The position numbers and the translations under genes are program-made. Positions 1-64,000 of a stretch of DNA of 64,000 nucleotides are shown piece by piece (positions within the stretch are counted from its first letter, which is position 1; every line of letters begins with the position of its first letter). The DNA lies in contig JAJPJK010000006.1 of NCBI GenBank assembly GCA_021324265.1, positions 1 to 64,000 on the forward strand. Direction: 5' to 3'. This DNA is from Thermoproteota archaeon. Its GTDB lineage: Archaea > Thermoproteota > Thermoprotei > Gearchaeales > Gearchaeaceae. The notes beneath the pieces were generated by a model, which did no database searches, was not told where the DNA came from, and saw only the letters and a list, made by a program, of their open reading frames with translations.

Positions 1-73
1 AATTGATTCATTGAAGTCTTTCATCCCCAGTTCTCCATCTTATATAGAAGATGCTTTTGATTGGTTGAATTGA
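1..73 (+). CDS. C-terminal end of an unidentified protein (cut by window edge)
   Basis: An open frame runs from the window edge to a TGA at 71-73 and encodes about 23 residues ending in EDAFDWLN. The next gene has a TTG codon at 70-72, so the two would share the string TTGA, an overlap style used by other gene pairs here. That is the main argument that this is the tail of a real upstream gene. The tail is too short to assign a family. Confidence 0.45.
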   Translation, partial: IDSLKSFIPSSPSYIEDAFDWLN

Positions 74-1272
74 GTAAAAATCTTACTTTTTTGACGGTTA
101 TTGTTATAACAGCTATTGGTGCTTTTATCAGACTTTATGACCTTTCCTCAAGACCACCCTTCTTTCCTGATGAAGAGGTATATTATAGAACTGCTGAATA
201 CTATGCCTTTGGCATTGTTAATCCGCTATACATGCAACTCCAAAATGGTATTTTTATAATATATTCTCCCAACCATGTCAATTATGAGCATCCTCTGCTA
301 GGTAAACTTATCATGGCCTTAGGGCTGCTACTCTTTGGCAATTCATTGTTAAGTGCAAGACTTATCGTTTCCCTTTTCAATATCATATCAATCCCATTTG
401 TATACCTGATTGGACGGAAATTATTGACAAATAACAAAGCTCTCCTATTCACCGCATTATATGCAATAGACCCGCTAAATGTATCATTATCGAGAGCCGC
501 AATGCTCGATTCTTTATGTCTTTTCTTTTTTGTGTTAGGTCTATTTGCATACATTTACGTTAGGGATTCAAGGCTTAGATATTTACTAATTACGCTTATG
601 TTCGCGCTAGCTTTTGCTGTTAAGCTAACAATGCTTCCTTTGATCATTTCGCTTATTCTAATAGGGATTTTTGAATTAAAGAATAAAAAGCCAATTGCTA
701 TTTCGTTCTCACTCGCTCTAGTCTTCTTAGTTTTCATACTAACCTATTTACCGTACTTTTATTCAAGTGTAAATATTTCAATCCTACCTCCGCAGTATAA
801 ATATCTAGATTATGGTAGTCATACGTTCTTTGATTTCCTTAATTTAATAAATTGGATCTATTTGTATAATTTCTATTGGCATATGTCAAATAATTTTTAT
901 TATCCTATTTATGATAATCCTTTCTATTATACTTTATATCAGAATGGTGTTTATCAGATGTTTAATTCAAATCCATTAATTATTCTCTCTGGAATACCAT
1001 TACTAATTTTATACCCTTATTACAATCTTTTTATAAAGAAAACGAATGAGCATTTTTTATTGTTAACTTTATTATTTTTACCTCAGGCATTTCTTTTTTT
1101 CCTTAAAGGCCTTTCGTGGTATCTTGTGGTATTTAACTTTATGTCACTTTTAATCGTTTTAGATATCAAAACTAAGAGCGGTTCGTTATCAGACTTGCTA
1201 TATTTTTTGTTAATTTTCTCCATATTTGTATCGAGCGCAGCAATGACAGTTGTTTACTTTCTATTTCAGTAG
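70..1272 (+). CDS. Membrane glycosyltransferase of the GT-C / PMT_2 (ArnT-like) type
   Basis: A hydrophobic protein of about 400 residues with roughly ten membrane segments. Just after the first segment it carries an acidic loop, PPFFPDEEVYY, and later a YEHPLLGK motif. Both fit PMT_2/GT39-GT83 enzymes, where the loop acidic pair is catalytic. Family members move a sugar from a polyprenyl-phosphate donor to a protein or lipid outside the membrane. The polyprenyl-phosphate pathway genes elsewhere in this window could supply the donor. A TTG at 61 directly follows a stop; TTG at 70 is preferred because it overlaps the stop of the preceding gene. The 3' end overlaps the convergent regulator gene by 12 bases. 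Donor and acceptor cannot be told from sequence. Confidence 0.7.
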   Translation: MSKNLTFLTVIVITAIGAFIRLYDLSSRPPFFPDEEVYYRTAEYYAFGIVNPLYMQLQNGIFIIYSPNHVNYEHPLLGKLIMALGLLLFGNSLLSARLIVSLFNIISIPFVYLIGRKLLTNNKALLFTALYAIDPLNVSLSRAAMLDSLCLFFFVLGLFAYIYVRDSRLRYLLITLMFALAFAVKLTMLPLIISLILIGIFELKNKKPIAISFSLALVFLVFILTYLPYFYSSVNISILPPQYKYLDYGSHTFFDFLNLINWIYLYNFYWHMSNNFYYPIYDNPFYYTLYQNGVYQMFNSNPLIILSGIPLLILYPYYNLFIKKTNEHFLLLTLLFLPQAFLFFLKGLSWYLVVFNFMSLLIVLDIKTKSGSLSDLLYFLLIFSIFVSSAAMTVVYFLFQ

Positions 1273-1947
1273 ATGATAAAGTACAGAATATGCGCCATTA
1301 ATTGTGTTTTCTCTTCTATCGCCACAGGATAATAGAATAACATCACCTTTTTCGATCGTAGTTTCTTTTTTCAAAAAGCTTTTAAACTCTTTGTATTCCT
1401 CTCCTAAAGGATAACCATCAGGAAATTCAATACCCTCACTTCTATAAACAAGTGTTATCAATGCTTTTGTTCCAAATCTTATGGCTATATCTCGCTCTTC
1501 AATTCCCTTCTTGATCTTGTCTGCCTTATCTCTGAGAATCAAAAGATAATTATAATCGCCCAATGCAAGATCTGCGAGTAGTTTTTTATCGCAGAAGCTC
1601 TCAAAGACTATTGCTTTATCCAAGACATGGAAGAGTTCAATTCCCTTTCTTTCTAAGCTTATGCCAGATCTTATAACCTTTATTATTCCCATTTTCTTAA
1701 GATGTGTGACGATTGTCCTTATTGTGCCTTCTCCTACGCCCAGTTCTTCAGCCAATTTTGCTCTTGAAATCAATCCATTCTTACCCACGATTCTTATTAA
1801 ACGAATTATTTCGATAACCGTGAATGAAGGCTTTGCCCCCCTATTCTTTGGTTTAACAATATTTTCTAGTTGTTCCAGCATTCGAGTAATATCTCTCGTA
1901 TAGGAATAAAATCTTATATCAGACTTTTTCTTCAGTTCTTTCGTCAT
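1261..1947 (-). CDS. HTH transcriptional regulator with C-terminal DUF4443 domain
   Basis: About 228 residues. Residues 45-105 form a winged-helix DNA-binding domain (ISRAKLAEELGVGEGTIRTIVTHLKKMGII is a clear helix-turn-helix plus wing). The remainder matches my recollection of the archaeal DUF4443 family and probably senses a ligand. The ATG at 1947 is chosen over a TTG six bases upstream. The gene is divergent from an ECF S component, and a perfect 9-bp inverted repeat lies between them, so autoregulation plus control of the transporter is the likely job. That role is inferred from layout; no member of the family with known ligand is recognised here. Confidence 0.7.
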   Translation of the reverse strand: MTKELKKKSDIRFYSYTRDITRMLEQLENIVKPKNRGAKPSFTVIEIIRLIRIVGKNGLISRAKLAEELGVGEGTIRTIVTHLKKMGIIKVIRSGISLERKGIELFHVLDKAIVFESFCDKKLLADLALGDYNYLLILRDKADKIKKGIEERDIAIRFGTKALITLVYRSEGIEFPDGYPLGEEYKEFKSFLKKETTIEKGDVILLSCGDRRENTINGAYSVLYHLLK

Positions 1948-1962
1948 CTTCAATAATCCTTA

Positions 1963-1987
1963 AATATTGGATAAATATTCCAATATT
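1963..1987. promoter_or_regulatory. Perfect inverted repeat, candidate operator in divergent promoter
   Basis: Two exact 9-base arms, AATATTGGA at 1963-1971 and TCCAATATT at 1979-1987, are separated by TAAATAT. The repeat covers the space where TATA elements of both divergent genes should lie (TAAATATT at 1961-1968 for the rightward gene, and the complement of ATAAATATT near 1971-1979 for the leftward one). It ends one base before the ATG of the transporter. Binding here would block both promoters. The DUF4443 regulator next door is the obvious candidate binder. Confidence 0.7.
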
Positions 1988-1988
1988 A

Positions 1989-2522
1989 ATGGCTATCCAA
2001 AATTCAGCCTTGAAGATAACAATAACAGCTATCTTCGTGGCTATAGCATTGGTGACGAACTACTCGTTGATATGGCTTCCGCAGGTGAAGCTTATGGACG
2101 CGATAATATTTCTGATAGCATATTATTTTGGTCTTCAGTATGGTATCGGTGCAGCAGTACTTACAAGGCTGATCTATGGGGTTATAAATCCCTATGGTTT
2201 TGACTTTTACTCTCTTTTAATGGTTATATCGGGAGAACTTTTCTTCGTATTGCTTGCTGGCATATTTAGGAAATTAGTTAAACCTGAAGAACTTTTTGCG
2301 AACAAGGCTAATTTATTCTTACTATCTTTCTTCGCAATTTTGGCAACATTCCTATTCGATCTCTATACAAATGCTTTAGTTGGTCTGATTTGGTACAGAT
2401 CTATAATGCTCGGTTTGGTCATGGGTGTGCCTTTTGGACTAATGCATCAAATAGCGAATCTTTTTATAACCCCAGTACTAGTACCAGCCGCAGTTTATCT
2501 TTTCCAAAGATTTGGTGTTTGA
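1989..2522 (+). CDS. ECF-type transporter S component (substrate-binding membrane subunit), vitamin uptake
   Basis: A 177-residue protein with five to six membrane segments. The N-terminal part, with LPQVKLMDAIIFLIAYYFG followed by a glycine-rich turn and NPYGFDFYSLLMVISGE, resembles S components of energy-coupling-factor importers. Such subunits bind a vitamin and need a shared T subunit and two ATPases, none of which are in this window. The next gene encodes a DUF4430 protein, a fold shared with cobalamin-binding proteins, so a cobalamin-like substrate is the best guess. The start ATG directly follows the operator, which implies a leaderless mRNA. Confidence 0.7.
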   Translation: MAIQNSALKITITAIFVAIALVTNYSLIWLPQVKLMDAIIFLIAYYFGLQYGIGAAVLTRLIYGVINPYGFDFYSLLMVISGELFFVLLAGIFRKLVKPEELFANKANLFLLSFFAILATFLFDLYTNALVGLIWYRSIMLGLVMGVPFGLMHQIANLFITPVLVPAAVYLFQRFGV

Positions 2523-2523
2523 G

Positions 2524-3027
2524 ATGAGCAGCCAAACTTCTAGATCTTGGGTTTATGTCTCAAGTATTCTAGGTATATTAGTCATCATACTGCTATCAAC
2601 TACGATATATTACTACTATCAATATACTGATATATCCTCCAAGTATAACGCATTGCTTAGCGCAAAGCCCATTACCATAAAGGTGAACTTACTAATAGAT
2701 TTCGGGAATGGAACTAAGAAATGGTATAATGGAACAACAAATTATGGCTCTACTTTACTAGACTACACTATTCAAGTTACAAATGGAAACGTTGTATGGA
2801 TTGATTACGGATCACCATCTAGGCCAACATATACCGGCTCACAAGGCTCTATAGACAAAAGTCAAGCCTTCGTAATAGCAATCCTTGGCGTTAAACAGGA
2901 TAACAATCATTATTGCTTATGGTATTATTATGCCTTTGGTAATTGGACGATGGGTCCTGTAGGAGCAGGTCAGTATACCCTTGGCAATAACTCAATAGTT
3001 TCTTGGGTATATACTGCAGCTAGCTAA
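2524..3027 (+). CDS. Membrane-anchored DUF4430 (transcobalamin-like) extracellular protein
   Basis: About 167 residues: a short N-terminus, one membrane anchor at about 12-34, then an outside domain with NGT/NNS sequons. The outer domain has the DUF4430 pattern: GSTLLDYTIQVT, a central ILGV strand, then YCLWYYYAFGNWTMGPVGAGQYTLGNNSIVSWVY near the end. DUF4430 resembles the cobalamin-contacting domain of transcobalamin and intrinsic factor. Start ATG 2524 lies one base after the transporter stop; an upstream in-frame ATG at 2512 lies inside that gene. It probably captures substrate for the S component. Cobalamin specificity is inferred from the fold. Confidence 0.65.
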   Translation: MSSQTSRSWVYVSSILGILVIILLSTTIYYYYQYTDISSKYNALLSAKPITIKVNLLIDFGNGTKKWYNGTTNYGSTLLDYTIQVTNGNVVWIDYGSPSRPTYTGSQGSIDKSQAFVIAILGVKQDNNHYCLWYYYAFGNWTMGPVGAGQYTLGNNSIVSWVYTAAS

Positions 3028-3028
3028 A

Positions 3029-3035
3029 TTTTTTT
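3029..3035 (+). terminator. T-run terminator after the uptake genes
   Basis: Seven consecutive T residues begin two bases after the stop of the DUF4430 gene. Oligo-T runs are sufficient for archaeal termination. The next gene has its own TATA element just downstream, which fits an operon boundary. Confidence 0.5.
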
Positions 3036-3040
3036 AAGTA

Positions 3041-3048
3041 TTTATATC
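3041..3048 (+). promoter_or_regulatory. TATA element for zinc ribbon-cinA-GPN operon
   Basis: TTTATATC is centred about 25 bases before the ATG at 3070. There is no ribosome binding site between, so the transcript is probably leaderless. Confidence 0.5.
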
Positions 3049-3069
3049 CTTTAGCTTGTTTCTATAAAG

Positions 3070-3267
3070 ATGAAGGAGTGCTTAGAGTGCGGGAGTACTT
3101 CGATTAGGTTTGAAAAAAATATTAGAGCTTTTATTTGTGAAAATTGCGGATTTATGATTACAAGGGATGAATACTATAAGCTTAGAGATGATGAAAAGAA
3201 TAGTCGGAAAGGAAAAGAAGAAAATAGTAAGGAATTATATAAATGGCTTATTTCTAAGAAAGAATGA
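3070..3267 (+). CDS. Small zinc-ribbon protein
   Basis: 65 residues. The N-terminal half is a zinc ribbon with CLEC near residue 4 and CENC near residue 23, like the ribbon of TFB. The C-terminal half is a charged lysine/glutamate helix. It leads a three-gene operon and overlaps the next gene by ATGA. A nucleic-acid or transcription role is plausible, but nothing specific can be assigned. Confidence 0.6.
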   Translation: MKECLECGSTSIRFEKNIRAFICENCGFMITRDEYYKLRDDEKNSRKGKEENSKELYKWLISKKE

Positions 3268-4064
3268 TTTTTTCTGAAATTATTGTAGTTGGCCGTGAAA
3301 TTCTTCAAGGCCGTGTCCTTGATACAAATTCTAATTGGCTTGCTGTTCAGCTAAGGAATTTAGGAATTAGGGTGAGGAGAATATTCGTGGTCGATGATGT
3401 AAAGGAAGAAATTGAAGACGTGGTCATGAATGTGATTTCAAGGAGACCCAATTTAGCGATATTCACTGGAGGTCTTGGGCCTACGTTTGATGATATAACT
3501 GTAAGCTCTATCGCCTCTGCTCTTAAGCTAGAATTGGTAGAGGATCCTTTAGCTTTGAAATATATTAGAGAAATGTGTGAAATGAGGAATTTGCCATTAA
3601 GCAATGAAAGAAGGAAGATGGCACTTATTCCTAGAGGAGCTTTTGCTCTTAAGAATGGGATTGGCATGGCACCCGGTGTTTACATAAAATATAACGATAT
3701 TCATTTCTTTTTATTACCCGGTGTTCCTGCAGAAATGAAAGATATATTTGAAAATGAGGTTAGAAAAAGACTTGAGGTGCTTGAGGGAAGAGAATATTAC
3801 AAAGAGATATACATAGAAATTCAAGGCATACCCGAATCAGATCTAGCACCTGTGATCAAAAAGTATAAAGATAGATTTGAACCAATCTACATCAAATCTC
3901 ACCCTAAAGGACATGAGTCTGGTTTGAGCAGGATCATTCTCCATTTATCGGTCTTTACTGACAAAAAATCTGACCTTGATTTACTTGAAAATGTTAAAGT
4001 TGAGCTTATGAATGAACTTAAGCTGAAAGCGAAAAGAATTGAATTGGTGGATTCTCTGAAATGA
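3264..4064 (+). CDS. CinA N-domain / molybdopterin-binding-fold protein
   Basis: 266 residues with the MoCF fold: an N-terminal GREILQGRVLDTNSNWLA segment, the IFTGGLGPTFDDIT loop, and a later FFLLPGVPAEMKDIF segment. These are hallmarks of the CinA N-terminal domain. In bacteria CinA proteins are linked to pyridine-nucleotide repair and nicotinamide-nucleotide metabolism; the archaeal single-domain form is less well defined. The C-terminal deamidase domain is absent, as is usual in archaea. It overlaps both neighbours by ATGA. Confidence 0.75.
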   Translation: MIFSEIIVVGREILQGRVLDTNSNWLAVQLRNLGIRVRRIFVVDDVKEEIEDVVMNVISRRPNLAIFTGGLGPTFDDITVSSIASALKLELVEDPLALKYIREMCEMRNLPLSNERRKMALIPRGAFALKNGIGMAPGVYIKYNDIHFFLLPGVPAEMKDIFENEVRKRLEVLEGREYYKEIYIEIQGIPESDLAPVIKKYKDRFEPIYIKSHPKGHESGLSRIILHLSVFTDKKSDLDLLENVKVELMNELKLKAKRIELVDSLK

Positions 4065-4828
4065 CATCTTTTATCTACATATTAGGCACAGCTGGTTCAG
4101 GTAAGTCTACGCTTGTATCTGCACTTTCAAATTACATTGAGAAGTACAATAAATTCTGTGTTAACGTAAATCTTGATCCCGGTGCAGAAACTTTGAGTTA
4201 CGATGCAATTGTTGATATTCGAGAATATGTCAAGCTAGATGAAGTGATGAGAAAATTCAATTTGGGCCCAAACGGAGCACTAATCGTAGCCACAGATCTA
4301 ATTGTGAATTACTTGCCTGAAATCAAAAAACTGATCCTAGATGAAAATCCTGATTACGTGATAATTGATACGCCTGGCCAGCTGGAACTATTTGCCTATA
4401 GAGAAACAGGACCTGCAGTAATTTCTTCTTTTTCAAACAGAAATTCTATTGTGCTCTTCTTACTAGATGCGTTTCTTGCCCAAAGCCCCCATAACTTTAC
4501 CTCCATGTTATTGCTATCTGCATCGATTCAGGCAAGATTTTTGTTGCCCTATTTGTTAATCCTTTCGAAAACTGATCTACTTTCTGCATCATCTCTTGAG
4601 AAAATCATAAGTTGGTCAGAAGATCTTTCGAATCTTCAAGAGGATTTGGAAAGTGAAGCTAATGTCTTTAATAGAGAACTTTCTCTCAATTTAATCCCCA
4701 TTTTAAGCAACATGAGTATCCCGTCTTTGATACCTATTTCGTCTATTAACATGTCAGGCTTTATGGAACTCTATGCTGAAATTCAAAGGGTTTTAGGTAA
4801 AGAAGATGAGATCTCTCTAGATCAATAA
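4061..4828 (+). CDS. GPN-loop GTPase
   Basis: 255 residues. P-loop GTAGSGKST at residues 9-17, the family signature GPNGAL at about 70, switch segment DTPGQLELF at about 108, and an LSKTDLL base-recognition motif. This is the archaeal homologue of eukaryotic GPN1-3, dimeric GTPases needed for assembly or nuclear import of RNA polymerase II. The archaeal role is not settled. Translation is coupled to the CinA-like gene by ATGA. Confidence 0.85.
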   Translation: MTSFIYILGTAGSGKSTLVSALSNYIEKYNKFCVNVNLDPGAETLSYDAIVDIREYVKLDEVMRKFNLGPNGALIVATDLIVNYLPEIKKLILDENPDYVIIDTPGQLELFAYRETGPAVISSFSNRNSIVLFLLDAFLAQSPHNFTSMLLLSASIQARFLLPYLLILSKTDLLSASSLEKIISWSEDLSNLQEDLESEANVFNRELSLNLIPILSNMSIPSLIPISSINMSGFMELYAEIQRVLGKEDEISLDQ

Positions 4829-4829
4829 T

Positions 4830-4844
4830 AAAATATATATATAT
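4830..4844 (+). promoter_or_regulatory. TATA-rich promoter of the coiled-coil gene
   Basis: An uninterrupted A/T tract (AAATATATATATAT) lies 36-50 bases before ATG 4880. A purine-rich AAGGGG at 4862-4867 could serve as a ribosome binding site, so this mRNA probably has a short leader, unlike many neighbours. Confidence 0.4.
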
Positions 4845-4879
4845 GGCATAGAACCTATATCAAGGGGAATTTTAAGAAT

Positions 4880-5779
4880 ATGGCAGCCGAACAAGCAAAG
4901 AAGGAAGGCTCTCCTTTGTACCTTGATAAACTAAGCGAAGAAGAATTAGAGGAAAAACTTTCGGAAATCAAATCTATGATGTTGTATAAGAAAAAAGAAA
5001 TTTATACCTTGATCCAAAAAAGATCAGAGCTTGTTAGAGAAGCAGGTAGTATAAAGAAGGAAATCATGAAACTTAGAGAGGCTATATCTGCTCAGATGCA
5101 AAGGTCTGAAAGCATAAGAAAAGAGCTGGAAAATTATAAGACTTCTAGAATGAGTTTAGCGGAGGAGAAGAGACGTCTTTATCAACAACTCCAAAATATA
5201 CAAACCCAAGTAAAGGATGATAAGGACAAGCTATTGAGCAGATTGGCAAAACTGGAATGGATACAGCAAACCACACCCCTACCACCTGATGAAGAGCTAG
5301 CCATCATAGATAAGATAGCTGAACTGGAGAGAAAAAGTCTCATAATAGAAAAAGGCGAAAAATTCAAAGAAAAAACTAAGGAGGTTAATCTTCGAATAAA
5401 TGAATTGTTGGCTAAGAGGGAGGCATTAGTTGAAGAATTAGTTAAAGTCAATCAGATAATAAAAGAGTTCAAGAAACAGATACGTGATCTTATGAACCAA
5501 CTTATCAACAAATCTAAAGAAATCGATAAGGTCAAGGAATCGCTACTTAATGCCATTAAAGAGTATGCAGATATAAAAGAGGAGTACGGTAAAATTAAAG
5601 ATGAAATAGTAAGGAGAAGGCTTTCGATAAAGGCACGTGTATCAGAGAAAACCGTGGATATGGAGCAAGAGCTTGCAAAGCAAGCCTTAGAAAAATATAA
5701 AAGAGGAGAAAAGTTGGATCTAGCTGAATTACAGATTCTTTACAAACAGTATGGAGATAGTTTCGGAGTTTCCGAATAA
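4880..5779 (+). CDS. Archaeal coiled-coil protein (COG1340 type)
   Basis: 299 residues, nearly all charged heptads. Two long coiled coils are broken by a proline-containing hinge near residues 132-140 (TTPLPPDEEL). The tail, EKYKRGEKLDLAELQILYKQYG, is compact and resembles the conserved end of the COG1340 family. Eukaryotic relatives include the ribosome- and mRNP-associated Bfr1. No enzymatic motif is present. A ribosome or RNA-associated scaffold role is inferred from the family only. Confidence 0.7.
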   Translation: MAAEQAKKEGSPLYLDKLSEEELEEKLSEIKSMMLYKKKEIYTLIQKRSELVREAGSIKKEIMKLREAISAQMQRSESIRKELENYKTSRMSLAEEKRRLYQQLQNIQTQVKDDKDKLLSRLAKLEWIQQTTPLPPDEELAIIDKIAELERKSLIIEKGEKFKEKTKEVNLRINELLAKREALVEELVKVNQIIKEFKKQIRDLMNQLINKSKEIDKVKESLLNAIKEYADIKEEYGKIKDEIVRRRLSIKARVSEKTVDMEQELAKQALEKYKRGEKLDLAELQILYKQYGDSFGVSE

Positions 5780-5790
5780 CACAAATAAAA

Positions 5791-5796
5791 TTTTTT
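5791..5796 (+). terminator. T-run terminator after the coiled-coil gene
   Basis: Six T residues start 12 bases after the stop codon and precede the promoter of the DUF373 gene (AATTTTAAGTAATT around 5807-5820). Confidence 0.35.
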
Positions 5797-5836
5797 AGCT
5801 ATTTTGAATTTTAAGTAATTTGTCCATATTAGATCA

Positions 5837-6928
5837 GTGGCAGAGAATTCAAAGAGGATATTAATATTATACGTAGATAGAGACGGTGATATATCTAGTG
5901 TAACTAAGGTAGCGACGCCGATAATAGGTAGAGAGAAAAACTATAATGCCGCATTGAATTTTGCTCTTAACGCCCCAGAGGATTCTGATTTGAATGCTCT
6001 TTTCTATGCGATAAAGCTTTATGACGAATTTAAATTCAAGAAAGTTTTCAAGGATTGCGAAATAGCTACTATATCTGGACAGTTAGAAAGCGGTATTGAA
6101 TCAGATATAAAAATTAGGGAAGAGTTGGATAAGGTGCTATCTGTTTATAAAGCAGATGGAGTTGTATTCGTTAGCGATGGAGGTAGGGATGAACTAGTTA
6201 TACCTATCATATCTTCTGTAATTCCGATTATAGCTATAAAAAGGGTTGTTGTGGGACAATCTGAAGGTGTTGAAGAAACATTTGTAATACTTTCAAGATA
6301 TTTTCGTAAGATATTGAATGAACCCAATCTAAGGCGGGTCATTATAGGTATTCCTGGTGCTCTGATAATAATATATGTCCTGCTTGCTTTTTTGAATTTA
6401 AGTCAACTTTTTGCTTTGACTTTCTTGCTCGTAATCGGTTTAGTTGCATTTGTCAAAGGTTTCAACGTTGATGAGCTAGTCTTTCAAGCTTGGAGCAACT
6501 CTAGAATTCAAGTCATTAGCTTCATTCTCGCTTCTGTACTGATTATCTTAGCTATTTATAATGGTGCAAATTTTGCTTATAGTTTTCTTTCAAAAAATCC
6601 AGATGCTCAGGTTCTCCAGATTATAGGTGAGTTTTTGATGGCTCCGTTTGCATATTCACTGAATACTGTAATAATTTGTACAATAGCGCTAGTAATATTC
6701 GTGAGTTCTAGACTTCTCGAACATTACTTAGATTATAAGCCAATAAAATTTGATCTGATTAATCTATTCTTTGTTGTCTCTATGGGCATTATCTTCATGT
6801 ATATCGGAAATGTGCTTAAATATCCTTCTTTTGATTTTGTTGTTTTCGGCGTAAACGCAATATTCATAATACTGCTATTGTTTTTACTAAATATCGTTGT
6901 AGCTATACTTGTAAGGATTTATGAATAA
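5837..6928 (+). CDS. DUF373 family membrane protein
   Basis: 363 residues. The soluble N-terminal domain (1-165) starts with ILILYVDRDGDIS and contains a GREKNYNAALNFALNAPEDSDLNALFYAIKLYDE segment typical of DUF373. The rest holds about six membrane segments. Start GTG 5837 has an AT-rich TATA-like element about 25 bases upstream and no SD. The family is archaea-wide and of unknown function. The 3' end overlaps the convergent peptidase gene by 10 bases. Confidence 0.75.
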   Translation: MAENSKRILILYVDRDGDISSVTKVATPIIGREKNYNAALNFALNAPEDSDLNALFYAIKLYDEFKFKKVFKDCEIATISGQLESGIESDIKIREELDKVLSVYKADGVVFVSDGGRDELVIPIISSVIPIIAIKRVVVGQSEGVEETFVILSRYFRKILNEPNLRRVIIGIPGALIIIYVLLAFLNLSQLFALTFLLVIGLVAFVKGFNVDELVFQAWSNSRIQVISFILASVLIILAIYNGANFAYSFLSKNPDAQVLQIIGEFLMAPFAYSLNTVIICTIALVIFVSSRLLEHYLDYKPIKFDLINLFFVVSMGIIFMYIGNVLKYPSFDFVVFGVNAIFIILLLFLLNIVVAILVRIYE

Positions 6929-8001
6929 TCTAGAGGAAAAGTTGTTAGTAGTTCAGCTTTGTTTTTCTTGACCAACACATCTTGTTCTAATCTAATTCCA
7001 TACTTATTGGGGAAGTAAACTCCAGGTTCAACGGTAACTACATAATTCTCTTCTAGAGTGTCTTCTGATAGGCTACTGAGCGAAGGATATTCATGCACAT
7101 CCAATCCAAGTCCATGGCCAAGGCCGTGGTTAAAATATTTATCGATTCCAGATTTCGCCAAAACATTTCTAGCGATTGAATCCACTTCTTTACCCTTTAC
7201 ACCCTCCCTAATTCCTGAAATTGCTTCCTCCAACGCTTCTTTTACAGTTTCAAACACTTTCTTTTCTTCTTCACCTATTCTTCCTTTAACAAAAGTCCTA
7301 GTAATATCGGCACAGTATCCGCCTGCTTCATCTTTTCCTCCTATATCTACTATTATGAAACTATTTTCTACAATAATGTTATCTGAAGGTATTGCATGAG
7401 GATATGCTCCATTTTTACCTGAAGCGATTATAGGTTCAAATGCAAACCATTCGCATCCATTCTTTAGAAGTAGTTTCATTGTTTCAAGTGCAGCTTCTTT
7501 TTCAGTCAAGTTCTTTGTTTCTATAAGTCCTTTAAGCTCCATGAGTGTTTTCTCAGTTTTAACTATAGCTTTTTTGATTTTCTCTATTTCACTTTCATCT
7601 TTTTTCGCTCTTATCAGAGCTATTTCTTTAAAGATATCTGAAAGCTGAAATTTAGATTCGAGCCTTTTAGCAAGCATTGTGGGAAGGCTATTTGATTCGA
7701 TTCCTATCTTTGCTTCTTTCTTAACGTTAATTTCAATTATATCTTCCAGCTTGGATCCTGTCTTAAGCTCTATGATTTCGCATCCTTTCGCTTCATTCTT
7801 TACGGATTCAATTTCAAGCGGATAAGTAAGGACGAATATGTTTTCCTTGCTTGCAAGTAAATAAACAGATCTTTCCGGGTACCTATTGGCAATTACATCT
7901 GTAAAATAGCGTACTGTTGAAGCATTAGTTGTAAAGAATGCATCGAGATCCAATTTTTCCAATGTTCTTTGCAATTTCTTTTGTCTTTCAATTATGCTCA
8001 T
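6919..8001 (-). CDS. pepQ: Xaa-Pro dipeptidase / aminopeptidase P family metallopeptidase
   Basis: 360 residues, the usual two-domain layout: creatinase-like N-domain (1-130) and pita-bread catalytic domain. Metal ligands are visible in order: the two Asp of VDIGGKDEAGGYCADITRTF, the His of NHGLGHGLGLDVHE, and the Glu of VTVEPGVYF and IRLEQDVLV. It cleaves dipeptides or N-terminal residues before proline and completes cytosolic peptide breakdown. It is convergent with DUF373, and the NurA-like gene lies 25 bases upstream on the same strand. Confidence 0.88.
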   Translation of the reverse strand: MSIIERQKKLQRTLEKLDLDAFFTTNASTVRYFTDVIANRYPERSVYLLASKENIFVLTYPLEIESVKNEAKGCEIIELKTGSKLEDIIEINVKKEAKIGIESNSLPTMLAKRLESKFQLSDIFKEIALIRAKKDESEIEKIKKAIVKTEKTLMELKGLIETKNLTEKEAALETMKLLLKNGCEWFAFEPIIASGKNGAYPHAIPSDNIIVENSFIIVDIGGKDEAGGYCADITRTFVKGRIGEEEKKVFETVKEALEEAISGIREGVKGKEVDSIARNVLAKSGIDKYFNHGLGHGLGLDVHEYPSLSSLSEDTLEENYVVTVEPGVYFPNKYGIRLEQDVLVKKNKAELLTTFPLDYS

Positions 8002-8026
8002 AATATTACAATCGCTAGAATTCGAT

Positions 8027-9163
8027 TTAAACGAAATTTGCCATAAGACCGATCTTTCTCCTGTAGTTCCTTGTCATTTCATCCTTTACCATTAAGTCTA
8101 TGAGTTCAATGATTTCCTTTCTTTTGATTTTCTTACAAACGAGATTTCCATTTGCCTTATTCAATGCATAAATCCCTTTTTTTCTCAGTTTTTTTATGGA
8201 TAGCTTGTATTCATTCAACAACATGGCATGGATGGTTTCGATATGATTTAAGGCAAATCCTGGGATTTCAATTCTCTGGATCACGTCTTTATCGAGTCTT
8301 ACGTAAAAGAGAAAGCATTTTTCCTTGGTATAAGGATTGTCGAAGACCTGATTGGAATATTCAAATACAGGTGTTCTATCTCCAATCTCTAGTTTTCCAG
8401 CAAAGTATAGCTTATCGCTGATTAAATCAAAATTTTGCAAGAGATTTTTTTGTCCATTTTTTTCCATCATGATAAGGATTGAAGCCAAGAAGGGAGAGCC
8501 GTTATAGCTGCTTAAAGATACAGGTATTATGTTGAGACTTCTTGTGGTCAAAAGAAAGTTCTGTAGCATTTCGAATATCTTGTCTCGATCTTCCTTTGGG
8601 AAATGTAACCAATCTATGCAAGATAACGAGAAATCTACTAACAAGAGCTTCATAATTTCTGCATCATTTTCTTTTGTTAATGTTTCGCTGAGCATCTCAA
8701 GAATGTCCTCAATCCTTTCTCTTGCTTCTGAAAAGTAATTTTTTGGTATTTTTTTAAGTACTTTCAATTTGTAAACGTTCTTGACCGTTTCTCCTTTTTT
8801 ATATTTTTTTGTAAATGCGAGTTCATAAAGTCTAAAAGGAGGTAATACTTCATTGAATAATTCGCTATTAAAAGCTACCGCTTCAATCTTAGCTTCAGAG
8901 TAACCTTCTTGTTTAACACTTACGGATATGTTTTCGATTTCTTCAGCATTCCTTGGCCATGCTATTTCATCTATATTGAATAAAATTAATGGGTCATCTG
9001 AAATCAAGTTTCCTATTTGGTATAGCCCAAGATCTGAAAGTCTCAAATTGTCTATGAATTTTAGGTTCGTTGATATATTGTTCAAATAGTAGTTGAACTC
9101 TTTAAACCTTTCCCTTAATTCCATATGTAAACTATCGATGAGTGTGAGTTTATTCGGTTTCAT
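8027..9163 (-). CDS. NurA-like protein with altered catalytic motifs
   Basis: About 378 residues, weak match to the NurA 5'-3' nuclease fold. LLLVDFSLSCIDWL resembles the NurA second motif (normally DGS-L), and FLFYVRLDKDVIQRIEIPGFALNHIETIHAMLLNE resembles the C-terminal strand, R-E-P segment and helix. The first DGS motif is not seen, so nuclease activity is doubtful. ATG 9163 is preferred over one at 9220 because a TATA element lies 27-34 bases before it and not before the other. No HerA ATPase is nearby. It could also be an unrelated archaeal family; family assignment is tentative. Confidence 0.4.
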   Translation of the reverse strand: MKPNKLTLIDSLHMELRERFKEFNYYLNNISTNLKFIDNLRLSDLGLYQIGNLISDDPLILFNIDEIAWPRNAEEIENISVSVKQEGYSEAKIEAVAFNSELFNEVLPPFRLYELAFTKKYKKGETVKNVYKLKVLKKIPKNYFSEARERIEDILEMLSETLTKENDAEIMKLLLVDFSLSCIDWLHFPKEDRDKIFEMLQNFLLTTRSLNIIPVSLSSYNGSPFLASILIMMEKNGQKNLLQNFDLISDKLYFAGKLEIGDRTPVFEYSNQVFDNPYTKEKCFLFYVRLDKDVIQRIEIPGFALNHIETIHAMLLNEYKLSIKKLRKKGIYALNKANGNLVCKKIKRKEIIELIDLMVKDEMTRNYRRKIGLMANFV

Positions 9164-9183
9164 AAACGAATATCTGGCGTTAG

Positions 9184-9199
9184 GATAAAAATATAAAAT
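9184..9199. promoter_or_regulatory. Shared TATA region between NurA-like and HPS-like genes
   Basis: The AT-only stretch reads TTTATATT on the minus strand, 27-34 bases from ATG 9163, and AATATAAA on the plus strand, about 34 bases from ATG 9227. One element may serve both directions. Confidence 0.5.
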
Positions 9200-9226
9200 G
9201 ATATTGCGGATTATTTTCATTACGGC

Positions 9227-9883
9227 ATGACAGTTCCTTTGTTACATGCCTCATTGACTACACTTGATAGAGAAATGGCTATAAGTCTTGCAAATAAGGT
9301 GTTTTTGAGCGGTGCTGACGTTATAGAAATAAGCAATACTTTGCTGAAAAGGCATGGTTTCGAGATCGTTTCAGATATAAGAAGAATCCTTCCAAAAACA
9401 AAAATTTATGTAGATACTAAAATCATAGAAAACATCGAAGAAGAAGGAAGGTTGGCTTATGAGGCTGGAGCTGATGTTATATCAATACATTCATCTGCCG
9501 ACGAAGAGGAGATTCTAGGCGGGATAAGTTATGTGAGGAAAATAGGTTTAGAACTCAGCTTAGATCTAACAGGAGTTAAAGATATAGTGAATAAGATATT
9601 CGCCATCTCGTATCTTACACCAGATTTCTTCTACTACAGAATACCTTCCTACATTGCGAATGATCTTAGTCACCATACAGAAATATTCAGGGCAATTAAA
9701 GATTTTGTTAGGATGGCTTCTGCACCGGTCATAATCGCAGGCCTCAAAAATCCTGATGATTTCTCATTATGCATTAGACTTGGAGTCCGTGCATTATCGA
9801 TAAGAATAAATGAGACGAATTTGCCAGAGATAGAAGAACTAATCAGGAGTCTTAAGCGAGCAATGGAAATTTCTTTTCCGTAG
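9227..9883 (+). CDS. Hexulose-6-phosphate synthase / OMP decarboxylase superfamily protein, catalytic residues changed
   Basis: 218 residues, a complete TIM barrel of the OMPDC/HPS suprafamily: GADVIEISNTLLKRHGFEIV, then KIYVDTKIIENIEEEGRLAYEAGADVISIH. In active HPS the first strand ends with a catalytic Asp (LD) and the third carries D-x-K-x-x-D. Here the first strand reads LHASLTT with no Asp, and the second motif is DTKIIE with Glu in the last place. The Lys is kept. HPS feeds formaldehyde or, in archaea, runs backward to make ribulose 5-phosphate. This copy may have another activity. Its 3' end overlaps the convergent isomerase gene by 32 bases. Confidence 0.6.
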   Translation: MTVPLLHASLTTLDREMAISLANKVFLSGADVIEISNTLLKRHGFEIVSDIRRILPKTKIYVDTKIIENIEEEGRLAYEAGADVISIHSSADEEEILGGISYVRKIGLELSLDLTGVKDIVNKIFAISYLTPDFFYYRIPSYIANDLSHHTEIFRAIKDFVRMASAPVIIAGLKNPDDFSLCIRLGVRALSIRINETNLPEIEELIRSLKRAMEISFP

Positions 9884-10619
9884 TCTCTTCATAAAACTCT
9901 GAGTAGTCTCTTATTATATAAGGTCTGTTTAAAGCCTTGATGTATTTATCATTGAGCTTTATATTCTCAATTAAATTGTTCAGGTAAAACTTCGATCTTA
10001 CGAATCGAAGGCTACAATTAATCTTATAATTTCTGTTTGCGATAAGACCTTCCTCTGTTACGTAGTATGCGCCACCTTTTAGTCTGCGGTATGTCTCGTA
10101 TATCGAGACAAATCGATTACTAACTATATTTAGGGTGATCGATACCCCATTATTCAAATTTACCATTAGATGCCCGTAGTTAGGCGGTATAAGGATCCAT
10201 TCCCCTTCATTTAGTTCCGTGGCCATTACATCTTCTACGAGCTCAAGCTCATTTTTTTGAAGTAAGAATAATACTCTGCCCTTTAAAACTGTGTATATTT
10301 CTGGAAATGTCCTGCCTGGAGAAGCTTCAGGATGATGGTGTCCATGTGTTTTATTGAACTCCTTTCCCACTTTTATATTATCCAATACAGTCAAATCAAT
10401 TCTTAGCTGTTCTTTCTCTAAATCATCTTTTACTTCGGGTAAAGTAATTCCTCTATACATAAAATACATTTCTTTTTCATCACTTATATTCGAAGGATCC
10501 AGATATAATTCTTTCAATTCGTAAAATCTTCTTATAATAGGTTTATATAGATCTTTATCGAGATATAATTCACTTAAATTATCTAAATCTTGAATTTTAA
10601 GATCTCTACTTAGATGCAT
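9852..10619 (-). CDS. pgi: Cupin-type glucose-6-phosphate isomerase
   Basis: 255 residues, longer than the roughly 190 of Pyrococcus cupin PGI, with additions at both ends. The central cupin holds the metal-binding set: NKTHGHHHPEASPGRTFPEIYTVLKGRVLFLLQ and IPPNYGHLMVN, giving His-x-His, Glu and a final His. It interconverts glucose 6-phosphate and fructose 6-phosphate. It is the third gene of a uppS-aminotransferase-pgi operon and overlaps the aminotransferase by 14 bases. Confidence 0.8.
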   Translation of the reverse strand: MHLSRDLKIQDLDNLSELYLDKDLYKPIIRRFYELKELYLDPSNISDEKEMYFMYRGITLPEVKDDLEKEQLRIDLTVLDNIKVGKEFNKTHGHHHPEASPGRTFPEIYTVLKGRVLFLLQKNELELVEDVMATELNEGEWILIPPNYGHLMVNLNNGVSITLNIVSNRFVSIYETYRRLKGGAYYVTEEGLIANRNYKINCSLRFVRSKFYLNNLIENIKLNDKYIKALNRPYIIRDYSEFYEETTEKKFPLLA

Positions 10620-11823
10620 TTACTGTTTTTTCATCTATAAATTCCCTTAGCAGTTTCATGCCTTTTTCAATCCTTTCCTCATTTTCGCCTACAAAAGTGA
10701 ATCTCATATGATTCTTGCCTGTTTCACCGAAACTGCTTCCCGCTACTATTGCAACATGTTTTTCTCTAACTAAACCTAACATTAATTGTTGATCATTCAT
10801 GTTTGCTTTTCTTAAGTACTCGTTTAAGTTTGCGAACATGTACATAGCACCCTCAGGGTAATGTGCATTTGCTTCAGGCAAATATTCCTTAAAAGATTCA
10901 TAGATTTTGTCTCTTCTACTTCTATAGATTCTCAGCGTGTACTCCAATATTCTTTTCTTTACTTCAGGTCTTAGATATATAGTGGCTGCAATTTGAGCAG
11001 GGGTATTAGAACTGAGTGTTGAATATTGTTTGAATTTTTCTATTGCAGCTATAACCTCTTTAGGACCATAGACATAACCTAGTCTAAAGCCTGTCATGGC
11101 AGGGTCTTTAGAAAAAGTGTTAACGCATATAGTCCTTTCCCTTGCTCTACTCTCTCTCCAGAACCAGTAGTGTTCTCCTTCATAAATCAAGTGTTTGTAA
11201 GCTTCATCTACAATGAACCAAAGATCATGATCTTCTGCAATATCTAAAAGTGCTTTAGCTGTTTCTTTATTTATTACTCTGCCAGTAGGGTTATCAGGAG
11301 TCGCGACCAAAATAGCCTTTGTTTTTGGTGTTATATGTTCAAGAATTCTATTGATATTTGGCTGGTATCCTTCATCCATTTTCTGTTCAACTAAGATAGG
11401 TTTTGCACCTGCTATTATCGCATCCTGTGCATAGCTTACATAAGAAGGATCCATGATGATTATTTCATCATCTCTATCGAGAATTGCGAAATCGGTAAGC
11501 AAAAGGCCTTCTGTTGCGCCTTCTGTAATTACTATTTCATCTAAACTTACATCTATATTACCAAATACTTTAAGGTCATTCTGAATAGCCTCTAAAACAC
11601 TTCTCAGGCCTTTTGTTGGAGTATAGGAGCTTGCAAGTAGTCTATTCTTTCGCATCTCTGCGACGGTTTCCTCAAAGACTTGTTCATCTATAGGCAAACT
11701 CGGTTGCCCAGTTGAAAGCTGTATTACATCTATTCCCTTAAGCCTAAGATCAGCAACCTCTTTGAGCATCTGCCTTATTGCAGATTGTTTCACTATTTGC
11801 GAAAGAAGTGATAGTTTTCTCAC
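10606..11823 (-). CDS. Class I/II aminotransferase (PLP-dependent, aspartate aminotransferase type)
   Basis: 405 residues with all fold-type I hallmarks: STGQPSLPI near residue 37, TEGATEGLLL, DNPTGRVI, IVDEAYKHLIYEG, and VNTFSKDPAMTGFRLGYVYG in which the Lys binds PLP. It transfers amino groups between amino acids and 2-oxo acids; exact substrate cannot be read from sequence. Start GTG 11823 overlaps the uppS stop by GTGA, so the two are translationally coupled. Confidence 0.85.
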   Translation of the reverse strand: MRKLSLLSQIVKQSAIRQMLKEVADLRLKGIDVIQLSTGQPSLPIDEQVFEETVAEMRKNRLLASSYTPTKGLRSVLEAIQNDLKVFGNIDVSLDEIVITEGATEGLLLTDFAILDRDDEIIIMDPSYVSYAQDAIIAGAKPILVEQKMDEGYQPNINRILEHITPKTKAILVATPDNPTGRVINKETAKALLDIAEDHDLWFIVDEAYKHLIYEGEHYWFWRESRARERTICVNTFSKDPAMTGFRLGYVYGPKEVIAAIEKFKQYSTLSSNTPAQIAATIYLRPEVKKRILEYTLRIYRSRRDKIYESFKEYLPEANAHYPEGAMYMFANLNEYLRKANMNDQQLMLGLVREKHVAIVAGSSFGETGKNHMRFTFVGENEERIEKGMKLLREFIDEKTVNASK

Positions 11824-12602
11824 TTTCCGAACCTCCTGTTTCTCCTTTGATAAGTCCTGATTGCTCTATATAAGTCTATTGCTCTGAACTCAGGCCAATA
11901 AACTTCGAGGAAACAAAGCTCGCTGTAAGCTGATTGCCAAAGAAGAAATCCTGAAAGCCTTTCTTCTCCGCTAGTCCTTATTATGAGATCAGGATATGGG
12001 TTCGGTAAGTGATAAGTGTATAATCGCTTTTCCAAGTCTTCTTCAGTGATCTGATCTGGAGGTATTTTACCTTCATAAAGGTCCTTTACGAGCTTTCGTA
12101 CTGCGTCGACTATTTCTACTCTACCACTATAGGCCATCGCTATGTTTAAATAATGTTTATTAAAAGTTTTCGTCTTTTCTTCAACCTCATCGAATTTTTT
12201 AATGAGAGATTTAGGCAAAAGGTCTCTTCTTCCTAACAATGAAACTCTGACTTCGTTTTCGTATATTTCTCTTGTATTAAGAATCTCTTCAAGTTTTTCT
12301 TCAGCTATCTTCATTATTTCTTCAATTTCTTTCTCTGACCTTTGAAAGTTCTCTACAGAAAAGGCATAAACAGTTAGCGTTTTAATTCCAAGTTTCAAGC
12401 ATTCCCTTAAAAGCAACTTCACTTTTTCAGCACCTTTTCTATGGCCCATCCAAGGAGGAAGACCATTTTCTATAGCCCATCTACGATTTCCGTCAAGGAT
12501 CACAGCTACATGAGAAGGCATAGGCTTATCTTTGATTTGCTTCAAAAGGCTCCATTGATAAATTCTATAAATTCCAAGATGAGTGAGTAACCACCTGAAC
12601 AT
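11820..12602 (-). CDS. uppS: cis-Prenyltransferase (undecaprenyl/polyprenyl diphosphate synthase)
   Basis: 260 residues. HVAVILDGNRRWA near residue 32 has the catalytic Asp, followed by GHRKGAEKV, YAFSVENFQRS, and the C-terminal RTSGEERLSGFLLWQSAYSELCFLEVYWPEF. It makes the long-chain polyprenyl carrier used for archaeal N-glycosylation. It heads the uppS-aminotransferase-pgi operon. Other genes here that would use the product are the GT4 enzyme at 15985 and the GT2 enzyme at 50705. Confidence 0.9.
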   Translation of the reverse strand: MFRWLLTHLGIYRIYQWSLLKQIKDKPMPSHVAVILDGNRRWAIENGLPPWMGHRKGAEKVKLLLRECLKLGIKTLTVYAFSVENFQRSEKEIEEIMKIAEEKLEEILNTREIYENEVRVSLLGRRDLLPKSLIKKFDEVEEKTKTFNKHYLNIAMAYSGRVEIVDAVRKLVKDLYEGKIPPDQITEEDLEKRLYTYHLPNPYPDLIIRTSGEERLSGFLLWQSAYSELCFLEVYWPEFRAIDLYRAIRTYQRRNRRFGK

Positions 12603-12625
12603 TATCTATTCAATTTTTAGGATTA

Positions 12626-12645
12626 GATTTATAAGTATTTAAAAG
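12626..12645. promoter_or_regulatory. Divergent promoter of uppS and a small membrane protein
   Basis: The 57-base gap holds TTTATAAG and TTTAAAAG on the plus strand, about 32 and 22 bases before ATG 12660. On the minus strand CTTATAAAT lies about 27 bases before the uppS ATG at 12602. Confidence 0.5.
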
Positions 12646-12659
12646 AGTATCTTTACAAT

Positions 12660-13004
12660 ATGGCTTCAGATAGGGTAATAGGAGGAGCAATCTTGGTAGT
12701 TTCTGTGATAATCATCATAATATATCTGATAGCATTGCTTTTGGTACCTTTAGCTCCCAATGCTTTACCTTCTTTAGCATGGATTAATAGTTCGGACGTA
12801 CAGCTTTGGTTATTGAGAATTCCAATTTTGGTAGCAGTAGTAGGTATCGGGGGTATAGCAGCTTGGATTGGATGGACGATACTTACTACTCCTCCGCCAA
12901 AGCCGATTGAAGAAATACAGAAAGAATTAGAAGAGGCAACTAAGGAAGTAACTAAGGAGACTGGGAGCAAAGAAAGTCCACCTCCGCCTCCTGAGAAAAA
13001 ATAA
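12660..13004 (+). CDS. Small membrane protein with proline-rich C-terminus
   Basis: 114 residues. Two membrane segments (about 7-30 and 52-75) are followed by a charged cytoplasmic or external tail, IEEIQKELEEATKEVTKETG, ending in a run of prolines. I do not recognise the family. It lies just upstream of the Lhr helicase and may be co-transcribed with it. Confidence 0.6.
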   Translation: MASDRVIGGAILVVSVIIIIIYLIALLLVPLAPNALPSLAWINSSDVQLWLLRIPILVAVVGIGGIAAWIGWTILTTPPPKPIEEIQKELEEATKEVTKETGSKESPPPPPEKK

Positions 13005-13027
13005 GCCCTCTTTCCTATATTTATTTC

Positions 13028-15777
13028 GTGGATAGTTTTTTCTATTAAGTGAAAGGTTAAAAGAAGAAATAACCAAATTAGGCTATACACGACCAACACC
13101 TATTCAAGAGAAGGCCATACCTGCAATATTACTTAAGGATTCTCATGTAATTCTGATTTCGCCAACAGGTAGCGGTAAAACAGAAGCAGCTTTATTTCCA
13201 GTAATCGATATAATCCAGAAAAACAACTGGAAGGGTTTGAGATGTATTTATGTTTCCCCATTAAGAGCACTGAATAGAGATATTTTCAAGAGGATGGCTT
13301 TGTTATGTGAAAGGATAGGCATTACTATGAGAGTTAGGCATGGTGATACACCAGAACTTGAAAGGGTCAAAATATCCTTATACCCTCCACAGTTGCTCAT
13401 AACAACTCCTGAAACACTTGACGCACTTTCTGTCATTGAAAGCTTCAACAAGAATTTTGAAACGCTTGAATTTCTAATCATAGATGAGATACATGAGTTA
13501 TTCGAGGATAGAAGAGGCTTACATCTTCTGCTGACTATTAATAGACTAAAAGAATTTAAAAAGAAATTCAAAATTATAGGATTGTCTGCAACTATAGCAA
13601 ATGTAGAGGCGATAGCTTCTGCAATCTTCAACCAAGAAGATTTCGTAGTAATTAACGAAGAAACTGAGAGAGAAGCTGAAGTAATGATTACTGCAGCAAG
13701 TAATCTAGCCGAATTTGTTTCGAAAGCTAATAAGATTTTGAGTGAAAATAAATCCTCAATCATTTTCGCCAATACTCGAAGTATGGCTGAAATCCTTGCT
13801 TATCAGTTAAAAGCAAAACTAAATATCAATATCGCTATTCATCATAGTAGCTTAGGAAGAGAAGTAAGAGAGGATGTAGAAGAAAAATTGAAAAAGGGAT
13901 TACTGAAAGCGGTGGTTTCAACGAGTTCACTTGAATACGGTATCGATATACCTAATGTTGATATCGTTATTCAATACGGTTCTCCGATTCAGGCGAAGAT
14001 TTTCAAACAGAGGGTAGGAAGGTCTCAACATAGAATAGGCCTTAAACCAAGAGGTGTAATATTTTGTTCTAATCCACTTGAGATATTAGAGTCTTATATT
14101 CTAGCTGTCAATTCAAATAAAAATAATCTCGAGGAAGAAGAAATTTCCAAGGACCTAGATATATTAATTCATCATATTATTGGTTTATTATTAATTAAAG
14201 GAAGTATAAATATAAATAGCTTGTATAATTTAATAAGAAGTATTAATATATATAAGGATCTAAATTATGATAAATTTCAGTACTTATTAGAAAATATAGT
14301 TAAGAATAAGTTAGCTATAATTAAAAATGATTCCTTATTCCCATTGAAAGTGAGAGCCATACCTTATTACTTCAATACCATATCTACAATTTTTGAAGAG
14401 CCATTGTATAGCTGCATCGACATATCAAGCCGTAAATTGGTAGGAAGAGTGGATGGTAGAATACTTTACGATTGTTTCGATAACAATTTATCTTTAATAT
14501 TAGCAGGTAGAAGCTGGAAAGTTGTAGCAATAAATGAGGAGAAATCCATAGCAGAACTTTCACCTATAGGTAGCGAGGCTGAGGCACCGATTTGGGTCGG
14601 TGAAATGCTTCCGGTCAGCAGAGCAGTTTCGGAAGCTGTCTTTGATCTATTGGGAGAGATTATTAAAAGAGATCATTTTCGTGAGGAGTATCCAGTAGAG
14701 TTGGATAGTGATGCTCGGTTTTCTTTATGTAATTTTATTGAGGACTTAAAATTAAATTCACCCTTCGTACCTTCAAGTGATTTATTTGTAATTGAGAAAC
14801 ATGAAAATCTCTATATCATCATTAACCCGAGGGGTACGAAAATAAACCGAGGAATCGCAATTCTTCTTAAAGGGATACTTAAAGGTCGAATTTTAGAGAT
14901 CATATCTAATGCCTATGGAATAGTTATTGAACTTAAAGAATCGCTTCCATTAGTTCATTTGATAAAGCAAATAATGAATATACCTAAAATTTCGGTTCAA
15001 AAGGATGTTTTAGCCGAGATTCTGTTTGAAGATTACAGCTTTCTTTCTGTGCTCAAGCAAATATCTATATTCACTGGAGTATTCAGAAAAGATTCTTTCA
15101 AAGAGTTAAATTCCAAGGCGCTTAGAAGTTTGAGGAATAGTTTTACTGAGGAAGTAGCGCTCGAAGTCTTTGCAAATCGTTACATGAATCTTGACGAAGC
15201 TGTTAGAATGATTGAATCGCTGGGTAACAAGATTAAGATATTATGCTACGAAACGAAAAGACCTACTCCATTATCATCTATGCTAATATCGAGATTACCT
15301 TTATTTAGGGAAGTGGTGGAAAAGAATGCTTCTTCCATATTTGAAGCCGTAGAACAAAGGCTTCTTGAAGAAGAAATGCTCTTTGTATGTACAGCTTGCA
15401 AGAATGATTTCGTAAAGAAAATAAGGGATTTGGACGAGTATCCTGTATGTTTTAAATGCGGATCCAAAAAGATTTCTGTTGTAAATCCATATGATGAAGG
15501 CATGATGAAAGTTGTTTATGCTTTTAAAAAAGGTAGACTTAAAGAGTTAAAAAAGTTTTCAAATGACTATGAGCGTTTTTTACTTAGTGCAGAGCTTGTA
15601 GCTAGATATGGCAAAGTCGCAGCAATGGTGATGGCCGGAAGGGGGATTGGTCCAGAGTTTGCGAGAAGAATCCTGATAAGCTGGGGAGGCAATAAAAATG
15701 ATTTAATAAAAGAAATAATCAATTTTGAAATAAACTTTGCTAAAACTAGGAAATATTGGGCTGATCAATCTTCTTGA
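13028..15777 (+). CDS. lhr: Lhr-type superfamily 2 helicase, with an apparent frameshift at the 5' end
   Basis: The long reading frame is open from 13036 and gives about 913 residues. Motifs in order: Q-like TRPTPIQEKAIP, Walker A SPTGSGKTEAA, YVSPLRAL, LLITTPETL, LIIDEIHEL, LSATIAN, VVSTSSLEYGIDIP and VGRSQHRIG. A C-terminal zinc ribbon (CTAC and CFKCG) follows. Lhr enzymes unwind DNA and RNA-DNA hybrids and act in repair. No ATG, GTG or TTG exists in this frame before Walker A. A GTG at 13028 would give VDSFFLLSERLKEEI, a natural start, if the six-T run at 13036-13041 had one more T. The 3' end overlaps a convergent gene by 32 bases. Confidence 0.8.
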
Positions 15778-15988
15778 GGTTTCTAAGGAATAAAGCCCTA
15801 GTTACAAAATACCAAATGGCCAACCAGAGGATAATTAGTAATACTCCAATCATATCATGAAGTATATTACTAGTTAATTTATCGCTCTCCACTGTTTCAA
15901 TTGAAAAGACTATCAGAGTAGTAAACAAAATAAACAATAGCCATGAAAACAATAATAGCCCTCCTATAAAAATAATGTTCTTCTTCAT
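15746..15988 (-). CDS. Small two-helix membrane protein
   Basis: 80 residues with two membrane segments (about 5-30 and 45-68) and a basic C-terminus that should face the cytoplasm. Family not recognised. It overlaps the GlcNAc-1-phosphate transferase stop by ATGA, so it may be an accessory to that enzyme. The 3' part overlaps the end of lhr on the other strand. Confidence 0.6.
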   Translation of the reverse strand: MKKNIIFIGGLLLFSWLLFILFTTLIVFSIETVESDKLTSNILHDMIGVLLIILWLAIWYFVTRALFLRNLKKIDQPNIS

Positions 15989-16971
15989 AACAATCTAACA
16001 TTTGTTAATAAGCTTGTGATTACAGCGAGCGTAGAAGAAAGACATGACATGAAGAAGAATACATAGCCAACCTGTTTTTCGCTTAAAGGTTGTTTAAGTA
16101 CTATCAACCTTAGCAAGGTCATAGGTGCTTGAGGATCAGAAGACGAATAAAGCAAACCACTTCTAAATACAACTGGTTTGTTTCTTATTTCCTTATGTTC
16201 GAATAGCCTGCCTACAGATGAAAGCGCATAAAACCCGTGCATTATATATGGAAACATTGCAACGAGTGTAGCTACTTCGAGATGAAATGTTATGGCTATA
16301 GCTCCAAGGTACGCTCCGAGGAAGAAATCACCGTTATTGCCCATAAATGCTCTAGCGGGATATTTATTGTAGAAATAAAAAGCGAGCAGCGCACCTAATG
16401 CGAGTGCTATAACGGGAATAGGTGAAAAAGATCCTTGGATAAAAGAAATGATCATTAGAGATAGGAAAATTGGCATGAGTAGAAGAGGTGTTGAACCATT
16501 AACTACGTTTAGCATATTAACAGCATTAGTTGAAATCGCAATACCTAGTGGTATCAATATCGGATAGATAATGGTCAGCCTTGTGGAAGGAATGAAGGGC
16601 AAAGCAGGATGAGGTTGGTATTGACCTAGTATGAATATTGGTATAGATGCTAAAAGCGTCAATAAGGGCTTAACTTTTCCGCCAAGATCTACTAGGTCAT
16701 CTATTAATCCAATAATACCACCTATCAATGCAACGCTTATTACTGTGATGTAAGCCAAATTTGGAACGATTATATAGAGAATAACCCCTAAAACAGTCAG
16801 AGATATCAATATTGCCACTCCGCACATCTCAGGTATTACAGGCCTGTTTTCTTTGTGTATATCGATACCTGTTTTCCCTTTTTTTAAGAAGAAACTCATC
16901 CAGAAAGGAACTTGGAAAAACACCATCGCTAATGATGAAATGAAGAATATCAAGGATAATTCAATGAGCAT
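15985..16971 (-). CDS. GT4 family UDP-sugar:polyprenyl-phosphate sugar-1-phosphate transferase (Alg7/AglH-like)
   Basis: 328 residues, about ten membrane segments. Cytosolic motifs of the MraY/WecA/Alg7 family appear in order: PEMCGVAI, GLIDDLVDLGGKVKPLL (Mg-binding DDxxD), NAVNMLNVVNG and MGNNGDFFLGAYLG. It loads the first sugar phosphate, usually GlcNAc-1-P, onto a polyprenyl phosphate to start N-glycan assembly. UppS a few kilobases away makes the lipid. Eukaryote-like archaeal forms share this layout. The exact sugar is not known. Confidence 0.82.
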   Translation of the reverse strand: MLIELSLIFFISSLAMVFFQVPFWMSFFLKKGKTGIDIHKENRPVIPEMCGVAILISLTVLGVILYIIVPNLAYITVISVALIGGIIGLIDDLVDLGGKVKPLLTLLASIPIFILGQYQPHPALPFIPSTRLTIIYPILIPLGIAISTNAVNMLNVVNGSTPLLLMPIFLSLMIISFIQGSFSPIPVIALALGALLAFYFYNKYPARAFMGNNGDFFLGAYLGAIAITFHLEVATLVAMFPYIMHGFYALSSVGRLFEHKEIRNKPVVFRSGLLYSSSDPQAPMTLLRLIVLKQPLSEKQVGYVFFFMSCLSSTLAVITSLLTNVRLL

Positions 16972-17020
16972 TATAGAAGGTTAATAATAGCGAAATTTAA
17001 GCTTTATTCTGTTCAAAAAA

Positions 17021-17094
17021 TGCGGACGCCGGGATTCGAACCCGGGCTCCCAGCGTGGCAGGCTGATGTCCTAACCAAGCTAGACGACGTCCGC
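17021..17094 (-). tRNA. tRNA-Gly (anticodon GCC)
   Basis: 74 bases including an encoded discriminator A, no encoded CCA. Acceptor GCGGACG pairs with CGTCCGC, D stem GTCT/GGAC, anticodon stem TCAGC/GCTGG with loop CTGCCAC, four-base variable loop, T stem CCGGG/CCCGG with loop TTCGAAT. No intron. The anticodon GCC reads GGC and GGT. Confidence 0.95.
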
Positions 17095-17118
17095 CTACAT
17101 TATTTTAGGAAGGCGTTT

Positions 17119-17129
17119 TCTTAAATCTT
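17119..17129 (-). promoter_or_regulatory. TATA element of tRNA-Gly(GCC)
   Basis: On the minus strand GATTTAAGAAAA is centred about 30 bases before the mature tRNA 5' end, in the position expected for a tRNA TATA box. Confidence 0.5.
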
Positions 17130-17130
17130 T

Positions 17131-17193
17131 TAGCGCTCAAGCAAATGCCTTTTCCTCATCTTAGGTCAGAGTAACTCTGTTATATCATCGCTA
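17131..17193 (-). ncRNA. Candidate C/D box guide sRNA
   Basis: A 63-base minus-strand element has the layout of an archaeal C/D sRNA. The ends pair (TAGCG with CGCTA). Inside, a C-like box GCGATGA (one mismatch to RTGATGA) is followed by about 15 bases, a perfect D' CTGA, a 3-base gap, C'-like AAGATGA, about 15 bases, and a D-like TTGA. Symmetric spacing is the main support; the C and D boxes are not perfect. It starts about 20 bases after the PINA stop and ends just before the tRNA-Gly TATA element. Targets were not identified. Confidence 0.42.
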
Positions 17194-17213
17194 GGAAAAA
17201 ATAAGATAAGGTT

Positions 17214-18752
17214 CTATATAGGTATTAATTCTATAGCCGTTTCGTATCTCGTAGCTAATCGTCTAAGCTTTTTCGATGCTGTATGCTGAACCTTATTATA
17301 ATACTTAATCGGAACCTTCACTAGGTACATATCATCCTTTTTTTCGATCTCTATCTCTACGCTTGGGACATATTTTCTTAACATCTTCATTATACCTTTC
17401 TTCGTTTCGTCATATTCCTCTTGCTCTTTCCTTATTGGAACAACGAAAGTTCTTTCTCCGAATACATATATTTCATATTCAGGTTCTTCAGTTTCGAAAT
17501 CTTTTACTAATACTACTGGTCTTGTTAGGTCGGCTTCAGTCAACCCATGCGGTATCTTTACTGAAGTTTCTAAAGTATAAACTTTGCTGATTTCCCCATA
17601 TTTAATATATATTACAGTATCGATTATTGAAGGGATCATACCGAGTTCAACTCTGTTTATGAATCTTTGAATTGCATCTATAGGAGTCGTTGCATGAATT
17701 ACACCAACCATTCCAATACCTGCAAGTCTGAGATCGGTATATAGTTCGAAGTCCTTTGTATCTCTCATCTCATCAAAAATTGTATAATCAGGCCTCGAAA
17801 GAAGCAATATATCATGTAGTTCCTCAGAAGAGCCATGGGTTTTTGAGTATTGAGTTATTTCCACAGGTAAGTTCATGTCTCTTGGAGATTCAACAGTTTT
17901 AACTATCTTATTCTTTCTTAGATAAAACTCTGCGAGTGCTTGAGCAAAGGTCGTTTTTCCCATTCCAGGCGCTCCTGCAATCAAAATGCCCTCAGCTTGT
18001 TCCTCTAACCTCTTCATCAATCTTTCAGAAAGTCTATAATCTTCCAATTTCAAAGACTTAACAGGTTTTACAATTGTTATTTCCATCCCGTCAGATAAGG
18101 GGGGTTTGACCAAGACTATTCTATAATGCCCCAACTGAGCTATTAATGAGGACTTTCTATCAATTTCTTTAACTTGTTCATATGAACTCTTTGCATAATC
18201 GTAGATCTCTCTAGCTATGCTTTCGAGCTCAGCTCTAGTGAGTAGCTTTTCATCTATTTTCTCTAGGCTCCACCTTCCGGGTTTCCCTCTTTTAACATAT
18301 GGGTATGAACCTTCCTTTAGATGCAGACTCATTACATCTTCGCTAAAGTACTTGGTAAAGGAAGGTATCTTTTTCTCTGGTTCTCGGTAGATATATTTGA
18401 TTTTTGATGCCTTCGACATTTGGGCAAGTCCTTCATCGCTAGTTATTATCGTGCAATCTAACTCTAGCGCAAGATTTATTAAGAAGTGATTCTTATCTGT
18501 CACGAAATCTTCTATCCTTAGACCTTTTGGGATATGGCTTATTAACTCAGTACTTACATCCTCATATAGAGAGGCCAAATTTGTAATTTCCAATATGGAT
18601 TCGGATATGCTTCTAAGCTCTTCATCAGATTGTAGGTTCTTAAAATAACCTGTATGAATGAAAAGTTTTCCTCTAACTCTACCTTCAACGATAAGGTCGC
18701 GTAGCGTATTTGAAGATACTGTTTGTAGATCTACTACATACTTTTCAGTCAT
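17214..18752 (-). CDS. pinA: PIN domain-ATPase-KH protein (PINA type)
   Basis: 512 residues. N-terminal PIN domain (about 1-120) keeps Asp8, Asp86 and Asp106 as candidate metal ligands. The central secretion-type P-loop ATPase has Walker A GAPGMGKT at 260-267 and a Walker B segment PDYTIFDEMRDT. A KH-like domain ends the protein. This matches crenarchaeal PINA, a hexameric ATPase reported to process Holliday junctions with Hjc and Hjm. It is third in the operon endA-dtdA-pinA; the gap to dtdA is 27 bases. PINA identity is from architecture; the nuclease and junction roles are family knowledge. Confidence 0.82.
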   Translation of the reverse strand: MTEKYVVDLQTVSSNTLRDLIVEGRVRGKLFIHTGYFKNLQSDEELRSISESILEITNLASLYEDVSTELISHIPKGLRIEDFVTDKNHFLINLALELDCTIITSDEGLAQMSKASKIKYIYREPEKKIPSFTKYFSEDVMSLHLKEGSYPYVKRGKPGRWSLEKIDEKLLTRAELESIAREIYDYAKSSYEQVKEIDRKSSLIAQLGHYRIVLVKPPLSDGMEITIVKPVKSLKLEDYRLSERLMKRLEEQAEGILIAGAPGMGKTTFAQALAEFYLRKNKIVKTVESPRDMNLPVEITQYSKTHGSSEELHDILLLSRPDYTIFDEMRDTKDFELYTDLRLAGIGMVGVIHATTPIDAIQRFINRVELGMIPSIIDTVIYIKYGEISKVYTLETSVKIPHGLTEADLTRPVVLVKDFETEEPEYEIYVFGERTFVVPIRKEQEEYDETKKGIMKMLRKYVPSVEIEIEKKDDMYLVKVPIKYYNKVQHTASKKLRRLATRYETAIELIPI

Positions 18753-18779
18753 TATTTATTGAGACTATCAGTTTAGGCT

Positions 18780-19601
18780 CTATTTAATCTTTACAACTGG
18801 GACATTAATTTTTTCCAGTTCCCTTAGTATTACATCTCTTTCAGCAGATCTTAATCCTTTCCAGTCAATTAAAGCAGCTGTTGCTCCTTCAAGTGTTTTC
18901 TTTACCGATTCTGCTACGAGTCTTTTTTCAAAATTAGGGTGTTCAATGGCATAGGCTGGTATTATATGACCTATGGCATATTCGCTTGCAGCTTGGATTT
19001 TGATAAATGCTGGTGCATAATGAGATCCCCCGATTGCAATGACAGAGCTGAATTTTTTGTCATTTTTGAGAGCTTTCAATGTTAGTTCTATCACAGTTTC
19101 AGCTAATTTTTCATCTCTCCATCTTTCTTCAGAACTTCCTATTTCTAAGAATACGCAAGGAACTTTTTCAATATAAGGTCCATGATGAGTTGCCTCCATT
19201 CCTATCACTAAGCTTGTGTCTTCTATACCTTCATTTAATTCTAGAAATAAACGCTTTATTAAAAACGATGAAGTATAGCAAATTGAATTTGGCTTTCCTC
19301 CATAGCTGTTATCTGGACTGAAATTCCCTATGGAATGAACATATACTCCATCGATTTTATTTTTTGAAACATGCTTAGAAAGAAAGATAAAAAAGTCTGC
19401 ATCTACGAGTTTTTCTACGAAATCAGCGAATATGAGCTCGGTTTTTTTCAAATTTAATAAAAAAAGATCGGAGCTTAATGTATATAACTCAAAGTTTGGG
19501 TTTTCCTCTTTATTTTGGAATCCTGTCTTTTCCAAAAGCCTATTCTTCATATTTATCGAAGCTGGGTCCTTTTCACTTGTAATAAATGCGATTTTCTTCA
19601 T
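18780..19601 (-). CDS. dtdA: D-aminoacyl-tRNA deacylase (DTD2 / GEK1 type)
   Basis: 273 residues. Family signatures are IGMEATHHGPYIEKVPCVFLEIGSSEERW near residue 130 and AIGGSHYAPAF near 195. The enzyme removes D-amino acids mischarged on tRNA and, in plants, aldehyde adducts. It overlaps the upstream endA stop by ATGA, giving a tRNA maturation and quality-control pair. Confidence 0.88.
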   Translation of the reverse strand: MKKIAFITSEKDPASINMKNRLLEKTGFQNKEENPNFELYTLSSDLFLLNLKKTELIFADFVEKLVDADFFIFLSKHVSKNKIDGVYVHSIGNFSPDNSYGGKPNSICYTSSFLIKRLFLELNEGIEDTSLVIGMEATHHGPYIEKVPCVFLEIGSSEERWRDEKLAETVIELTLKALKNDKKFSSVIAIGGSHYAPAFIKIQAASEYAIGHIIPAYAIEHPNFEKRLVAESVKKTLEGATAALIDWKGLRSAERDVILRELEKINVPVVKIK

Positions 19602-20143
19602 TCAAACCACCTAAACATATAGTAATCGATTTTTAATTCGGAAGGATCCACTGATGCGAGAACTAGTTTTTTCCTTACACTATGGGATAGTCTTCCAGCT
19701 CTTAAAATTTCGAGCACCTCCAGCTTTTCTTTCTTTTCTAAAACATGAACTAAGAATGGAGCGTGGTCTATGCCGGGCCCATATTCGTATACAAGGAAAG
19801 TAACTCCGAACTTCATACCCGGCTTAGGTATGAATCCCTTGTTTTTAAGATCCTTGTACACCGCATACTTGATCTCGAAATTCTCAATATACTTGCCCGC
19901 TTCTTGAATTATGTCCTCATCACTCATTTCTTCACCTCTTTCATCTATGATATCGATACGTTTGCTTGATTTGAGATACAATACCTCATAAAAACTTAGG
20001 ATCGTTTTTGATCTGAATATTGGCGTCTTTGGTTTCTCTATGCCTAAAGGCCTTCCATAAAATCCTTCCCGATAGAGTGAAGATGCCTCATCTTCATCCA
20101 GTATTACGAAAAAGCCACCAACATATACTGCTTTAGTTGCCAT
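19598..20143 (-). CDS. endA: tRNA-splicing endonuclease
   Basis: About 181 residues, the size of the small single-repeat EndA subunit. The C-terminal catalytic domain has the Tyr of LVYEYGPGIDHAPFLVHV, the His of the same stretch, and the Lys of SVRKKLVLASVD, forming the Tyr-His-Lys triad. It cuts bulge-helix-bulge introns in tRNA precursors. An ATG at 20170 is also in frame, but ATG 20143 has a TATA-like CTAAATATGG 27 bases upstream and matches the usual N-terminus. The four tRNA genes in this window lack introns. Confidence 0.88.
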   Translation of the reverse strand: MATKAVYVGGFFVILDEDEASSLYREGFYGRPLGIEKPKTPIFRSKTILSFYEVLYLKSSKRIDIIDERGEEMSDEDIIQEAGKYIENFEIKYAVYKDLKNKGFIPKPGMKFGVTFLVYEYGPGIDHAPFLVHVLEKKEKLEVLEILRAGRLSHSVRKKLVLASVDPSELKIDYYMFRWFE

Positions 20144-20181
20144 CTTAAGCTTAAATTTTTTTAATTCCATATTTAGAAATC

Positions 20182-21183
20182 ATGCTGAAAAATTTTATTC
20201 GATATATGCTCATAGCTCTTATAATTATCCTGTTCATCATTATAATCCTAAGCATAGGCCCTGATAGGCTTTTGCTAGTTCTATCAAAGAGCAATTGGGA
20301 TCTCGCAATACTGATTCTTTTAACCAACTTCATGTCCATTTTATTTTTTTTCCTTGCTTGGCATGTTTTGCTCATACGCTTAGCTAAGGTTTCATTCTAT
20401 GAAAGTTTCAAGTCTACTTCGATATCCATTTTTTTTAATCTTCTAATTCCTTCTTTTTCAATCGGAGGAGAATATGCCAGAATAAATTACCTAAGTAAAA
20501 ACTGCGGTATATCGAATGAAGTTGTACTTGCCACGTTGAGCATAAATAAATTTCAATACGGGCTTACTATGATAATATTTTTTATTCTTGGTGTATTTAC
20601 TATGTATGCTTACAGTCTTGATGGCACCATTTTGTTGCCTAGCTTGATTGTTGTAGGGGTTCTCACCATTATATTATATGTATTGATACTCAAGCCCCAC
20701 TTGATAAAGAAGATCGTTAATTCAATCTTAGGCCTAATCGAAAAGTCTAATAGATTCCCAAAGGAAAAAATCAATCTAGCAAAAACCAAATCGGATAGTT
20801 TTATAGATGAATTTTCCAGATATTCAAGGTTTCTTCTTAAGTCTCCCTCTTCAATAACCGCTTTAGCATTTATGGTTTTGCAATGGTTATTCAGTTCACT
20901 TAGCTTTTATATAGCGTTTCTGGCTGTAGGATATAAAGTAAACTTGGGTTTATTATTGTTTACATTTCCATTTGTGGCAGCTCTAACTACATCTTCTTTT
21001 TTAATACCAGCTAATATAGGGATCGTAGAACCTATTATGATAGGAATTTATGCGAGTTTTAACATAGACCCGGTCATCTCAGCAGCAGCATTAATTCTTG
21101 CTAGAAGTATTATCATACTAGAAGATCTATTTGTTACTTTACCATTCGCCTTAAAATGGAGTTCACAAATTAGGCTTTCCTAA
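20182..21183 (+). CDS. UPF0104 / lysylphosphatidylglycerol-synthase-like integral membrane protein
   Basis: 333 residues with about eight membrane segments and the family signature PSFSIGGEYARINYLSKNCGIS near residue 90. A second conserved part is SFLIPANIGIVEPIMIGIYASF near 280. Family members lack the soluble aminoacyl-transfer domain in archaea and include AglD-like proteins and proposed flippases. Exact role unknown. The start is 12 bases from an in-frame ATG of the divergent endA gene, so the promoters lie inside each other's 5' ends. The 3' end overlaps the next minus-strand gene by 14 bases. Confidence 0.7.
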   Translation: MLKNFIRYMLIALIIILFIIIILSIGPDRLLLVLSKSNWDLAILILLTNFMSILFFFLAWHVLLIRLAKVSFYESFKSTSISIFFNLLIPSFSIGGEYARINYLSKNCGISNEVVLATLSINKFQYGLTMIIFFILGVFTMYAYSLDGTILLPSLIVVGVLTIILYVLILKPHLIKKIVNSILGLIEKSNRFPKEKINLAKTKSDSFIDEFSRYSRFLLKSPSSITALAFMVLQWLFSSLSFYIAFLAVGYKVNLGLLLFTFPFVAALTTSSFLIPANIGIVEPIMIGIYASFNIDPVISAAALILARSIIILEDLFVTLPFALKWSSQIRLS

Positions 21184-21430
21184 TTGTTGCAATTGTATTA
21201 TCAGCTATTCCATTAACTTTTCCTTGAATTGTGTTGATGATTGCTTGATCTATTGGTACATCAGATGAATACATCGCATTAAGAACCAGTTTTTTCTTAC
21301 CTCCGACCACAATTTCCACTTTATCTGTAATCTCAAGCTCTTTTGCGAGCTTATCATTGATCATTATCCTATCCTCCTTAACGCTGTCTTGAAGTTTTAG
21401 TCTCAGCCTTTTTTCTTTTCTTTTTTCCAT
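21170..21430 (-). CDS. Small basic protein of unknown function
   Basis: 86 residues: a charged N-terminus (MEKRKEKRLRLKLQDSV) followed by a short beta-rich domain, RIMINDKLAKELEITDKVEIVVGGKKKLVLNA. The pattern of strands recalls AbrB or double-psi barrel modules, but no family is certain. It has its own space upstream with a TTAAAAAAG element about 29 bases before ATG, and is conserved-looking in codon use. It is divergent from the surface protein gene at 21496. Confidence 0.5.
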   Translation of the reverse strand: MEKRKEKRLRLKLQDSVKEDRIMINDKLAKELEITDKVEIVVGGKKKLVLNAMYSSDVPIDQAIINTIQGKVNGIADNTIATIRKA

Positions 21431-21466
21431 ATTTACATCATAAATATTGGCCGACCTTTTTTAAGC

Positions 21467-21477
21467 TTAAATATACA
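21467..21477 (+). promoter_or_regulatory. TATA element of the large surface protein gene
   Basis: TTAAATATACA is centred about 25 bases before ATG 21496, giving a leaderless transcript. Confidence 0.5.
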
Positions 21478-21495
21478 AGATTGTAGTATTGAACT

Positions 21496-24285
21496 ATGCT
21501 TAAGGGTCTAACTCTGATCTCTCTTATCTTGCTTAGCTTGATCACGACCTTACCGTTAAGCGTATCAAAGATCGATGCTCAAGTGATCAATTTAAGTGAA
21601 TCAATAAATGTCTTTCATATCTATAACGAGACGGTCTTTAATTTAAACATTACGTATAGTAATAATACGGATATACTTAATTTAAGTAATTCCATGAATT
21701 ATATAAATAATTATACTATTATTATTTTTAATATTAACCAAACCGAAAGAACATTAAGGTGGTATTTTAGCCAATATAATCCGTTGAATAATTTCGATTT
21801 TTTTATTGATAGAGGATTTGTGATAAGATTCAAATCTAGTAGTTTACAATCTCTTAATTTAAGGGATTTAGAAATGAAATTGGATTTACTTTACAGAACA
21901 AAGTTTTTCTTATATAAGAAAGACTCAAATGAAGCTATATTTATATCTGGAGGAAATTACAACTCTTATATAAATAGTACACTAAAGCTTATTTCATATA
22001 ATTTTGGAGGCTTATATAATATAATAAAAAATAATACTCCCAATGCAATTATATATACATATACCAATAGTGGGGTTAGAAATTTCCAGGCCTTTTTCTT
22101 TTCACCTTATACAGTATCATCAGATGTATATAGCTCAAATATTTTTAAGATAGATTATTCAAGATATTTAGGCAATTTAACAAGGTCGAGCCATAGTTCT
22201 GTGTCTCAAATACATTTTTATCTTTTTGGGTTGATACCTATCAATTCTACACTTAATATAACTTGGTCCACTGGCTATGATAAGAATTGGGTCGCAGAAT
22301 CAACATATAATTTGACCAATTTCAACAAAATAGGAAATGTAATCATCAGGGTGAGTAAACTTGACCCTTTCATAATTGTGTATCAACGTCTTGATCCAGC
22401 AATAACGAATTCATCAGCCAAACTTATTGTTTCAGTAATGAACATAGGCACGCTTAATGTTCCAGAGGTGACTGTGAAGCTCAATATCCCTGATTGGTTA
22501 AAGGCAAACAATCAAACACTAATATTTAAAAATGTGTCCTCGGTGATGCAGCAAAAGTATGTTAACGTAACCGTTAACGGCAATTTAAATCCAGGAGTTT
22601 ATGAGATTAATGCTCCTACATGTTATTATACATACAACTCAACTTCTATTGCAACCATTGGCAACACAGTTCAATTTGGTTATAAGGCTGGTAAACTTCC
22701 ATCATTGAGCTTTTATTTACGGCCCTCAGTAACTGAATGGCCTGACCTCTTCACAGGTCTTGCAGACTTCAACGTCTTCATCATCAACACAGGTAACTAC
22801 AATGCAAGCGATGTAGAAATAGATATGGATTACTATAAAGCAATCGTTGGAGACCTGGGAGCAGGAAAAAACATAACTTATCCAATATCCATCCAGCCAT
22901 CATTAATTAATCAGGTGCCTCAAGGAGCCTCTGTTTTCAATTCTGTATTAGTAAAGTACTATAACGGTACACAGAGCTATGTAGTTAAGATTCCATCGCC
23001 TTCAATAGCTACGATAGGAAGTTCGTTTACTTTTATTAATTATATGAGTGCTAAAGCTGAGGTATACAACCAAGTTATCAACCAAACTAGTATGTATTTC
23101 CGATGGATCGGCAGTACGCTAGGATCAGCACGTTCTGCAACTGTAACTATTTATATGAACAATATAACTTCGCAAGGATTGTTATATGCAGGCCATGACA
23201 GCTTTAACAACTACGGCAGCACGCTTCAAGCAACTTTCTCAAACGCCAGAGGATATCAGACTTATATTGCACTTAATTTAAATCTGACCCGCAGGGATGC
23301 GTTTGTGATTCCTGCATTCGTTACTATTTCTCCTTTTTCTAAGAGTATTTTGATAGATCCTATCGTGTTTATAAATGCTTTAGTTATTACAAAGAGTACA
23401 AATTCTTCTATAATCAAAATTAACAGTCCTGTTGAGATAAATTTAGTTGCCAAGAATTACGGTAGCGCTCCTCTTTACAATGTATCCCTGAAAGATATCC
23501 TTGCAACAGGCTGGAACGTTATAAGTGGGGTAACGGAAGGATACAAAGATGTTCTATTACCAAACGAAAGCCTTTCAATTAATTATGTAGCAGTACCAAA
23601 AACACCTCAGACATCTAACATAGGCACCTCTAACGTAACTTTTAAATTATTCGGTCTCAACATAACATCTGCTCTCACATCATTCCAGCTGAAGATCTCA
23701 GTTAGCGTTTCATTTAATGTTTACAAATGGAATAAAGCTACACTTAGTAGTGGTAGCGTCGTAATCTACGATTTAAATAATAATCTAGTAGCACAGTTGC
23801 CGATTAATAATGGGAAAGTCGATTGGGAAGGATACATTGGCGTATTTAGCGTAGTGGTAAAGTATCAAAATGTCGATGTATTTACTGAAAAATTAAATAT
23901 TACGTCCCAAACAAGATCGGTAAATCTTACTGTGAACGTCTTTGACATTGAGGTTAACGTATACGATGCTTTTGGTTTTAAGGTGAGTAACGCAGAAGTT
24001 CAGCTGATAGGAAACTTCAATGAAATCGCTCAAGCTGGCAGTTTTTACAGCTTGTCAAATGTTCCTCAAGGTGTGTATATACTCTCGGTGAAAATAGGTG
24101 ATTACTTATATAAAATTCCAATAAATATTGACAATAGCACGTCAACAGTAATAGATATTCATTTACCTGTATTAGTATTGGGCAACTTTACTCTTAACAT
24201 ATCATATCTTATAGGGGTCTTATTAATTCTCTTTATAGCACTTTTTATTATTCTTTATTTTCGGAAAGAGAAATTTAGTTCTTAA
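21496..24285 (+). CDS. Large secreted, membrane-anchored surface protein
   Basis: 929 residues. An N-terminal signal peptide (about 1-29, ending near KIDAQ) leads to an extracellular region dominated by Asn, Ser, Thr and Tyr with dozens of N-x-S/T sequons. A C-terminal anchor at about 900-922 precedes a short RKEKFSS tail. Parts resemble beta-sandwich modules of NEW3/CARDB type (residues about 300-380 and 640-720). The last outer module, FKVSNAEVQLIGNFNEIAQAGSFYSLSNVPQGVYIL, resembles a carboxypeptidase-regulatory-like domain. It is likely a heavily glycosylated envelope protein. It is convergent with glyS, overlapping by 11 bases. Confidence 0.65.
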   Translation: MLKGLTLISLILLSLITTLPLSVSKIDAQVINLSESINVFHIYNETVFNLNITYSNNTDILNLSNSMNYINNYTIIIFNINQTERTLRWYFSQYNPLNNFDFFIDRGFVIRFKSSSLQSLNLRDLEMKLDLLYRTKFFLYKKDSNEAIFISGGNYNSYINSTLKLISYNFGGLYNIIKNNTPNAIIYTYTNSGVRNFQAFFFSPYTVSSDVYSSNIFKIDYSRYLGNLTRSSHSSVSQIHFYLFGLIPINSTLNITWSTGYDKNWVAESTYNLTNFNKIGNVIIRVSKLDPFIIVYQRLDPAITNSSAKLIVSVMNIGTLNVPEVTVKLNIPDWLKANNQTLIFKNVSSVMQQKYVNVTVNGNLNPGVYEINAPTCYYTYNSTSIATIGNTVQFGYKAGKLPSLSFYLRPSVTEWPDLFTGLADFNVFIINTGNYNASDVEIDMDYYKAIVGDLGAGKNITYPISIQPSLINQVPQGASVFNSVLVKYYNGTQSYVVKIPSPSIATIGSSFTFINYMSAKAEVYNQVINQTSMYFRWIGSTLGSARSATVTIYMNNITSQGLLYAGHDSFNNYGSTLQATFSNARGYQTYIALNLNLTRRDAFVIPAFVTISPFSKSILIDPIVFINALVITKSTNSSIIKINSPVEINLVAKNYGSAPLYNVSLKDILATGWNVISGVTEGYKDVLLPNESLSINYVAVPKTPQTSNIGTSNVTFKLFGLNITSALTSFQLKISVSVSFNVYKWNKATLSSGSVVIYDLNNNLVAQLPINNGKVDWEGYIGVFSVVVKYQNVDVFTEKLNITSQTRSVNLTVNVFDIEVNVYDAFGFKVSNAEVQLIGNFNEIAQAGSFYSLSNVPQGVYILSVKIGDYLYKIPINIDNSTSTVIDIHLPVLVLGNFTLNISYLIGVLLILFIALFIILYFRKEKFSS

Positions 24286-25774
24286 AAATTTCTCCAGCTT
24301 TTTCAAACTCTATTTCATTTTTAATTAGTGCTTTAATGATATCTAGTTCACTTATGTTAACCCTTATTTGCTTCCAAGTATCTCTATCCCTAATAGTTAC
24401 TTTTTTGTCCTCTAAGCTCTGATAGTCAACAGTTATTACATACGGTATCCCGATTTCATCGGCCCTAGCATAAACCTTTCCTATATATTCAGATGTATCA
24501 AGAATGACATCAAGCGACTTTTCTTTAAGCGATTTATATATTTCTTTAGCAACTTTCATCAACTCATCTTTAGCTGCTATAGTTGCAATCGCAGCGTCAA
24601 AAGGCGAGATGACTTTTGGCAAAGCTAAGATTGTCCTGTTCTTTATCTCCTTGAAGGCAGCATCAATAGCAACCAAGAAAATCCTCTCGATACCAAAGGA
24701 AGGTTCAACTACGTATGGATAAAATTTTTCTATCACTTTACCGCCTTCCACTTTTTCTGCAACTAATTGATTCCCACTTTTCTCACTATGGTTTCTAAGG
24801 TCATAATCTGTTCTAAACGCAAATCCGGCAACTTCTATTGGTGTGTTATCTGAGGTTATGACCATATGGTCAAATGTTTGAGAAGAATAATGAGCCCTCT
24901 CTTCAGGAGCTTTTTCCAGAAAATATTGTTTATTATAGTCTATACCAACACTTCTGATAAATTCTTTTGATAGATACATGAAATATGCTAACCATTCAGT
25001 AAGAACGATTTCATTCCTTATTAGTTCTCTTATGCTCAATTCTAGAACGTTATTTTTATTTTCAGCTCTTAGTATTCTGAGCTTCTCATTTTCGATTTCC
25101 TTAATGTATGGGCATGATGGGTTCTCTTTGTCGTAGAAAAATTCAAGATCTATAATTGTAAACTCTCTCATTCTATATAGACCCTTCCTAGGCGAGATTT
25201 CATTTCTTTGAACCTTGCCAATTTGGAAGACTCCAAAGGGCAGTTTTTTGCCATTTAATTCGTAGAGCCTGCGAAAGTTTATGAAAATTCCTTGTGCAGC
25301 TTCAGGTCTTAAATAACCAATATCGCCTGCATATGGTCCTATATTTGTCTTCATAAGTAGATTGAATTTATAAGGCTTTTCAAATTCGCCATTGCATTCT
25401 GGGCATTTCATTCCTTTTTCTTTTAAGTATCTCTCTATCTCCTCCATGCTCCATCCTTCAACACCTTCTACTTCAATGATATGATCAACTCTATATTTTC
25501 TTCCGCACTTACTGCATGTTAATACTACGTCTGTGAAATGTTCAACGTGGCCGGAAGCCTTTAAAATTATTTCAGGCATCACAATTGGTGTCGATATTTC
25601 GAAAATGAAGTCATGTCGTTTTTCAAAATGGCTGCGCCATAATTTTTCTATTTTGTCTATGATCTTTATGCCAATAGGTCCAAAATCAATAAAACCACTC
25701 ATCCCGCCATATATCTCAAATGAGGGCCAGAATAACCCTCTTCTTTTAGCCAGCTCTATTAGTTTGTTATTCAT
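24275..25774 (-). CDS. glyS: Glycyl-tRNA synthetase, archaeal/eukaryotic homodimer type
   Basis: 499 residues. It starts with ELAKRRGLFWPSFEIYGGMSGFIDFGPIG, carries zinc-like CSKCGRKY and CPEC pairs in the insertion, and motif 2 region VQRNEISPRKGLYRMREFTIIDLEFF. Motif 3 is PSFGIERI. The C-terminal anticodon-binding domain follows from about 385. The ATG at 25774 sits 26 bases from a TATA element, so it is leaderless. Two tRNA-Gly genes (GCC and CCC) are in this window. Confidence 0.93.
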   Translation of the reverse strand: MNNKLIELAKRRGLFWPSFEIYGGMSGFIDFGPIGIKIIDKIEKLWRSHFEKRHDFIFEISTPIVMPEIILKASGHVEHFTDVVLTCSKCGRKYRVDHIIEVEGVEGWSMEEIERYLKEKGMKCPECNGEFEKPYKFNLLMKTNIGPYAGDIGYLRPEAAQGIFINFRRLYELNGKKLPFGVFQIGKVQRNEISPRKGLYRMREFTIIDLEFFYDKENPSCPYIKEIENEKLRILRAENKNNVLELSIRELIRNEIVLTEWLAYFMYLSKEFIRSVGIDYNKQYFLEKAPEERAHYSSQTFDHMVITSDNTPIEVAGFAFRTDYDLRNHSEKSGNQLVAEKVEGGKVIEKFYPYVVEPSFGIERIFLVAIDAAFKEIKNRTILALPKVISPFDAAIATIAAKDELMKVAKEIYKSLKEKSLDVILDTSEYIGKVYARADEIGIPYVITVDYQSLEDKKVTIRDRDTWKQIRVNISELDIIKALIKNEIEFEKAGEIFKN

Positions 25775-25796
25775 AACTAATTGAGTAGTGCTACCC

Positions 25797-25816
25797 TTTT
25801 ATAATAACTTATATAC
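25797..25816. promoter_or_regulatory. Divergent TATA elements for glyS and a surface protein
   Basis: TTATAAAA on the minus strand (25797-25804) is 26 bases from the glyS ATG, and TTATATAC on the plus strand (25809-25816) is 26 bases from ATG 25839. Both distances are ideal for leaderless transcripts. Confidence 0.6.
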
Positions 25817-25838
25817 TAGCCCAAGATAAGAAGAAGTT

Positions 25839-27578
25839 ATGAGCAGAGGAATTACGCTCAGTCGAAGGCTTATTGCAGTCATCATACTTGTAATCATAGG
25901 AGCTTCTTTGATAGCTTATTTTTTATACCCGCAGAAACCACAGCAAGTTTCAGTAACATACACATATTATGCAACTGTCTATGACGTGATTGGCAATAAA
26001 ACGAATACAATTGCACAGAATATCACAGTAAACCTGAAAGGAATAAGTAATGCAAATATAAATATTACATTATCCTCTCCTAACTATAACAACTCGACTT
26101 ATCAGTTCAGTAATCTGACTGCTGGGGATTATTTACTGAAAATCACATCAAAGGAAAATCTCTTACTCTATAATGAGACGTTGCATATTGATAAGGACAC
26201 ATATCAAAGAATTGTAATTCCAGCACAGCCGCTTACATTGCAGGTACTGTTGAATGGTGCACCTAGTAAGGTTCAATATAATTTGAACTTAAAGAATACT
26301 GACAGGAATTTTAATGTCAATGTAACAATAAGTACAAGTACTGGCTCCTATTCTTTCACAGAAATCCCTTTGGGGCATTATATAGTAACTATGTATTATC
26401 TTGGATTGCCTGTCAATCAAACTAACATTTATCTCAGCGGCACTTCTAATTTTGTGAACCTAAACACTAAACTCCTAAATCTTAAATTTTTACTTAAGGA
26501 CAACAGAACAGGCGTCCTTAATCAAACAAGTTTATATTTCATGTATCAAGATAAGTATATCGGCCCCTATGTTTCTGCCAGCAATGGCACGATCACTGCT
26601 CAGAATGTACCTCCGCTTAAGTTTAACGTCATATTTAGCTATAAAGGCTTGAATGTAACAACAAAGGAGAGCCCTATCTTAGATCTAAGTTCAACATCTC
26701 AAACATTCTTCAATTTCACAACTACATTAGGAAATTTAACGCTAAAAGTTCATTTTGATAATGGAACTCCTGCAAATGGGCTAGGTGTGATTTTATCTCC
26801 TAATTTAAAAGCCACTCTCGGAAGTGAGGGAAATGTAACATTACTCAATCTTCCAGCTCAAGTAAATATTCAGTTGGCGATAAATAAAAGTTCATATGTT
26901 ATTCTAAAAACGAATATAACATTAGAGTCCTATAAAAATAATACTATAAATCTTGTAATAAATAAGTATTCATTAAAATATACTTTGCAAACATTAGGGG
27001 ACATTTCTAAATTTAAAATATATTATTTAGTACAAGATAATCTTAATATATCACCTCCACAGCAGATCTTGACCAGTAATCTTGATATTCAACTATACCC
27101 TTCAATTTACACAGTATACATATTTGTATATACCCCTTCAAATAGCTCAATGTTATTGTATCAGGAAAGTGTAGTTTTGAATTCGACCTTAAATAAATCT
27201 GTTAAAGTACCTTTAGGCTTTACACTGAATGTGAATACAAGTTCTAATGAAGATGTAATAACGCTATACTATGTCGACCAAACCGGCTCTTATAAAGTTG
27301 CTCAAGCTAGCGGTGGTAATGCAAAGTTTACAGACCTCATACCTGGTCAGTATAGAGTAGTGGTAACAAGGGCCAATTCGTTTATTTCTTCTACATACCT
27401 ACAGATATCAAACGGTTCTCCAAGTGAAATGAGCATATACATAAACACATCATCGATGTTTACTTTAACACAGGCTGTTCAAGAGAGTGCAATTGTTTTA
27501 GTGATTCTATTAATAATAGTAGCTCTGCTTAGCTATGGGGTTTACAGATCCTATAAATCCAAGAAACAGACCAAATAA
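25839..27578 (+). CDS. Secreted beta-rich protein anchored at both ends
   Basis: 579 residues. An N-terminal membrane segment (about 11-30) is followed by repeated short beta modules of about 70-90 residues, each ending in a loop like LTAGDYLLKI, IPLGHYIVTM, VPPLKFNVIF and LIPGQYRVVV. These resemble Cna-B or carboxypeptidase-regulatory modules. There are many N-x-S/T sequons. A second membrane segment (about 545-568) precedes a basic tail. It is similar in style to the protein at 21496. The stop overlaps the agmatinase start as TAATG. Confidence 0.6.
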   Translation: MSRGITLSRRLIAVIILVIIGASLIAYFLYPQKPQQVSVTYTYYATVYDVIGNKTNTIAQNITVNLKGISNANINITLSSPNYNNSTYQFSNLTAGDYLLKITSKENLLLYNETLHIDKDTYQRIVIPAQPLTLQVLLNGAPSKVQYNLNLKNTDRNFNVNVTISTSTGSYSFTEIPLGHYIVTMYYLGLPVNQTNIYLSGTSNFVNLNTKLLNLKFLLKDNRTGVLNQTSLYFMYQDKYIGPYVSASNGTITAQNVPPLKFNVIFSYKGLNVTTKESPILDLSSTSQTFFNFTTTLGNLTLKVHFDNGTPANGLGVILSPNLKATLGSEGNVTLLNLPAQVNIQLAINKSSYVILKTNITLESYKNNTINLVINKYSLKYTLQTLGDISKFKIYYLVQDNLNISPPQQILTSNLDIQLYPSIYTVYIFVYTPSNSSMLLYQESVVLNSTLNKSVKVPLGFTLNVNTSSNEDVITLYYVDQTGSYKVAQASGGNAKFTDLIPGQYRVVVTRANSFISSTYLQISNGSPSEMSIYINTSSMFTLTQAVQESAIVLVILLIIVALLSYGVYRSYKSKKQTK

Positions 27579-28477
27579 TGTCGTTATTTCCATATTCTCA
27601 GATCTATCTTACTAAGGCCCACAGAGATTTCGCTGGTATACAGAAATCATCAAAGAATGCTTATTTTGTAATAGTTGGGATGCCCTATGATAGCACAACC
27701 ACTTACAGACCAGGTACAAGATTTGCTCCTATTTCAATAAGAGATGCATCGATAAATATAGAGACAAACAGCATCTTGAATAACATCTACTTAGAGGATG
27801 TGGATTTCTTTGATGCAGGCGATGTGGATATTATAGGAATGGATGTAAGAGAAGTGCTGAGAAGAATTACTTCGATTGCTAAAGAAGCTAATGAAAGTAA
27901 AAAAATCCTAATTTCCTTAGGTGGGGAGCATACAGTAACTTATGGAATAGCAAAGGGGATGAAATTCGATTCAATTTTCGTTTTCGACGCCCACTTAGAT
28001 CTTAGGGATGAATATCCTTTAAGTATTAAATATGGACACGCAACAGTTACTAGAAGGATCTGTGAAGAATTAAATCCTCCGAGGGTAACTTTAATAGGCG
28101 CTAGGGCCTTCAGTAAGGAAGAAGAAGAATTTGCCAAGAAAAGAGAACTTGAAATCATCGATATCTTGAGAATTAAAGAAAATCTTTCAGAATGTGTTGA
28201 TTTACTAAAAAGGGCTGCAGAAGAATCTTCAAGAATTTATATATCCATTGATATGGACGCCATTGATCCCTCCATTGCACCAGGTGTGAGCAATCCAGAA
28301 CCTTTCGGTCTCTCCATGTATGAGTTCTTTAAGTTATTGAAACCTTTACTTACTAAAAAAGTGGTGGGCTTGGATCTCGTTGAGGTCTGTCCAACTTATG
28401 ATAACGGTAATACTTCAGTGCTCGCTGCACGCATTCTGCTAGAGTGTTTGACTTCAATTTGGGTTAATCGGCTCTGA
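27578..28477 (+). CDS. speB: Agmatinase / arginase family ureohydrolase
   Basis: 299 residues. The binuclear manganese site is complete: GGEHTVTYG, FDAHLDLRDEYP (D-A-H-x-D) and SIDMDAIDPSIAPGVSNPEP (D-x-D). Agmatinase makes putrescine and urea from agmatine. Sequence cannot exclude arginase or guanidinobutyrase activity. It is translationally coupled to a surface protein gene, an unusual partner. It overlaps the convergent rpo12 gene by 14 bases. Confidence 0.85.
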   Translation: MSLFPYSQIYLTKAHRDFAGIQKSSKNAYFVIVGMPYDSTTTYRPGTRFAPISIRDASINIETNSILNNIYLEDVDFFDAGDVDIIGMDVREVLRRITSIAKEANESKKILISLGGEHTVTYGIAKGMKFDSIFVFDAHLDLRDEYPLSIKYGHATVTRRICEELNPPRVTLIGARAFSKEEEEFAKKRELEIIDILRIKENLSECVDLLKRAAEESSRIYISIDMDAIDPSIAPGVSNPEPFGLSMYEFFKLLKPLLTKKVVGLDLVEVCPTYDNGNTSVLAARILLECLTSIWVNRL

Positions 28478-28619
28478 CAATCTTCGCAGCTGGGCGCTTG
28501 CTTTTTATAAGTATTTTAGAATTGCAATACATACATGCAAAATTCCTTACTGTAATGCTTCTTTCTTTGATTTGTTGATAAGTCATCTTCCTACCGCATC
28601 TAATGCACGTATACTCCAT
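28464..28619 (-). CDS. rpoP: RNA polymerase subunit Rpo12 (RpoP)
   Basis: A 51-residue zinc protein. It begins MEYTCIRCGRKMTY with the first Cys pair at residues 5 and 8, the second pair at 29 and 32 (CMYC), and ends with the conserved tail KSKRPAAKIVRAD. This is the archaeal equivalent of eukaryotic Rpb12, which bridges the Rpo3-Rpo10-Rpo11 assembly platform. It is easily missed because of its size. The gene overlaps the end of speB by 14 bases on the opposite strand. No ribosomal L37Ae gene, a frequent neighbour, is beside it. Confidence 0.85.
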   Translation of the reverse strand: MEYTCIRCGRKMTYQQIKERSITVRNFACMYCNSKILIKSKRPAAKIVRAD

Positions 28620-28728
28620 ATACCCTTTTAATTCCTAACTGCGATATATTATTTTAGGAAATCTTTAAATATTTCGTTAATATATGTATGAACATCTAAT
28701 GAGCGATTACAATAGAAGTGCCTGTGTG

Positions 28729-28737
28729 GCATATAAG
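28729..28737 (+). promoter_or_regulatory. TATA element before aIF1
   Basis: CATATAAGA lies only about 20 bases before ATG 28752, closer than other promoters here, but about 34 bases before a TTG at 28767. This spacing bears on which start codon is used. Confidence 0.4.
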
Positions 28738-28751
28738 AGTGTTAACTTAAC

Positions 28752-29066
28752 ATGGGTGGTGAACTTTTGAACTCTAAGGGCGAAGAGGACATCTTTTCTA
28801 TCGGCGAAATACTTGAGAGTTTAGATAAAGAACAGCGAAAGATAAAAATAAGATCAGAAAAAAGGAAGTTTGGGAAGGATGTAACTGTTATTGAAGGAAT
28901 ATCTGAAGAAAGTGCTCCTGAGGTAACTAAACATTTGAAATCTAAGCTTGCATGCGGCGGCACATATAAAAATGGGAGAATTGAACTTCAAGGAGCTCAT
29001 AAGAATGCAGTTAAACAGTTACTCTTGGATTTAGGCTATCCTGAAGAAAACATAATCCTCGATTGA
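28752..29066 (+). CDS. Translation initiation factor aIF1 (SUI1 family)
   Basis: 104 residues. The SUI1 fold is clear: RKFGKDVTVIEGI, then HLKSKLACGGTYKNGRIELQGAHKNAVKQLLLDLGYPEENI. aIF1 sits at the P site of the small subunit and polices start-codon choice. ATG 28752 gives MGGELLNSK; however GGTGGTGA lies at 28755-28762, which would be a good ribosome binding site for a TTG at 28767. The next gene starts at the aIF1 stop. Confidence 0.9.
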   Translation: MGGELLNSKGEEDIFSIGEILESLDKEQRKIKIRSEKRKFGKDVTVIEGISEESAPEVTKHLKSKLACGGTYKNGRIELQGAHKNAVKQLLLDLGYPEENIILD

Positions 29067-29275
29067 TGTCAATAAGAGATATAATAAAGCATGCGAAACG
29101 TGGAGGCAAGTATGATCTACGGTGTCCTATATGCGGTAGTAAGAAGGTTACAAGGATCCATTCATTGGAATGGCTAATTCCTCAACAGTACTTATGCAAA
29201 GAATGTGGCTATGTTGGTTCTTATTTGATAAGTTTTGAAAAAGAAGCTAAAGATGAAAAGGAAGGCCGTTTTTAA
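29066..29275 (+). CDS. Small zinc-ribbon protein coupled to aIF1
   Basis: 69 residues with two Cys pairs, CPICGSKKVTRIHSLEWLIPQQYLCKECGYVG, a classical zinc ribbon. The ATG at 29066 overlaps the aIF1 TGA as TGATG. Small ribbons of this kind are common in archaea, usually of unknown function. Coupling to aIF1 hints at translation, but this is only context. It overlaps the convergent Trm112-like gene by 29 bases. Confidence 0.6.
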   Translation: MSIRDIIKHAKRGGKYDLRCPICGSKKVTRIHSLEWLIPQQYLCKECGYVGSYLISFEKEAKDEKEGRF

Positions 29276-29633
29276 GGAAATTTTCAGGTATCTTATTCTT
29301 CCATTTTTCTAAGAAGGCTTTATCTTCTTTTTCCTTTCTTAACTCATCAGGCAACATGACAGGAATTTCCTCAATAATAGGATACCATCGATTGCACTTA
29401 GTGCAGAGTATTATTCCATCGGTGATTTCTCGTTTAGTGCATTCTGCACAATCTAATTCAGCTGTGTTTATATTATTCAAAAAGTTAACTTTAAGTCCAC
29501 AGTAATCTCTGCAGAATGGTGTCTTAACTTTTAGGTCTTTGTATTCATATTTAGTCTCATTAAATACGATAAATTGTAGTGGCCAATTTTTACATATTGG
29601 GCAAGCAAGGATGTCTAGTAATCTGTATTTCAT
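29247..29633 (-). CDS. Trm112-like methyltransferase activator
   Basis: 128 residues, longer than bacterial Trm112-like proteins but with the family ends: RLLDILACPICKNWPLQF at the start and DGIILCTKCNRWYPIIEEIPVMLPDELR near 100. An inserted middle section has extra Cys pairs (CRDYC, CAEC). Trm112 binds and stabilises methyltransferases acting on tRNA, rRNA and release factors. A separate partner methyltransferase is not in the window. Confidence 0.8.
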   Translation of the reverse strand: MKYRLLDILACPICKNWPLQFIVFNETKYEYKDLKVKTPFCRDYCGLKVNFLNNINTAELDCAECTKREITDGIILCTKCNRWYPIIEEIPVMLPDELRKEKEDKAFLEKWKNKIPENFLKNGLPFHL

Positions 29634-29659
29634 AGTTATTGTATATGCTTACTACTTAT

Positions 29660-30418
29660 TTAACCGTAGCTTAAAAAAGCCATTCGTGGAAGTTCAACGG
29701 TTCCAAGTCCTTCATAAATTACAAAGGGTATTCCCTCTTCAAGTATAGCATATTTTCTAGAAACGATTGAGAGAAGTGTTCGTTTGTCATTGGTAATCAC
29801 ATTACCTCCCGCGAATTTAGAGAAAGGAGGAATTAGGATCAGTATATTCTTCAAAATTGTAGGTAAATATAGAAAAGCAAGGAACTTACTTTGCTGCCCA
29901 TGCTCATCTCTAAGAATTAATGCAGGATGTTCGTGACCAATAATAATTATCTTACTCTTTTTCACAAACTCTGCATGTTCTTTGTGTCCATGCATAATTA
30001 ATATCTCATTTTCATATAATTGGTCTAATAATTGAATTTTTAAATCATTGAGAACAGACTTAAGGTAGTTATCATGATTTCCTCTAATTACTAAAATTTC
30101 CTCGTAGTATCCTGAAGCATGAAGGAAAAATCTCTCCAATTCTTTCCTTTGGCTTCTCGTTATTTTACCAAAGCCATGCCTTATATCACCATTTATTATT
30201 AATCTCTTTGTTGAAACTAGTCTGTGCATTTCTTCTAACTTTTTCTGTAAATCTTCTACTTGAGTTTTTGAAAGTAAAATTCCCTCTTTATACAATTCTT
30301 CCTCATAACCTAAATGGAGATCGCTAATTACTGTAGCTGATAAAGATGGAACTAATAAGGCAGGAATCCCACTTAGGGGTATGGCATCGTGGAAAGCTAC
30401 TTTTCTTATGTCTAACAC
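29660..30418 (-). CDS. Calcineurin-like metallophosphoesterase
   Basis: 252 residues. Metal ligands in order: VISDLHLGYE, INGDIRHGFG, IRGNHDNYLK, MHGHKEH and IGHEHPAL. This is the single-domain archaeal phosphoesterase family, typified by M. jannaschii MJ0037-like proteins. The substrate is unknown. Start GTG 30418 overlaps the stop of the upstream 190-residue gene, and DNA ligase lies further upstream, so a DNA-related role is possible. Confidence 0.82.
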   Translation of the reverse strand: MLDIRKVAFHDAIPLSGIPALLVPSLSATVISDLHLGYEEELYKEGILLSKTQVEDLQKKLEEMHRLVSTKRLIINGDIRHGFGKITRSQRKELERFFLHASGYYEEILVIRGNHDNYLKSVLNDLKIQLLDQLYENEILIMHGHKEHAEFVKKSKIIIIGHEHPALILRDEHGQQSKFLAFLYLPTILKNILILIPPFSKFAGGNVITNDKRTLLSIVSRKYAILEEGIPFVIYEGLGTVELPRMAFLSYG

Positions 30419-30990
30419 TATACCCCCTTAAGCTTTTCTCTAATTCTTTTTAATGTCCACTTAATGGATCCATTTAAATTCCTCATTTCTTGATCATCAT
30501 TGATATCGATGTTTTTCAGACTTATTTCAATGATATTCCCTTCTTCATCCTTCTTAATTTCGTAGCTGAATGCTTTTTCTGCAGGCCTTCCTTCTTCAAT
30601 ATCTGAGGATTTCTTCCCTTCAAATACTTTCTTAATTAAGAAATTCTTAAACGGAGATATGTCTTCTTTGAACTTAAGCTCATTATTTGGCGTTATCTCT
30701 ATATGATTATCGTCAAAAATATTCATTGAAGCTAAAACGTAGCCGTCAATATCCAAAATTTTTTCAGATCTAACAAGATTAGGTTTTGGCTTTTCTTCTA
30801 TCTTTATTTCCTGTTTTTCCTCATGGGGCTTAAGAAGTGTATCGGCGGTTACAAAGCTCCTTTCAGCTATTGCAGCATTTATTATTGAAAGGTTGATATT
30901 GAGAAGTTCAAGTTCCTTTTCCAAGTTCGCTTTTTTGGATTCAAGTTCCTTCTTAAGCTCCACCAATTTCTTTAGTTGCTCGTCAGACAT
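30418..30990 (-). CDS. Coiled-coil protein of unknown function between DNA ligase and phosphoesterase
   Basis: 190 residues. An N-terminal coiled coil (about 1-40) is followed by a lysine/proline-rich linker and a mixed alpha/beta domain from about 75. That domain has LDIDGYVLASMNIFDDNHIEITPN and ends in LNGSIKWTLKRIREKLKG. I do not know the family. It lies 33 bases after the DNA ligase stop and is coupled to the phosphoesterase by a one-base overlap. Confidence 0.6.
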   Translation of the reverse strand: MSDEQLKKLVELKKELESKKANLEKELELLNINLSIINAAIAERSFVTADTLLKPHEEKQEIKIEEKPKPNLVRSEKILDIDGYVLASMNIFDDNHIEITPNNELKFKEDISPFKNFLIKKVFEGKKSSDIEEGRPAEKAFSYEIKKDEEGNIIEISLKNIDINDDQEMRNLNGSIKWTLKRIREKLKGV

Positions 30991-31023
30991 GTACTACTAA
31001 AATATCTTATAGAAACTAAAATA

Positions 31024-32808
31024 CTACTCGCTTTCAACTTTCTTGAGCTGTGATTTATACATTTCAACTATTTCATCCTCTGTTGTAGCATCTTCTGGCT
31101 TCTTGTCATCCCTATATCTGCCTGTAAATCTAGGAAATCTTACTGCAAGCCCTGCATCTTTTGTTATCGCTCCAAACGCAGCGGTGTGAATTGGGCTTAG
31201 CGTTATTTCATCTCCTATTATCTCAATTACTTTGGCTGGGATATACCAGACGTCTGCATCTATTTTACTAACAACTCTTGGGTGTATATGTTCAATTCTA
31301 TATGGTTCTAATATCTTGGGCAAATTGTCTAGGTCTTCATCTGTGAATCCTGTACCCAACTTGCAAATAGTTTTGAAAGTATCACTTTTTGGATCGTAAA
31401 CCGCTACTAAAAGGCCTCCTAGCTTGCCTGCTCTTTTACCTGTTCCATAGAAACCGCCAACAATGCAAACATCTATCGGTTCAACCATCTTTGATTGGTA
31501 AGATCTTTTTAGTTTGATCCATAGAAATCCTCTGGCCCCTGCTTGATAAACGGAGTCGTTAGCTAGCGATTTACACATCAATCCTTCGCATCCTGCTGAA
31601 ACGGCCTCATTAAGTATCTCAAGAAGTTTTTCAGGCGTATCAGCAAATCTTTTTTCAGAAAGTCTGATCCAGAAATCTGTCTTGACAATTTGTTCTAGTA
31701 ATTCCCTTCTTCTTTTTAAGGGATAATCAATTAGTTCTTCGCCATTCAGATATAGGAGGTCGAACAGAAATACTGCTGCAGGATATTCTTCGATAGCCTT
31801 TTCGATATCATATTTTCTCCTTCTATGCATCAATTCTTGAAATGGCAACATTTCTCCGCTAGGCTGGATTGCAACTATTTCTCCTTCAAGAATAGCTGTC
31901 TCAGCATTTATATTATCTGTTAAGTGTTGGATAACATCTGGATAATGGTGGGTTATGTTTTCTAACGATCTTGAAAATAGTGTAAATTTTTTACCATCTT
32001 TGTGTATCTGTACCCTTTCTCCATCGTATTTATACTCAACTACAAATGAGTTATCAAGTCTCTCAAAAATCTCTTTCTCCGAAGTGGCTCTTTCAGCGAG
32101 CATTGGCCTAATAGGTATTCCAAGTTTTATTTTAACCTCCTTAAGTCCATTCAAACCCTTCTCCAATGCGATTTTAGCAACATAACCCAGATCTCCTGAA
32201 ACATTATATGCTCTTTCGGCAATCGGTCTAAGATCCTTGTCTCCTAAGTAAGCTATCGAAATGGCATCTAAAATAGTCATATCAGCTAGTCCTAATCGTA
32301 GCGTACCCAAAACAGTCCTAGTAATATATTTGGCCTCTAAAGGTGTCGCTTTTTTTAATAGTCCTGCTAGAAGCCTAACTTTTGAATCTTGCGAACCTTC
32401 TCCGGTAATCCTTGCGACTTTATCTAATGTTTTGTACACCTCTTCAACTGTGAGTTGATCGCTTGTTGCTTGAGTGAATTCGAATAGACCGGCTTGTTTT
32501 TTACTGCTAATAACTTCTTGTGCAACTACTCCTAAATCACCTTTTTTCTTATACTGATCCAATATTTTGTCTGTAGAGACGCCTGAAGCCAATGCTATTG
32601 CTCTGGCCATGAATTTGTCAGCAACGCCTAGCTCTATCCCAAGATAATCAGGATAAAGCTTACCTTGAGTCAAGTAAACAACCATGTTAACTTCTTCAGG
32701 ACTTGCTTTTTTGAGAAGCTTTACAAGCGTATCTGTTATTTCCAATCTTTTAGTAGTTGAAGAGATTTCCTCATAAACTTCTACTATCTCAGAATAAAAT
32801 AATGTCAT
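31024..32808 (-). CDS. lig: ATP-dependent DNA ligase
   Basis: 594 residues, standard archaeal length. The DNA-binding domain spans about 1-230, and the adenylated lysine is K260 in EYKYDGERVQIH (motif I). Other motifs are LFSRSLENIT, EGEIVAI, FLFDLLYLNG, EGLMCKSL and WIKLKRSY, with an OB domain ending FPRFTGRYRDDKKPEDATTEDEI. It seals Okazaki nicks. ATG 32808 is chosen over a TTG three bases upstream; GGTGAT lies 12 bases before it. Confidence 0.95.
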   Translation of the reverse strand: MTLFYSEIVEVYEEISSTTKRLEITDTLVKLLKKASPEEVNMVVYLTQGKLYPDYLGIELGVADKFMARAIALASGVSTDKILDQYKKKGDLGVVAQEVISSKKQAGLFEFTQATSDQLTVEEVYKTLDKVARITGEGSQDSKVRLLAGLLKKATPLEAKYITRTVLGTLRLGLADMTILDAISIAYLGDKDLRPIAERAYNVSGDLGYVAKIALEKGLNGLKEVKIKLGIPIRPMLAERATSEKEIFERLDNSFVVEYKYDGERVQIHKDGKKFTLFSRSLENITHHYPDVIQHLTDNINAETAILEGEIVAIQPSGEMLPFQELMHRRRKYDIEKAIEEYPAAVFLFDLLYLNGEELIDYPLKRRRELLEQIVKTDFWIRLSEKRFADTPEKLLEILNEAVSAGCEGLMCKSLANDSVYQAGARGFLWIKLKRSYQSKMVEPIDVCIVGGFYGTGKRAGKLGGLLVAVYDPKSDTFKTICKLGTGFTDEDLDNLPKILEPYRIEHIHPRVVSKIDADVWYIPAKVIEIIGDEITLSPIHTAAFGAITKDAGLAVRFPRFTGRYRDDKKPEDATTEDEIVEMYKSQLKKVESE

Positions 32809-32854
32809 CAAAGATAATCACCGCTCCTAGAAAGATAAAGGTTATGCACCCAAC

Positions 32855-33559
32855 TTAATCTGCATGTTTATAGATCTTGATGCCCCTGTCGTAATACTTT
32901 GCTATTAAAATGTCTTCTGGCTTATTTACCAAGATCAAATCTTGAAGTTTTTTTATCACCTCCTCTTTTTTAACAAAATAAATTTTTGCTTCTTTATTAT
33001 ATTGCGCAGTTTTTTCGTAGTTATCTGTTGTTAGCCGTCTCAGTAGATCGTTTTCCACCAATCCCTTGTCCTTACAATAGATTATGAATGTTTTGTTTTC
33101 TATTTTTTTAAGTATCTCCATCCTCTTATTCTTCATGTTAAATGTTGCCCCTTGCCTAAAATTGTATGCTAAAAAAGGAATGGGAGATAAGTTTATCTCT
33201 TTCGTAGCTTCAATACAATTCTCAATAACTTTACTAACTCGCAGCTCCTCATTCATTATAAGTTTTTTAGCGATCAATAATCCTAGGAAAATAGAATGAA
33301 GTATATTGAATCGATCCGACATAGATACTTCACAATACAAAGTTATGGACTTTTTTGTTTCATTAAAAAAGTCTTCTTGCAAATCTCTTATGGTTTTAAT
33401 TATCGCTTCATTATTAATATTCAAAAAATTGATTCCTTTTCCTTGGCCTATATAGCCGATTATTCCTTTATTTATTGGTATAAACGATAAATTTTGGTCT
33501 TTATTTTTAATTAGTAATAATGATGGAATAAATAAAGAATATAAGATCTTCTTATCCAT
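32855..33559 (-). CDS. Unidentified protein, co-transcribed with a glycosyltransferase
   Basis: 234 residues, very AT-rich coding. The middle segment SMSDRFNILHSIFLGLLIAKKLI lies where a GHMP kinase would have its glycine-serine loop, and the length is close to a short GHMP member, but the loop glycines are missing, so I do not assign that family. Lysine-rich C-terminal half. The start overlaps the glycosyltransferase stop by 8 bases. Confidence 0.5.
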   Translation of the reverse strand: MDKKILYSLFIPSLLLIKNKDQNLSFIPINKGIIGYIGQGKGINFLNINNEAIIKTIRDLQEDFFNETKKSITLYCEVSMSDRFNILHSIFLGLLIAKKLIMNEELRVSKVIENCIEATKEINLSPIPFLAYNFRQGATFNMKNKRMEILKKIENKTFIIYCKDKGLVENDLLRRLTTDNYEKTAQYNKEAKIYFVKKEEVIKKLQDLILVNKPEDILIAKYYDRGIKIYKHAD

Positions 33560-34718
33560 TTTTTATAATATTGACCAAATAATCTAAACCATCTAAATAT
33601 ATAGTAGATTTATTAAATTCCTTTATATTTTTTGAGTAGTAATCGTAGTTATATAGTATTTTGTGAATGTATTTTTGAAAGTTATCGTAATTAAGTTCAT
33701 CGGTGTTAAGCATTTCAGCACAACCATATTTGCATAATCTGGTTGCATTCTTTTGTTTTTCTGTATGGGCCTTTGGTACTATAAAAAGGATTGGCTTCCC
33801 AATCTTTATAGATTTCATAATAGATGAATGCCCTCCTGTTAATACTACAATTTTCGAAGAAAATAAGAATTTTTCGATGCCGTCTTCTTCTAACCAAGGA
33901 AAGATTTCAAGATTCTTATATTTTTTATATTTAAAATTTTTTAATCCAGTAAATAACTTTATTTCTATATCTTGTATATCAACTTTCTTTATTATATCTA
34001 TAAATCTTTTTATTATTAGCAATCTTTCTTCTAAAGTTCCTGATGGCATTACGCAAATTTGCGATTTATTATATTTTGATGGGGCATGATCAGGCGTTCT
34101 TATAAGAGGCCCTATAAATATTATTTTATTTAGATCCTCTAATTTTTTGACCATTAAAGTATCCGATGCAATTGTGAAGGGAGGCTTAAAATCAGGAATC
34201 AAAATCAAATCGCCTTTTTTACATACCCAGAACCAAAGTTCAAAAAATATTCTTTCTGCAAAGAATTTTAAAAATCGCATAATGCTATTCATAGGTCTTA
34301 CCCTAGGAATCTCTACATACAGTTGATTAATTATGACGTACCTTTTGATTCCTAATACATACCCAGCGAGTAAGGTTGAGAATCTACTATCTGAGATTAC
34401 CAAGTTAGGTTTTAGTGTAATCAGATTTCTGAGCTCAAGAGCTATATGCAAGGGGAAAATTACAAAAAATCGCCATATGCCTTTGCTTAGAGTTTTTTTA
34501 AAAGATAATTTTCCATCTTCATCAAATATGTAATTTAAACCATAAGTTTTAAAAATATTAGTGTAATAGTTAGATAAAAATAAATATCCTTCATTGTATG
34601 TTGAAACGAAGATTTTAATGTTTTCTTTACGAAGTTCTTTAATTAAAGGTAATATTCTTGATGCATGGCCATATCCTATACCATTTATGCTAATGTAAAT
34701 TTTATTATTTTTCTTCAA
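33552..34718 (-). CDS. GT-B glycosyltransferase, MurG-like / Glyco_trans_1_3 family
   Basis: 388 residues, two Rossmann domains. The N-terminus IYISINGIGYGHASRILPLIKELR matches the MJ1255-type family, and the donor-site segment VVLTGGHSSIMKSIKIGKPILFIVPKAHTEKQKNA matches the MurG-like C-domain. It probably transfers a sugar from a nucleotide donor to a lipid acceptor at the membrane face. Start TTG 34718 lies inside the end of the AMMECR1 gene. The coding is markedly AT-rich with many isoleucines and lysines. Confidence 0.72.
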   Translation of the reverse strand: MKKNNKIYISINGIGYGHASRILPLIKELRKENIKIFVSTYNEGYLFLSNYYTNIFKTYGLNYIFDEDGKLSFKKTLSKGIWRFFVIFPLHIALELRNLITLKPNLVISDSRFSTLLAGYVLGIKRYVIINQLYVEIPRVRPMNSIMRFLKFFAERIFFELWFWVCKKGDLILIPDFKPPFTIASDTLMVKKLEDLNKIIFIGPLIRTPDHAPSKYNKSQICVMPSGTLEERLLIIKRFIDIIKKVDIQDIEIKLFTGLKNFKYKKYKNLEIFPWLEEDGIEKFLFSSKIVVLTGGHSSIMKSIKIGKPILFIVPKAHTEKQKNATRLCKYGCAEMLNTDELNYDNFQKYIHKILYNYDYYSKNIKEFNKSTIYLDGLDYLVNIIKNG

Positions 34719-35343
34719 CTCTTTTCGCTATTTCTTTCTTTATAATTTTTCCATTAGGCTCAAGTTCGCCAAATATCTCTGCACTAAAAGTATAGATTTT
34801 TGTCTTCTTCCATAGCCAAGCATCAGGTGGTAAATTTGCCTTAAGGCATGCATTACAGAGGAAGGTTTCTTCATCCCACTCGTTCTCCACAGCAACTTGA
34901 GGCAGTAATAGACCACTGTTAAAACCATACTCAATTATAAGTCCATCTCTTCCAATTTTAATATGCTTAATTAGGTCCTTTTTATCAACTTCAAGTAATT
35001 TTGGTTCTGTAAGAACGGAAACTTCAAATGTAACTTCTTTTAGCTCATGATATTCTAGTGGAGGAAATCTTGGATCCTCGACTGCTGCGAGAATAGATGA
35101 TTTTATCACAGCTTCAATAAGGCTATAAACAGGGGTTGGAAAACCAATGCAACCCCTTAATTCTCTTATTATGCCTCTTTCTCCCTTTTTGTAGGTTTCA
35201 ATTGTTGTGAAAACTCCTCGTTTCTGAGTTAGTCTCTCATCATCGATTGTAGTTTTTTTGACTATATTCTTCAATAAAAATTCTTCAACAGCATTTCTAG
35301 CTATTTTAACTAGAAAAATGCCTTGCTGAATAGATAGAGGCAT
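34705..35343 (-). CDS. AMMECR1 domain protein
   Basis: 212 residues. Signature segments: TTIETYKKGERGIIRELRGCIGFPTPVYSLIEAVIKSSILAA and DPRFPPLEYHEL, then IEYGFNSGLLLPQVAVENEWDEETFLCNACLKANLPPDAW. The family is conserved from archaea to human, where it is linked to a genetic syndrome. Biochemical role is unsettled. The gene begins directly after the Mut7-C stop and continues a five-gene operon. Confidence 0.88.
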   Translation of the reverse strand: MPLSIQQGIFLVKIARNAVEEFLLKNIVKKTTIDDERLTQKRGVFTTIETYKKGERGIIRELRGCIGFPTPVYSLIEAVIKSSILAAVEDPRFPPLEYHELKEVTFEVSVLTEPKLLEVDKKDLIKHIKIGRDGLIIEYGFNSGLLLPQVAVENEWDEETFLCNACLKANLPPDAWLWKKTKIYTFSAEIFGELEPNGKIIKKEIAKRVEEK

Positions 35344-35814
35344 CTAACTGAATAATACTTTTAATTCTTTTTCAATGTTCCTCCAATGTGATCCATACCA
35401 ATATATCTTATCGCATCTTTCGCAATACCAAAATTCATGATTGAATTCCAAAACCTTATCAGGGATCTTTCCGATTAAAGTTTCCTTTTTTATCGGCTTA
35501 AGCAAATTATTACAGGCTATACATCTAGAGCCGATTTTCAAGTCATCTTTCTTTAAATTCAACTCTGCTAAAATTTGCTTAATCGCTATCGCTTTAGGAA
35601 GCTTGCTTCTGATATAAATAGCCTTTATTCTTCTTCTAAACGCTTTATAGCTGAGCTCTTCATCACCTGTAATCAAAATGGCATTTTCTTTTAGCGCGAG
35701 CTCCAGTAGCTTATCGTCATCCATATTCCTTTCATAGTGAACGTCAATTCCCAGCAATCTGAGCCATTTGGCTATATTTCCTAGCATTCCATCTACTACT
35801 ATCTTTTCTGTCAT
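35344..35814 (-). CDS. Mut7-C RNase-domain protein
   Basis: 156 residues. The PIN-like part shows DGMLGNIAKWLRLLGIDVHY and AILITGDEELSYKAF. The C-terminal zinc ribbon has CIACN and CERCDKIYWYGSHW. This is the Mut7-C family (formerly DUF82), predicted RNases with a PIN-like core. It overlaps the CBS gene upstream by ATGA. Confidence 0.85.
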   Translation of the reverse strand: MTEKIVVDGMLGNIAKWLRLLGIDVHYERNMDDDKLLELALKENAILITGDEELSYKAFRRRIKAIYIRSKLPKAIAIKQILAELNLKKDDLKIGSRCIACNNLLKPIKKETLIGKIPDKVLEFNHEFWYCERCDKIYWYGSHWRNIEKELKVLFS

Positions 35815-36662
35815 TCAGCCATTACTTCTACCACATTCCTTTTAGTTATAATCCCCATTATTTCTCCAAATTCATTTATTACGGGCAAAGCTGGTAAATC
35901 GTAAGTAAGCATATAATTCACCGCTTTTTGTAATTTGTCGTTGAAATTTATGGCTAAATCTAAAGAATACATGATGTCTTCAGCAGTTTTTCCTACTCTG
36001 GTTCTAGTATATTCAGCAGTTGAACCTCTGATATACTTTACACGAGGACCTAAAAATTCACCCTCTTCAAGGTAAGCTATTCTAGCCAAAGTTATTACGC
36101 CGATTGGTTTTCTATTATCTTCAACAAGGACCACATCAATTCCTCTTTGGAATTTTTCAATGACTCTCCATACGCTTGTTATTTTATTTACGGTTTCGAA
36201 TTTTTTCGTCATTGCATCTGCAACCTTCAAAGATTCAATGGGATATTCATTGAAAATCTTGCAAGCATCTGTAGGCGTGAAGATTCCTGCAAGCTTATTA
36301 TTTTTAACAATAACTACACTACCAACTTCTTTTTCTTTCATAACTTTGCAGGCATTCTTTACACTTTGTTCGGCTTCTAATTTGATTATGTCAGTCTTCG
36401 CTATTTTCTTCACTAGTATCTGATCAAGCGTGCTATTGAATTCTGTGCCTAGTTTTGTTAGAACTTGCGCAATGTCTCGTAAAGATATTATTCCCGTTAT
36501 CTCATCGCCGTTCACTACTACTAATTTCGAGATGTTGTTTCTTAGCATTATCTTCCTAGCAAATGCCAAGGTATCATTTGGACCAATTACATATACTTCC
36601 TTTGTAGTGAATCGTTCCAGTTTTATATCATCGTAGAAGGAACGAGCATTATCTTCCTTCAT
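35811..36662 (-). CDS. Four-CBS-domain regulatory protein
   Basis: 283 residues made of four CBS motifs as two Bateman pairs, with VVNGDEITGIISLRDI, VKNNKLAGIFTPTDA, DNRKPIGVITLARI and NEFGEIMGIITKRNV ends. Bateman modules bind adenine nucleotides such as AMP, ATP or S-adenosylmethionine. No catalytic domain is attached. It is the third of three consecutive CBS genes on this strand and leads into Mut7-C by ATGA. Confidence 0.85.
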   Translation of the reverse strand: MKEDNARSFYDDIKLERFTTKEVYVIGPNDTLAFARKIMLRNNISKLVVVNGDEITGIISLRDIAQVLTKLGTEFNSTLDQILVKKIAKTDIIKLEAEQSVKNACKVMKEKEVGSVVIVKNNKLAGIFTPTDACKIFNEYPIESLKVADAMTKKFETVNKITSVWRVIEKFQRGIDVVLVEDNRKPIGVITLARIAYLEEGEFLGPRVKYIRGSTAEYTRTRVGKTAEDIMYSLDLAINFNDKLQKAVNYMLTYDLPALPVINEFGEIMGIITKRNVVEVMAE

Positions 36663-36707
36663 ACTATCTATGCAGATATAACTATAGAACTTTAAATAGG
36701 TTCACAG

Positions 36708-37544
36708 CTAAAGGCAATCTGAGAGCAATTCAAGAAGTATTCTTCGATGAATAACGCCAAGTAATTTCCCTTCTTCATCAACAACGGGCAACCTTCCTAC
36801 TCTAAATTTAAGTAATTGTTTTGAGGCCTCCAATATCGTTACGTTTTCTCTAATTGTGTGTACATGCTTGTTCATCAAATCAGAAACATACAAGACATGA
36901 CCTCCACTGTTATCCTTAAGTGCAAGCGGTAACCATGCGACTTTCGATGATAGCAAATCATGGTGAGTCAAAACTCCTACAACTTTCTTATCATCGTTTA
37001 CGACGATTAAACCAGAATGTTTTGTTTCATTCATTTTTCTCCAAGCTTTGCTTATTGTATCGGAAGTTTTAACATATGGGAAATCTCTTTCCATCACATC
37101 ACTGACTATTCTGTTTAAGTTTTTGCTTCCTAGTTTCGTTACAGCGTCGAGGACTGCTTCGATTGTGATAAGCCCTGCATACTGCAAAGTATCCTCATTT
37201 TCGACTGCAGGAATGCAATCTTCTTTTTCTTTTAGCATAATTTTTGTTATTTCCTTAACTTCTTGCGAAAGCGTTGCGTATTGTGTCACATCTTCTGCAA
37301 GATCTTTAAGTAATATAGTATTTGTCTGGATTGATGAAAGTTCGATGATTTTCTCTCTACTGACGCTACCTACAACTCTGTATGAATTTTCACTTTCTAT
37401 TACTGCAACTTTTTTCAAACCTCTACTCTTTATGAAAGATTTTGCCTTTGTAACAAGTTCGTCATGAGGCAGCGCCTTAATAGTAGGATCAGCAACTTCG
37501 TAAGCTCTCATAACGTAGCTGCATGCTTTCTTGTTATTTTTCAT
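36708..37544 (-). CDS. Four-CBS-domain regulatory protein
   Basis: 278 residues with four CBS repeats, the last ending VDEEGKLLGVIHRRILLELL. The start at ATG 37544 is preferred to an upstream in-frame ATG: it lies just after the stop of the preceding CBS gene and has GGGAG five bases upstream, one of the clearer ribosome binding sites here. Ligand unknown. Confidence 0.82.
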   Translation of the reverse strand: MKNNKKACSYVMRAYEVADPTIKALPHDELVTKAKSFIKSRGLKKVAVIESENSYRVVGSVSREKIIELSSIQTNTILLKDLAEDVTQYATLSQEVKEITKIMLKEKEDCIPAVENEDTLQYAGLITIEAVLDAVTKLGSKNLNRIVSDVMERDFPYVKTSDTISKAWRKMNETKHSGLIVVNDDKKVVGVLTHHDLLSSKVAWLPLALKDNSGGHVLYVSDLMNKHVHTIRENVTILEASKQLLKFRVGRLPVVDEEGKLLGVIHRRILLELLSDCL

Positions 37545-37545
37545 A

Positions 37546-38097
37546 TTACTCCCTGCAATTTTCACATAAGTATTGACCATCGACCAAAACTAGATAATCA
37601 CTCCATTGTCCGCATACATCGCAATATCCCATCGTAGTTTCACGCAATGTAGTGTTCACGACCAGTTTTTCTTTCATTATTTCTAATAAGGAAGGAGTAA
37701 TCCTAAGGATATCGGAAACTGTAATCAACCCTATCACTTTTTTCCCATTCGTAACTATTAGCCTTCTCACATTATAGGATAGCATTTTCTTCATCGCAGT
37801 TATGATATCTTCCGTAGGGCTGATTGTTATAACAGGACTTGACATGATGTCCTCAGCTTTCGTGTCCTCTGGATTTAATTTCTTCGCCAAAACTTTTGTT
37901 AAAAGATCTTTCTCGGTGACGATACCTATGGGTTCATCATTCTCTACTATAATCACAGCCTCAACATTCTTCTTGCTCATCATATCAGCAAGTGTAGATA
38001 TATTGATGCTTTTATCAACACACACTGGTTTGTCGTTCATTATCTCCTCGACAAGAATGCGAGGCGCTTGATCGCCCTCTGATACCATACTAAGCAT
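37546..38097 (-). CDS. Two-CBS-domain protein with C-terminal zinc ribbon
   Basis: 183 residues: one Bateman pair (about 12-140) followed by a small zinc ribbon, CDVCGQWSDYLVLVDGQYLCENC, at the end. This CBS-ribbon arrangement occurs in several archaeal proteins suspected to act in nucleic-acid binding. It is the first gene of the CBS trio; the gap to the NFACT stop is only 14 bases, so NFACT-CBS co-transcription is likely. Confidence 0.82.
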   Translation of the reverse strand: MLSMVSEGDQAPRILVEEIMNDKPVCVDKSINISTLADMMSKKNVEAVIIVENDEPIGIVTEKDLLTKVLAKKLNPEDTKAEDIMSSPVITISPTEDIITAMKKMLSYNVRRLIVTNGKKVIGLITVSDILRITPSLLEIMKEKLVVNTTLRETTMGYCDVCGQWSDYLVLVDGQYLCENCRE

Positions 38098-38111
38098 ATT
38101 ACCTCAAGCGA

Positions 38112-40049
38112 TTATTTATTTTTTGGTAAGAGCTCAATTCTCATATCAAACTCTCCTTTGGGTAAATTTTTAATAAGAATATCACGAAATTCTTTTTCAT
38201 TTATATTTTTTCTTAATTCCTTTAAGGTATTTATAATTTTATTGATTATTTTATCTTTTGATGTTGAACCGGGAATTAACTTTATAACATTTCCTTCTTT
38301 TATTGAATAAAAAGGAAGAATGTTTATTTTACCGTCATCAACCTTTATAGCTAGTTCCAAGGGTACATTTCTAATATAATTCTTTTTACCGTATATCATG
38401 AACGAACCTTTGCCAAGATAAGTGCCTGAGGGTGCTTGTTTAGAAACTTGTTCAGGCTTTACCCAGTAAACATCTAAACTTCCTATTCCCGCTTTCCAAG
38501 CGCTCGAGTAGGAAGCCACAAACTGAGCAGCTTCTAGTAAATCTTCTTCTTTAACCTCCTTTCCTTGAGTTTTCAGTATGAGAAAAGGTGATCCATGGAT
38601 ATCTGCATGAAAAACTATGTCGGTTTTTTCTGTTCTTTTCTTTATTAAAGCTTCATTTTGAGAGCTATCTCTTCCAGCAACTGCAAGAAATCCATTTGAT
38701 GTGTGGAACCATAGATAATTTTCATACCAAGACTTCTTTTTAACTTCTTTTACAGTTATGGTTCTTTTTTCATCCTCTACTTTAACTGATTCTAATTCTT
38801 TTATTTTATCTTTCATACGTTGGATTTTTAATTTATTCTCCTTGATCTTGTTATATAACATGTCAATATTCGATGATGCGCTCCTTGTTATATCTATATC
38901 TATAATAATATCGTCATATTTAATTCTTAGTTTTTTCTCTTTTAAATCTATTTCCTCAATCGATCCTAGCTCTTTATTCCATTCATTTTTAATTATACTA
39001 TTGGCTGATTCCCAATCTTTAATTCTTACATATTCATTTATTTTTTCAAGTATTTTATCAAAATAATTAAATGATGATATGAGCTTATCTATATAACTTT
39101 TTAATTTATTATTTTCATATTCTAATTGGTTGTACGCTAAAATTAAATTATCTATTAATTCTTTATTTTTCTTCATTATTTTTTCTTTTTCTTGTAGCTC
39201 TTCTTTAATTAATTTATATTTTTTAAATTTAAAATAATATTCCTCTACAGCTTTATTGAGATCATTATATAATAATATCTCTAAGCCTTCAAATGTCTTG
39301 AAAATAATATTACTTACCGATTCGTATTCGCCATTTTTATCTATAACTATGTTGGGTTTGGGGTTATGCAGATATTCATAAATGATTTCCTTGGTTTTTT
39401 CTAGAAGAAGCCTTAGATTTGAGTATTCAAGCTGACTTGGAAGGACATTTTTATCTAGATGTAGCAAAAAACATGCCTCATTGGTTATGTCGATAGGAAT
39501 ACCAAGAATTTTCCAAAATGAAGCAACTAAATTGCCCTTTGAAGTCTTCAGTAATTCTATGGCCTTATTCGTATCCAATTCTAGAGGGTTGACTTTATTG
39601 ATTTCGGGATTTTGATATTCAGTCTTTGGCTTAAAACGAGAATGATTCATTTTAAAACTTTCTAAAATCAAGCCATTTTCAGTTAGTATCAAGTTACCTC
39701 CTCTCATAAACTCTACATGTAGTTGTAGACCGTTTTCGAAATCCAAAACTACGTATCTGTCAAAATAAGGTGTACGAATGTCCAGAAGTTTGTTATTCTC
39801 TAATTTTTCTCTTAAGATTCTAATGAACTCATTGGAGTAACTATCTTCTGGCATTAAGTTGGTGAGGAATATCCAACCTTCTGGGTCTATGTGAATTAAT
39901 TGAATTTCGTCCTGTTTTCTGAATTTCAGTGTTAATCCTAGCTTGTTGAGATATGCTTTATTTAAGAAAGAATTTAATAGCTTAGTTTTTATAGTGTTAA
40001 CCAGAAATAAAATATCCAAGGTGTTGAGTGATGTCTTCGAAAAAACCAT
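38112..40049 (-). CDS. NFACT / Rqc2 family protein (ribosome quality control, archaeal)
   Basis: 645 residues: NFACT-N domain with TSLNTLDILFLVNTIKTKLLNSFLNKAY, a long coiled coil (about 270-430), then the NFACT-R domain with WYENYLWFHTSNGFLAVAGRDSSQNEALIKKR and FHADIHGSPFLILK. DIHG is close to the DLHG motif. Rqc2/RqcH proteins bind stalled 60S or 50S subunits and recruit alanyl-tRNA to tail nascent chains. ATG 40049 puts the gene's first bases over the start of the divergent membrane gene. A TTG 30 bases inside would avoid the overlap but removes part of the conserved N-terminus. Confidence 0.88.
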   Translation of the reverse strand: MVFSKTSLNTLDILFLVNTIKTKLLNSFLNKAYLNKLGLTLKFRKQDEIQLIHIDPEGWIFLTNLMPEDSYSNEFIRILREKLENNKLLDIRTPYFDRYVVLDFENGLQLHVEFMRGGNLILTENGLILESFKMNHSRFKPKTEYQNPEINKVNPLELDTNKAIELLKTSKGNLVASFWKILGIPIDITNEACFLLHLDKNVLPSQLEYSNLRLLLEKTKEIIYEYLHNPKPNIVIDKNGEYESVSNIIFKTFEGLEILLYNDLNKAVEEYYFKFKKYKLIKEELQEKEKIMKKNKELIDNLILAYNQLEYENNKLKSYIDKLISSFNYFDKILEKINEYVRIKDWESANSIIKNEWNKELGSIEEIDLKEKKLRIKYDDIIIDIDITRSASSNIDMLYNKIKENKLKIQRMKDKIKELESVKVEDEKRTITVKEVKKKSWYENYLWFHTSNGFLAVAGRDSSQNEALIKKRTEKTDIVFHADIHGSPFLILKTQGKEVKEEDLLEAAQFVASYSSAWKAGIGSLDVYWVKPEQVSKQAPSGTYLGKGSFMIYGKKNYIRNVPLELAIKVDDGKINILPFYSIKEGNVIKLIPGSTSKDKIINKIINTLKELRKNINEKEFRDILIKNLPKGEFDMRIELLPKNK

Positions 40050-40372
40050 CTCCTAACGTCCAGCAGCAAAAGCAGAAGGAAAAGTTAGACGATAAAACTT
40101 TAGATAAGTTATACTATCTTCGCTCTTTATTCGGAGCATTGGCAGGAATTTTAAGTGGTTTGATACCGCCACAATTAGGCCCATTTTCTGTTATCCTTCT
40201 TATTTTATTCTTTTTACTATCAAATAATTTTATGCGCCATTTTATATTAAAGAATAAAGCAGATCCACCTTCTACTCATGGCTTAGGTGTTTTCGTATTA
40301 AGTTGGATTGTGTGCTTTGGTTTTATTGCTACCATTGTTCATGCTTTGGGAATCTGGGGCTACAATCTCTAG
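40031..40372 (+). CDS. Small three-helix membrane protein, possibly EMC6-like
   Basis: 113 residues: charged, glutamine- and lysine-rich N-terminus (1-28), then three membrane segments. YYLRSLFGALAGILSGLI, a central PPQLGPFSVILLILFFLL and GLGVFVLSWIVCFGFIA recall archaeal EMC6-like proteins, which may help insert membrane proteins. The family call is tentative. It is divergent from NFACT with overlapping starts, and convergent with a 122-residue gene whose 3' end overlaps it by 75 bases. Confidence 0.55.
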   Translation: MSSKKPSPNVQQQKQKEKLDDKTLDKLYYLRSLFGALAGILSGLIPPQLGPFSVILLILFFLLSNNFMRHFILKNKADPPSTHGLGVFVLSWIVCFGFIATIVHALGIWGYNL

Positions 40373-40666
40373 TGCATCTTTAGCAGCCTCCTTGAACCCC
40401 TTTATCCAATCGTCATCATAAAAGCTTATAAAAAGTAATTCATTTAATTTATCTTTTCTTCCAGATAATATCAATCCATAAATACTATATTTGTTCATTT
40501 TATTGCTGTTATCATTTAAATAATTCGATAACCCTTCAATAAAATTGAGATAGCCTATCTCTTCTAAAGTTATATTATTTGAACTTTTGAATTTATTAAT
40601 TAATTCTTTATCTATTTTTCCATCCTTAATTACTCTTTTTAGTAACTCTTTAAGTTCTGTCTTCAT
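40298..40666 (-). CDS. Unknown protein downstream of RadA paralogue
   Basis: 122 residues, helical and charged with no recognisable motif. Its start overlaps the end of the RadA paralogue by 17 bases, so it is probably co-translated. The C-terminal third runs antisense over the end of the membrane protein gene at 40031-40372, so its true extent is uncertain. Confidence 0.45.
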   Translation of the reverse strand: MKTELKELLKRVIKDGKIDKELINKFKSSNNITLEEIGYLNFIEGLSNYLNDNSNKMNKYSIYGLILSGRKDKLNELLFISFYDDDWIKGFKEAAKDALEIVAPDSQSMNNGSNKTKAHNPT

Positions 40667-41381
40667 AAATTAAGGGCTCATTATAACCTATGAAGCCTTT
40701 ACTCACGATTCTAAAAAACTCTGTTTTTACAGGTTTAGGTTTATCTACTGTGCATTTTATTCGATTCTCTACCCTTTCTAAGTTTAGCTTGTAATCTATA
40801 ACATATTCAATAAGCTTACCTCCAGATGCTACTACTGATTCCTTCATTGTTACTTGGTTAGTAAATACAACAAATGCACCCTTGTTCGCTATATTACGTA
40901 AGCAGATAAGAATTTCTTTGAGACTTTTTATGTAATCTTTGCTAGGTAGCATACGTATGTGCGTAATGATAGTATCTATAGATAAGAATTTTACTTTTAT
41001 TCCTGATAAAAAATCCAGTAGCGCCAAGAACTGTTCATGGGTTATCGGCCTTGAAACATATATTTTGTTCAACATTTCTTTATTATAGTTCTTATGCTTT
41101 TTTGCAATATCTTCTACGATTGAAGGTCTGAAGTTTCCTTCGTTATCGATATGATAAATGGATTCTTCTAGAGTAATTGCAGCCATGAGAAGTAATTGAT
41201 GAATAAGTCTTGTTTTCCCAGACCCTGCAGGCCCATATATTTCAGCGACAGAATAGTTTCTGAATCCCCCATCAAGCATCTTATCTAAAACTCTAGATCC
41301 TGTACTCATTACAGTGATGCTGTTTTTCAATTTATTCAAATCCTCTGTCGTAAGTGCTGAATGTCTAGGTGTGCTCAACAT
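40650..41381 (-). CDS. RadA paralogue (RadB/aRadC-like recombinase ATPase)
   Basis: 243 residues, shorter than RadA and missing the helix-hairpin-helix N-domain. Walker A GPAGSGKT at 50-57 and Walker B-like VKFLSIDTIITHI near 140 are intact. Paralogues of this size modulate RadA filament formation in archaea. The neighbouring nucleotidyltransferase starts 16 bases away on the other strand. Full radA lies 1.2 kb away. Confidence 0.8.
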   Translation of the reverse strand: MLSTPRHSALTTEDLNKLKNSITVMSTGSRVLDKMLDGGFRNYSVAEIYGPAGSGKTRLIHQLLLMAAITLEESIYHIDNEGNFRPSIVEDIAKKHKNYNKEMLNKIYVSRPITHEQFLALLDFLSGIKVKFLSIDTIITHIRMLPSKDYIKSLKEILICLRNIANKGAFVVFTNQVTMKESVVASGGKLIEYVIDYKLNLERVENRIKCTVDKPKPVKTEFFRIVSKGFIGYNEPLIYEDRT

Positions 41382-41397
41382 AATATATTATCAGAAT

Positions 41398-42096
41398 ATG
41401 ATTAAAACTATGGAAGCAGTAATATTGGCGGCTGGAATAGGCAAAAGGATGAAACCTTTAAGTTACGTTTTTCCTAAGCCTCTCTTACGTTTGGGTGATA
41501 AAACTGTAATTGATCATATTATTAACTGGCTTTTATCGAATAACATCAAGGACATAAAGATTGTATTATCTGATGTAGGCAGATTAGTAGAGTTATACTT
41601 AAAGGAAAAATATGAATCTTTGTCTTTTTATTATTCCAAACCATTGGGCACCGCTGGCCAATTAAACGCTGTGAAGAACCATATTTCTAGTTCTTTCTTG
41701 ATTACATACGCTGACGTAGTAACTAATTTTAATATCAAACCAATGTTCGATTTTCATTTGAGCAACAAATCCGTATTCACTATTGCTTTGAAAGAGATTC
41801 AGATACCTATAAGATACGGCGTAATTAGCCATGATAAAACTGGCAAGGTTAATTCATGGGAAGAAAAGCCAAATATAGAAATAGCAATAAACGCTGGTAT
41901 CTACATAGCTGAACCAGAAATCTTTAATTATATTAAGGAAGAGCCTTCACCGATGAATGATTTAGTGAAAACTTTATTAAAAGAAAAAAAACCTGTGTAT
42001 GCATATCACATTACTGGAGAGCTATTCGATATTGGCAACATGGAGGATTATGAAAGGGCCAATAAAATTTTTGAGGAAAGGTTAGGAAATATATAA
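41398..42096 (+). CDS. Sugar-1-phosphate nucleotidyltransferase
   Basis: 232 residues. N-terminus MEAVILAAGIGKRMKPLSYVFPKPLLRLGDKTVIDHII has the pyrophosphorylase G-x-G-x-R-x-x-P-L-x-x-x-x-P-K signature. Later SFLITYADVVTNFN and VNSWEEKP are the acidic metal and sugar-binding loops. It makes NDP-sugars, such as GDP-mannose or dTDP-glucose, that feed glycan assembly; base and sugar not determined. Start is ATG 41398 or ATG 41410. Confidence 0.82.
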   Translation: MIKTMEAVILAAGIGKRMKPLSYVFPKPLLRLGDKTVIDHIINWLLSNNIKDIKIVLSDVGRLVELYLKEKYESLSFYYSKPLGTAGQLNAVKNHISSSFLITYADVVTNFNIKPMFDFHLSNKSVFTIALKEIQIPIRYGVISHDKTGKVNSWEEKPNIEIAINAGIYIAEPEIFNYIKEEPSPMNDLVKTLLKEKKPVYAYHITGELFDIGNMEDYERANKIFEERLGNI

Positions 42097-42100
42097 CTTG

Positions 42101-42376
42101 ATGCCTATTCAAGCCTACTTATCTGCGATGGATTTTTACTTCTTGATAGGAGTTACGTTAATCTTTTTAGGTCTCATGGTGTTGCTCATTTACATTTTCA
42201 TGAAAAAGACTTCAGGTGAAACTTCAGATAAAACTAAAACTGATGCAGGTATGTTCATTTTAATAGGGCCTTTCCCTATTGTAATTTCCTCAAATAAGAA
42301 ATTGGGTTACGCCTTATTGATCATCGGTATATTATTGGCATTAAGTGTTATTCTCTTAGTATGGTTGATAAGTTAG
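42101..42376 (+). CDS. DUF131 small membrane protein
   Basis: 91 residues with two membrane segments and the DUF131 central signature FILIGPFPIVISSNKKLGYALLIIG near residue 50. The family is archaea-specific with no known function. ATG 42101 directly follows the nucleotidyltransferase gene, so one transcript is likely. It overlaps the next gene by 16 bases. Confidence 0.7.
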   Translation: MPIQAYLSAMDFYFLIGVTLIFLGLMVLLIYIFMKKTSGETSDKTKTDAGMFILIGPFPIVISSNKKLGYALLIIGILLALSVILLVWLIS

Positions 42377-42639
42377 CACTTATAGGTTTTACCCTAATAA
42401 TTTTAGGATTTTTGTTGATTATAGCTGGTTCTATAATTGCATCTTCCAACCCTCAGGTATCAGGAGCATTCTTAATTGTTTTCTTTTTCATTCCTATCGC
42501 AGGGAGTTTTGGAGAATACGGCCATCTGCTTTTAATACTTCTTATAATTTTGGCAATATTTTTAATTGTTATGAATCTTCTTTTTTTCTTATTTGGTAGG
42601 AGATCTCAACCTTCTACGTCCCTAATTCCACCCTCATAA
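42361..42639 (+). CDS. Second small DUF131-like membrane protein
   Basis: 92 residues with three membrane segments. IIAGSIIASSNPQVSGAFLIVFFFIPIAGSFGEYGHLLLILLII looks like a diverged DUF131 repeat, without the GPxP motif. It is coupled to the preceding gene by a 16-base overlap, so the two may form a heteromer. The 3' end overlaps radA by 34 bases. Confidence 0.6.
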   Translation: MVDKLALIGFTLIILGFLLIIAGSIIASSNPQVSGAFLIVFFFIPIAGSFGEYGHLLLILLIILAIFLIVMNLLFFLFGRRSQPSTSLIPPS

Positions 42640-43559
42640 ATTGTGAATACAGTTTCACTTTCTGGGTGAATTGGGGAATCAAAAATTTTGATGATTCTCT
42701 GGTTTTCTCTTCCTTTTCTAAGCATCAATCGATAAGTACATCCATGGGCTACTATATTTCCACCTACTGGTTTGTTAGGATTTCCAAAAAAGACATCTGG
42801 AGAAGCTACTATTTGGTTGGTAACCACTACAGCTGCGTTGTAAAGGTTTGAGATTCTATGCATGTCATGTATATGCTTGTTCAATCTTTGCTGTCTCACA
42901 ACTAAGTTTTCTCTACCAGGGTATTCGCTTCTAAAATGACTTACTATACTATCAACAATGAGTAACCTTGCATTAAATTTAGGCATTTTTTCTAACAGTT
43001 CCTCAACAATAAGTATCTGGTGATCGCTATTGTACGCTCTTGTATAATAAATTCTTTTAAGTGTTTCGTTTGGATCTAAGTTTAGGTGTTTTGCTATTTG
43101 TATAATCCTTTCTGGCCTAAATGTTCCCTCAGTGTCTATATATATTGCGTTAGCGCCAAGCCCGCCTTTATCTTTTGGAAGTTGTACATTTACTGCTAAT
43201 TGATGACAAAGTTGAGTCTTTCCTGTACCGAATTCACCGATGAGTTCAGTAATTGCTTGGGTTTCAATCCCTCCCCCTAATAAGCTATCGAGTGCCTTAC
43301 TACCTGTGCTGATATAACCTACATCTTGTCTTTTCTTATAGAATTCCTCTGCTGTCATGAATCCTATTCCTAAAAGTTTCCTAGCGTTTTCGGTAATTTC
43401 GAGTGCCTTTTCATAACTTAGGCCTGTTGCTTCTTCGATTTCTTTAGCTGAAGCAAAAGCTAGAGATTCTACTGTAAGGTATCCAGCCTCCTTTAATTTA
43501 GCTTCAGTTGCAGGGCCTATACCTTCGATGTCTCTGAGCGTGATTCCCTTTTCTTTCAT
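42606..43559 (-). CDS. radA: Recombinase RadA (Rad51/DMC1 orthologue)
   Basis: 317 residues. N-terminal helix-hairpin-helix (about 6-60, IEGIGPATEAKLKEAGY), Walker A GEFGTGKT at 108-115, RLLIVDSIVSHFRSEYPGRENLVVRQQRLN with Walker B and L1/L2-region residues following. It forms the presynaptic filament in homologous recombination. ATG 43559 is used rather than TTG 43562: a TATA element is centred 25 bases before that ATG. Confidence 0.95.
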   Translation of the reverse strand: MKEKGITLRDIEGIGPATEAKLKEAGYLTVESLAFASAKEIEEATGLSYEKALEITENARKLLGIGFMTAEEFYKKRQDVGYISTGSKALDSLLGGGIETQAITELIGEFGTGKTQLCHQLAVNVQLPKDKGGLGANAIYIDTEGTFRPERIIQIAKHLNLDPNETLKRIYYTRAYNSDHQILIVEELLEKMPKFNARLLIVDSIVSHFRSEYPGRENLVVRQQRLNKHIHDMHRISNLYNAAVVVTNQIVASPDVFFGNPNKPVGGNIVAHGCTYRLMLRKGRENQRIIKIFDSPIHPESETVFTIYEGGIRDVEG

Positions 43560-43577
43560 CAATTAATAATTAAAAAA

Positions 43578-43611
43578 CGGTATAAAAGACTATTCTACTT
43601 AGATTTATATG
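43578..43611. promoter_or_regulatory. Divergent TATA elements for radA and the LSm gene
   Basis: CTTTTATACCG on the minus strand (43578-43588) is 25 bases from the radA ATG. GATTTATATG on the plus strand (43602-43611) is 28 bases from ATG 43636. Both genes are therefore likely leaderless. Confidence 0.55.
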
Positions 43612-43635
43612 TGACTTGTCCGTTTAATTAACATC

Positions 43636-43899
43636 ATGGTAGCTAGGCCCACTACAGTAGAGCAACTAACTCCTCTAAAGCTAATGTTCAGATGTGTGAA
43701 TGATGTAATAACAGTGTATCTAAAGGACAATACACAATATCGTGGTGTCTTGATTAGTGCTGATCAAAATATGAATTTGATTTTAGACGACGCTGAAGAG
43801 ATCAATAGTAATGGAGAGACTAAGATAAAATACGGAAAAATATTGGTTAGAGGAAATAATATTCTCTATATAAGTGTTCCGCCTACAGTTTTAATCTAA
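43636..43899 (+). CDS. LSm (Sm-like) archaeal protein
   Basis: 87 residues. Sm1 motif is VNDVITVYLKDNTQYRGVLISADQNMNLILDDAEEI and Sm2 is YGKILVRGNNILYIS. It should form a heptameric RNA-binding ring acting on U-rich RNA and tRNA precursors. It overlaps the convergent 134-residue gene by 9 bases. Confidence 0.93.
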   Translation: MVARPTTVEQLTPLKLMFRCVNDVITVYLKDNTQYRGVLISADQNMNLILDDAEEINSNGETKIKYGKILVRGNNILYISVPPTVLI

Positions 43900-44295
43900 T
43901 TCTTGGATATCGCCTTCTATTAGGATGAAATCTTCGAATATTTTGGTCAGCTCTTCTTTTACCGTTCTGCTAAAATCGCTGTATATGCACCATAAATTAA
44001 AGCCTCGTATTTTCTGAGCGCCTATCAAATAAGCGATCTCTTTTCCGAAGATCATATTGCGGTATACTTCAGCTTTAGTTAATTTTGTGATTTCTTCAGG
44101 CGCGTCTTCTAGTATACCACATTCGTATGGGAATTCATCTGGTTTGTTTTTGTATGCATAAATGACATCCCCATCTATGAATTTAACTTCAACAATCCTC
44201 CTGTTTTTATCTATTTTGTAGAATACTACTTTAATACCTCTCAGGTCCAGTGCTTTTTTAAACTGTTCCCAATCATATGTCGAGATGTATTTCAT
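43891..44295 (-). CDS. Unknown protein, 134 residues
   Basis: A compact alpha/beta sequence beginning MKYISTYDWEQFKKALDLRGIKVVFYKIDKNRRIVEVKF. No family or motif recognised. It lies downstream of the DUF460 gene with a 22-base gap, so a shared transcript is likely. Confidence 0.55.
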   Translation of the reverse strand: MKYISTYDWEQFKKALDLRGIKVVFYKIDKNRRIVEVKFIDGDVIYAYKNKPDEFPYECGILEDAPEEITKLTKAEVYRNMIFGKEIAYLIGAQKIRGFNLWCIYSDFSRTVKEELTKIFEDFILIEGDIQELD

Positions 44296-44317
44296 AACTT
44301 ACCAAAAATTTGGGACT

Positions 44318-46261
44318 TTAAATTTTCAACTTTCTATACTCTTCGAAAATCTTCAATACCTTTTCTTTATCTTTTTCAAGTTTTTTCTCGAACTCTAGAG
44401 ATTTCATTTCGATAACCTTTCTCAATTCATCTTTATTGAGAACGATAAACTTATCCAATTCCCTATACTTCAACTCTTCCAGTTTGATTATTGAAATCCC
44501 ATTTTCTTCAAGGTACTTTTTGCTAAACTCATCGATTTTTTCCTTGTAGATTATCGCTTTTGTCTTATCTTTTATTATGCTGTTCAGTTCTTTAATCTCC
44601 AGTTTGGGTATAGATCGAAAATATCTTATTTCTAAATTCATGTTTTCTTTTATAGAAGCAGGATCCTCCTCCTTTAAGATAATCGCTTTGTTATTTGTCA
44701 AGTCTTCAAATGCGCCAATCAATTCATTGAAACGTCTAGAGTAATTTTCTATTTCATTTTTTAATCTCTCATTCTCTAGTTTGAGAGCTTCTATCTTTTG
44801 CTTAAGTTTAGAGATTTCTTCATTTGTCTTTATTCGAATTCTTTCCTCTGCTTTAAGCCATTCAATTTTCTTGTTCAATTCTGTAATGACTTCTTCTTTT
44901 TCAGCGATCAAATCCTGTAAAATCTTGAACAGTCTCATCATCTCCTCAAGCTTTTTCTTTATTTTCTCCAGTTCTTCACGATTGTTCAATGTTTGTTTTC
45001 CCTCCTTAATAATTACTTCATGCATACGTCTCTTTTCGAGTTCGTCTTCTATCGTTTCTTTGATATTACGCTTGGATTTCAGGACCCTTTCAAAAATTAG
45101 TTGAGGTGATATATCCTCGATATTTAATCTCTCTAATTCTTCTTCTATTTGTTCGTAAAGGGTACGGTACTTCTTAAAAGCAAGATAAGCAGCTGCAAGG
45201 GCATCTCTCTTGTGTGTATCCAGTTTAATTTCGAATCTTCCGATTTCTCCCAAAAAGTCCTTAGACAACTTTTTCTTTTCTTCTATTTGTAAGTCCTTTT
45301 GTGGCTTCCATATTTCTGCTCCAAAATCAGAAGCTAATCTGTTAATCATTGCAGGCGTTACTGACTTGTCTGTGGCTATGATTATTGGTTTGCCTACTTT
45401 TGCTAGCTTCTCTCTTACCTCATCTAGCCCTGCATAACGTTCACTTTCAAGGAGTAGCAAATTACCCTTTATATCAAGAGCAGCTATGCCTACAGTTAAG
45501 CCAGGATCGTAACCTACTATGATGAGCCTTGATATATTGCGTATTTCTTCTTTACTCACTATCCTGCTTCTGACAACAGGCAAAATCCTAATCCTAATCC
45601 CGTATCCATCGTATGGTTTGATATATTTCCTTACTAAGTCTCTTTGTGCTTGGACGATGAAGACTCCGCCATCGCCAGTGTGTTTTGAAGGAAAGAAATC
45701 GAAGGATATATTGTTTTTAACGAGTTCATTTTTGATCTCCGCTACAGCATGTGCGATATTCATATAAATCCTTCTCTTATACCTATTCATACTCATACCT
45801 CCAGCAGCGGGTTCGGTAGCCTTGGTAACCAGTATAAAAGTTTCATCTTCTCTTAACTTGATTTTATAACCTAACCCCTTCAACGCTAATCTGGCTGCAA
45901 GTATTGCTGTTTCTAGCGGAGAAAGTTTGTTGCCAACTTCGATTCCGCATGATTTTGCAAGATTGATAAGAGTATCAGATGGATTTGTAGGATTGCCTGT
46001 CACCTGTATAAGGTTGGTTTGATCAGGCAATAAGAAGGCAAGTTTTCTTATTTCTCCCTCGTCTTTTGCCAATTCAAAAATATTATCAGTAGCAAGCACG
46101 TCAGGCTTAAATTTCCTTACATATTTGAGCAATTCTTTAAAGCTAACCTTCTCTGCAGTGTAGATAATTCTATCCTCATTGAGATATGCTATAGAATAAG
46201 AGACTGTTTCTCTTGATTGCGATGGGTTAATATCCGCGCCTAATGCAGTTTTAAGTATCAC
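44318..46261 (-). CDS. DUF460 protein: RuvC-like nuclease fold with coiled coil
   Basis: 647 residues. The N-terminal half (about 1-240) leads into an RNase H/RuvC-like core around 245-370 with LIIVGYDPGLTVGIAALDIKGNLLLLESERY. Metal-binding Asp candidates lie in that core, and KRDALAAAYLAFKKY supplies another. A coiled coil covers about 380-520. A short C-terminal domain follows. DUF460 is archaeal and of unknown function; Holliday junction resolvase-like activity is a prediction. Start GTG 46261 has a plausible TATA element about 25 bases upstream. Confidence 0.75.
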   Translation of the reverse strand: MILKTALGADINPSQSRETVSYSIAYLNEDRIIYTAEKVSFKELLKYVRKFKPDVLATDNIFELAKDEGEIRKLAFLLPDQTNLIQVTGNPTNPSDTLINLAKSCGIEVGNKLSPLETAILAARLALKGLGYKIKLREDETFILVTKATEPAAGGMSMNRYKRRIYMNIAHAVAEIKNELVKNNISFDFFPSKHTGDGGVFIVQAQRDLVRKYIKPYDGYGIRIRILPVVRSRIVSKEEIRNISRLIIVGYDPGLTVGIAALDIKGNLLLLESERYAGLDEVREKLAKVGKPIIIATDKSVTPAMINRLASDFGAEIWKPQKDLQIEEKKKLSKDFLGEIGRFEIKLDTHKRDALAAAYLAFKKYRTLYEQIEEELERLNIEDISPQLIFERVLKSKRNIKETIEDELEKRRMHEVIIKEGKQTLNNREELEKIKKKLEEMMRLFKILQDLIAEKEEVITELNKKIEWLKAEERIRIKTNEEISKLKQKIEALKLENERLKNEIENYSRRFNELIGAFEDLTNNKAIILKEEDPASIKENMNLEIRYFRSIPKLEIKELNSIIKDKTKAIIYKEKIDEFSKKYLEENGISIIKLEELKYRELDKFIVLNKDELRKVIEMKSLEFEKKLEKDKEKVLKIFEEYRKLKI

Positions 46262-46292
46262 TAAATAAAAAACGCGTGATTGAAAAATAAGC

Positions 46293-47165
46293 TTAAAGCA
46301 CTTTATTCAATAAAGCAGGTATATCGTCTAGAAAGTCTGCTACGGGTATGTTAGCTTTTTTAAAGCTATTTATTTTGGATTCTGCGCTCCCAACGCCCAT
46401 CGAAACTATAGCACCAGCATGTCCCATTCTCTTGCCTTCTGGTGCAGATCTTCCGGCTATGAATGCTACCACAGGCTTTTTACTATTCAATTTTGAATAG
46501 AACTCAGAAAATCTTTCTTCCATATCACCTCCTATTTCTCCTATAACGACGACAGCATCGGTTGCCTTGTCTTCAAGGAACATCGTATAAATCTCTATAA
46601 AATCAGTTCCTATAATTGCGTCCCCACCTATTCCAACTGCTGTGCTTATTCCGTAGCCTTTTCTGGCAAGCCTGTAAGCTACTTCATAAGTTAGTGTGCC
46701 GCTTCTGGAAATCAGACCTATATGTCCTTGCTTGAATAGATGAGCTGGCATGATCCCTACTTTAGAATAGGGCGGAGATATTATTCCTGGGCAATTAGGA
46801 CCTATTATCTTTGCGTTTCTTGCTCTTGCATAATTAACAAAGAACATTTCATCATGCATTGGAACCCTTTCGGTGATAACTACGATCAATTTCAATCCTG
46901 CGTCTACAGCTTCTATGACTGCATCCTGTGCAAATGGTGCAGGAACGAATACTATCGAGGTATTTATATCTGGGTAATCCTTAATCGCTTCAAAAACAGT
47001 ATCGTAAACAGGTACGTCGTAGATCTTTTGCCCTCCTTTTCCAGGCGTTACTCCCGCGAGTATCTTAGTACCATATTCTTTCATTAACTTTGTATGAAAA
47101 GATCCTTGCTTACCTGTGATTCCTTGAACAAGCACTTTTGTATTCGAATCAATCAGTATGGCCAT
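46293..47165 (-). CDS. sucD: Succinyl-CoA synthetase alpha subunit (ADP-forming)
   Basis: 290 residues. CoA-binding domain with VQGITGKQGSFHTKLMKEYGT, a conserved GPNCPGIISP loop, and the catalytic phosphohistidine in RMGHAGAIVSMGVGS near residue 250. It interconverts succinyl-CoA and succinate with nucleotide phosphorylation. It follows sucC by one base between stop and ATG. Substrate could extend to other acyl-CoA. Confidence 0.92.
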   Translation of the reverse strand: MAILIDSNTKVLVQGITGKQGSFHTKLMKEYGTKILAGVTPGKGGQKIYDVPVYDTVFEAIKDYPDINTSIVFVPAPFAQDAVIEAVDAGLKLIVVITERVPMHDEMFFVNYARARNAKIIGPNCPGIISPPYSKVGIMPAHLFKQGHIGLISRSGTLTYEVAYRLARKGYGISTAVGIGGDAIIGTDFIEIYTMFLEDKATDAVVVIGEIGGDMEERFSEFYSKLNSKKPVVAFIAGRSAPEGKRMGHAGAIVSMGVGSAESKINSFKKANIPVADFLDDIPALLNKVL

Positions 47166-47166
47166 A

Positions 47167-48279
47167 TCACTTAACAGATTCTACAATTTCTTTTGCAGCT
47201 TCTTCCATGCTTTCATGTAGTTTAATTCCTTCTTTAGCTAAAATAGCTCTTCCTTCTTCTTCATTTGTACCCATCATCCTAATGCTTATCTTTTTATTTG
47301 TCTTAAATTCCTTCAATGCCTTAACAATTCCTTGGGCAACTTCATCGCACCTCGTTATTCCTCCTAATATATTAATGAATATTCCTTTAGTCCTAGGATG
47401 CTTAAGCTGAATCATTAGTGCGTTATATACAACATCTGCGCTTGCTCCTCCACCTATATCTAAGAAATTTGCCGGTCTTCCACCAAACAACTGAACGACA
47501 TCCATGGTACTCATGGTCAAGCCTGCTCCATTACTTATTATTCCTATATCTCCATCGCTTTCAACATAACTAAATCCCTTTTCAAGAGCGATAATTTCAA
47601 ATTCATTTAATTCTTTATCAGCTCTACTTCTGAAGTCTTTTTGTCTGAATAAAGATGAATCATCTATTGTCATCTTTGCGTCGACAGCTATTAGTTCATC
47701 TTTGTCATCTATTGCCAATGGGTTAATTTCAAGTAATTCGCAGTCGTAGGTTTTGAAGATTTTATACATTTTGTTCAACAATTCAGCGATATCCGCTCTA
47801 CCAAAGAATTTCTCTATTCGTCTAAGGTGGAATTCTCTTAAGCCTGTTAAAGGATCGATCCTCATTCTGAATATCTTTGAAGGATCCATCTTAGCAATTT
47901 CTTCTATTTCCACACCTCCCTCTTTTGAGGCAAGTACTACTGGCGCTTTATTATTCCTATCTACGATGATCGAGAGATACAGTTCCTTCTTTATCTCAGC
48001 AGATCTTCCAACAAGTACACTCTCAACCTTTATACCTTTTATTTCCATTCCCAATATTTTTCTTGTTTTTTCCACCAATTCTGAATCATTGTTAGCGAAT
48101 TGGACACCACCAGCTTTACCTCGACCTCCGACCAAAACTTGAGCTTTTATGACTATGGGGTATCCTATGCTTTTAGCTATTGCTAGTGCTTCATCGACGT
48201 TCTTCGCTACCCCAAAGGGTGGGACATTTATCTGGAATTTCTTAAATATTTCCTTTGCTTCATACTCGAAAAGTCTCAT
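47167..48279 (-). CDS. sucC: Succinyl-CoA synthetase beta subunit (ADP-forming)
   Basis: 370 residues: ATP-grasp domain at the N-terminus (MRLFEYEAKEIFKKF, VLVGGRGKAGGVQFANND) and the C-terminal ligase domain with NGAGLTMSTMDVVQLFGGRPANFLDIGGGA and GIFINILGGITRCDEVA. It pairs with sucD immediately downstream. No other TCA-cycle gene is in the window. Confidence 0.92.
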   Translation of the reverse strand: MRLFEYEAKEIFKKFQINVPPFGVAKNVDEALAIAKSIGYPIVIKAQVLVGGRGKAGGVQFANNDSELVEKTRKILGMEIKGIKVESVLVGRSAEIKKELYLSIIVDRNNKAPVVLASKEGGVEIEEIAKMDPSKIFRMRIDPLTGLREFHLRRIEKFFGRADIAELLNKMYKIFKTYDCELLEINPLAIDDKDELIAVDAKMTIDDSSLFRQKDFRSRADKELNEFEIIALEKGFSYVESDGDIGIISNGAGLTMSTMDVVQLFGGRPANFLDIGGGASADVVYNALMIQLKHPRTKGIFINILGGITRCDEVAQGIVKALKEFKTNKKISIRMMGTNEEEGRAILAKEGIKLHESMEEAAKEIVESVK

Positions 48280-48317
48280 TAGCTAATTTAAATTCTAAGA
48301 AGTTTTAATTCTTTAGC

Positions 48318-48980
48318 ATGCTGATCAGTTTTGATTATCACATCCACTCCTGTTATTCTTATGATTCATTAAACAGGCCTGAGGATATACTCAGAGTTGA
48401 ATTGAAAAAAGGTGTGAAATCGCTTTCCATTACTGATCATAACACGATAAAGGGTTCTCTCATAGCTAAGAAATTGGCAAAAAAGTATGACATCATAGTG
48501 GTTACAGGCATCGAGCTTTATACTAACATGGGGGATCTAATCATCTTAGGTTGTGAAGAAGAAATTAAGAACAAAGATTTTTTTGAGGTATTAGATATCG
48601 CGAATTCAAGCGATTGGGTTACAATTCTTCCTCATCCTTATGTAAGGCATGTGATTGATACCGATTTTTTAAAAGCTATTAAAGGAAAAGTCACAGCGAT
48701 AGAAATTTTTAATTCACGGGCATCTTTTGCGACCAACACTAAAGCCTATAAGTTGGCTAAAGCTTTGAATAAACCAGGAACCGCTGGTAGCGATGCGCAT
48801 TTACTTAAAGAGCTTGGCAATGGATTAAATTTTGTTTATATTGAAAAATTCGACGAAGATAGTTTAATGAAAAGCTTAAAAAAAGGGCTGATCAAAATTA
48901 GACCGAAGTATTCCAATCCTCTTTATCATGTTGCATCAGCTATAATACAGATTCCAAAAAGGTTTGCAATGCATATTTAA
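48318..48980 (+). CDS. PHP domain metal-dependent phosphoesterase
   Basis: 220 residues with PHP motifs: DYHIHSCYSYDS, SITDHNTIKG, VVTGIELYTNMG, LPHPYV and AGSDAHLLKELG. Single-domain PHP proteins hydrolyse phosphate esters or short nucleotides; the archaeal ones include 3',5'-nucleoside phosphatases. Substrate unknown. It is divergent from sucC with a 38-base gap. Confidence 0.85.
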   Translation: MLISFDYHIHSCYSYDSLNRPEDILRVELKKGVKSLSITDHNTIKGSLIAKKLAKKYDIIVVTGIELYTNMGDLIILGCEEEIKNKDFFEVLDIANSSDWVTILPHPYVRHVIDTDFLKAIKGKVTAIEIFNSRASFATNTKAYKLAKALNKPGTAGSDAHLLKELGNGLNFVYIEKFDEDSLMKSLKKGLIKIRPKYSNPLYHVASAIIQIPKRFAMHI

Positions 48981-49031
48981 AATTCGTTACCGACCATTTT
49001 TCTATAAGTTAACTTTGGGTTTCCGTTAACA

Positions 49032-49045
49032 AAATTTAAATTTTC
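49032..49045. promoter_or_regulatory. Palindromic AT element before the flippase gene
   Basis: The 14-base string AAAATTTAAATTTT is its own reverse complement and lies about 30-40 bases before ATG 49074. It probably supplies the TATA element. The rest of the 93-base gap shows nothing notable apart from two GTTAAC words. Confidence 0.35.
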
Positions 49046-49073
49046 TCAAGCATACAATAGTATAGCCAATTTG

Positions 49074-50708
49074 ATGAGTATCGAAAATTCAAGTAAGGAA
49101 AATATAGGAGGCGCGCTGCGTTCCTCATCTTTGGTAATGATTCAATTCGTGGTCCTTAATCTTGCGGGGATCGCATATATTGCGACCGCAGCACGTTTTC
49201 TTTCAAAATATGATATGGGTCTCCTCTTAGTAGCTAGCGTGATCGTTAACTTATTTACGACGCTATTTTCTCTAGCGTTTAACTATACTGCATCTAAGTA
49301 TATCGCTGATTTATTAAGCGGGAATAGGAAAGATATCGCAATATCACTCGCGAAACTAATAGCTATCCTTGGCCTATGTTGCTCACTTGTATCATTGGGA
49401 ATAGGATATTTAGTTACTTACCTCGTATTGATGCCTTTTAGTATTCCGAGCATGTATACTTTATTGGTAACGCTAGATGGAGCGATAAATTCTTTGCTTT
49501 TCTTTTTTTATGGAATATTGTTCGGTTTTTTTGAGTTCAAAAAAGGCGTATTAGCTTTTTCATTCGCCAGTGGTTCAAGATATCTTTTGTCTATGATTGC
49601 GATTTTACTAGGTTATGGAGTAGTAGATGTACTTGAGCTTTGGGTTCTAGGTGATTTTTTGGGTTTACTCTTATTCATAATTTTTTCAAAGGATATTATT
49701 ATTTCAAAATCAGTTTTTAATAAGCAAGTATTTAGTTTGCTAAAAGATTCGATTAAATTCTCATTCCCCTTATATATTTCATCTATAATATCTTATGTTT
49801 ATTTATATATAGATAGATACCTAATACTTTATAATGTTGGTCTAAGTAATTATGCATTATATGGAACAGCAATCACAGCAAGCCTTATACTTATGAATCT
49901 TCCTCAACTAATTACGAATGCTCTCTTGCCTTATTTCTCTTATACCCTTTCAGAAAATAAAAGCGAATTTACTTTAATGGTGAGTTCGACAATAAGGATA
50001 ATTTGTACGACTCTTGCTCCCTTTTTAATAGCTCTAGCAATGCTATCAGAGCCAATAATGTACATTTTCGCGGGCCCAAAGTACTTAGATGGTTGGTTCA
50101 TTTTTTTCATAGTTACACTGGCAATAGGAATAACTTTCCCAGTTGCTTCGTTGACATCAGCTCTACTAGCGCTTAATAAGTCAAATGTAGTACTCTATGC
50201 CAATATTGTTTCGATAATAATAGGAGCTATAGTCACACAAGTTTTATATGAGTTTTATGGAATTAATGGCGCTGCAATGGGAAGGGCATTGTTATTCGTT
50301 GTGAGTTTCCTTTTTATATCGTCATGGTTTTATTTAAGAGAGCGAGATGCGTACAATATTTCATTTCATATAAAGACTTCATTAACTTCAATTTTTATAT
50401 TTTCACCATTGATACTTTTTGATATATTCGCAATTAAATTAAATATATATATGATTATTTTCTTATTGGTCGTAAGTTCATTATTTTATATTTATATTTT
50501 AACAAGATATAAATTATTAAATGAATCCGATATTCAAAATCTATCCTTAATTTTCCCTGACTTCATAGGGAACTATGTATACAAGTTGTTATCAAGAATT
50601 TTGAAACCTAAGCGTGTAAAGCAGTTACCATTTAATCAGAACTTAAGATATATTGTGCCCCCCTCTAATATGTACATTCATGTTTACATAAAGACCCATA
50701 TGCAGTGA
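49074..50708 (+). CDS. Polysaccharide/lipid-linked oligosaccharide flippase (Wzx/MATE superfamily)
   Basis: 544 residues with about 14 membrane segments. The N-terminal GGALRSSSLVMIQFVVLNLAGIAYIATAARFLSKYDMGLLLVASVIVN is typical of PST/Wzx exporters. It should flip lipid-linked glycans across the membrane for N-glycosylation or envelope assembly. It overlaps the glycosyltransferase gene by GTGA, and that neighbour supports the glycan role. TTG 49071 is also possible. Confidence 0.8.
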   Translation: MSIENSSKENIGGALRSSSLVMIQFVVLNLAGIAYIATAARFLSKYDMGLLLVASVIVNLFTTLFSLAFNYTASKYIADLLSGNRKDIAISLAKLIAILGLCCSLVSLGIGYLVTYLVLMPFSIPSMYTLLVTLDGAINSLLFFFYGILFGFFEFKKGVLAFSFASGSRYLLSMIAILLGYGVVDVLELWVLGDFLGLLLFIIFSKDIIISKSVFNKQVFSLLKDSIKFSFPLYISSIISYVYLYIDRYLILYNVGLSNYALYGTAITASLILMNLPQLITNALLPYFSYTLSENKSEFTLMVSSTIRIICTTLAPFLIALAMLSEPIMYIFAGPKYLDGWFIFFIVTLAIGITFPVASLTSALLALNKSNVVLYANIVSIIIGAIVTQVLYEFYGINGAAMGRALLFVVSFLFISSWFYLRERDAYNISFHIKTSLTSIFIFSPLILFDIFAIKLNIYMIIFLLVVSSLFYIYILTRYKLLNESDIQNLSLIFPDFIGNYVYKLLSRILKPKRVKQLPFNQNLRYIVPPSNMYIHVYIKTHMQ

Positions 50709-51415
50709 AGAAAGTCTCTATAATAATTCCTACTTATAATGAAAGGGAAAATATAAGTAAGCTTTTGGACATGATCCTAAAAGAAGATTTTGTAGAAGAA
50801 GTTATCGTAGTCGATGATGGTAGCAAGGATGGCACAATGGAAGTTGTTGAGAAATATACGGTAAAGGATAGAAGAGTTAAACTTCTGGAAAGAAGAAAAA
50901 AATTAGGTTTAGGGAGTGCATACAGAGAGGGTATTAAATTCGTAACATGTGATTGGTTTTTTACAATGGACGCGGATCTGAGTCATGACCCTCGTCAAAT
51001 AAAGGATTTCCTTGAACAAATACAGCATGCGGATATACTGATTGGGAGCAGACATGTTAGAGGTTCTTTAATTATAGGATGGAGTTTATATAGGTTCTTA
51101 ACCCATTTAATTGCCAATTTTCTCGCAAGAACTCTGCTGGGATTAAATTGTAAAGACGTTACTTCCGGATATAGGCTTTACAATACTAAAAAAGCTAGAT
51201 CTATTTTTCCTTTGTTGAAAGGGGATCGGTTTAATTTCCAAATAGAGGTTTTGTTCTATGCAGAGAGGCTAGGTCTGAAGATCAAGGAAATTCCGATCAT
51301 CTTTGTAGATAGGAAACTGGGAAAATCGAAATTCAACTTCTCTGAGACAATGCATTTCTTCAGAATCTTGATATATTTGTTAGCCCTAAAGTTTAAATTA
51401 CCTCGGCGCGCTTGA
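50705..51415 (+). CDS. GT2 glycosyltransferase, dolichyl-phosphate mannose/glucose synthase type
   Basis: 236 residues, GT-A fold. IIPTYNERENISKLL, IVVDDGSKDGTM, TMDADLSHDPRQI (D-x-D metal site) and DVTSGYRLYNTKKA, plus VDRKLGKSKFNF near the C-terminus. It makes polyprenyl-phosphate sugars used outside the membrane by GT-C enzymes such as the one at 70. There is no C-terminal membrane domain, so it is the soluble catalytic type. Coupled to the flippase; overlaps egsA by 23 bases at the 3' end. Confidence 0.85.
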   Translation: MKKVSIIIPTYNERENISKLLDMILKEDFVEEVIVVDDGSKDGTMEVVEKYTVKDRRVKLLERRKKLGLGSAYREGIKFVTCDWFFTMDADLSHDPRQIKDFLEQIQHADILIGSRHVRGSLIIGWSLYRFLTHLIANFLARTLLGLNCKDVTSGYRLYNTKKARSIFPLLKGDRFNFQIEVLFYAERLGLKIKEIPIIFVDRKLGKSKFNFSETMHFFRILIYLLALKFKLPRRA

Positions 51416-52490
51416 GCAATTTCTCGGCTGCATTGTATGATATATCAGCATCACCTAAAATGGTGTATCTATCTCGTCTTATCTTGTTACTCATCATAAG
51501 CGCCTTTATAAGATATTCTCTATCTATTCCTAATTCTTTTGCATTTGTTGCAGCCCCGACTTTCTTGAGCAAGTCTCTTATCTTTTTGTGATTTAGACCA
51601 TGTAGCTGACTCATCACAATTGTTCCAATACCTACTTGGATCCCATGAAGTTCTGCCTTAAAACCATATTCTTCTGATAAAATGTCTAGCGCGTGACTGA
51701 AGAGATGCTCAGAACCACTCGCAGGTCTTGAAGATCCTGCCACGCTAATACCGATACCGCTTCCTATCAACGCCTTTAATATTATTGATATTGATCTTTC
51801 GTCAAATTTAGCAATTTCATTTATGTTGTCTTCTATTAACCTAGCGCTCATCAATGCCATGGAAGCTGCATATTCACTATATTCTTCATTTCTAAGCATG
51901 TATGCCAGTTCCCAATCTTTAACAGCAGTCTTCTTAGCTAACAAGTCTCCCACACCAGCTACTAAGCTTTTTTTTGGGCAATTTTTAATGAAGTTAATAT
52001 CCGCAACTATTGCTACAGGAGCCTTTAACTCCATTTTTAGATCAAACTTCTTCCTTAAATAGAGATTTAACACAAAAGAAATGACTGGCGAAGAAAGCCC
52101 ATCGTGTGAAGCATTTGTGGGTACGCTTATGAGTCGCTTGTTGGTTATTGAAGCCAAAAGCTTTGCTGAATCAATTGCTTTACCTCCACCTACACCTAAA
52201 ATTATTTTTGGGTCAGAATCTTTGACTTTATGTATCATTTCAGGTAAATTATCTACGAAATTTCTCATACTCTCTATTTCCATCGTCTCTGCCTCGATTC
52301 CTTCACTTTCTAGCAAAGGTTTCACAGAATCATTGCTTATCGATGCGGTTTCTCCTTTACCTGAAATCAATAATATGTTACCCTTGGATAATGCCAGATG
52401 ATGAAATATCAACGGTAGTTCTTTAATTACGTTTGGGCCCGTATATACATAGCGAGGCAGTATAATCTTATTGAAGCCGATGCCATTCAC
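51393..52490 (-). CDS. egsA: sn-Glycerol-1-phosphate dehydrogenase
   Basis: 365 residues. GVGGGKAIDSAKLLA binds the nucleotide and SVPTNASHDGLSSP follows. Zinc ligands lie in SEHLFSHALD and ELHGIQVG. It reduces dihydroxyacetone phosphate to glycerol 1-phosphate, the backbone of archaeal ether lipids, and so supports an archaeal assignment. Start is GTG 52490. The promoter is shared with apgM through a palindromic TATA at 52520-52533. Confidence 0.93.
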   Translation of the reverse strand: MNGIGFNKIILPRYVYTGPNVIKELPLIFHHLALSKGNILLISGKGETASISNDSVKPLLESEGIEAETMEIESMRNFVDNLPEMIHKVKDSDPKIILGVGGGKAIDSAKLLASITNKRLISVPTNASHDGLSSPVISFVLNLYLRKKFDLKMELKAPVAIVADINFIKNCPKKSLVAGVGDLLAKKTAVKDWELAYMLRNEEYSEYAASMALMSARLIEDNINEIAKFDERSISIILKALIGSGIGISVAGSSRPASGSEHLFSHALDILSEEYGFKAELHGIQVGIGTIVMSQLHGLNHKKIRDLLKKVGAATNAKELGIDREYLIKALMMSNKIRRDRYTILGDADISYNAAEKLLKRAEVI

Positions 52491-52519
52491 CTACTAAACT
52501 ATATTGTTTTTGTAATGAT

Positions 52520-52533
52520 AAATTTATAAATTT
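52520..52533. promoter_or_regulatory. Palindromic bidirectional TATA between egsA and apgM
   Basis: AAATTTATAAATTT is a perfect palindrome around TTTATAAA. Its centre lies 25 bases before the apgM GTG at 52551 and about 36 bases before the egsA GTG at 52490. It is the only TATA-like element in the 60-base gap, so it may drive both genes. Confidence 0.55.
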
Positions 52534-52550
52534 CGGAAGAAGTTCTCTGT

Positions 52551-53786
52551 GTGAACAAGCTCATATATATTATTCTGGATGGTGCTTCAGATGGAATTGA
52601 GTTCTCAATGACATCCTTTGATGTTGCCAATAAACCTAATCTGGATACTATTGCTAAATCAGCCAAGGGAGGATTAGTGTACCCGATTGAAAAAGGAATT
52701 GCTCCTGAAAGCGATGCTGCAACCCTTTCTATGTTGGGCTACAATCCCAAAGAAATTAAGGCCGCAAGAGGTGTTCTTGAGGCTCTAGGTGCAGGGCTAG
52801 ATTTTGAAGACGGCGATTTGGCTTTAAGGGGTAATTTTGCTACAATTCAAGGCAGCGAAGTAATCGATAGAAGGGCTGGAAGAGATCTAACCGACGAAGA
52901 GGCAAAAATGCTAGTGGAAGAGATAAAGAATTCTTTGAGTTCCGTTAAAGGTCATCGTTATGAATTAAAGCATACCATTGGTCATAGGTGTGTTCTGTTA
53001 ATAAAGAAGACTAATGCTCCTCTGTCTTCAAGAATAACAAATCTGGATCCTGCATATGTAAGGATCGGAGACGTGGTGCATGCCTTAGCTGAACCCAAGA
53101 AGCAATTGGAGCCTGTTATGCCTTTAGATGATGATGCTAGAGAAGCGGCCGATTTGGTAAATGCTTTTTTTTCAGAATCAAGGGCCATTTTAGAGAGAAG
53201 TCCGATTAATGCAAGGCGAAAAAGCTTAGGAAAACTTGTAGCAAACGCTATTTTGCTCAGAGATGCCGGTTCAAATTTCCCAAAAGTTCAGAGTTTTAAG
53301 GAAAGATTTGGTCTTGAACCAATTTGTATAGCAGACATGCCTGTAGAGCTAGGTATTGCTAAATTGCTGGGGATGGGTTATATTTGGAGCCGGGGGTTAT
53401 CTTACGAAGAAAAGGCTAATCTTGCAATTGAAAGTTTGGCAAATCATAGTTTCGTATTTGTACACATCAAAGGGGCTGATGAAAGAGGTCATGATGGAGA
53501 TTTTGAAGGTAAAGTAAAAGCAATAGAAATCATCGATCGTGATTTCTTTGGTACGTTGTTAAAGAAGGTTAGTCTAGAAAAAGTATCTATCTTAGTTACT
53601 TGTGATCATTCAACGCCTCCAAAGCTAAAGGCACATAGCGATTCGCCGGTGCCATTTATTTTCTATAAGCATAATATGAAGTCTGATGGTTTTAACAAAT
53701 TCTCTGAGAGGGAATGTTCAAAAGGTATGTTTGGAATTTTGGAACATGGGTATTTACTACTAGAAAAAGTTCTTAAAGTTACCTAG
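52551..53786 (+). CDS. apgM: 2,3-Bisphosphoglycerate-independent phosphoglycerate mutase, archaeal type
   Basis: 411 residues. IILDGASDG and GIAPESDAATLSMLGYNP (phosphoserine region) match the aPGAM family, and HIKGADERGHDGDFEGKVKAIEIID and VTCDHSTPPKLKAHSDSPVPF carry metal ligands. It swaps 3- and 2-phosphoglycerate in glycolysis and gluconeogenesis. Start GTG 52551, leaderless. The 3' end overlaps tyrS by 8 bases. Confidence 0.9.
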   Translation: MNKLIYIILDGASDGIEFSMTSFDVANKPNLDTIAKSAKGGLVYPIEKGIAPESDAATLSMLGYNPKEIKAARGVLEALGAGLDFEDGDLALRGNFATIQGSEVIDRRAGRDLTDEEAKMLVEEIKNSLSSVKGHRYELKHTIGHRCVLLIKKTNAPLSSRITNLDPAYVRIGDVVHALAEPKKQLEPVMPLDDDAREAADLVNAFFSESRAILERSPINARRKSLGKLVANAILLRDAGSNFPKVQSFKERFGLEPICIADMPVELGIAKLLGMGYIWSRGLSYEEKANLAIESLANHSFVFVHIKGADERGHDGDFEGKVKAIEIIDRDFFGTLLKKVSLEKVSILVTCDHSTPPKLKAHSDSPVPFIFYKHNMKSDGFNKFSERECSKGMFGILEHGYLLLEKVLKVT

Positions 53787-54852
53787 TTATTTCAAACTGT
53801 TTTATTGTGTTTACAAGTTCCTTGTTTTCAGGAATTTCAAAGTAGTTTCTTATAGGTTCTAGTATTGAGTTCAATTCACGAGCCACTGCTTCTTTGAGAT
53901 CTAATGGGTGAATTTGCCCCTTAGCATACATATTTTCAAGTTCTTGGTAAGAATTGATCGTTATCGATCCTCCAAATCTCTCTTCTCTGTCTATTACTAA
54001 TTCTTGTTTTCTTCTAAATATGATATGTCTTGCTATTTCTAAGACTGGATTGGAATCGATCAATTTTTCAGGGCACCACGCCTTTCTAATTTTGTTTCTT
54101 ATTTCCTCTTGGCTGTCATGAATGTATATTGCTGTCCAAGGTTGAGATTTGCTCATTTTTGCTGCAATCACAGCTTCAGCCTTATCCTTTGTTTCAGTTT
54201 TTGGAGGTTGGCCTAAACCCGGCAAAAGGTGATGATGAATTGCTACAGGTTTTTTCCAGCCCAATTTCGGGAAAATCTCCCTACATAAAACATGGATTTT
54301 CCTCTGATCCATTCCTCCATGCGCTATATCCTTACCTATATACCTTACATCTACAGCCTGCATTATAGGATAAAAGTACTGGGCCATTGAGAGTTCTTCC
54401 TTTTCCGTTCTACCCATTATTGTAAGGGTTCGTGTAGTCCTTGCTAGGGTGATTTGGGATGCAAATCTAACAATATCACGCCAGTAATCATCATTATGCT
54501 CGTAAAATTCACTCCCTAGAAGTATATTAGCTTTGGGGCAATAGAACCTAAATGCTCTTTCGTAATACTTGGCAGCCTTTATTATGTTTTCCCAGTTTCC
54601 GCCTAGTTTCTTGTTTATGTAGCTGTGCCAGTCAGCGAGATATACTGTACATTGTATCCCTGCTTCGCATAAATCATTGATTTTGTCTCCACAGATTAAT
54701 AAGGTGCCTAAATGCAAAAGTCCAGAGATCTCAAAGCCTATGTAATGCGAAGGGCTCTGGTTTGTAGAAAGAAGTTCTCTAAGTTCTTCTTCTTGAATAA
54801 TTTCCTCAGTTGGCGGCCTCTTTATAATATCTATCTTTGTTTCTATATCCAT
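53779..54852 (-). CDS. tyrS: Tyrosyl-tRNA synthetase
   Basis: 357 residues, class I synthetase of archaeal size. HIGH-like motif lies in GFEISGLLHLGTLL, tyrosine-specific segments in YLADWHSYINKKLG and QAVDVRYIGKDIAHGGMDQRKIHVL, and KMSKS in AAKMSKSQPW. It ends the operon rps8e-srp19-gar1-tfb-tfeB-tyrS. Its ATG overlaps the TFE-beta stop by one base. Confidence 0.93.
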   Translation of the reverse strand: MDIETKIDIIKRPPTEEIIQEEELRELLSTNQSPSHYIGFEISGLLHLGTLLICGDKINDLCEAGIQCTVYLADWHSYINKKLGGNWENIIKAAKYYERAFRFYCPKANILLGSEFYEHNDDYWRDIVRFASQITLARTTRTLTIMGRTEKEELSMAQYFYPIMQAVDVRYIGKDIAHGGMDQRKIHVLCREIFPKLGWKKPVAIHHHLLPGLGQPPKTETKDKAEAVIAAKMSKSQPWTAIYIHDSQEEIRNKIRKAWCPEKLIDSNPVLEIARHIIFRRKQELVIDREERFGGSITINSYQELENMYAKGQIHPLDLKEAVARELNSILEPIRNYFEIPENKELVNTIKQFEITR

Positions 54853-55211
54853 TAGCTGGCCTCAAGCCATTCATCCATTTTTTTACATGTTATTGGCGTT
54901 AAATTTCCCATTTCGCTACAGAAATTGTATTCATTGCATGGTAAGCATGGAATTCCTTTCAAAGGCTCTAATGAAATAATCTTCAACTCTTTAGAGGGCA
55001 ATTTTAAATACAGAGTCTTTTTGCCATTTATATATTCCTCTACCTGCAAGAGTTTCCCATTCTTGATCAACTCCATCAACGCTTTAGTCCCAATTTCGCT
55101 GCTTATTTTCGAAGCCTTCCATAGATCCTTTCTCTTTATTCTACCTTTCCTTTTCGTTATAGTTTCGATAATTTTATGTTGCAACTCTTCCTTGTTGATC
55201 TTTTTTTTCAC
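54852..55211 (-). CDS. TFE-beta (RPC34/RPC39 homologue) with iron-sulfur cluster motif
   Basis: 119 residues. The N-terminal winged helix (about 5-70, GRIKRKDLWKASKISSEIGTKALMELIKNGKL) precedes a C-terminal C-x2-C-x5-C-x10-C array, the cubane 4Fe-4S motif of archaeal TFE-beta. This protein joins TFE-alpha to help open promoters, and corresponds to human RNA polymerase III RPC39. Start GTG 55211 overlaps the TFB stop (GTGA). Placement next to TFB links two initiation factors. Confidence 0.85.
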   Translation of the reverse strand: MKKKINKEELQHKIIETITKRKGRIKRKDLWKASKISSEIGTKALMELIKNGKLLQVEEYINGKKTLYLKLPSKELKIISLEPLKGIPCLPCNEYNFCSEMGNLTPITCKKMDEWLEAS

Positions 55212-56131
55212 AATTCTATACTAATGTCTAAGCTTCTAATAAGTTCTTTGCTTCTATTTCTAATAGTAACTTCAGTCACACCAGAGACTTCCGCTATCTG
55301 TCTTTGAGTTCTCCTGTTATCGGTTAGAGTGCAAGCAATATATACCGCTGCAGCAGCTAGGCTCAAAGGAGACTTGCCAGCTATCATACCGCTGTTTAAT
55401 GCTTTCTCCAAGATATTTTTCGTAGTAATTTCTATTTCAGAACCCAGTTTTAATCTATCAACGAGCGGAGGGACGTAATTAAGTGTAGAATTGGATCTTA
55501 TTTTATTATTAAATTCTTTTGGTACGACTTCTTGTATCCTAGCGTAGTATTTGGAAAAATTCCTACTCCTGACATCCATCTTTCCTAAAAGTTCCTTTAG
55601 AGGCATTGGATAATCGCATAACTTGCATGCTGAATATATACATGCAGATAACAAACCTCTCACAGACTTACCTTTATGAGAACACTCATTCATGTATTTT
55701 CTATAGAGCTGAGCAGCCGTTTCTTTAACCCTATCAGGAAGATTTAATTTCGCAGCTATTTCATCCAGGTATACAAAGGCATTGTACAAGTTTCTTTCTT
55801 CTGTACTACTAACTCTTATTCTCCTTTGATATCTGGTTAGAGAAATGGCTTTTTCATATCTCATACCTGAAAATTTATCCTTACCAGTCAATCTAATATC
55901 AGTAGTTATTCCCTTATCATGTATTGCCATTTTTGAAGGAGCCCCTGTTCTTGCAGGTGACTCTTCATGCTCACCAAAGAAAATTCTCCATTCTCTTCCG
56001 AGATCGATCAAGTTTTTCGCAACCACATTTCCGCATTCTTTGCATACAAGACTGCCTTCTTCCTTATTTATGATTAGATTTGATGAACCGCAAAGATCAC
56101 AACTAACCTGTGAATAATCAAACGTCGTCAT
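55208..56131 (-). CDS. tfb: Transcription initiation factor TFB
   Basis: 307 residues. The N-terminal zinc ribbon CDLCGSSNLIINKEEGSLVCKECG is followed by a B-reader segment and two cyclin repeats (about 110-200 and 205-305). The last repeat holds the IAEVSGVTEVTIRNRSKELI recognition helix for BRE. It recruits RNA polymerase to TBP-bound promoters. It overlaps gar1 by ATGA and TFE-beta by GTGA. Confidence 0.95.
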   Translation of the reverse strand: MTTFDYSQVSCDLCGSSNLIINKEEGSLVCKECGNVVAKNLIDLGREWRIFFGEHEESPARTGAPSKMAIHDKGITTDIRLTGKDKFSGMRYEKAISLTRYQRRIRVSSTEERNLYNAFVYLDEIAAKLNLPDRVKETAAQLYRKYMNECSHKGKSVRGLLSACIYSACKLCDYPMPLKELLGKMDVRSRNFSKYYARIQEVVPKEFNNKIRSNSTLNYVPPLVDRLKLGSEIEITTKNILEKALNSGMIAGKSPLSLAAAAVYIACTLTDNRRTQRQIAEVSGVTEVTIRNRSKELIRSLDISIEL

Positions 56132-56352
56132 CTTAAGAAAAGCTCGGCGTTTTTAATTTTTTCGGGATCAGGCTTTTCATATGGTTTGACTGCCACAAAG
56201 GGAGAATTCACAGGACCCATAAGGTCGATAACAATTCCTATAGGTTTCTTATCCTTATCTATAACTTCACTGTTTAGCTTAGGTATCGTTTCAGCCTTCA
56301 CTATGATTCTTCCTCTCTTCGATATGTGGGACACGAAACCTAGGCGTTTCAT
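56128..56352 (-). CDS. gar1: H/ACA RNP protein Gar1
   Basis: 74 residues: the beta-barrel core LGFVSHISKRGRIIVKAE and DKDKKPIGIVIDLMGPVNSPFVAVKP, without the glycine-arginine arms of eukaryotes. Gar1 binds Cbf5 and promotes turnover in RNA-guided pseudouridylation. It has its own TATA element 30-40 bases upstream and is coupled to tfb. Confidence 0.88.
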   Translation of the reverse strand: MKRLGFVSHISKRGRIIVKAETIPKLNSEVIDKDKKPIGIVIDLMGPVNSPFVAVKPYEKPDPEKIKNAELFLR

Positions 56353-56383
56353 TAGAAGACCGTATGTTTCGATTGCAATATAA

Positions 56384-56396
56384 CTATATAAGCTTT
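56384..56396 (-). promoter_or_regulatory. Internal promoter before gar1
   Basis: On the minus strand GCTTATATAGTTA lies about 38 bases before the gar1 ATG, inside the 71-base gap after srp19. It would let gar1-tfb-tfeB-tyrS be expressed separately. Confidence 0.45.
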
Positions 56397-56423
56397 TCTA
56401 TTCTATGATCCAACGTTTTTGCC

Positions 56424-56714
56424 TTACTTTTTTGATCTATTTTCCCTTATTTTTTGAGCTATTTTTTTAAGAAGTAAGGTCTTTTTATCTTTACGTGGAT
56501 ATAGCTTTACGCAGCCCTTTATCCACCAGTTCCTTGGGTATGCTGTATCATTTATTATTTCATATTTGTAACTTAGTTCAGAAGCAGCGATTGCTATTTC
56601 TTCAAGTCTAACTTTTTCAACAGCTAGCTTAAGAGGAACCCTCCGACCTTCCTTTCTAGAAAGATTGGCTTCAATATATGAAGGCCAAATAATTGTATAA
56701 TCTCTCTTTTTCAC
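56424..56714 (-). CDS. srp19: Signal recognition particle protein SRP19
   Basis: 96 residues. YTIIWPSYIEANLSRKEGRRVPLKLAVE is the SRP19 N-terminus and YPRNWWIKGCVKLYP the second RNA-contacting strand. It binds SRP RNA helices and prepares the site for SRP54. Start GTG 56714 overlaps the rps8e stop as GTGA. Confidence 0.9.
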   Translation of the reverse strand: MKKRDYTIIWPSYIEANLSRKEGRRVPLKLAVEKVRLEEIAIAASELSYKYEIINDTAYPRNWWIKGCVKLYPRKDKKTLLLKKIAQKIRENRSKK

Positions 56715-57097
56715 TTAACAATGAGTCTTGCATTGATGATTCCCTCCTGCCCTGGTCTTGATGTTACTATAGCCTCTCCTAAGTTTGTCCTTATTATAGC
56801 CCCTTTCGAAATTATCTTTCTCTTATCGAACTCAGCATTTGTAGGGTTGTTGATCACAGACAATATTTCTGCCTTCTGGGCTTTATTGCTTTTAGGATCG
56901 TAAACGTTTGCAAACTTAGCTTGCTTGAGCCTGAATTTTAGATTTCCACCAAATGCTCTTTCTTTTATTTTATATTCCTCTTTACCGAGTATGGTTAAAG
57001 TAGGCTCGCTTCCAAGCTCATATCTTCTCGTTTTTCTGCTGCTTCCTTTTTTGCCGCCTGTAGGTTTTACTAAATCGTTAGAGTGCTTTTGGACCAT
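56711..57097 (-). CDS. rps8e: Small ribosomal subunit protein eS8
   Basis: 128 residues. GGKKGSSRKTRRYELGSEPTLT, ERAFGGNLKFRLKQAKFANVYD and SKGAIIRTNLGEAIVTSRPGQEGIINARLI are the family landmarks. This is a small-subunit protein found only in archaea and eukaryotes. It is the first gene of a coupled six-gene operon of transcription, RNP and tRNA-charging genes. Confidence 0.95.
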   Translation of the reverse strand: MVQKHSNDLVKPTGGKKGSSRKTRRYELGSEPTLTILGKEEYKIKERAFGGNLKFRLKQAKFANVYDPKSNKAQKAEILSVINNPTNAEFDKRKIISKGAIIRTNLGEAIVTSRPGQEGIINARLIVK

Positions 57098-57119
57098 ATA
57101 TTTTCACATAAGGAGGTCA

Positions 57120-57133
57120 TTATTTATATTTAA
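57120..57133 (-). promoter_or_regulatory. TATA element of the rps8e operon
   Basis: On the minus strand TTAAATATAAATAA covers about 25-36 bases before the rps8e ATG and directly touches the 3' end of tRNA-Glu(CTC). The tRNA and mRNA promoters are packed with no spare bases. Confidence 0.5.
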
Positions 57134-57209
57134 TGCCTCGGGCGGGATTTGAACCCGCGATCCCCGGCTTGAGAGGCCGGTATTCTTATCCGGACTAAAC
57201 TACCGAGGC
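57134..57209 (-). tRNA. tRNA-Glu (anticodon CTC)
   Basis: 76 bases including discriminator A. Acceptor GCCTCGG pairs with CCGAGGC. Anticodon stem CCGGC/GCCGG with loop CTCTCAA gives anticodon CTC. T stem GCGGG/CCCGC with loop TTCAAAT. D arm GTTTAGTCCGGATAAGAAT. No intron and no encoded CCA. Confidence 0.95.
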
Positions 57210-57236
57210 TACTAAGGAAATACTTGTTAACAAAAT

Positions 57237-57245
57237 CTTTTAAAG
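57237..57245. promoter_or_regulatory. Shared TATA between two divergent tRNA-Glu genes
   Basis: CTTTTAAAG is nearly palindromic and lies 28-33 bases from both tRNA 5' ends. A second element, TCTTAAAAAG at about 57251-57260, could serve the plus-strand gene alone. Confidence 0.45.
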
Positions 57246-57273
57246 GTACTTCTTAAAAAGATATAGTGTTATC

Positions 57274-57349
57274 GCCCCCATAGTTTAGCCCGGATAAGAA
57301 TACTGGCCTTTCGAGCCAGGGACCGCGGGTTCAAATCCCGCTGGGGGCA
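57274..57349 (+). tRNA. tRNA-Glu (anticodon TTC)
   Basis: 76 bases including discriminator A. Acceptor GCCCCCA pairs with TGGGGGC; anticodon stem CTGGC/GCCAG, loop CTTTCGA, anticodon TTC; T stem GCGGG/CCCGC. The D arm is nearly identical to the CTC gene next door, which suggests duplication. The last 19 bases overlap the end of the Nudix gene on the other strand. Confidence 0.95.
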
Positions 57350-57801
57350 CTGAAAAAGTTTAGCATGCTTTCTTTATGTATGAGCTTTTCATTAATGAAT
57401 TTATGAACCTTGTCCAGTAGTTCTGCCATATTCTTTTTCAATCTTTTTCTTGCTTCTTCATAACTTAGCCAAGAATACTCTATATGTTCTGAAGATATCT
57501 TAATTTCCTCGTCTTTAAATTCAGCTAGATAAAAAACTACAGTTTTATGGATGAGATCATTATCTCTCTTGTAATAATAGGAGATTTTCTCTTTAAAACC
57601 AGGTATGAATTCAATTTTATTTAACCCAGTTTCCTCCCTAATTTCTCTGAGGGCCGCTTCCTCAGTGTTTTCATTGCTTTCAATTAATCCTTTTGGGAAT
57701 TCCCAATATTCAGACTTGTAACGCGCTTTAAGAAGTAAATAGTAAGGTTTGTTATCAATAATCTTAAATATTATGGCTCCTGCTGAATTTTCTATTTTCA
57801 T
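57331..57801 (-). CDS. Nudix hydrolase, diadenosine tetraphosphatase type
   Basis: 156 residues. SAGAIIFKIIDNKPYYLLLK, then the Nudix box GLIESNENTEEAALREIREETGL, are complete. Ap4A hydrolases of this small type remove alarmone-like dinucleotides. ATG 57801 is preferred; TTG 57825 would overlap the SDR stop as TTGA. The last residues and stop codon lie inside the tRNA-Glu(TTC) T arm on the other strand. Confidence 0.85.
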   Translation of the reverse strand: MKIENSAGAIIFKIIDNKPYYLLLKARYKSEYWEFPKGLIESNENTEEAALREIREETGLNKIEFIPGFKEKISYYYKRDNDLIHKTVVFYLAEFKDEEIKISSEHIEYSWLSYEEARKRLKKNMAELLDKVHKFINEKLIHKESMLNFFSAPSGI

Positions 57802-57821
57802 ATTATTATTCACATCTAAGC

Positions 57822-58583
57822 TCAATAAATAACTACTCCGCCATCTGCGATAATTGTTTGGCCAGTAACAAATGAAAATCCTTCGCTACAAAGGCAGTAA
57901 ATGAGCTTTGCTATCTCTTCAGGTTTACCCCATCTCTTTAAAGAAGTTTCTTCTGCAAGTTTTTTCCTTTCTTCCTTTGATAGTGGATTATATGTTGTTG
58001 GTGTAGCAATGCTCCCAAGAGCTACAGTATACGCTCTTATATTATATATTCCATATGTTCTCGCAATATTTTTTGTAAGCGATATCAGCGAACTCTTCGC
58101 AAATGTATATGCTGCACCTTCAATATCTCCAGATAATGTTGGTATTGATGATATGTTAACTATTACACCAAAATTCTGTTTCATCATTATAGGAATGCAT
58201 TCTTTGACCAGCCTGAATGAGCCCAAAAAATCTACGTTATATATTTTTAAAATAACATCTTCATCGAGTTCATGGATTTTCTTTTTCCATATATTTAAGT
58301 CAAATGGGAAACCAGCAAAGTTGATCAAGTAATCAATACGCTTCAATTCTTTTAATGCAACATTAACAGCGTTCTTTACTTCTTCACCTTTTGTAATATC
58401 AACTTTTATGGGAAGCACATTAACCTTAAATTTCTTAGATATGTCAGAAGAGATTACTTTAAGCCTTTTATAGCTCCTTGCTAGAAGGCAAACATTAATT
58501 CCAGATCTAGCGAATTCATAAGCTGTGCTTCTCCCTAGCCCCTTAGAAGCTCCTGAAATTATCGCTACCCTTTTTTCATTCAT
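57822..58583 (-). CDS. Short-chain dehydrogenase/reductase
   Basis: 253 residues. NAD(P)-binding ISGASKGLGRSTAYEFA at the N-terminus, a NFAG-type segment (LINFAGFPFD), catalytic VNISSIPTLSGDIEGAAYTFAKSS with Ser-Tyr-x3-Lys, and a C-terminal GQTIIADGGVVIY. The Y is in AAYTFAKSS. ATG 58583 overlaps the Nudix stop as ATGA; an in-frame upstream start would add 17 residues inside that gene. Substrate unknown. Confidence 0.82.
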   Translation of the reverse strand: MNEKRVAIISGASKGLGRSTAYEFARSGINVCLLARSYKRLKVISSDISKKFKVNVLPIKVDITKGEEVKNAVNVALKELKRIDYLINFAGFPFDLNIWKKKIHELDEDVILKIYNVDFLGSFRLVKECIPIMMKQNFGVIVNISSIPTLSGDIEGAAYTFAKSSLISLTKNIARTYGIYNIRAYTVALGSIATPTTYNPLSKEERKKLAEETSLKRWGKPEEIAKLIYCLCSEGFSFVTGQTIIADGGVVIY

Positions 58584-59095
58584 GAAGCATTTTTTGTTCC
58601 CTTTAGCATGATCTCTACTGGTATCTTTAGCCAAGCTGAAATCTTTTCTCCTTTGAGTTCCATTTCGAGGTCCTCGAGTCTAACAAACTTTATTTGGTCA
58701 GCTTCTTCAGTGTTCATTTTAATTTCTCCATTATAAACACATTTAAAAACAACACAATACTCATTTTCTACGTCAGTTTCTCTTTCTCCTTTAGCAGAAT
58801 ATATGAAGTGAAATAATCTCTCAAATTTCTCTACTCCATCAATTCCTAATTCTTTTTTCAATGTTCTTTTCAAAGCATTTTCCCAAGTTTCTCCTACGAA
58901 TATGTGGCTCGCGGGAAATTCCCAATATCCAGGAAAGCGTTTGTTCTTTGCTCTTCTTTGAACCAATACCTTACCTGCTTTCTCTATTACTATTACGAAT
59001 GCAAGATGTCTTTTACCAGAACCGCTATGAGCATCCTCTACACTAGTCTCGCCGATCGGATTTCCTTTTTCATCACATAATATAACGTTTGGCAT
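58580..59095 (-). CDS. Nudix hydrolase, IPP isomerase-like
   Basis: 171 residues. LCDEKGNPIGETSVEDAHSGSGKRHLAFVIVIEKAGKVLVQRRAKNKRFPGYWEFPASHIFVGETWENALKRTLKKELGI resembles type 1 isopentenyl-diphosphate isomerase and related Nudix proteins. The Nudix box is GETWENALKRTLKKELG, with T in place of the usual E before the last part, so hydrolase activity is uncertain. It leads the Nudix-SDR-Nudix operon, downstream of tRNA-Gly(CCC). Confidence 0.75.
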   Translation of the reverse strand: MPNVILCDEKGNPIGETSVEDAHSGSGKRHLAFVIVIEKAGKVLVQRRAKNKRFPGYWEFPASHIFVGETWENALKRTLKKELGIDGVEKFERLFHFIYSAKGERETDVENEYCVVFKCVYNGEIKMNTEEADQIKFVRLEDLEMELKGEKISAWLKIPVEIMLKGTKNAS

Positions 59096-59130
59096 TGGCT
59101 TTGATTCCTATTAAAAACATATTAATTTTA

Positions 59131-59201
59131 TGCGACCGCCGGGATTTGAACCCGGGTCCTCGGCTCGGGAAGCCGATATCCTACCGCTAGACTACGGTCG
59201 C
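59131..59201 (-). tRNA. tRNA-Gly (anticodon CCC)
   Basis: 71 bases including discriminator A. Acceptor GCGACCG/CGGTCGC, D arm GTCTAGCGGTAGGAT, anticodon stem TCGGC/GCCGA with loop TTCCCGA giving CCC, T stem CCGGG/CCCGG. No intron. It reads GGG and complements the GCC isoacceptor at 17 kb. Confidence 0.95.
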
Positions 59202-59244
59202 TCAAAATAAAAAAGGGTGTAGAAAATAAATTAATCTTTTACAG

Positions 59245-61452
59245 CTATTCTATGAAGTCCTCGTATTTGGGAAGTTCAAGCTTAAGCCCTTTTCTCTCTC
59301 TTATCTTCATTATGATGTCCATAGCCATACTTTCAGGAACAGGTTGCCACTTTAGGAACTCAGTAGCCCAGAACGCTCTGCCAGCGGTTGCATTTCTCAT
59401 TTCATCGGCAAGCTCAGTTGTTTCTGCTACTGGGATTTCGCCTTTAACTAGAGCGAGATTTCCTTGTTGCTCTAAGACGTTAATTTTACCTCTCTTTGTG
59501 GTTATTATCTTCAATACGTTTCCCATATATTCCTGGCTTACTTTTACTTCTATCTTGTATATTGGCTCAAGTAATACAGGTCTTGAAATCATGAACGCTG
59601 CAAGTATACCGTTTTTAAGTGCAGGCATCAATTGAGCTGGGCCTCTGTGGACAGGGTCTTCATGTATCGTAGCATCAAGTAACCTTACAAGTATTCCTCT
59701 TATCGGTTCATGGCATAATGGGCCTTCTGATGTTGTCCATCTAAATCCATTTACTAAAGTGTCCTTAACTTCCTTAAGATATTGGACCCCTTTGGTATTA
59801 TCTACAAATATATTGAGGTTGTCGTCGATAGCCCATATGTTGCGTGCATCGTCTGTATCCCATCCTGCTTCTTCTCTAAGTATTTTAGCTCTAGTTCTCC
59901 ATTCTTGGTCTTCAGTAACCTTTCCTTCTGCCAATAAATTAAGTGTGCTTTCATTTAATGGCTCTATGGCGACTACAAATCTGTTGTGTCTATTTGGGCT
60001 CTTTGTTTCAATAGGTTTGGATTTTTCTCTAATACTTTCTCTATATATAACGAGTGGCTTACTGGTAACGAAATCTATGTTGGCTCTTTGCCTTAGATCC
60101 CATAGTACAATTTCTAGATGTAGCGTACCCATTCCACTTATCAGATATTCTCCAGTTTCTCTGTTTATTTTCACTCTGAGAGTTGGGTCTTCAATGGCCA
60201 TTTTCTGTAACGTGTCTACAAGCTTTACGAGATCTCCAGTTTTCTTAGGCTCAATTGATATCGTTACCACAGGTTCGCTAATATACTTCAATATTTCGAA
60301 TGGTACCATTGTTTCTGCAATATTCTTAGATACCAGTGTCTCACCAGCTCTTGCGTATTCTAAACCAAGTAGTGCTGCGATATTTCCTGCGGGAACTTCA
60401 TAGGTATTTTCTCTATAGGGACCCATGTATATTCCAACTTGCAAGATCCTTTCAGCTCTCTTTCCTCTTAGAAGATAAACCTCTTGTCCGCTGTAGACCT
60501 TTCCACTGAATACTCTCCCAGTTGTCACAAGGCCTGCATGTGGGTCATCGACAACTTTACTTACCGCTAATATTGTGGGTCCGTTTGGATCGCACTCTAA
60601 TAATGCTTTACCTATCTCGCTGTTCAGATCACCTTGCCAAATCTTCTTTATTCTGTATTTTTGTGCTATATTTGGGGGCGGAACATGTTCTATAACCATA
60701 GTCAATATGGCATCATAAAGAGGAGCTATTTTGGCAAGTTCTTCTACACCTTCTTGGCCTTTTGAGTAAGCTTCGATGATATCGCTGAACTTAAGACCTT
60801 TCTTTTGTGCAAGAGGAATCGTTAGACCCCATTTATGCAAAGCAGCTCCAAAGGCCATTTGGCCTTTTGCAGGATCTATCTTCCAAGCTTTTTTGAACTC
60901 TGGATCTGCATACATTTCTATCAGCGCATTGAATTCCTTTATTATATCAAGCATCCTTTTCTGTATTTCTTCAGGTGTAAGCCTAAGCTCTTTTATCAAT
61001 CTATCTACTTTATTTATGTAAAGAAGCGGCCTGACCCTTTCTTCAAGACCTTGTCTCAATACAGTTTCAGTCTGAGTCATTACGCCTTCTACAGCATCTA
61101 CGACATTAATACTTCCATCCATGGCTCTGAGGCTTCTCGTTACGTGGCCGCTGAAATCAATGTGCCCAGGTGTATCTACAAGGTTTATAACGTATGGCTT
61201 CCCTTCGTATTCGTGATATAAACTCACGTTTGCCGCCTTCACTGTCATTTGTCTAAGTTGCTCAATTTGGACGTAATCTAATGCTAATGCTTGTCCTGCG
61301 ACCTTCGGTGAAATCATACCTGCAGCAAGTAATAATGAATCGCTCAGAGTTGTTTTCCCGTGATCAACATGTGCAAGAGTGCCAATGTTTCTTACCCTCT
61401 CTACATTACTCATGAGCCTTACAATTTCTTCAGTTTGTTTGAACCTTACCAT
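59245..61452 (-). CDS. fusA: Elongation factor 2 (aEF-2)
   Basis: 735 residues. G domain: NIGTLAHVDHGKTTLSDSLL, switch segment LDYVQIEQLRQMTVKAANVSLYHEYEGKPY, DTPGHIDFSGHV and NKVDRL. The QLRQMTV form in place of the euryarchaeal RGITI sequence is TACK-like. The domain IV diphthamide His is in DPVHRGPAQLMP. It catalyses ribosomal translocation. ATG 61452 matches the family start; a TTG at 61461 is upstream. A TATA element lies at 61489-61496. Confidence 0.95.
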   Translation of the reverse strand: MVRFKQTEEIVRLMSNVERVRNIGTLAHVDHGKTTLSDSLLLAAGMISPKVAGQALALDYVQIEQLRQMTVKAANVSLYHEYEGKPYVINLVDTPGHIDFSGHVTRSLRAMDGSINVVDAVEGVMTQTETVLRQGLEERVRPLLYINKVDRLIKELRLTPEEIQKRMLDIIKEFNALIEMYADPEFKKAWKIDPAKGQMAFGAALHKWGLTIPLAQKKGLKFSDIIEAYSKGQEGVEELAKIAPLYDAILTMVIEHVPPPNIAQKYRIKKIWQGDLNSEIGKALLECDPNGPTILAVSKVVDDPHAGLVTTGRVFSGKVYSGQEVYLLRGKRAERILQVGIYMGPYRENTYEVPAGNIAALLGLEYARAGETLVSKNIAETMVPFEILKYISEPVVTISIEPKKTGDLVKLVDTLQKMAIEDPTLRVKINRETGEYLISGMGTLHLEIVLWDLRQRANIDFVTSKPLVIYRESIREKSKPIETKSPNRHNRFVVAIEPLNESTLNLLAEGKVTEDQEWRTRAKILREEAGWDTDDARNIWAIDDNLNIFVDNTKGVQYLKEVKDTLVNGFRWTTSEGPLCHEPIRGILVRLLDATIHEDPVHRGPAQLMPALKNGILAAFMISRPVLLEPIYKIEVKVSQEYMGNVLKIITTKRGKINVLEQQGNLALVKGEIPVAETTELADEMRNATAGRAFWATEFLKWQPVPESMAMDIIMKIRERKGLKLELPKYEDFIE

Positions 61453-61488
61453 GTCTAACAACCAATAAGCGTTATTCTATGAAACTCA

Positions 61489-61496
61489 ATATAAAC
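61489..61496 (-). promoter_or_regulatory. TATA element of the EF-2 gene
   Basis: TTTATATT on the minus strand lies about 40 bases before the EF-2 ATG, in the 52-base gap after the Toprim gene, so EF-2 has its own promoter with a short leader. Confidence 0.45.
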
Positions 61497-61504
61497 CTTC
61501 ATTT

Positions 61505-62521
61505 CTAGCTACCTCCTAGTCTTTCCTTTAGCTTATTCTTTACCTCATCAGCAAGCTTCTTGTTTTCATCTACAACTTTGTTAAATCTTTCTAAATCATT
61601 GCCTATTATTCTCAATATTGCATCCTCGAGTAATCTCTGCATTTCCTTAATATCCTTTGTTACCAAAGCATCCACCTCCCAGCTGTCATTTCCAAATTCC
61701 TTTTCATACCATTTGAAACGTGGATCTGTTTCCTTTGCAGGGTTAGGAGGTAAATTATAGTCTACGATTTGTTTAGCTGTTAAAGCTACTCTAAGTTCGC
61801 TAAGATCGAAGTGATGGAATACTTTTAGCAATGACATATAGAAACGATTAATATCTAAACCACTAGGATCGTGGTCGCTAATTACTAAAGCCCAGACTTG
61901 CTGACCTTTATCCAATCTTTCTTTGATCTTAGGTGCTATTTTACTCACTCTGGTCCATACAGCTCCATAGCCTTTGAAGCTTATCAAAGGAACGTAATAC
62001 TTAGCACAGATACTGTTGATTTGACCAAATAATTCACGTTTTTCAGTAAAAACATAAATGTACTTATTAATTTCGTCCCATGGGTCTTTGCCCATAGAGG
62101 GCATGGATTCGGTTAGCTTATTCAAAGCTTCATCAATGTTAGTAACGCCTGCTATGATAGGTTCAAACATGAGGCTTTCGGTCTCAGTTATCATCTCCCA
62201 TCCAATCTCGCCCACAATTCTTGCTTTCAAAATGAAATCAACGAGCTTATTATAATGCTTTAAATCGTTTCTGTAATCTGGTAATTCTAAACCTACTAAG
62301 TAATAATGGATCTGCCTAACAGTCACTGGCTGATTCAATTCTTTGTAAGCCCTTCTTACGAAATCAATTGCTCTTTTCTGCCACTCAGTTGTTGTGTTTA
62401 ACTTTTTCCTTTTAGGTACGGTTCTAGTGACGTCTTTCTGTTTTCTCCCGTATAGCTTTTGTAGCCATCTGAGCTGATAATCAACTGTTACATGTTTAAG
62501 GAGTTTATCGTTTTGAGGCAT
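61505..62521 (-). CDS. Stand-alone Spo11/TopoVI-A-like protein with Toprim domain
   Basis: 338 residues. A winged-helix region has VTVRQIHYYLVGL at about 67-77, where TopoVI-A and Spo11 carry the catalytic tyrosine (candidates Tyr73, Tyr74). A Toprim core follows: Glu160 in YVFTEKREL and the D-x-D of VISDHDPSGLDI (Asp216, Asp218). It differs from canonical Top6A, whose DxD reads DGDPWS, and lacks other Top6A features. No Top6B gene adjoins it. It may be akin to single-subunit Topo mini-A proteins of mobile elements. DNA cutting is inferred from motifs. Confidence 0.6.
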   Translation of the reverse strand: MPQNDKLLKHVTVDYQLRWLQKLYGRKQKDVTRTVPKRKKLNTTTEWQKRAIDFVRRAYKELNQPVTVRQIHYYLVGLELPDYRNDLKHYNKLVDFILKARIVGEIGWEMITETESLMFEPIIAGVTNIDEALNKLTESMPSMGKDPWDEINKYIYVFTEKRELFGQINSICAKYYVPLISFKGYGAVWTRVSKIAPKIKERLDKGQQVWALVISDHDPSGLDINRFYMSLLKVFHHFDLSELRVALTAKQIVDYNLPPNPAKETDPRFKWYEKEFGNDSWEVDALVTKDIKEMQRLLEDAILRIIGNDLERFNKVVDENKKLADEVKNKLKERLGGS

Positions 62522-62693
62522 GGCAACTCAATTTAGGTTTTCTATTCTCCATTTCCACTATTTATTTTTTATGTTTTTCCTTGGGCTAAAAAACTCTAGA
62601 AATATATCTATTTTATATTAAATATTTTTATATACAAATTATAGCGCAAAAATATTAATGTAAGAAAATATACGATATCAATGTAATGGGCAT
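62522..62693. other. AT-rich intergenic region with multiple TATA-like words
   Basis: 172 bases between divergent genes. It contains TTTTATATTAAATATTTTTATATA (split over several overlapping TATA-like elements near 62611-62634) and AAAATATACG about 25 bases before the DUF429 ATG. No inverted repeat or small gene was found. Confidence 0.5.
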
Positions 62694-63287
62694 ATGTTTA
62701 CTGTCTGTGGTGTGGATCTATCAGGAAGTGAGAAGAAAGCCAGCGGTTTGTGCTTTATGAGCAATGATCTTGAGATTGAAACCTTTTTGTTAAAAAAAGA
62801 CAGCGAGATCCTTAACATGATTAATAAAAGAAGGCCAAAGATTGTAGCTATCGATGCTCCTCTTTCATTACCCAAGGGTCGTGTTTCCTTATATGAACGC
62901 AGCAACATACATTTAAGGGAATGCGATAGGGCATTGCTTGCTATGGGTATAAAACTTTTCCCAGCTACATTAGGTCCTATGCGAATGCTTACTGAAAGGG
63001 GAATGCGAATAAAGGATTTTTTGATAAAAGAAGGTTTCGAAGTAATAGAAGTATTTCCAGGCGCTACGCAAGATATACTTGGCTTACCTAGAAAAAATCA
63101 AGGCTTGAAAAAATTACTCATTGGGCTAACTGAAATTGGTATAAAAGGCTTGAAAGAAAAGATGAATTCTGATGAACTTGACGCTGTAACATGTGCTTAT
63201 ACAGCTTTACTTTACTTAATAGGTCATTGCATAGAACTCGGTTCCAAAGAAGAAGGCATAATAGTGATCCCAAAAGCTTTTCTATAA
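62694..63287 (+). CDS. DUF429 predicted nuclease
   Basis: 197 residues of the RNase H-like DUF429 family. Landmarks are CGVDLSGSEKKASGLCF at the N-terminus with the first Asp, IVAIDAPLSLPKG, RECDRALLAMGIKLFPATLGPMRMLTERG, and DELDAVTCAYTALLYLIG with the last acidic residues. Probable metal-dependent nuclease; targets unknown. Confidence 0.8.
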   Translation: MFTVCGVDLSGSEKKASGLCFMSNDLEIETFLLKKDSEILNMINKRRPKIVAIDAPLSLPKGRVSLYERSNIHLRECDRALLAMGIKLFPATLGPMRMLTERGMRIKDFLIKEGFEVIEVFPGATQDILGLPRKNQGLKKLLIGLTEIGIKGLKEKMNSDELDAVTCAYTALLYLIGHCIELGSKEEGIIVIPKAFL

Positions 63288-63306
63288 CTTGTTGGAGTGA
63301 TTTCAC

Positions 63307-63642
63307 ATGAAAGTTAAACGAGTTATTTTTGTTAAGGCGAATTGGTGTCCACATTGCAGAGCTTCAGAGCAATACGTAAGGGATATCTCTGATGCTTTAA
63401 AGGCAGAAGCTATGTTCTTAGATATTGATAATAAAGATCAAGAAAAGCTTGCTGATGAAATAGTCAAAAAATATGGTGACTGGTCTCCTGATTACTTAAT
63501 ACCTCAAGTGTTCTTGGAATTTCAAAATGGGGAAGTTAAGCATATAATAACAGGTGATCCTAGAGGAGTTCAATATACCATAGAAAGATGGAAGAATTTT
63601 TTAGCAAGCGAATATTATAGAAATTTAGTTTCCTCTACTTAA
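63307..63642 (+). CDS. Thioredoxin/glutaredoxin-like protein with CPHC active site
   Basis: 111 residues, thioredoxin fold. The active site is NWCPHCRA near residue 13-20, the CPHC form typical of DsbA-like oxidants, and the cis-proline is in YLIPQVFLEF. No signal peptide, so cytoplasmic. It is 19 bases after the DUF429 gene and overlaps the convergent transporter by 18 bases. Confidence 0.78.
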   Translation: MKVKRVIFVKANWCPHCRASEQYVRDISDALKAEAMFLDIDNKDQEKLADEIVKKYGDWSPDYLIPQVFLEFQNGEVKHIITGDPRGVQYTIERWKNFLASEYYRNLVSST

Positions 63643-64000
63643 TTTAGAGGGCCACCAATTCCATTTTTTAGCTAACAACATTATAGAAGGCACGAAGAAC
63701 TGAACTATTATGAAAGAATCGAATAAAACCGATAGCCCGATGGCGAAACCTATTTCATTCAGTAGCGGAAATCTTGGGATTAAGAGAAGTAAGAATGTGC
63801 TGCTTAGCAATAGTCCCAAAAACATAATGGTCGTACCTATTTTCTCCAATGAAACTTTAATAGCGTCTTCATCACTTTTACCTTTTACGACTTCTTCTCT
63901 TACTCTGGTAAGCAAGAATATATCATAATCCACACCTACTCCAAGCATAGTAACTGCTAGGAATATTGGAACTGCATTGATGATAGGTAGATTCATCCAT
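63625..64000 (-). CDS. C-terminal part of an MMPL/RND family transporter (cut by window edge)
   Basis: The frame is open to the window end, so the N-terminus lies outside. What is seen is the last RND membrane block: NAVPIFLAVTMLGVGVDYDIFLLTRVREEVVKGKSDEDAIKVSLEKIGTTI, with the characteristic GVDYD motif in the fourth helix of the block, then further helices. MMPL proteins export lipids or glycolipids. The protein ends in WPSKLSRGN. Confidence 0.85.
   Translation of the reverse strand, partial: WMNLPIINAVPIFLAVTMLGVGVDYDIFLLTRVREEVVKGKSDEDAIKVSLEKIGTTIMFLGLLLSSTFLLLLIPRFPLLNEIGFAIGLSVLFDSFIIVQFFVPSIMLLAKKWNWWPSKLSRGN

Follow-up and report, generated by a model that had tools for sequence, protein, structure and literature searches.

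The window, which comprises bases 1-64000 of contig C20 from an archaeal genome of 1.45 Mb (95% complete), very probably carries a cassette of three genes for the acquisition of cobalamin (corrinoid), placed under a DUF4443 repressor that acts at a palindrome and using a shared EcfA-EcfA'-EcfT module. The DUF4443 regulator gene (1261..1953, reverse strand, starting at TTG 1953 or ATG 1947) is divergent from the gene for an ECF-type S component of the CbrT kind, a predicted corrinoid-binding membrane subunit (1989..2522, forward strand). This is followed by the gene for a DUF4430 surface protein of the CbrS kind (2524..3027, forward strand, with an ORF start at 2512 or 2524). ORF calling and Pfam searches confirmed the existence and positions of these genes, as given in the original prediction. 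The divergent regulator and S-component genes are 35 bp apart and have a palindrome in common. Repression of corrinoid acquisition by DUF4443, acting through this candidate palindromic operator, is the best explanation of our data, and the cobalamin reading initially proposed for the module is now backed by the relation to CbrT, the DUF4430 fold, gene linkage, the operator and the shared EcfA/EcfT subunits.

The S component matches PF12822 (ECF_trnsprt) above the Pfam cut-off (E=1.5e-8). When its profile was compared with all PDB chains, 6FNP_A ranked at the top (1.7e-8), followed by 4HZU (4e-5), which we take to be HmpT, and by RibU (0.09). A profile centred on the window's S subfamily matched 6FNP alone among PDB entries (6e-7). 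In hhalign comparisons to bacterial CbrT, the family profile reached 98.4% probability and the window S protein alone 95.5%, with three other S components from the same contig at 1% or below; the motif HQIANLF of the window protein aligns with HAMGNLLF of CbrT in the profile alignment. Sequence comparison thus places the window S component nearer CbrT than other S components, and not within a family of different proven substrate, although an identity of ~20% to CbrT indicates relation and not orthology. The 6FNP structure is ECF-CbrT, a proven transporter of cobalamin and cobinamide (PMC5997447), and a corrinoid is the predicted substrate of the window protein.

For the DUF4430 protein, the Pfam match to PF14478 (E=1e-3) scores 19.9 bits against a cut-off of 23.8 bits, and this sub-threshold call therefore required other support, which is provided by a 12-member alignment, a profile match to bacterial DUF4430 proteins, and the fold. 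The AlphaFold2 model, of moderate confidence (pLDDT 82.8, pTM 0.65), consists of a long N-terminal helix that would anchor the protein in the membrane (model residues 4-47) and an outside beta domain. A PDB fold search with this model returned 15 matches with E<=0.001, all of them transcobalamin or haptocorrin, so the suggestion that DUF4430 shares the fold of cobalamin binders is borne out for the predicted structure. The outside domain of the model resembles the beta domain of transcobalamin, haptocorrin and intrinsic factor (TM ~0.73 normalised to the human beta domain 5np4); unlike these proteins, the window protein lacks the large alpha barrel and is predicted to be membrane-anchored, with an identity of 10-16%. 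Of 300 genomes from the phylum, which we infer to be Thermoproteota, 103 encode this type of DUF4430 protein, and an S component was detected within 1.5 kb of it in most of the best 30 of these 103 genomes. At one locus (L039) the DUF4430 gene is overlapped by a longer frame.

DUF4430-CbrT pairs also occur in Lactobacillales, beside genes for a B12-dependent reductase (nrdJ) and an adenosyltransferase. A Lactiplantibacillus plasmid carries nrdJ, the adenosyltransferase gene, DUF4430 and CbrT in that order, and a Lactobacillus intestinalis plasmid carries nrdJ, DUF4430, CbrT and the adenosyltransferase gene (PduO). The pair is found as DUF4430-CbrT on an Enterococcus raffinosus plasmid, and on an E. 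gallinarum plasmid DUF4430 and NrdJ are divergent from CbrT. The gene order reported for Lactobacillus delbrueckii is nrdJ-cbrS-cbrT-pduO (PMC5997447), which, set against the arrangement at loci L193 and L194, points to cbrS as the gene for DUF4430; this identification is ours, drawn from those two loci, and is not stated in PMC5997447. Like the window system, ECF-CbrT/CbrS of L. delbrueckii combines a DUF4430 protein with an S component of the same family and has no dedicated adjoining ECF module, and its host likewise lacks BtuCDF and possesses NrdJ. In contrast, the window system is archaeal, is ~20% identical in the profile alignment, has a dedicated regulator gene, and shows neither an adenosyltransferase gene nor nrdJ adjoining the pair.

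The archaeon requires B12, apparently without being able to synthesise its own. Its genome encodes an adenosylcobalamin-dependent ribonucleotide reductase NrdJ (504 bits, cut-off 400) and both subunits of methylmalonyl-CoA mutase, together with MeaB. Searches of the window genome detected neither CbiC (corrin synthesis) nor CobS (nucleotide-loop assembly) nor any FecCD/BtuC permease, with control genomes positive for each family; given 95% completeness, these absences are not absolute. Among the other genomes with the cassette, CbiC was found in none, CobS in none except G228, and full or partial FecCD permeases in five, while CobS is kept in five of the six genomes whose DUF4443 gene adjoins btuCD or cob genes. 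No energising module adjoins the S component. A stand-alone EcfA-EcfA'-EcfT set on contig C10 (~125.2-127.6 kb) fits the earlier proposal that an S subunit so placed would rely on shared EcfA and EcfT subunits.

The regulator matches PF14544 (DUF4443) above the cut-off (E=2e-22), and its N-terminal winged helix matches CggR_N and HTH_24 in Pfam. The winged helix-turn-helix covers residues ~45-115 and the C-terminal DUF4443 domain residues 132-228, in an AlphaFold2 model with a pLDDT of 95. An R-D motif is conserved in the latter, with R154, D155, A157 and G161 invariant in the alignment, and this C-terminal domain is likely to be the sensor. The closest solved relative is PH0730 of Pyrococcus horikoshii (2P8T; profile E=1.7e-42, Foldseek E=5.7e-10), a full-length homologue; Foldseek searches with the regulator model gave no other convincing match. 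A search of genome contigs for PH0730 recovered one 3.1-kb Thermococci fragment (L192), on which the homologue has pyrF as its neighbour and no link to B12, whereas the window regulator lies beside predicted B12 uptake genes. A regulator of comparable type is the archaeal riboflavin kinase/regulator RbkR (Rodionova 2017, cited in PMC8305020). RbkR is reported to be a winged-helix protein dedicated to the control of vitamin genes in archaea, and in this genome it too is divergent from an S component, but its C-terminal domain is different and the two proteins are unrelated beyond the HTH.

Among the 300 genomes of the phylum, 236 carry DUF4443, usually in single copy; of the control genomes, Sulfolobus acidocaldarius alone has it. 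We fetched a neighbourhood sample of 100 DUF4443 loci from ~45 taxonomic families. At 31 of 101 loci DUF4443 adjoins a B12 or cobalt system, and these systems are of three unrelated kinds: an S component with DUF4430 (10 families), btuCD or cobTSYZ (five families) and cbtB (two families). The trio sought under the original prediction is adjacent at 14 loci of those 10 families, the window included, in several orders and orientations and with two divergent S subfamilies. Within the second kind, one locus (L068) has cobT-cobS-cobY-cobZ-DUF4443 in a single run, another (L066) has DUF4443-cobZ divergent from btuF-btuC, and five show the order btuC-btuD-DUF4443. The gene cbtB, for a cobalt transporter subunit, lies near DUF4443 in family f12, in genomes that resemble Nitrosopumilaceae (a lineage name that we infer). 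The labels CobT, CobS, CbiB and CobD pass equivalog cut-offs; CobZ and CobY fall below them, and BtuF, BtuC and BtuD are best family matches below strict equivalog cut-offs. On the well-supported branches of the DUF4443 tree, the minimum number of label changes is at least six for S/DUF4430, three for btu/cob and one for cbtB, and linkage to B12 genes was therefore acquired or retained repeatedly. Approximately 70% of the sampled DUF4443 genes (70 of 101 loci) lack any B12 gene up to a distance of 3.3 kb, and together with the pyrF neighbour in Thermococci this means that the ancestral role of DUF4443 could be wider. A GPN-type GTPase gene is often found beside DUF4443.

The window palindrome TAAATATTGGATAAATATTCCAATATTAA (1960-1988) contains the candidate operator core TTGGATAAATATTCCAA (1967..1983), separated by 5 bp from the S-component ATG on one side and by 13 bp from the TTG start of the regulator on the other. 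Relative to TTGGATAANTTATCCAA the site differs at two positions, and no other intergenic site with three or fewer mismatches occurs in the 198-kb contig. The chance expectation at this stringency is 1.07 matches per 64 kb, so the match alone does not exceed chance, and because palindromes are frequent in this AT-rich contig the window palindrome by itself was excluded as evidence. We consider it real because it is conserved at the equivalent place in relatives. In the sister genus the perfect consensus TTGGATAATTTATCCAA occupies this place (L036, 5316-5332), and a further cassette-locus promoter (L048) carries TTGGATAAATATCCAA. Palindromes resembling TTGGATaannnATCCAA lie upstream of S/DUF4430, btuF, btuC, cbiB, cobD and cbtB genes; they include TTGGATAAACCATCCAA in the divergent cobZ/btuF promoter of L066 and, as the longest form, the 21-bp TTGGATGGATAATCCATCCAA.

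A scan of 1.15 Mb for the pattern TGGAT-N2..9-ATCCA gave 42 matches, mostly intergenic, versus 5-13 in Markov-shuffled sequence. The downstream genes, identified only afterwards, include those for BtuF (L197, L198), CbiB (L198, L210), CobD (L201) and CbtB (L061). When the training loci (L036, L048, L066 and L200) were removed and DUF4443 promoters counted as B12-type, the operator was found at 20 of 182 B12-type promoters versus 6 of 932 others (odds ratio 19, p=7e-12, with related loci being non-independent). Four of these six operator-bearing 'other' promoters are in a region common to, or directly before, a B12-type gene. Furthermore, the operator precedes S/DUF4430 genes that are unlinked to DUF4443 in five genomes (G225, G083, G069, G213 and G158), which removes the confounding effect of linkage; it also precedes those of G289, where no DUF4443 position is listed, and at unlinked S/DUF4430 genes relaxed forms occur in G030 and G046 and TTGGATTATCCA in G200. 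DUF4443 does lie apart from the cassette genes in many relatives, an outcome that the original prediction named as counting against it, but the operator usually persists at those S/DUF4430 genes. With the strict pattern, a site was detected upstream of only 4 of the 97 DUF4443 genes, and the operator is absent or altered at several linked loci (L045, L162, L166 and L171, with a TAGGCAAAATTGCCTA form at L131/L133). One genome (G051) has the motif and no DUF4443 match. No further operator was found in the window's contig, nor at NrdJ or the mutase in the window genome.

Several other readings of these data merit consideration. The S component could serve a different vitamin, such as riboflavin or folate, with DUF4430 as a generic surface domain: S components are alike one another, the sister S subfamily shows weak NCBIfam similarity to riboflavin and folate S components, and L215 has a riboflavin-type Pfam match. 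CbrT nevertheless ranked first in every profile test, a better candidate for riboflavin uptake in this genome is the S component whose gene diverges from that of an HTH-riboflavin kinase, and the DUF4430 fold and genomic context speak against this reading, which we regard as improbable. A cobalamin riboswitch of which the palindrome forms part would follow a mode of control common in bacteria. However, Rfam searches of window positions 1-9000 and of nine related loci gave no match to the cobalamin riboswitch family (RF00174), and only 5 bp separate the palindrome core from the S start codon, leaving this explanation with a negligible chance of being correct.

The regulator itself might have another purpose. 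The near-chance score of the window palindrome and the 70 loci lacking B12 neighbours would be expected if neighbourhood and palindrome were coincidental and the true DUF4443 target unrelated, yet this is very improbable in view of the three unrelated B12 or cobalt systems beside DUF4443 and the identical motif at unlinked B12 genes, with the held-out enrichment given above. It is somewhat easier to envisage, although still unlikely, that the S/DUF4430 pair imports corrinoids while DUF4443 responds to another cue, such as cobalt, a nucleotide or general nutrient status, the B12 genes being only part of its regulon. The proximity of DUF4443 to cbtB in Nitrosopumilaceae-like genomes, its conservation across most of the phylum's genomes, usually in single copy and often beside the GPN-type GTPase, and the pyrF neighbour in Thermococci all accord with such a signal; cobalt supply alone, however, would not account for an operator at genes specific to the salvage and uptake of B12 (cbiB, cobD, btuF and S/DUF4430).

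For corrinoid-responsive repression by DUF4443, we can propose the following mechanism. The anchored DUF4430 protein would capture a corrinoid at the cell surface via its transcobalamin-like beta domain and pass it on to the S component related to CbrT; the latter would be energised by the shared EcfA-EcfA'-EcfT module, whose genes lie on another contig. In archaeal genes with short leaders the TATA box precedes the transcript start by ~26 bp, and a protein bound to the palindrome would consequently cover both promoters. Repression by DUF4443 at the candidate operator is the simplest reading of this layout, and activation is also possible. With corrinoid in sufficient supply, the repressor would occupy the palindrome between the divergent genes, covering their start-proximal promoters, and so control both uptake and its own synthesis. 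The effector would most likely be cobalamin or another corrinoid.

What is new here is DUF4443, to which the sequence evidence points as a predicted archaeal B12 regulator. In the literature searched, we found no protein identified for archaeal B12 sensing and no mention of DUF4443, and the single paper naming PH0730 merely lists it. Rodionov et al. are said to have proposed in 2003 an archaeal 'CBL-box' as the site of an unknown regulator; in some archaea this box, like the window palindrome, is a predicted site for a B12 regulator, and if its consensus matches ours, the contribution of this work is the identity of the CBL-box regulator. We think it probable that DUF4443 represents the B12 repressor long missing from the picture in this archaeal phylum, with one protein family and one operator presiding over three unrelated cofactor routes in place of the bacterial riboswitch: uptake by ECF-CbrT/DUF4430, uptake by BtuFCD with corrinoid salvage, and cobalt uptake by CbtB in B12-making ammonia oxidisers. 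This provides a named protein, a candidate operator and a list of targets, and would assign uptake in many B12-dependent archaea that lack corrin synthesis. Marine ammonia-oxidising archaea are described as major B12 producers (PMC8123684), and the finding may be relevant to them too, as apparently the same regulator adjoins cbtB in these organisms.

Zn-ribbon, MoaB/CinA-like and GPN-type GTPase genes (window 3070-4828) recur near the winged-helix regulator gene DUF4443 in many families, and this set probably represents its ancestral neighbourhood. Dph6-like family ATP-pyrophosphatases are also encoded near DUF4443 in loci L059, L069 and L043.

Elsewhere on host contig C20 (G000), S components with divergent HTH genes lie at 136553-137909 (L079) and 194742-196084 (L082). 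The HTH gene of the former was confirmed to combine an HTH domain with a CTP-dependent riboflavin kinase (PF01982), and that of the latter looks to have the same make-up; both S components are likely to serve riboflavin uptake under control of the RbkR type, the archaeal riboflavin kinase/regulator. An additional S component occupies 89515-90177, with a deoxyhypusine-synthase-like gene downstream. On host contig C10, a PF09819 S component, a long, fused-looking ABC ATPase and EcfT (~99.2-102.1 kb; L206 1206-4118) resemble a YkoEDC-type thiamine-precursor transporter; a ThiE-like gene adjoins this set.

At the predicted corrinoid uptake genes of the relative G069 (L185), the S and DUF4430 genes stand on opposite strands, each with one copy of the candidate operator (915-933 and 1957-1971). 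In L131, L133, L172 and L173, from two families, TAGGCAAAATTGCCTA/TAGGCAAAATTACCTA replaces the TTGGAT form at the site upstream of the S gene, which suggests that regulator specificity has co-evolved with its site.
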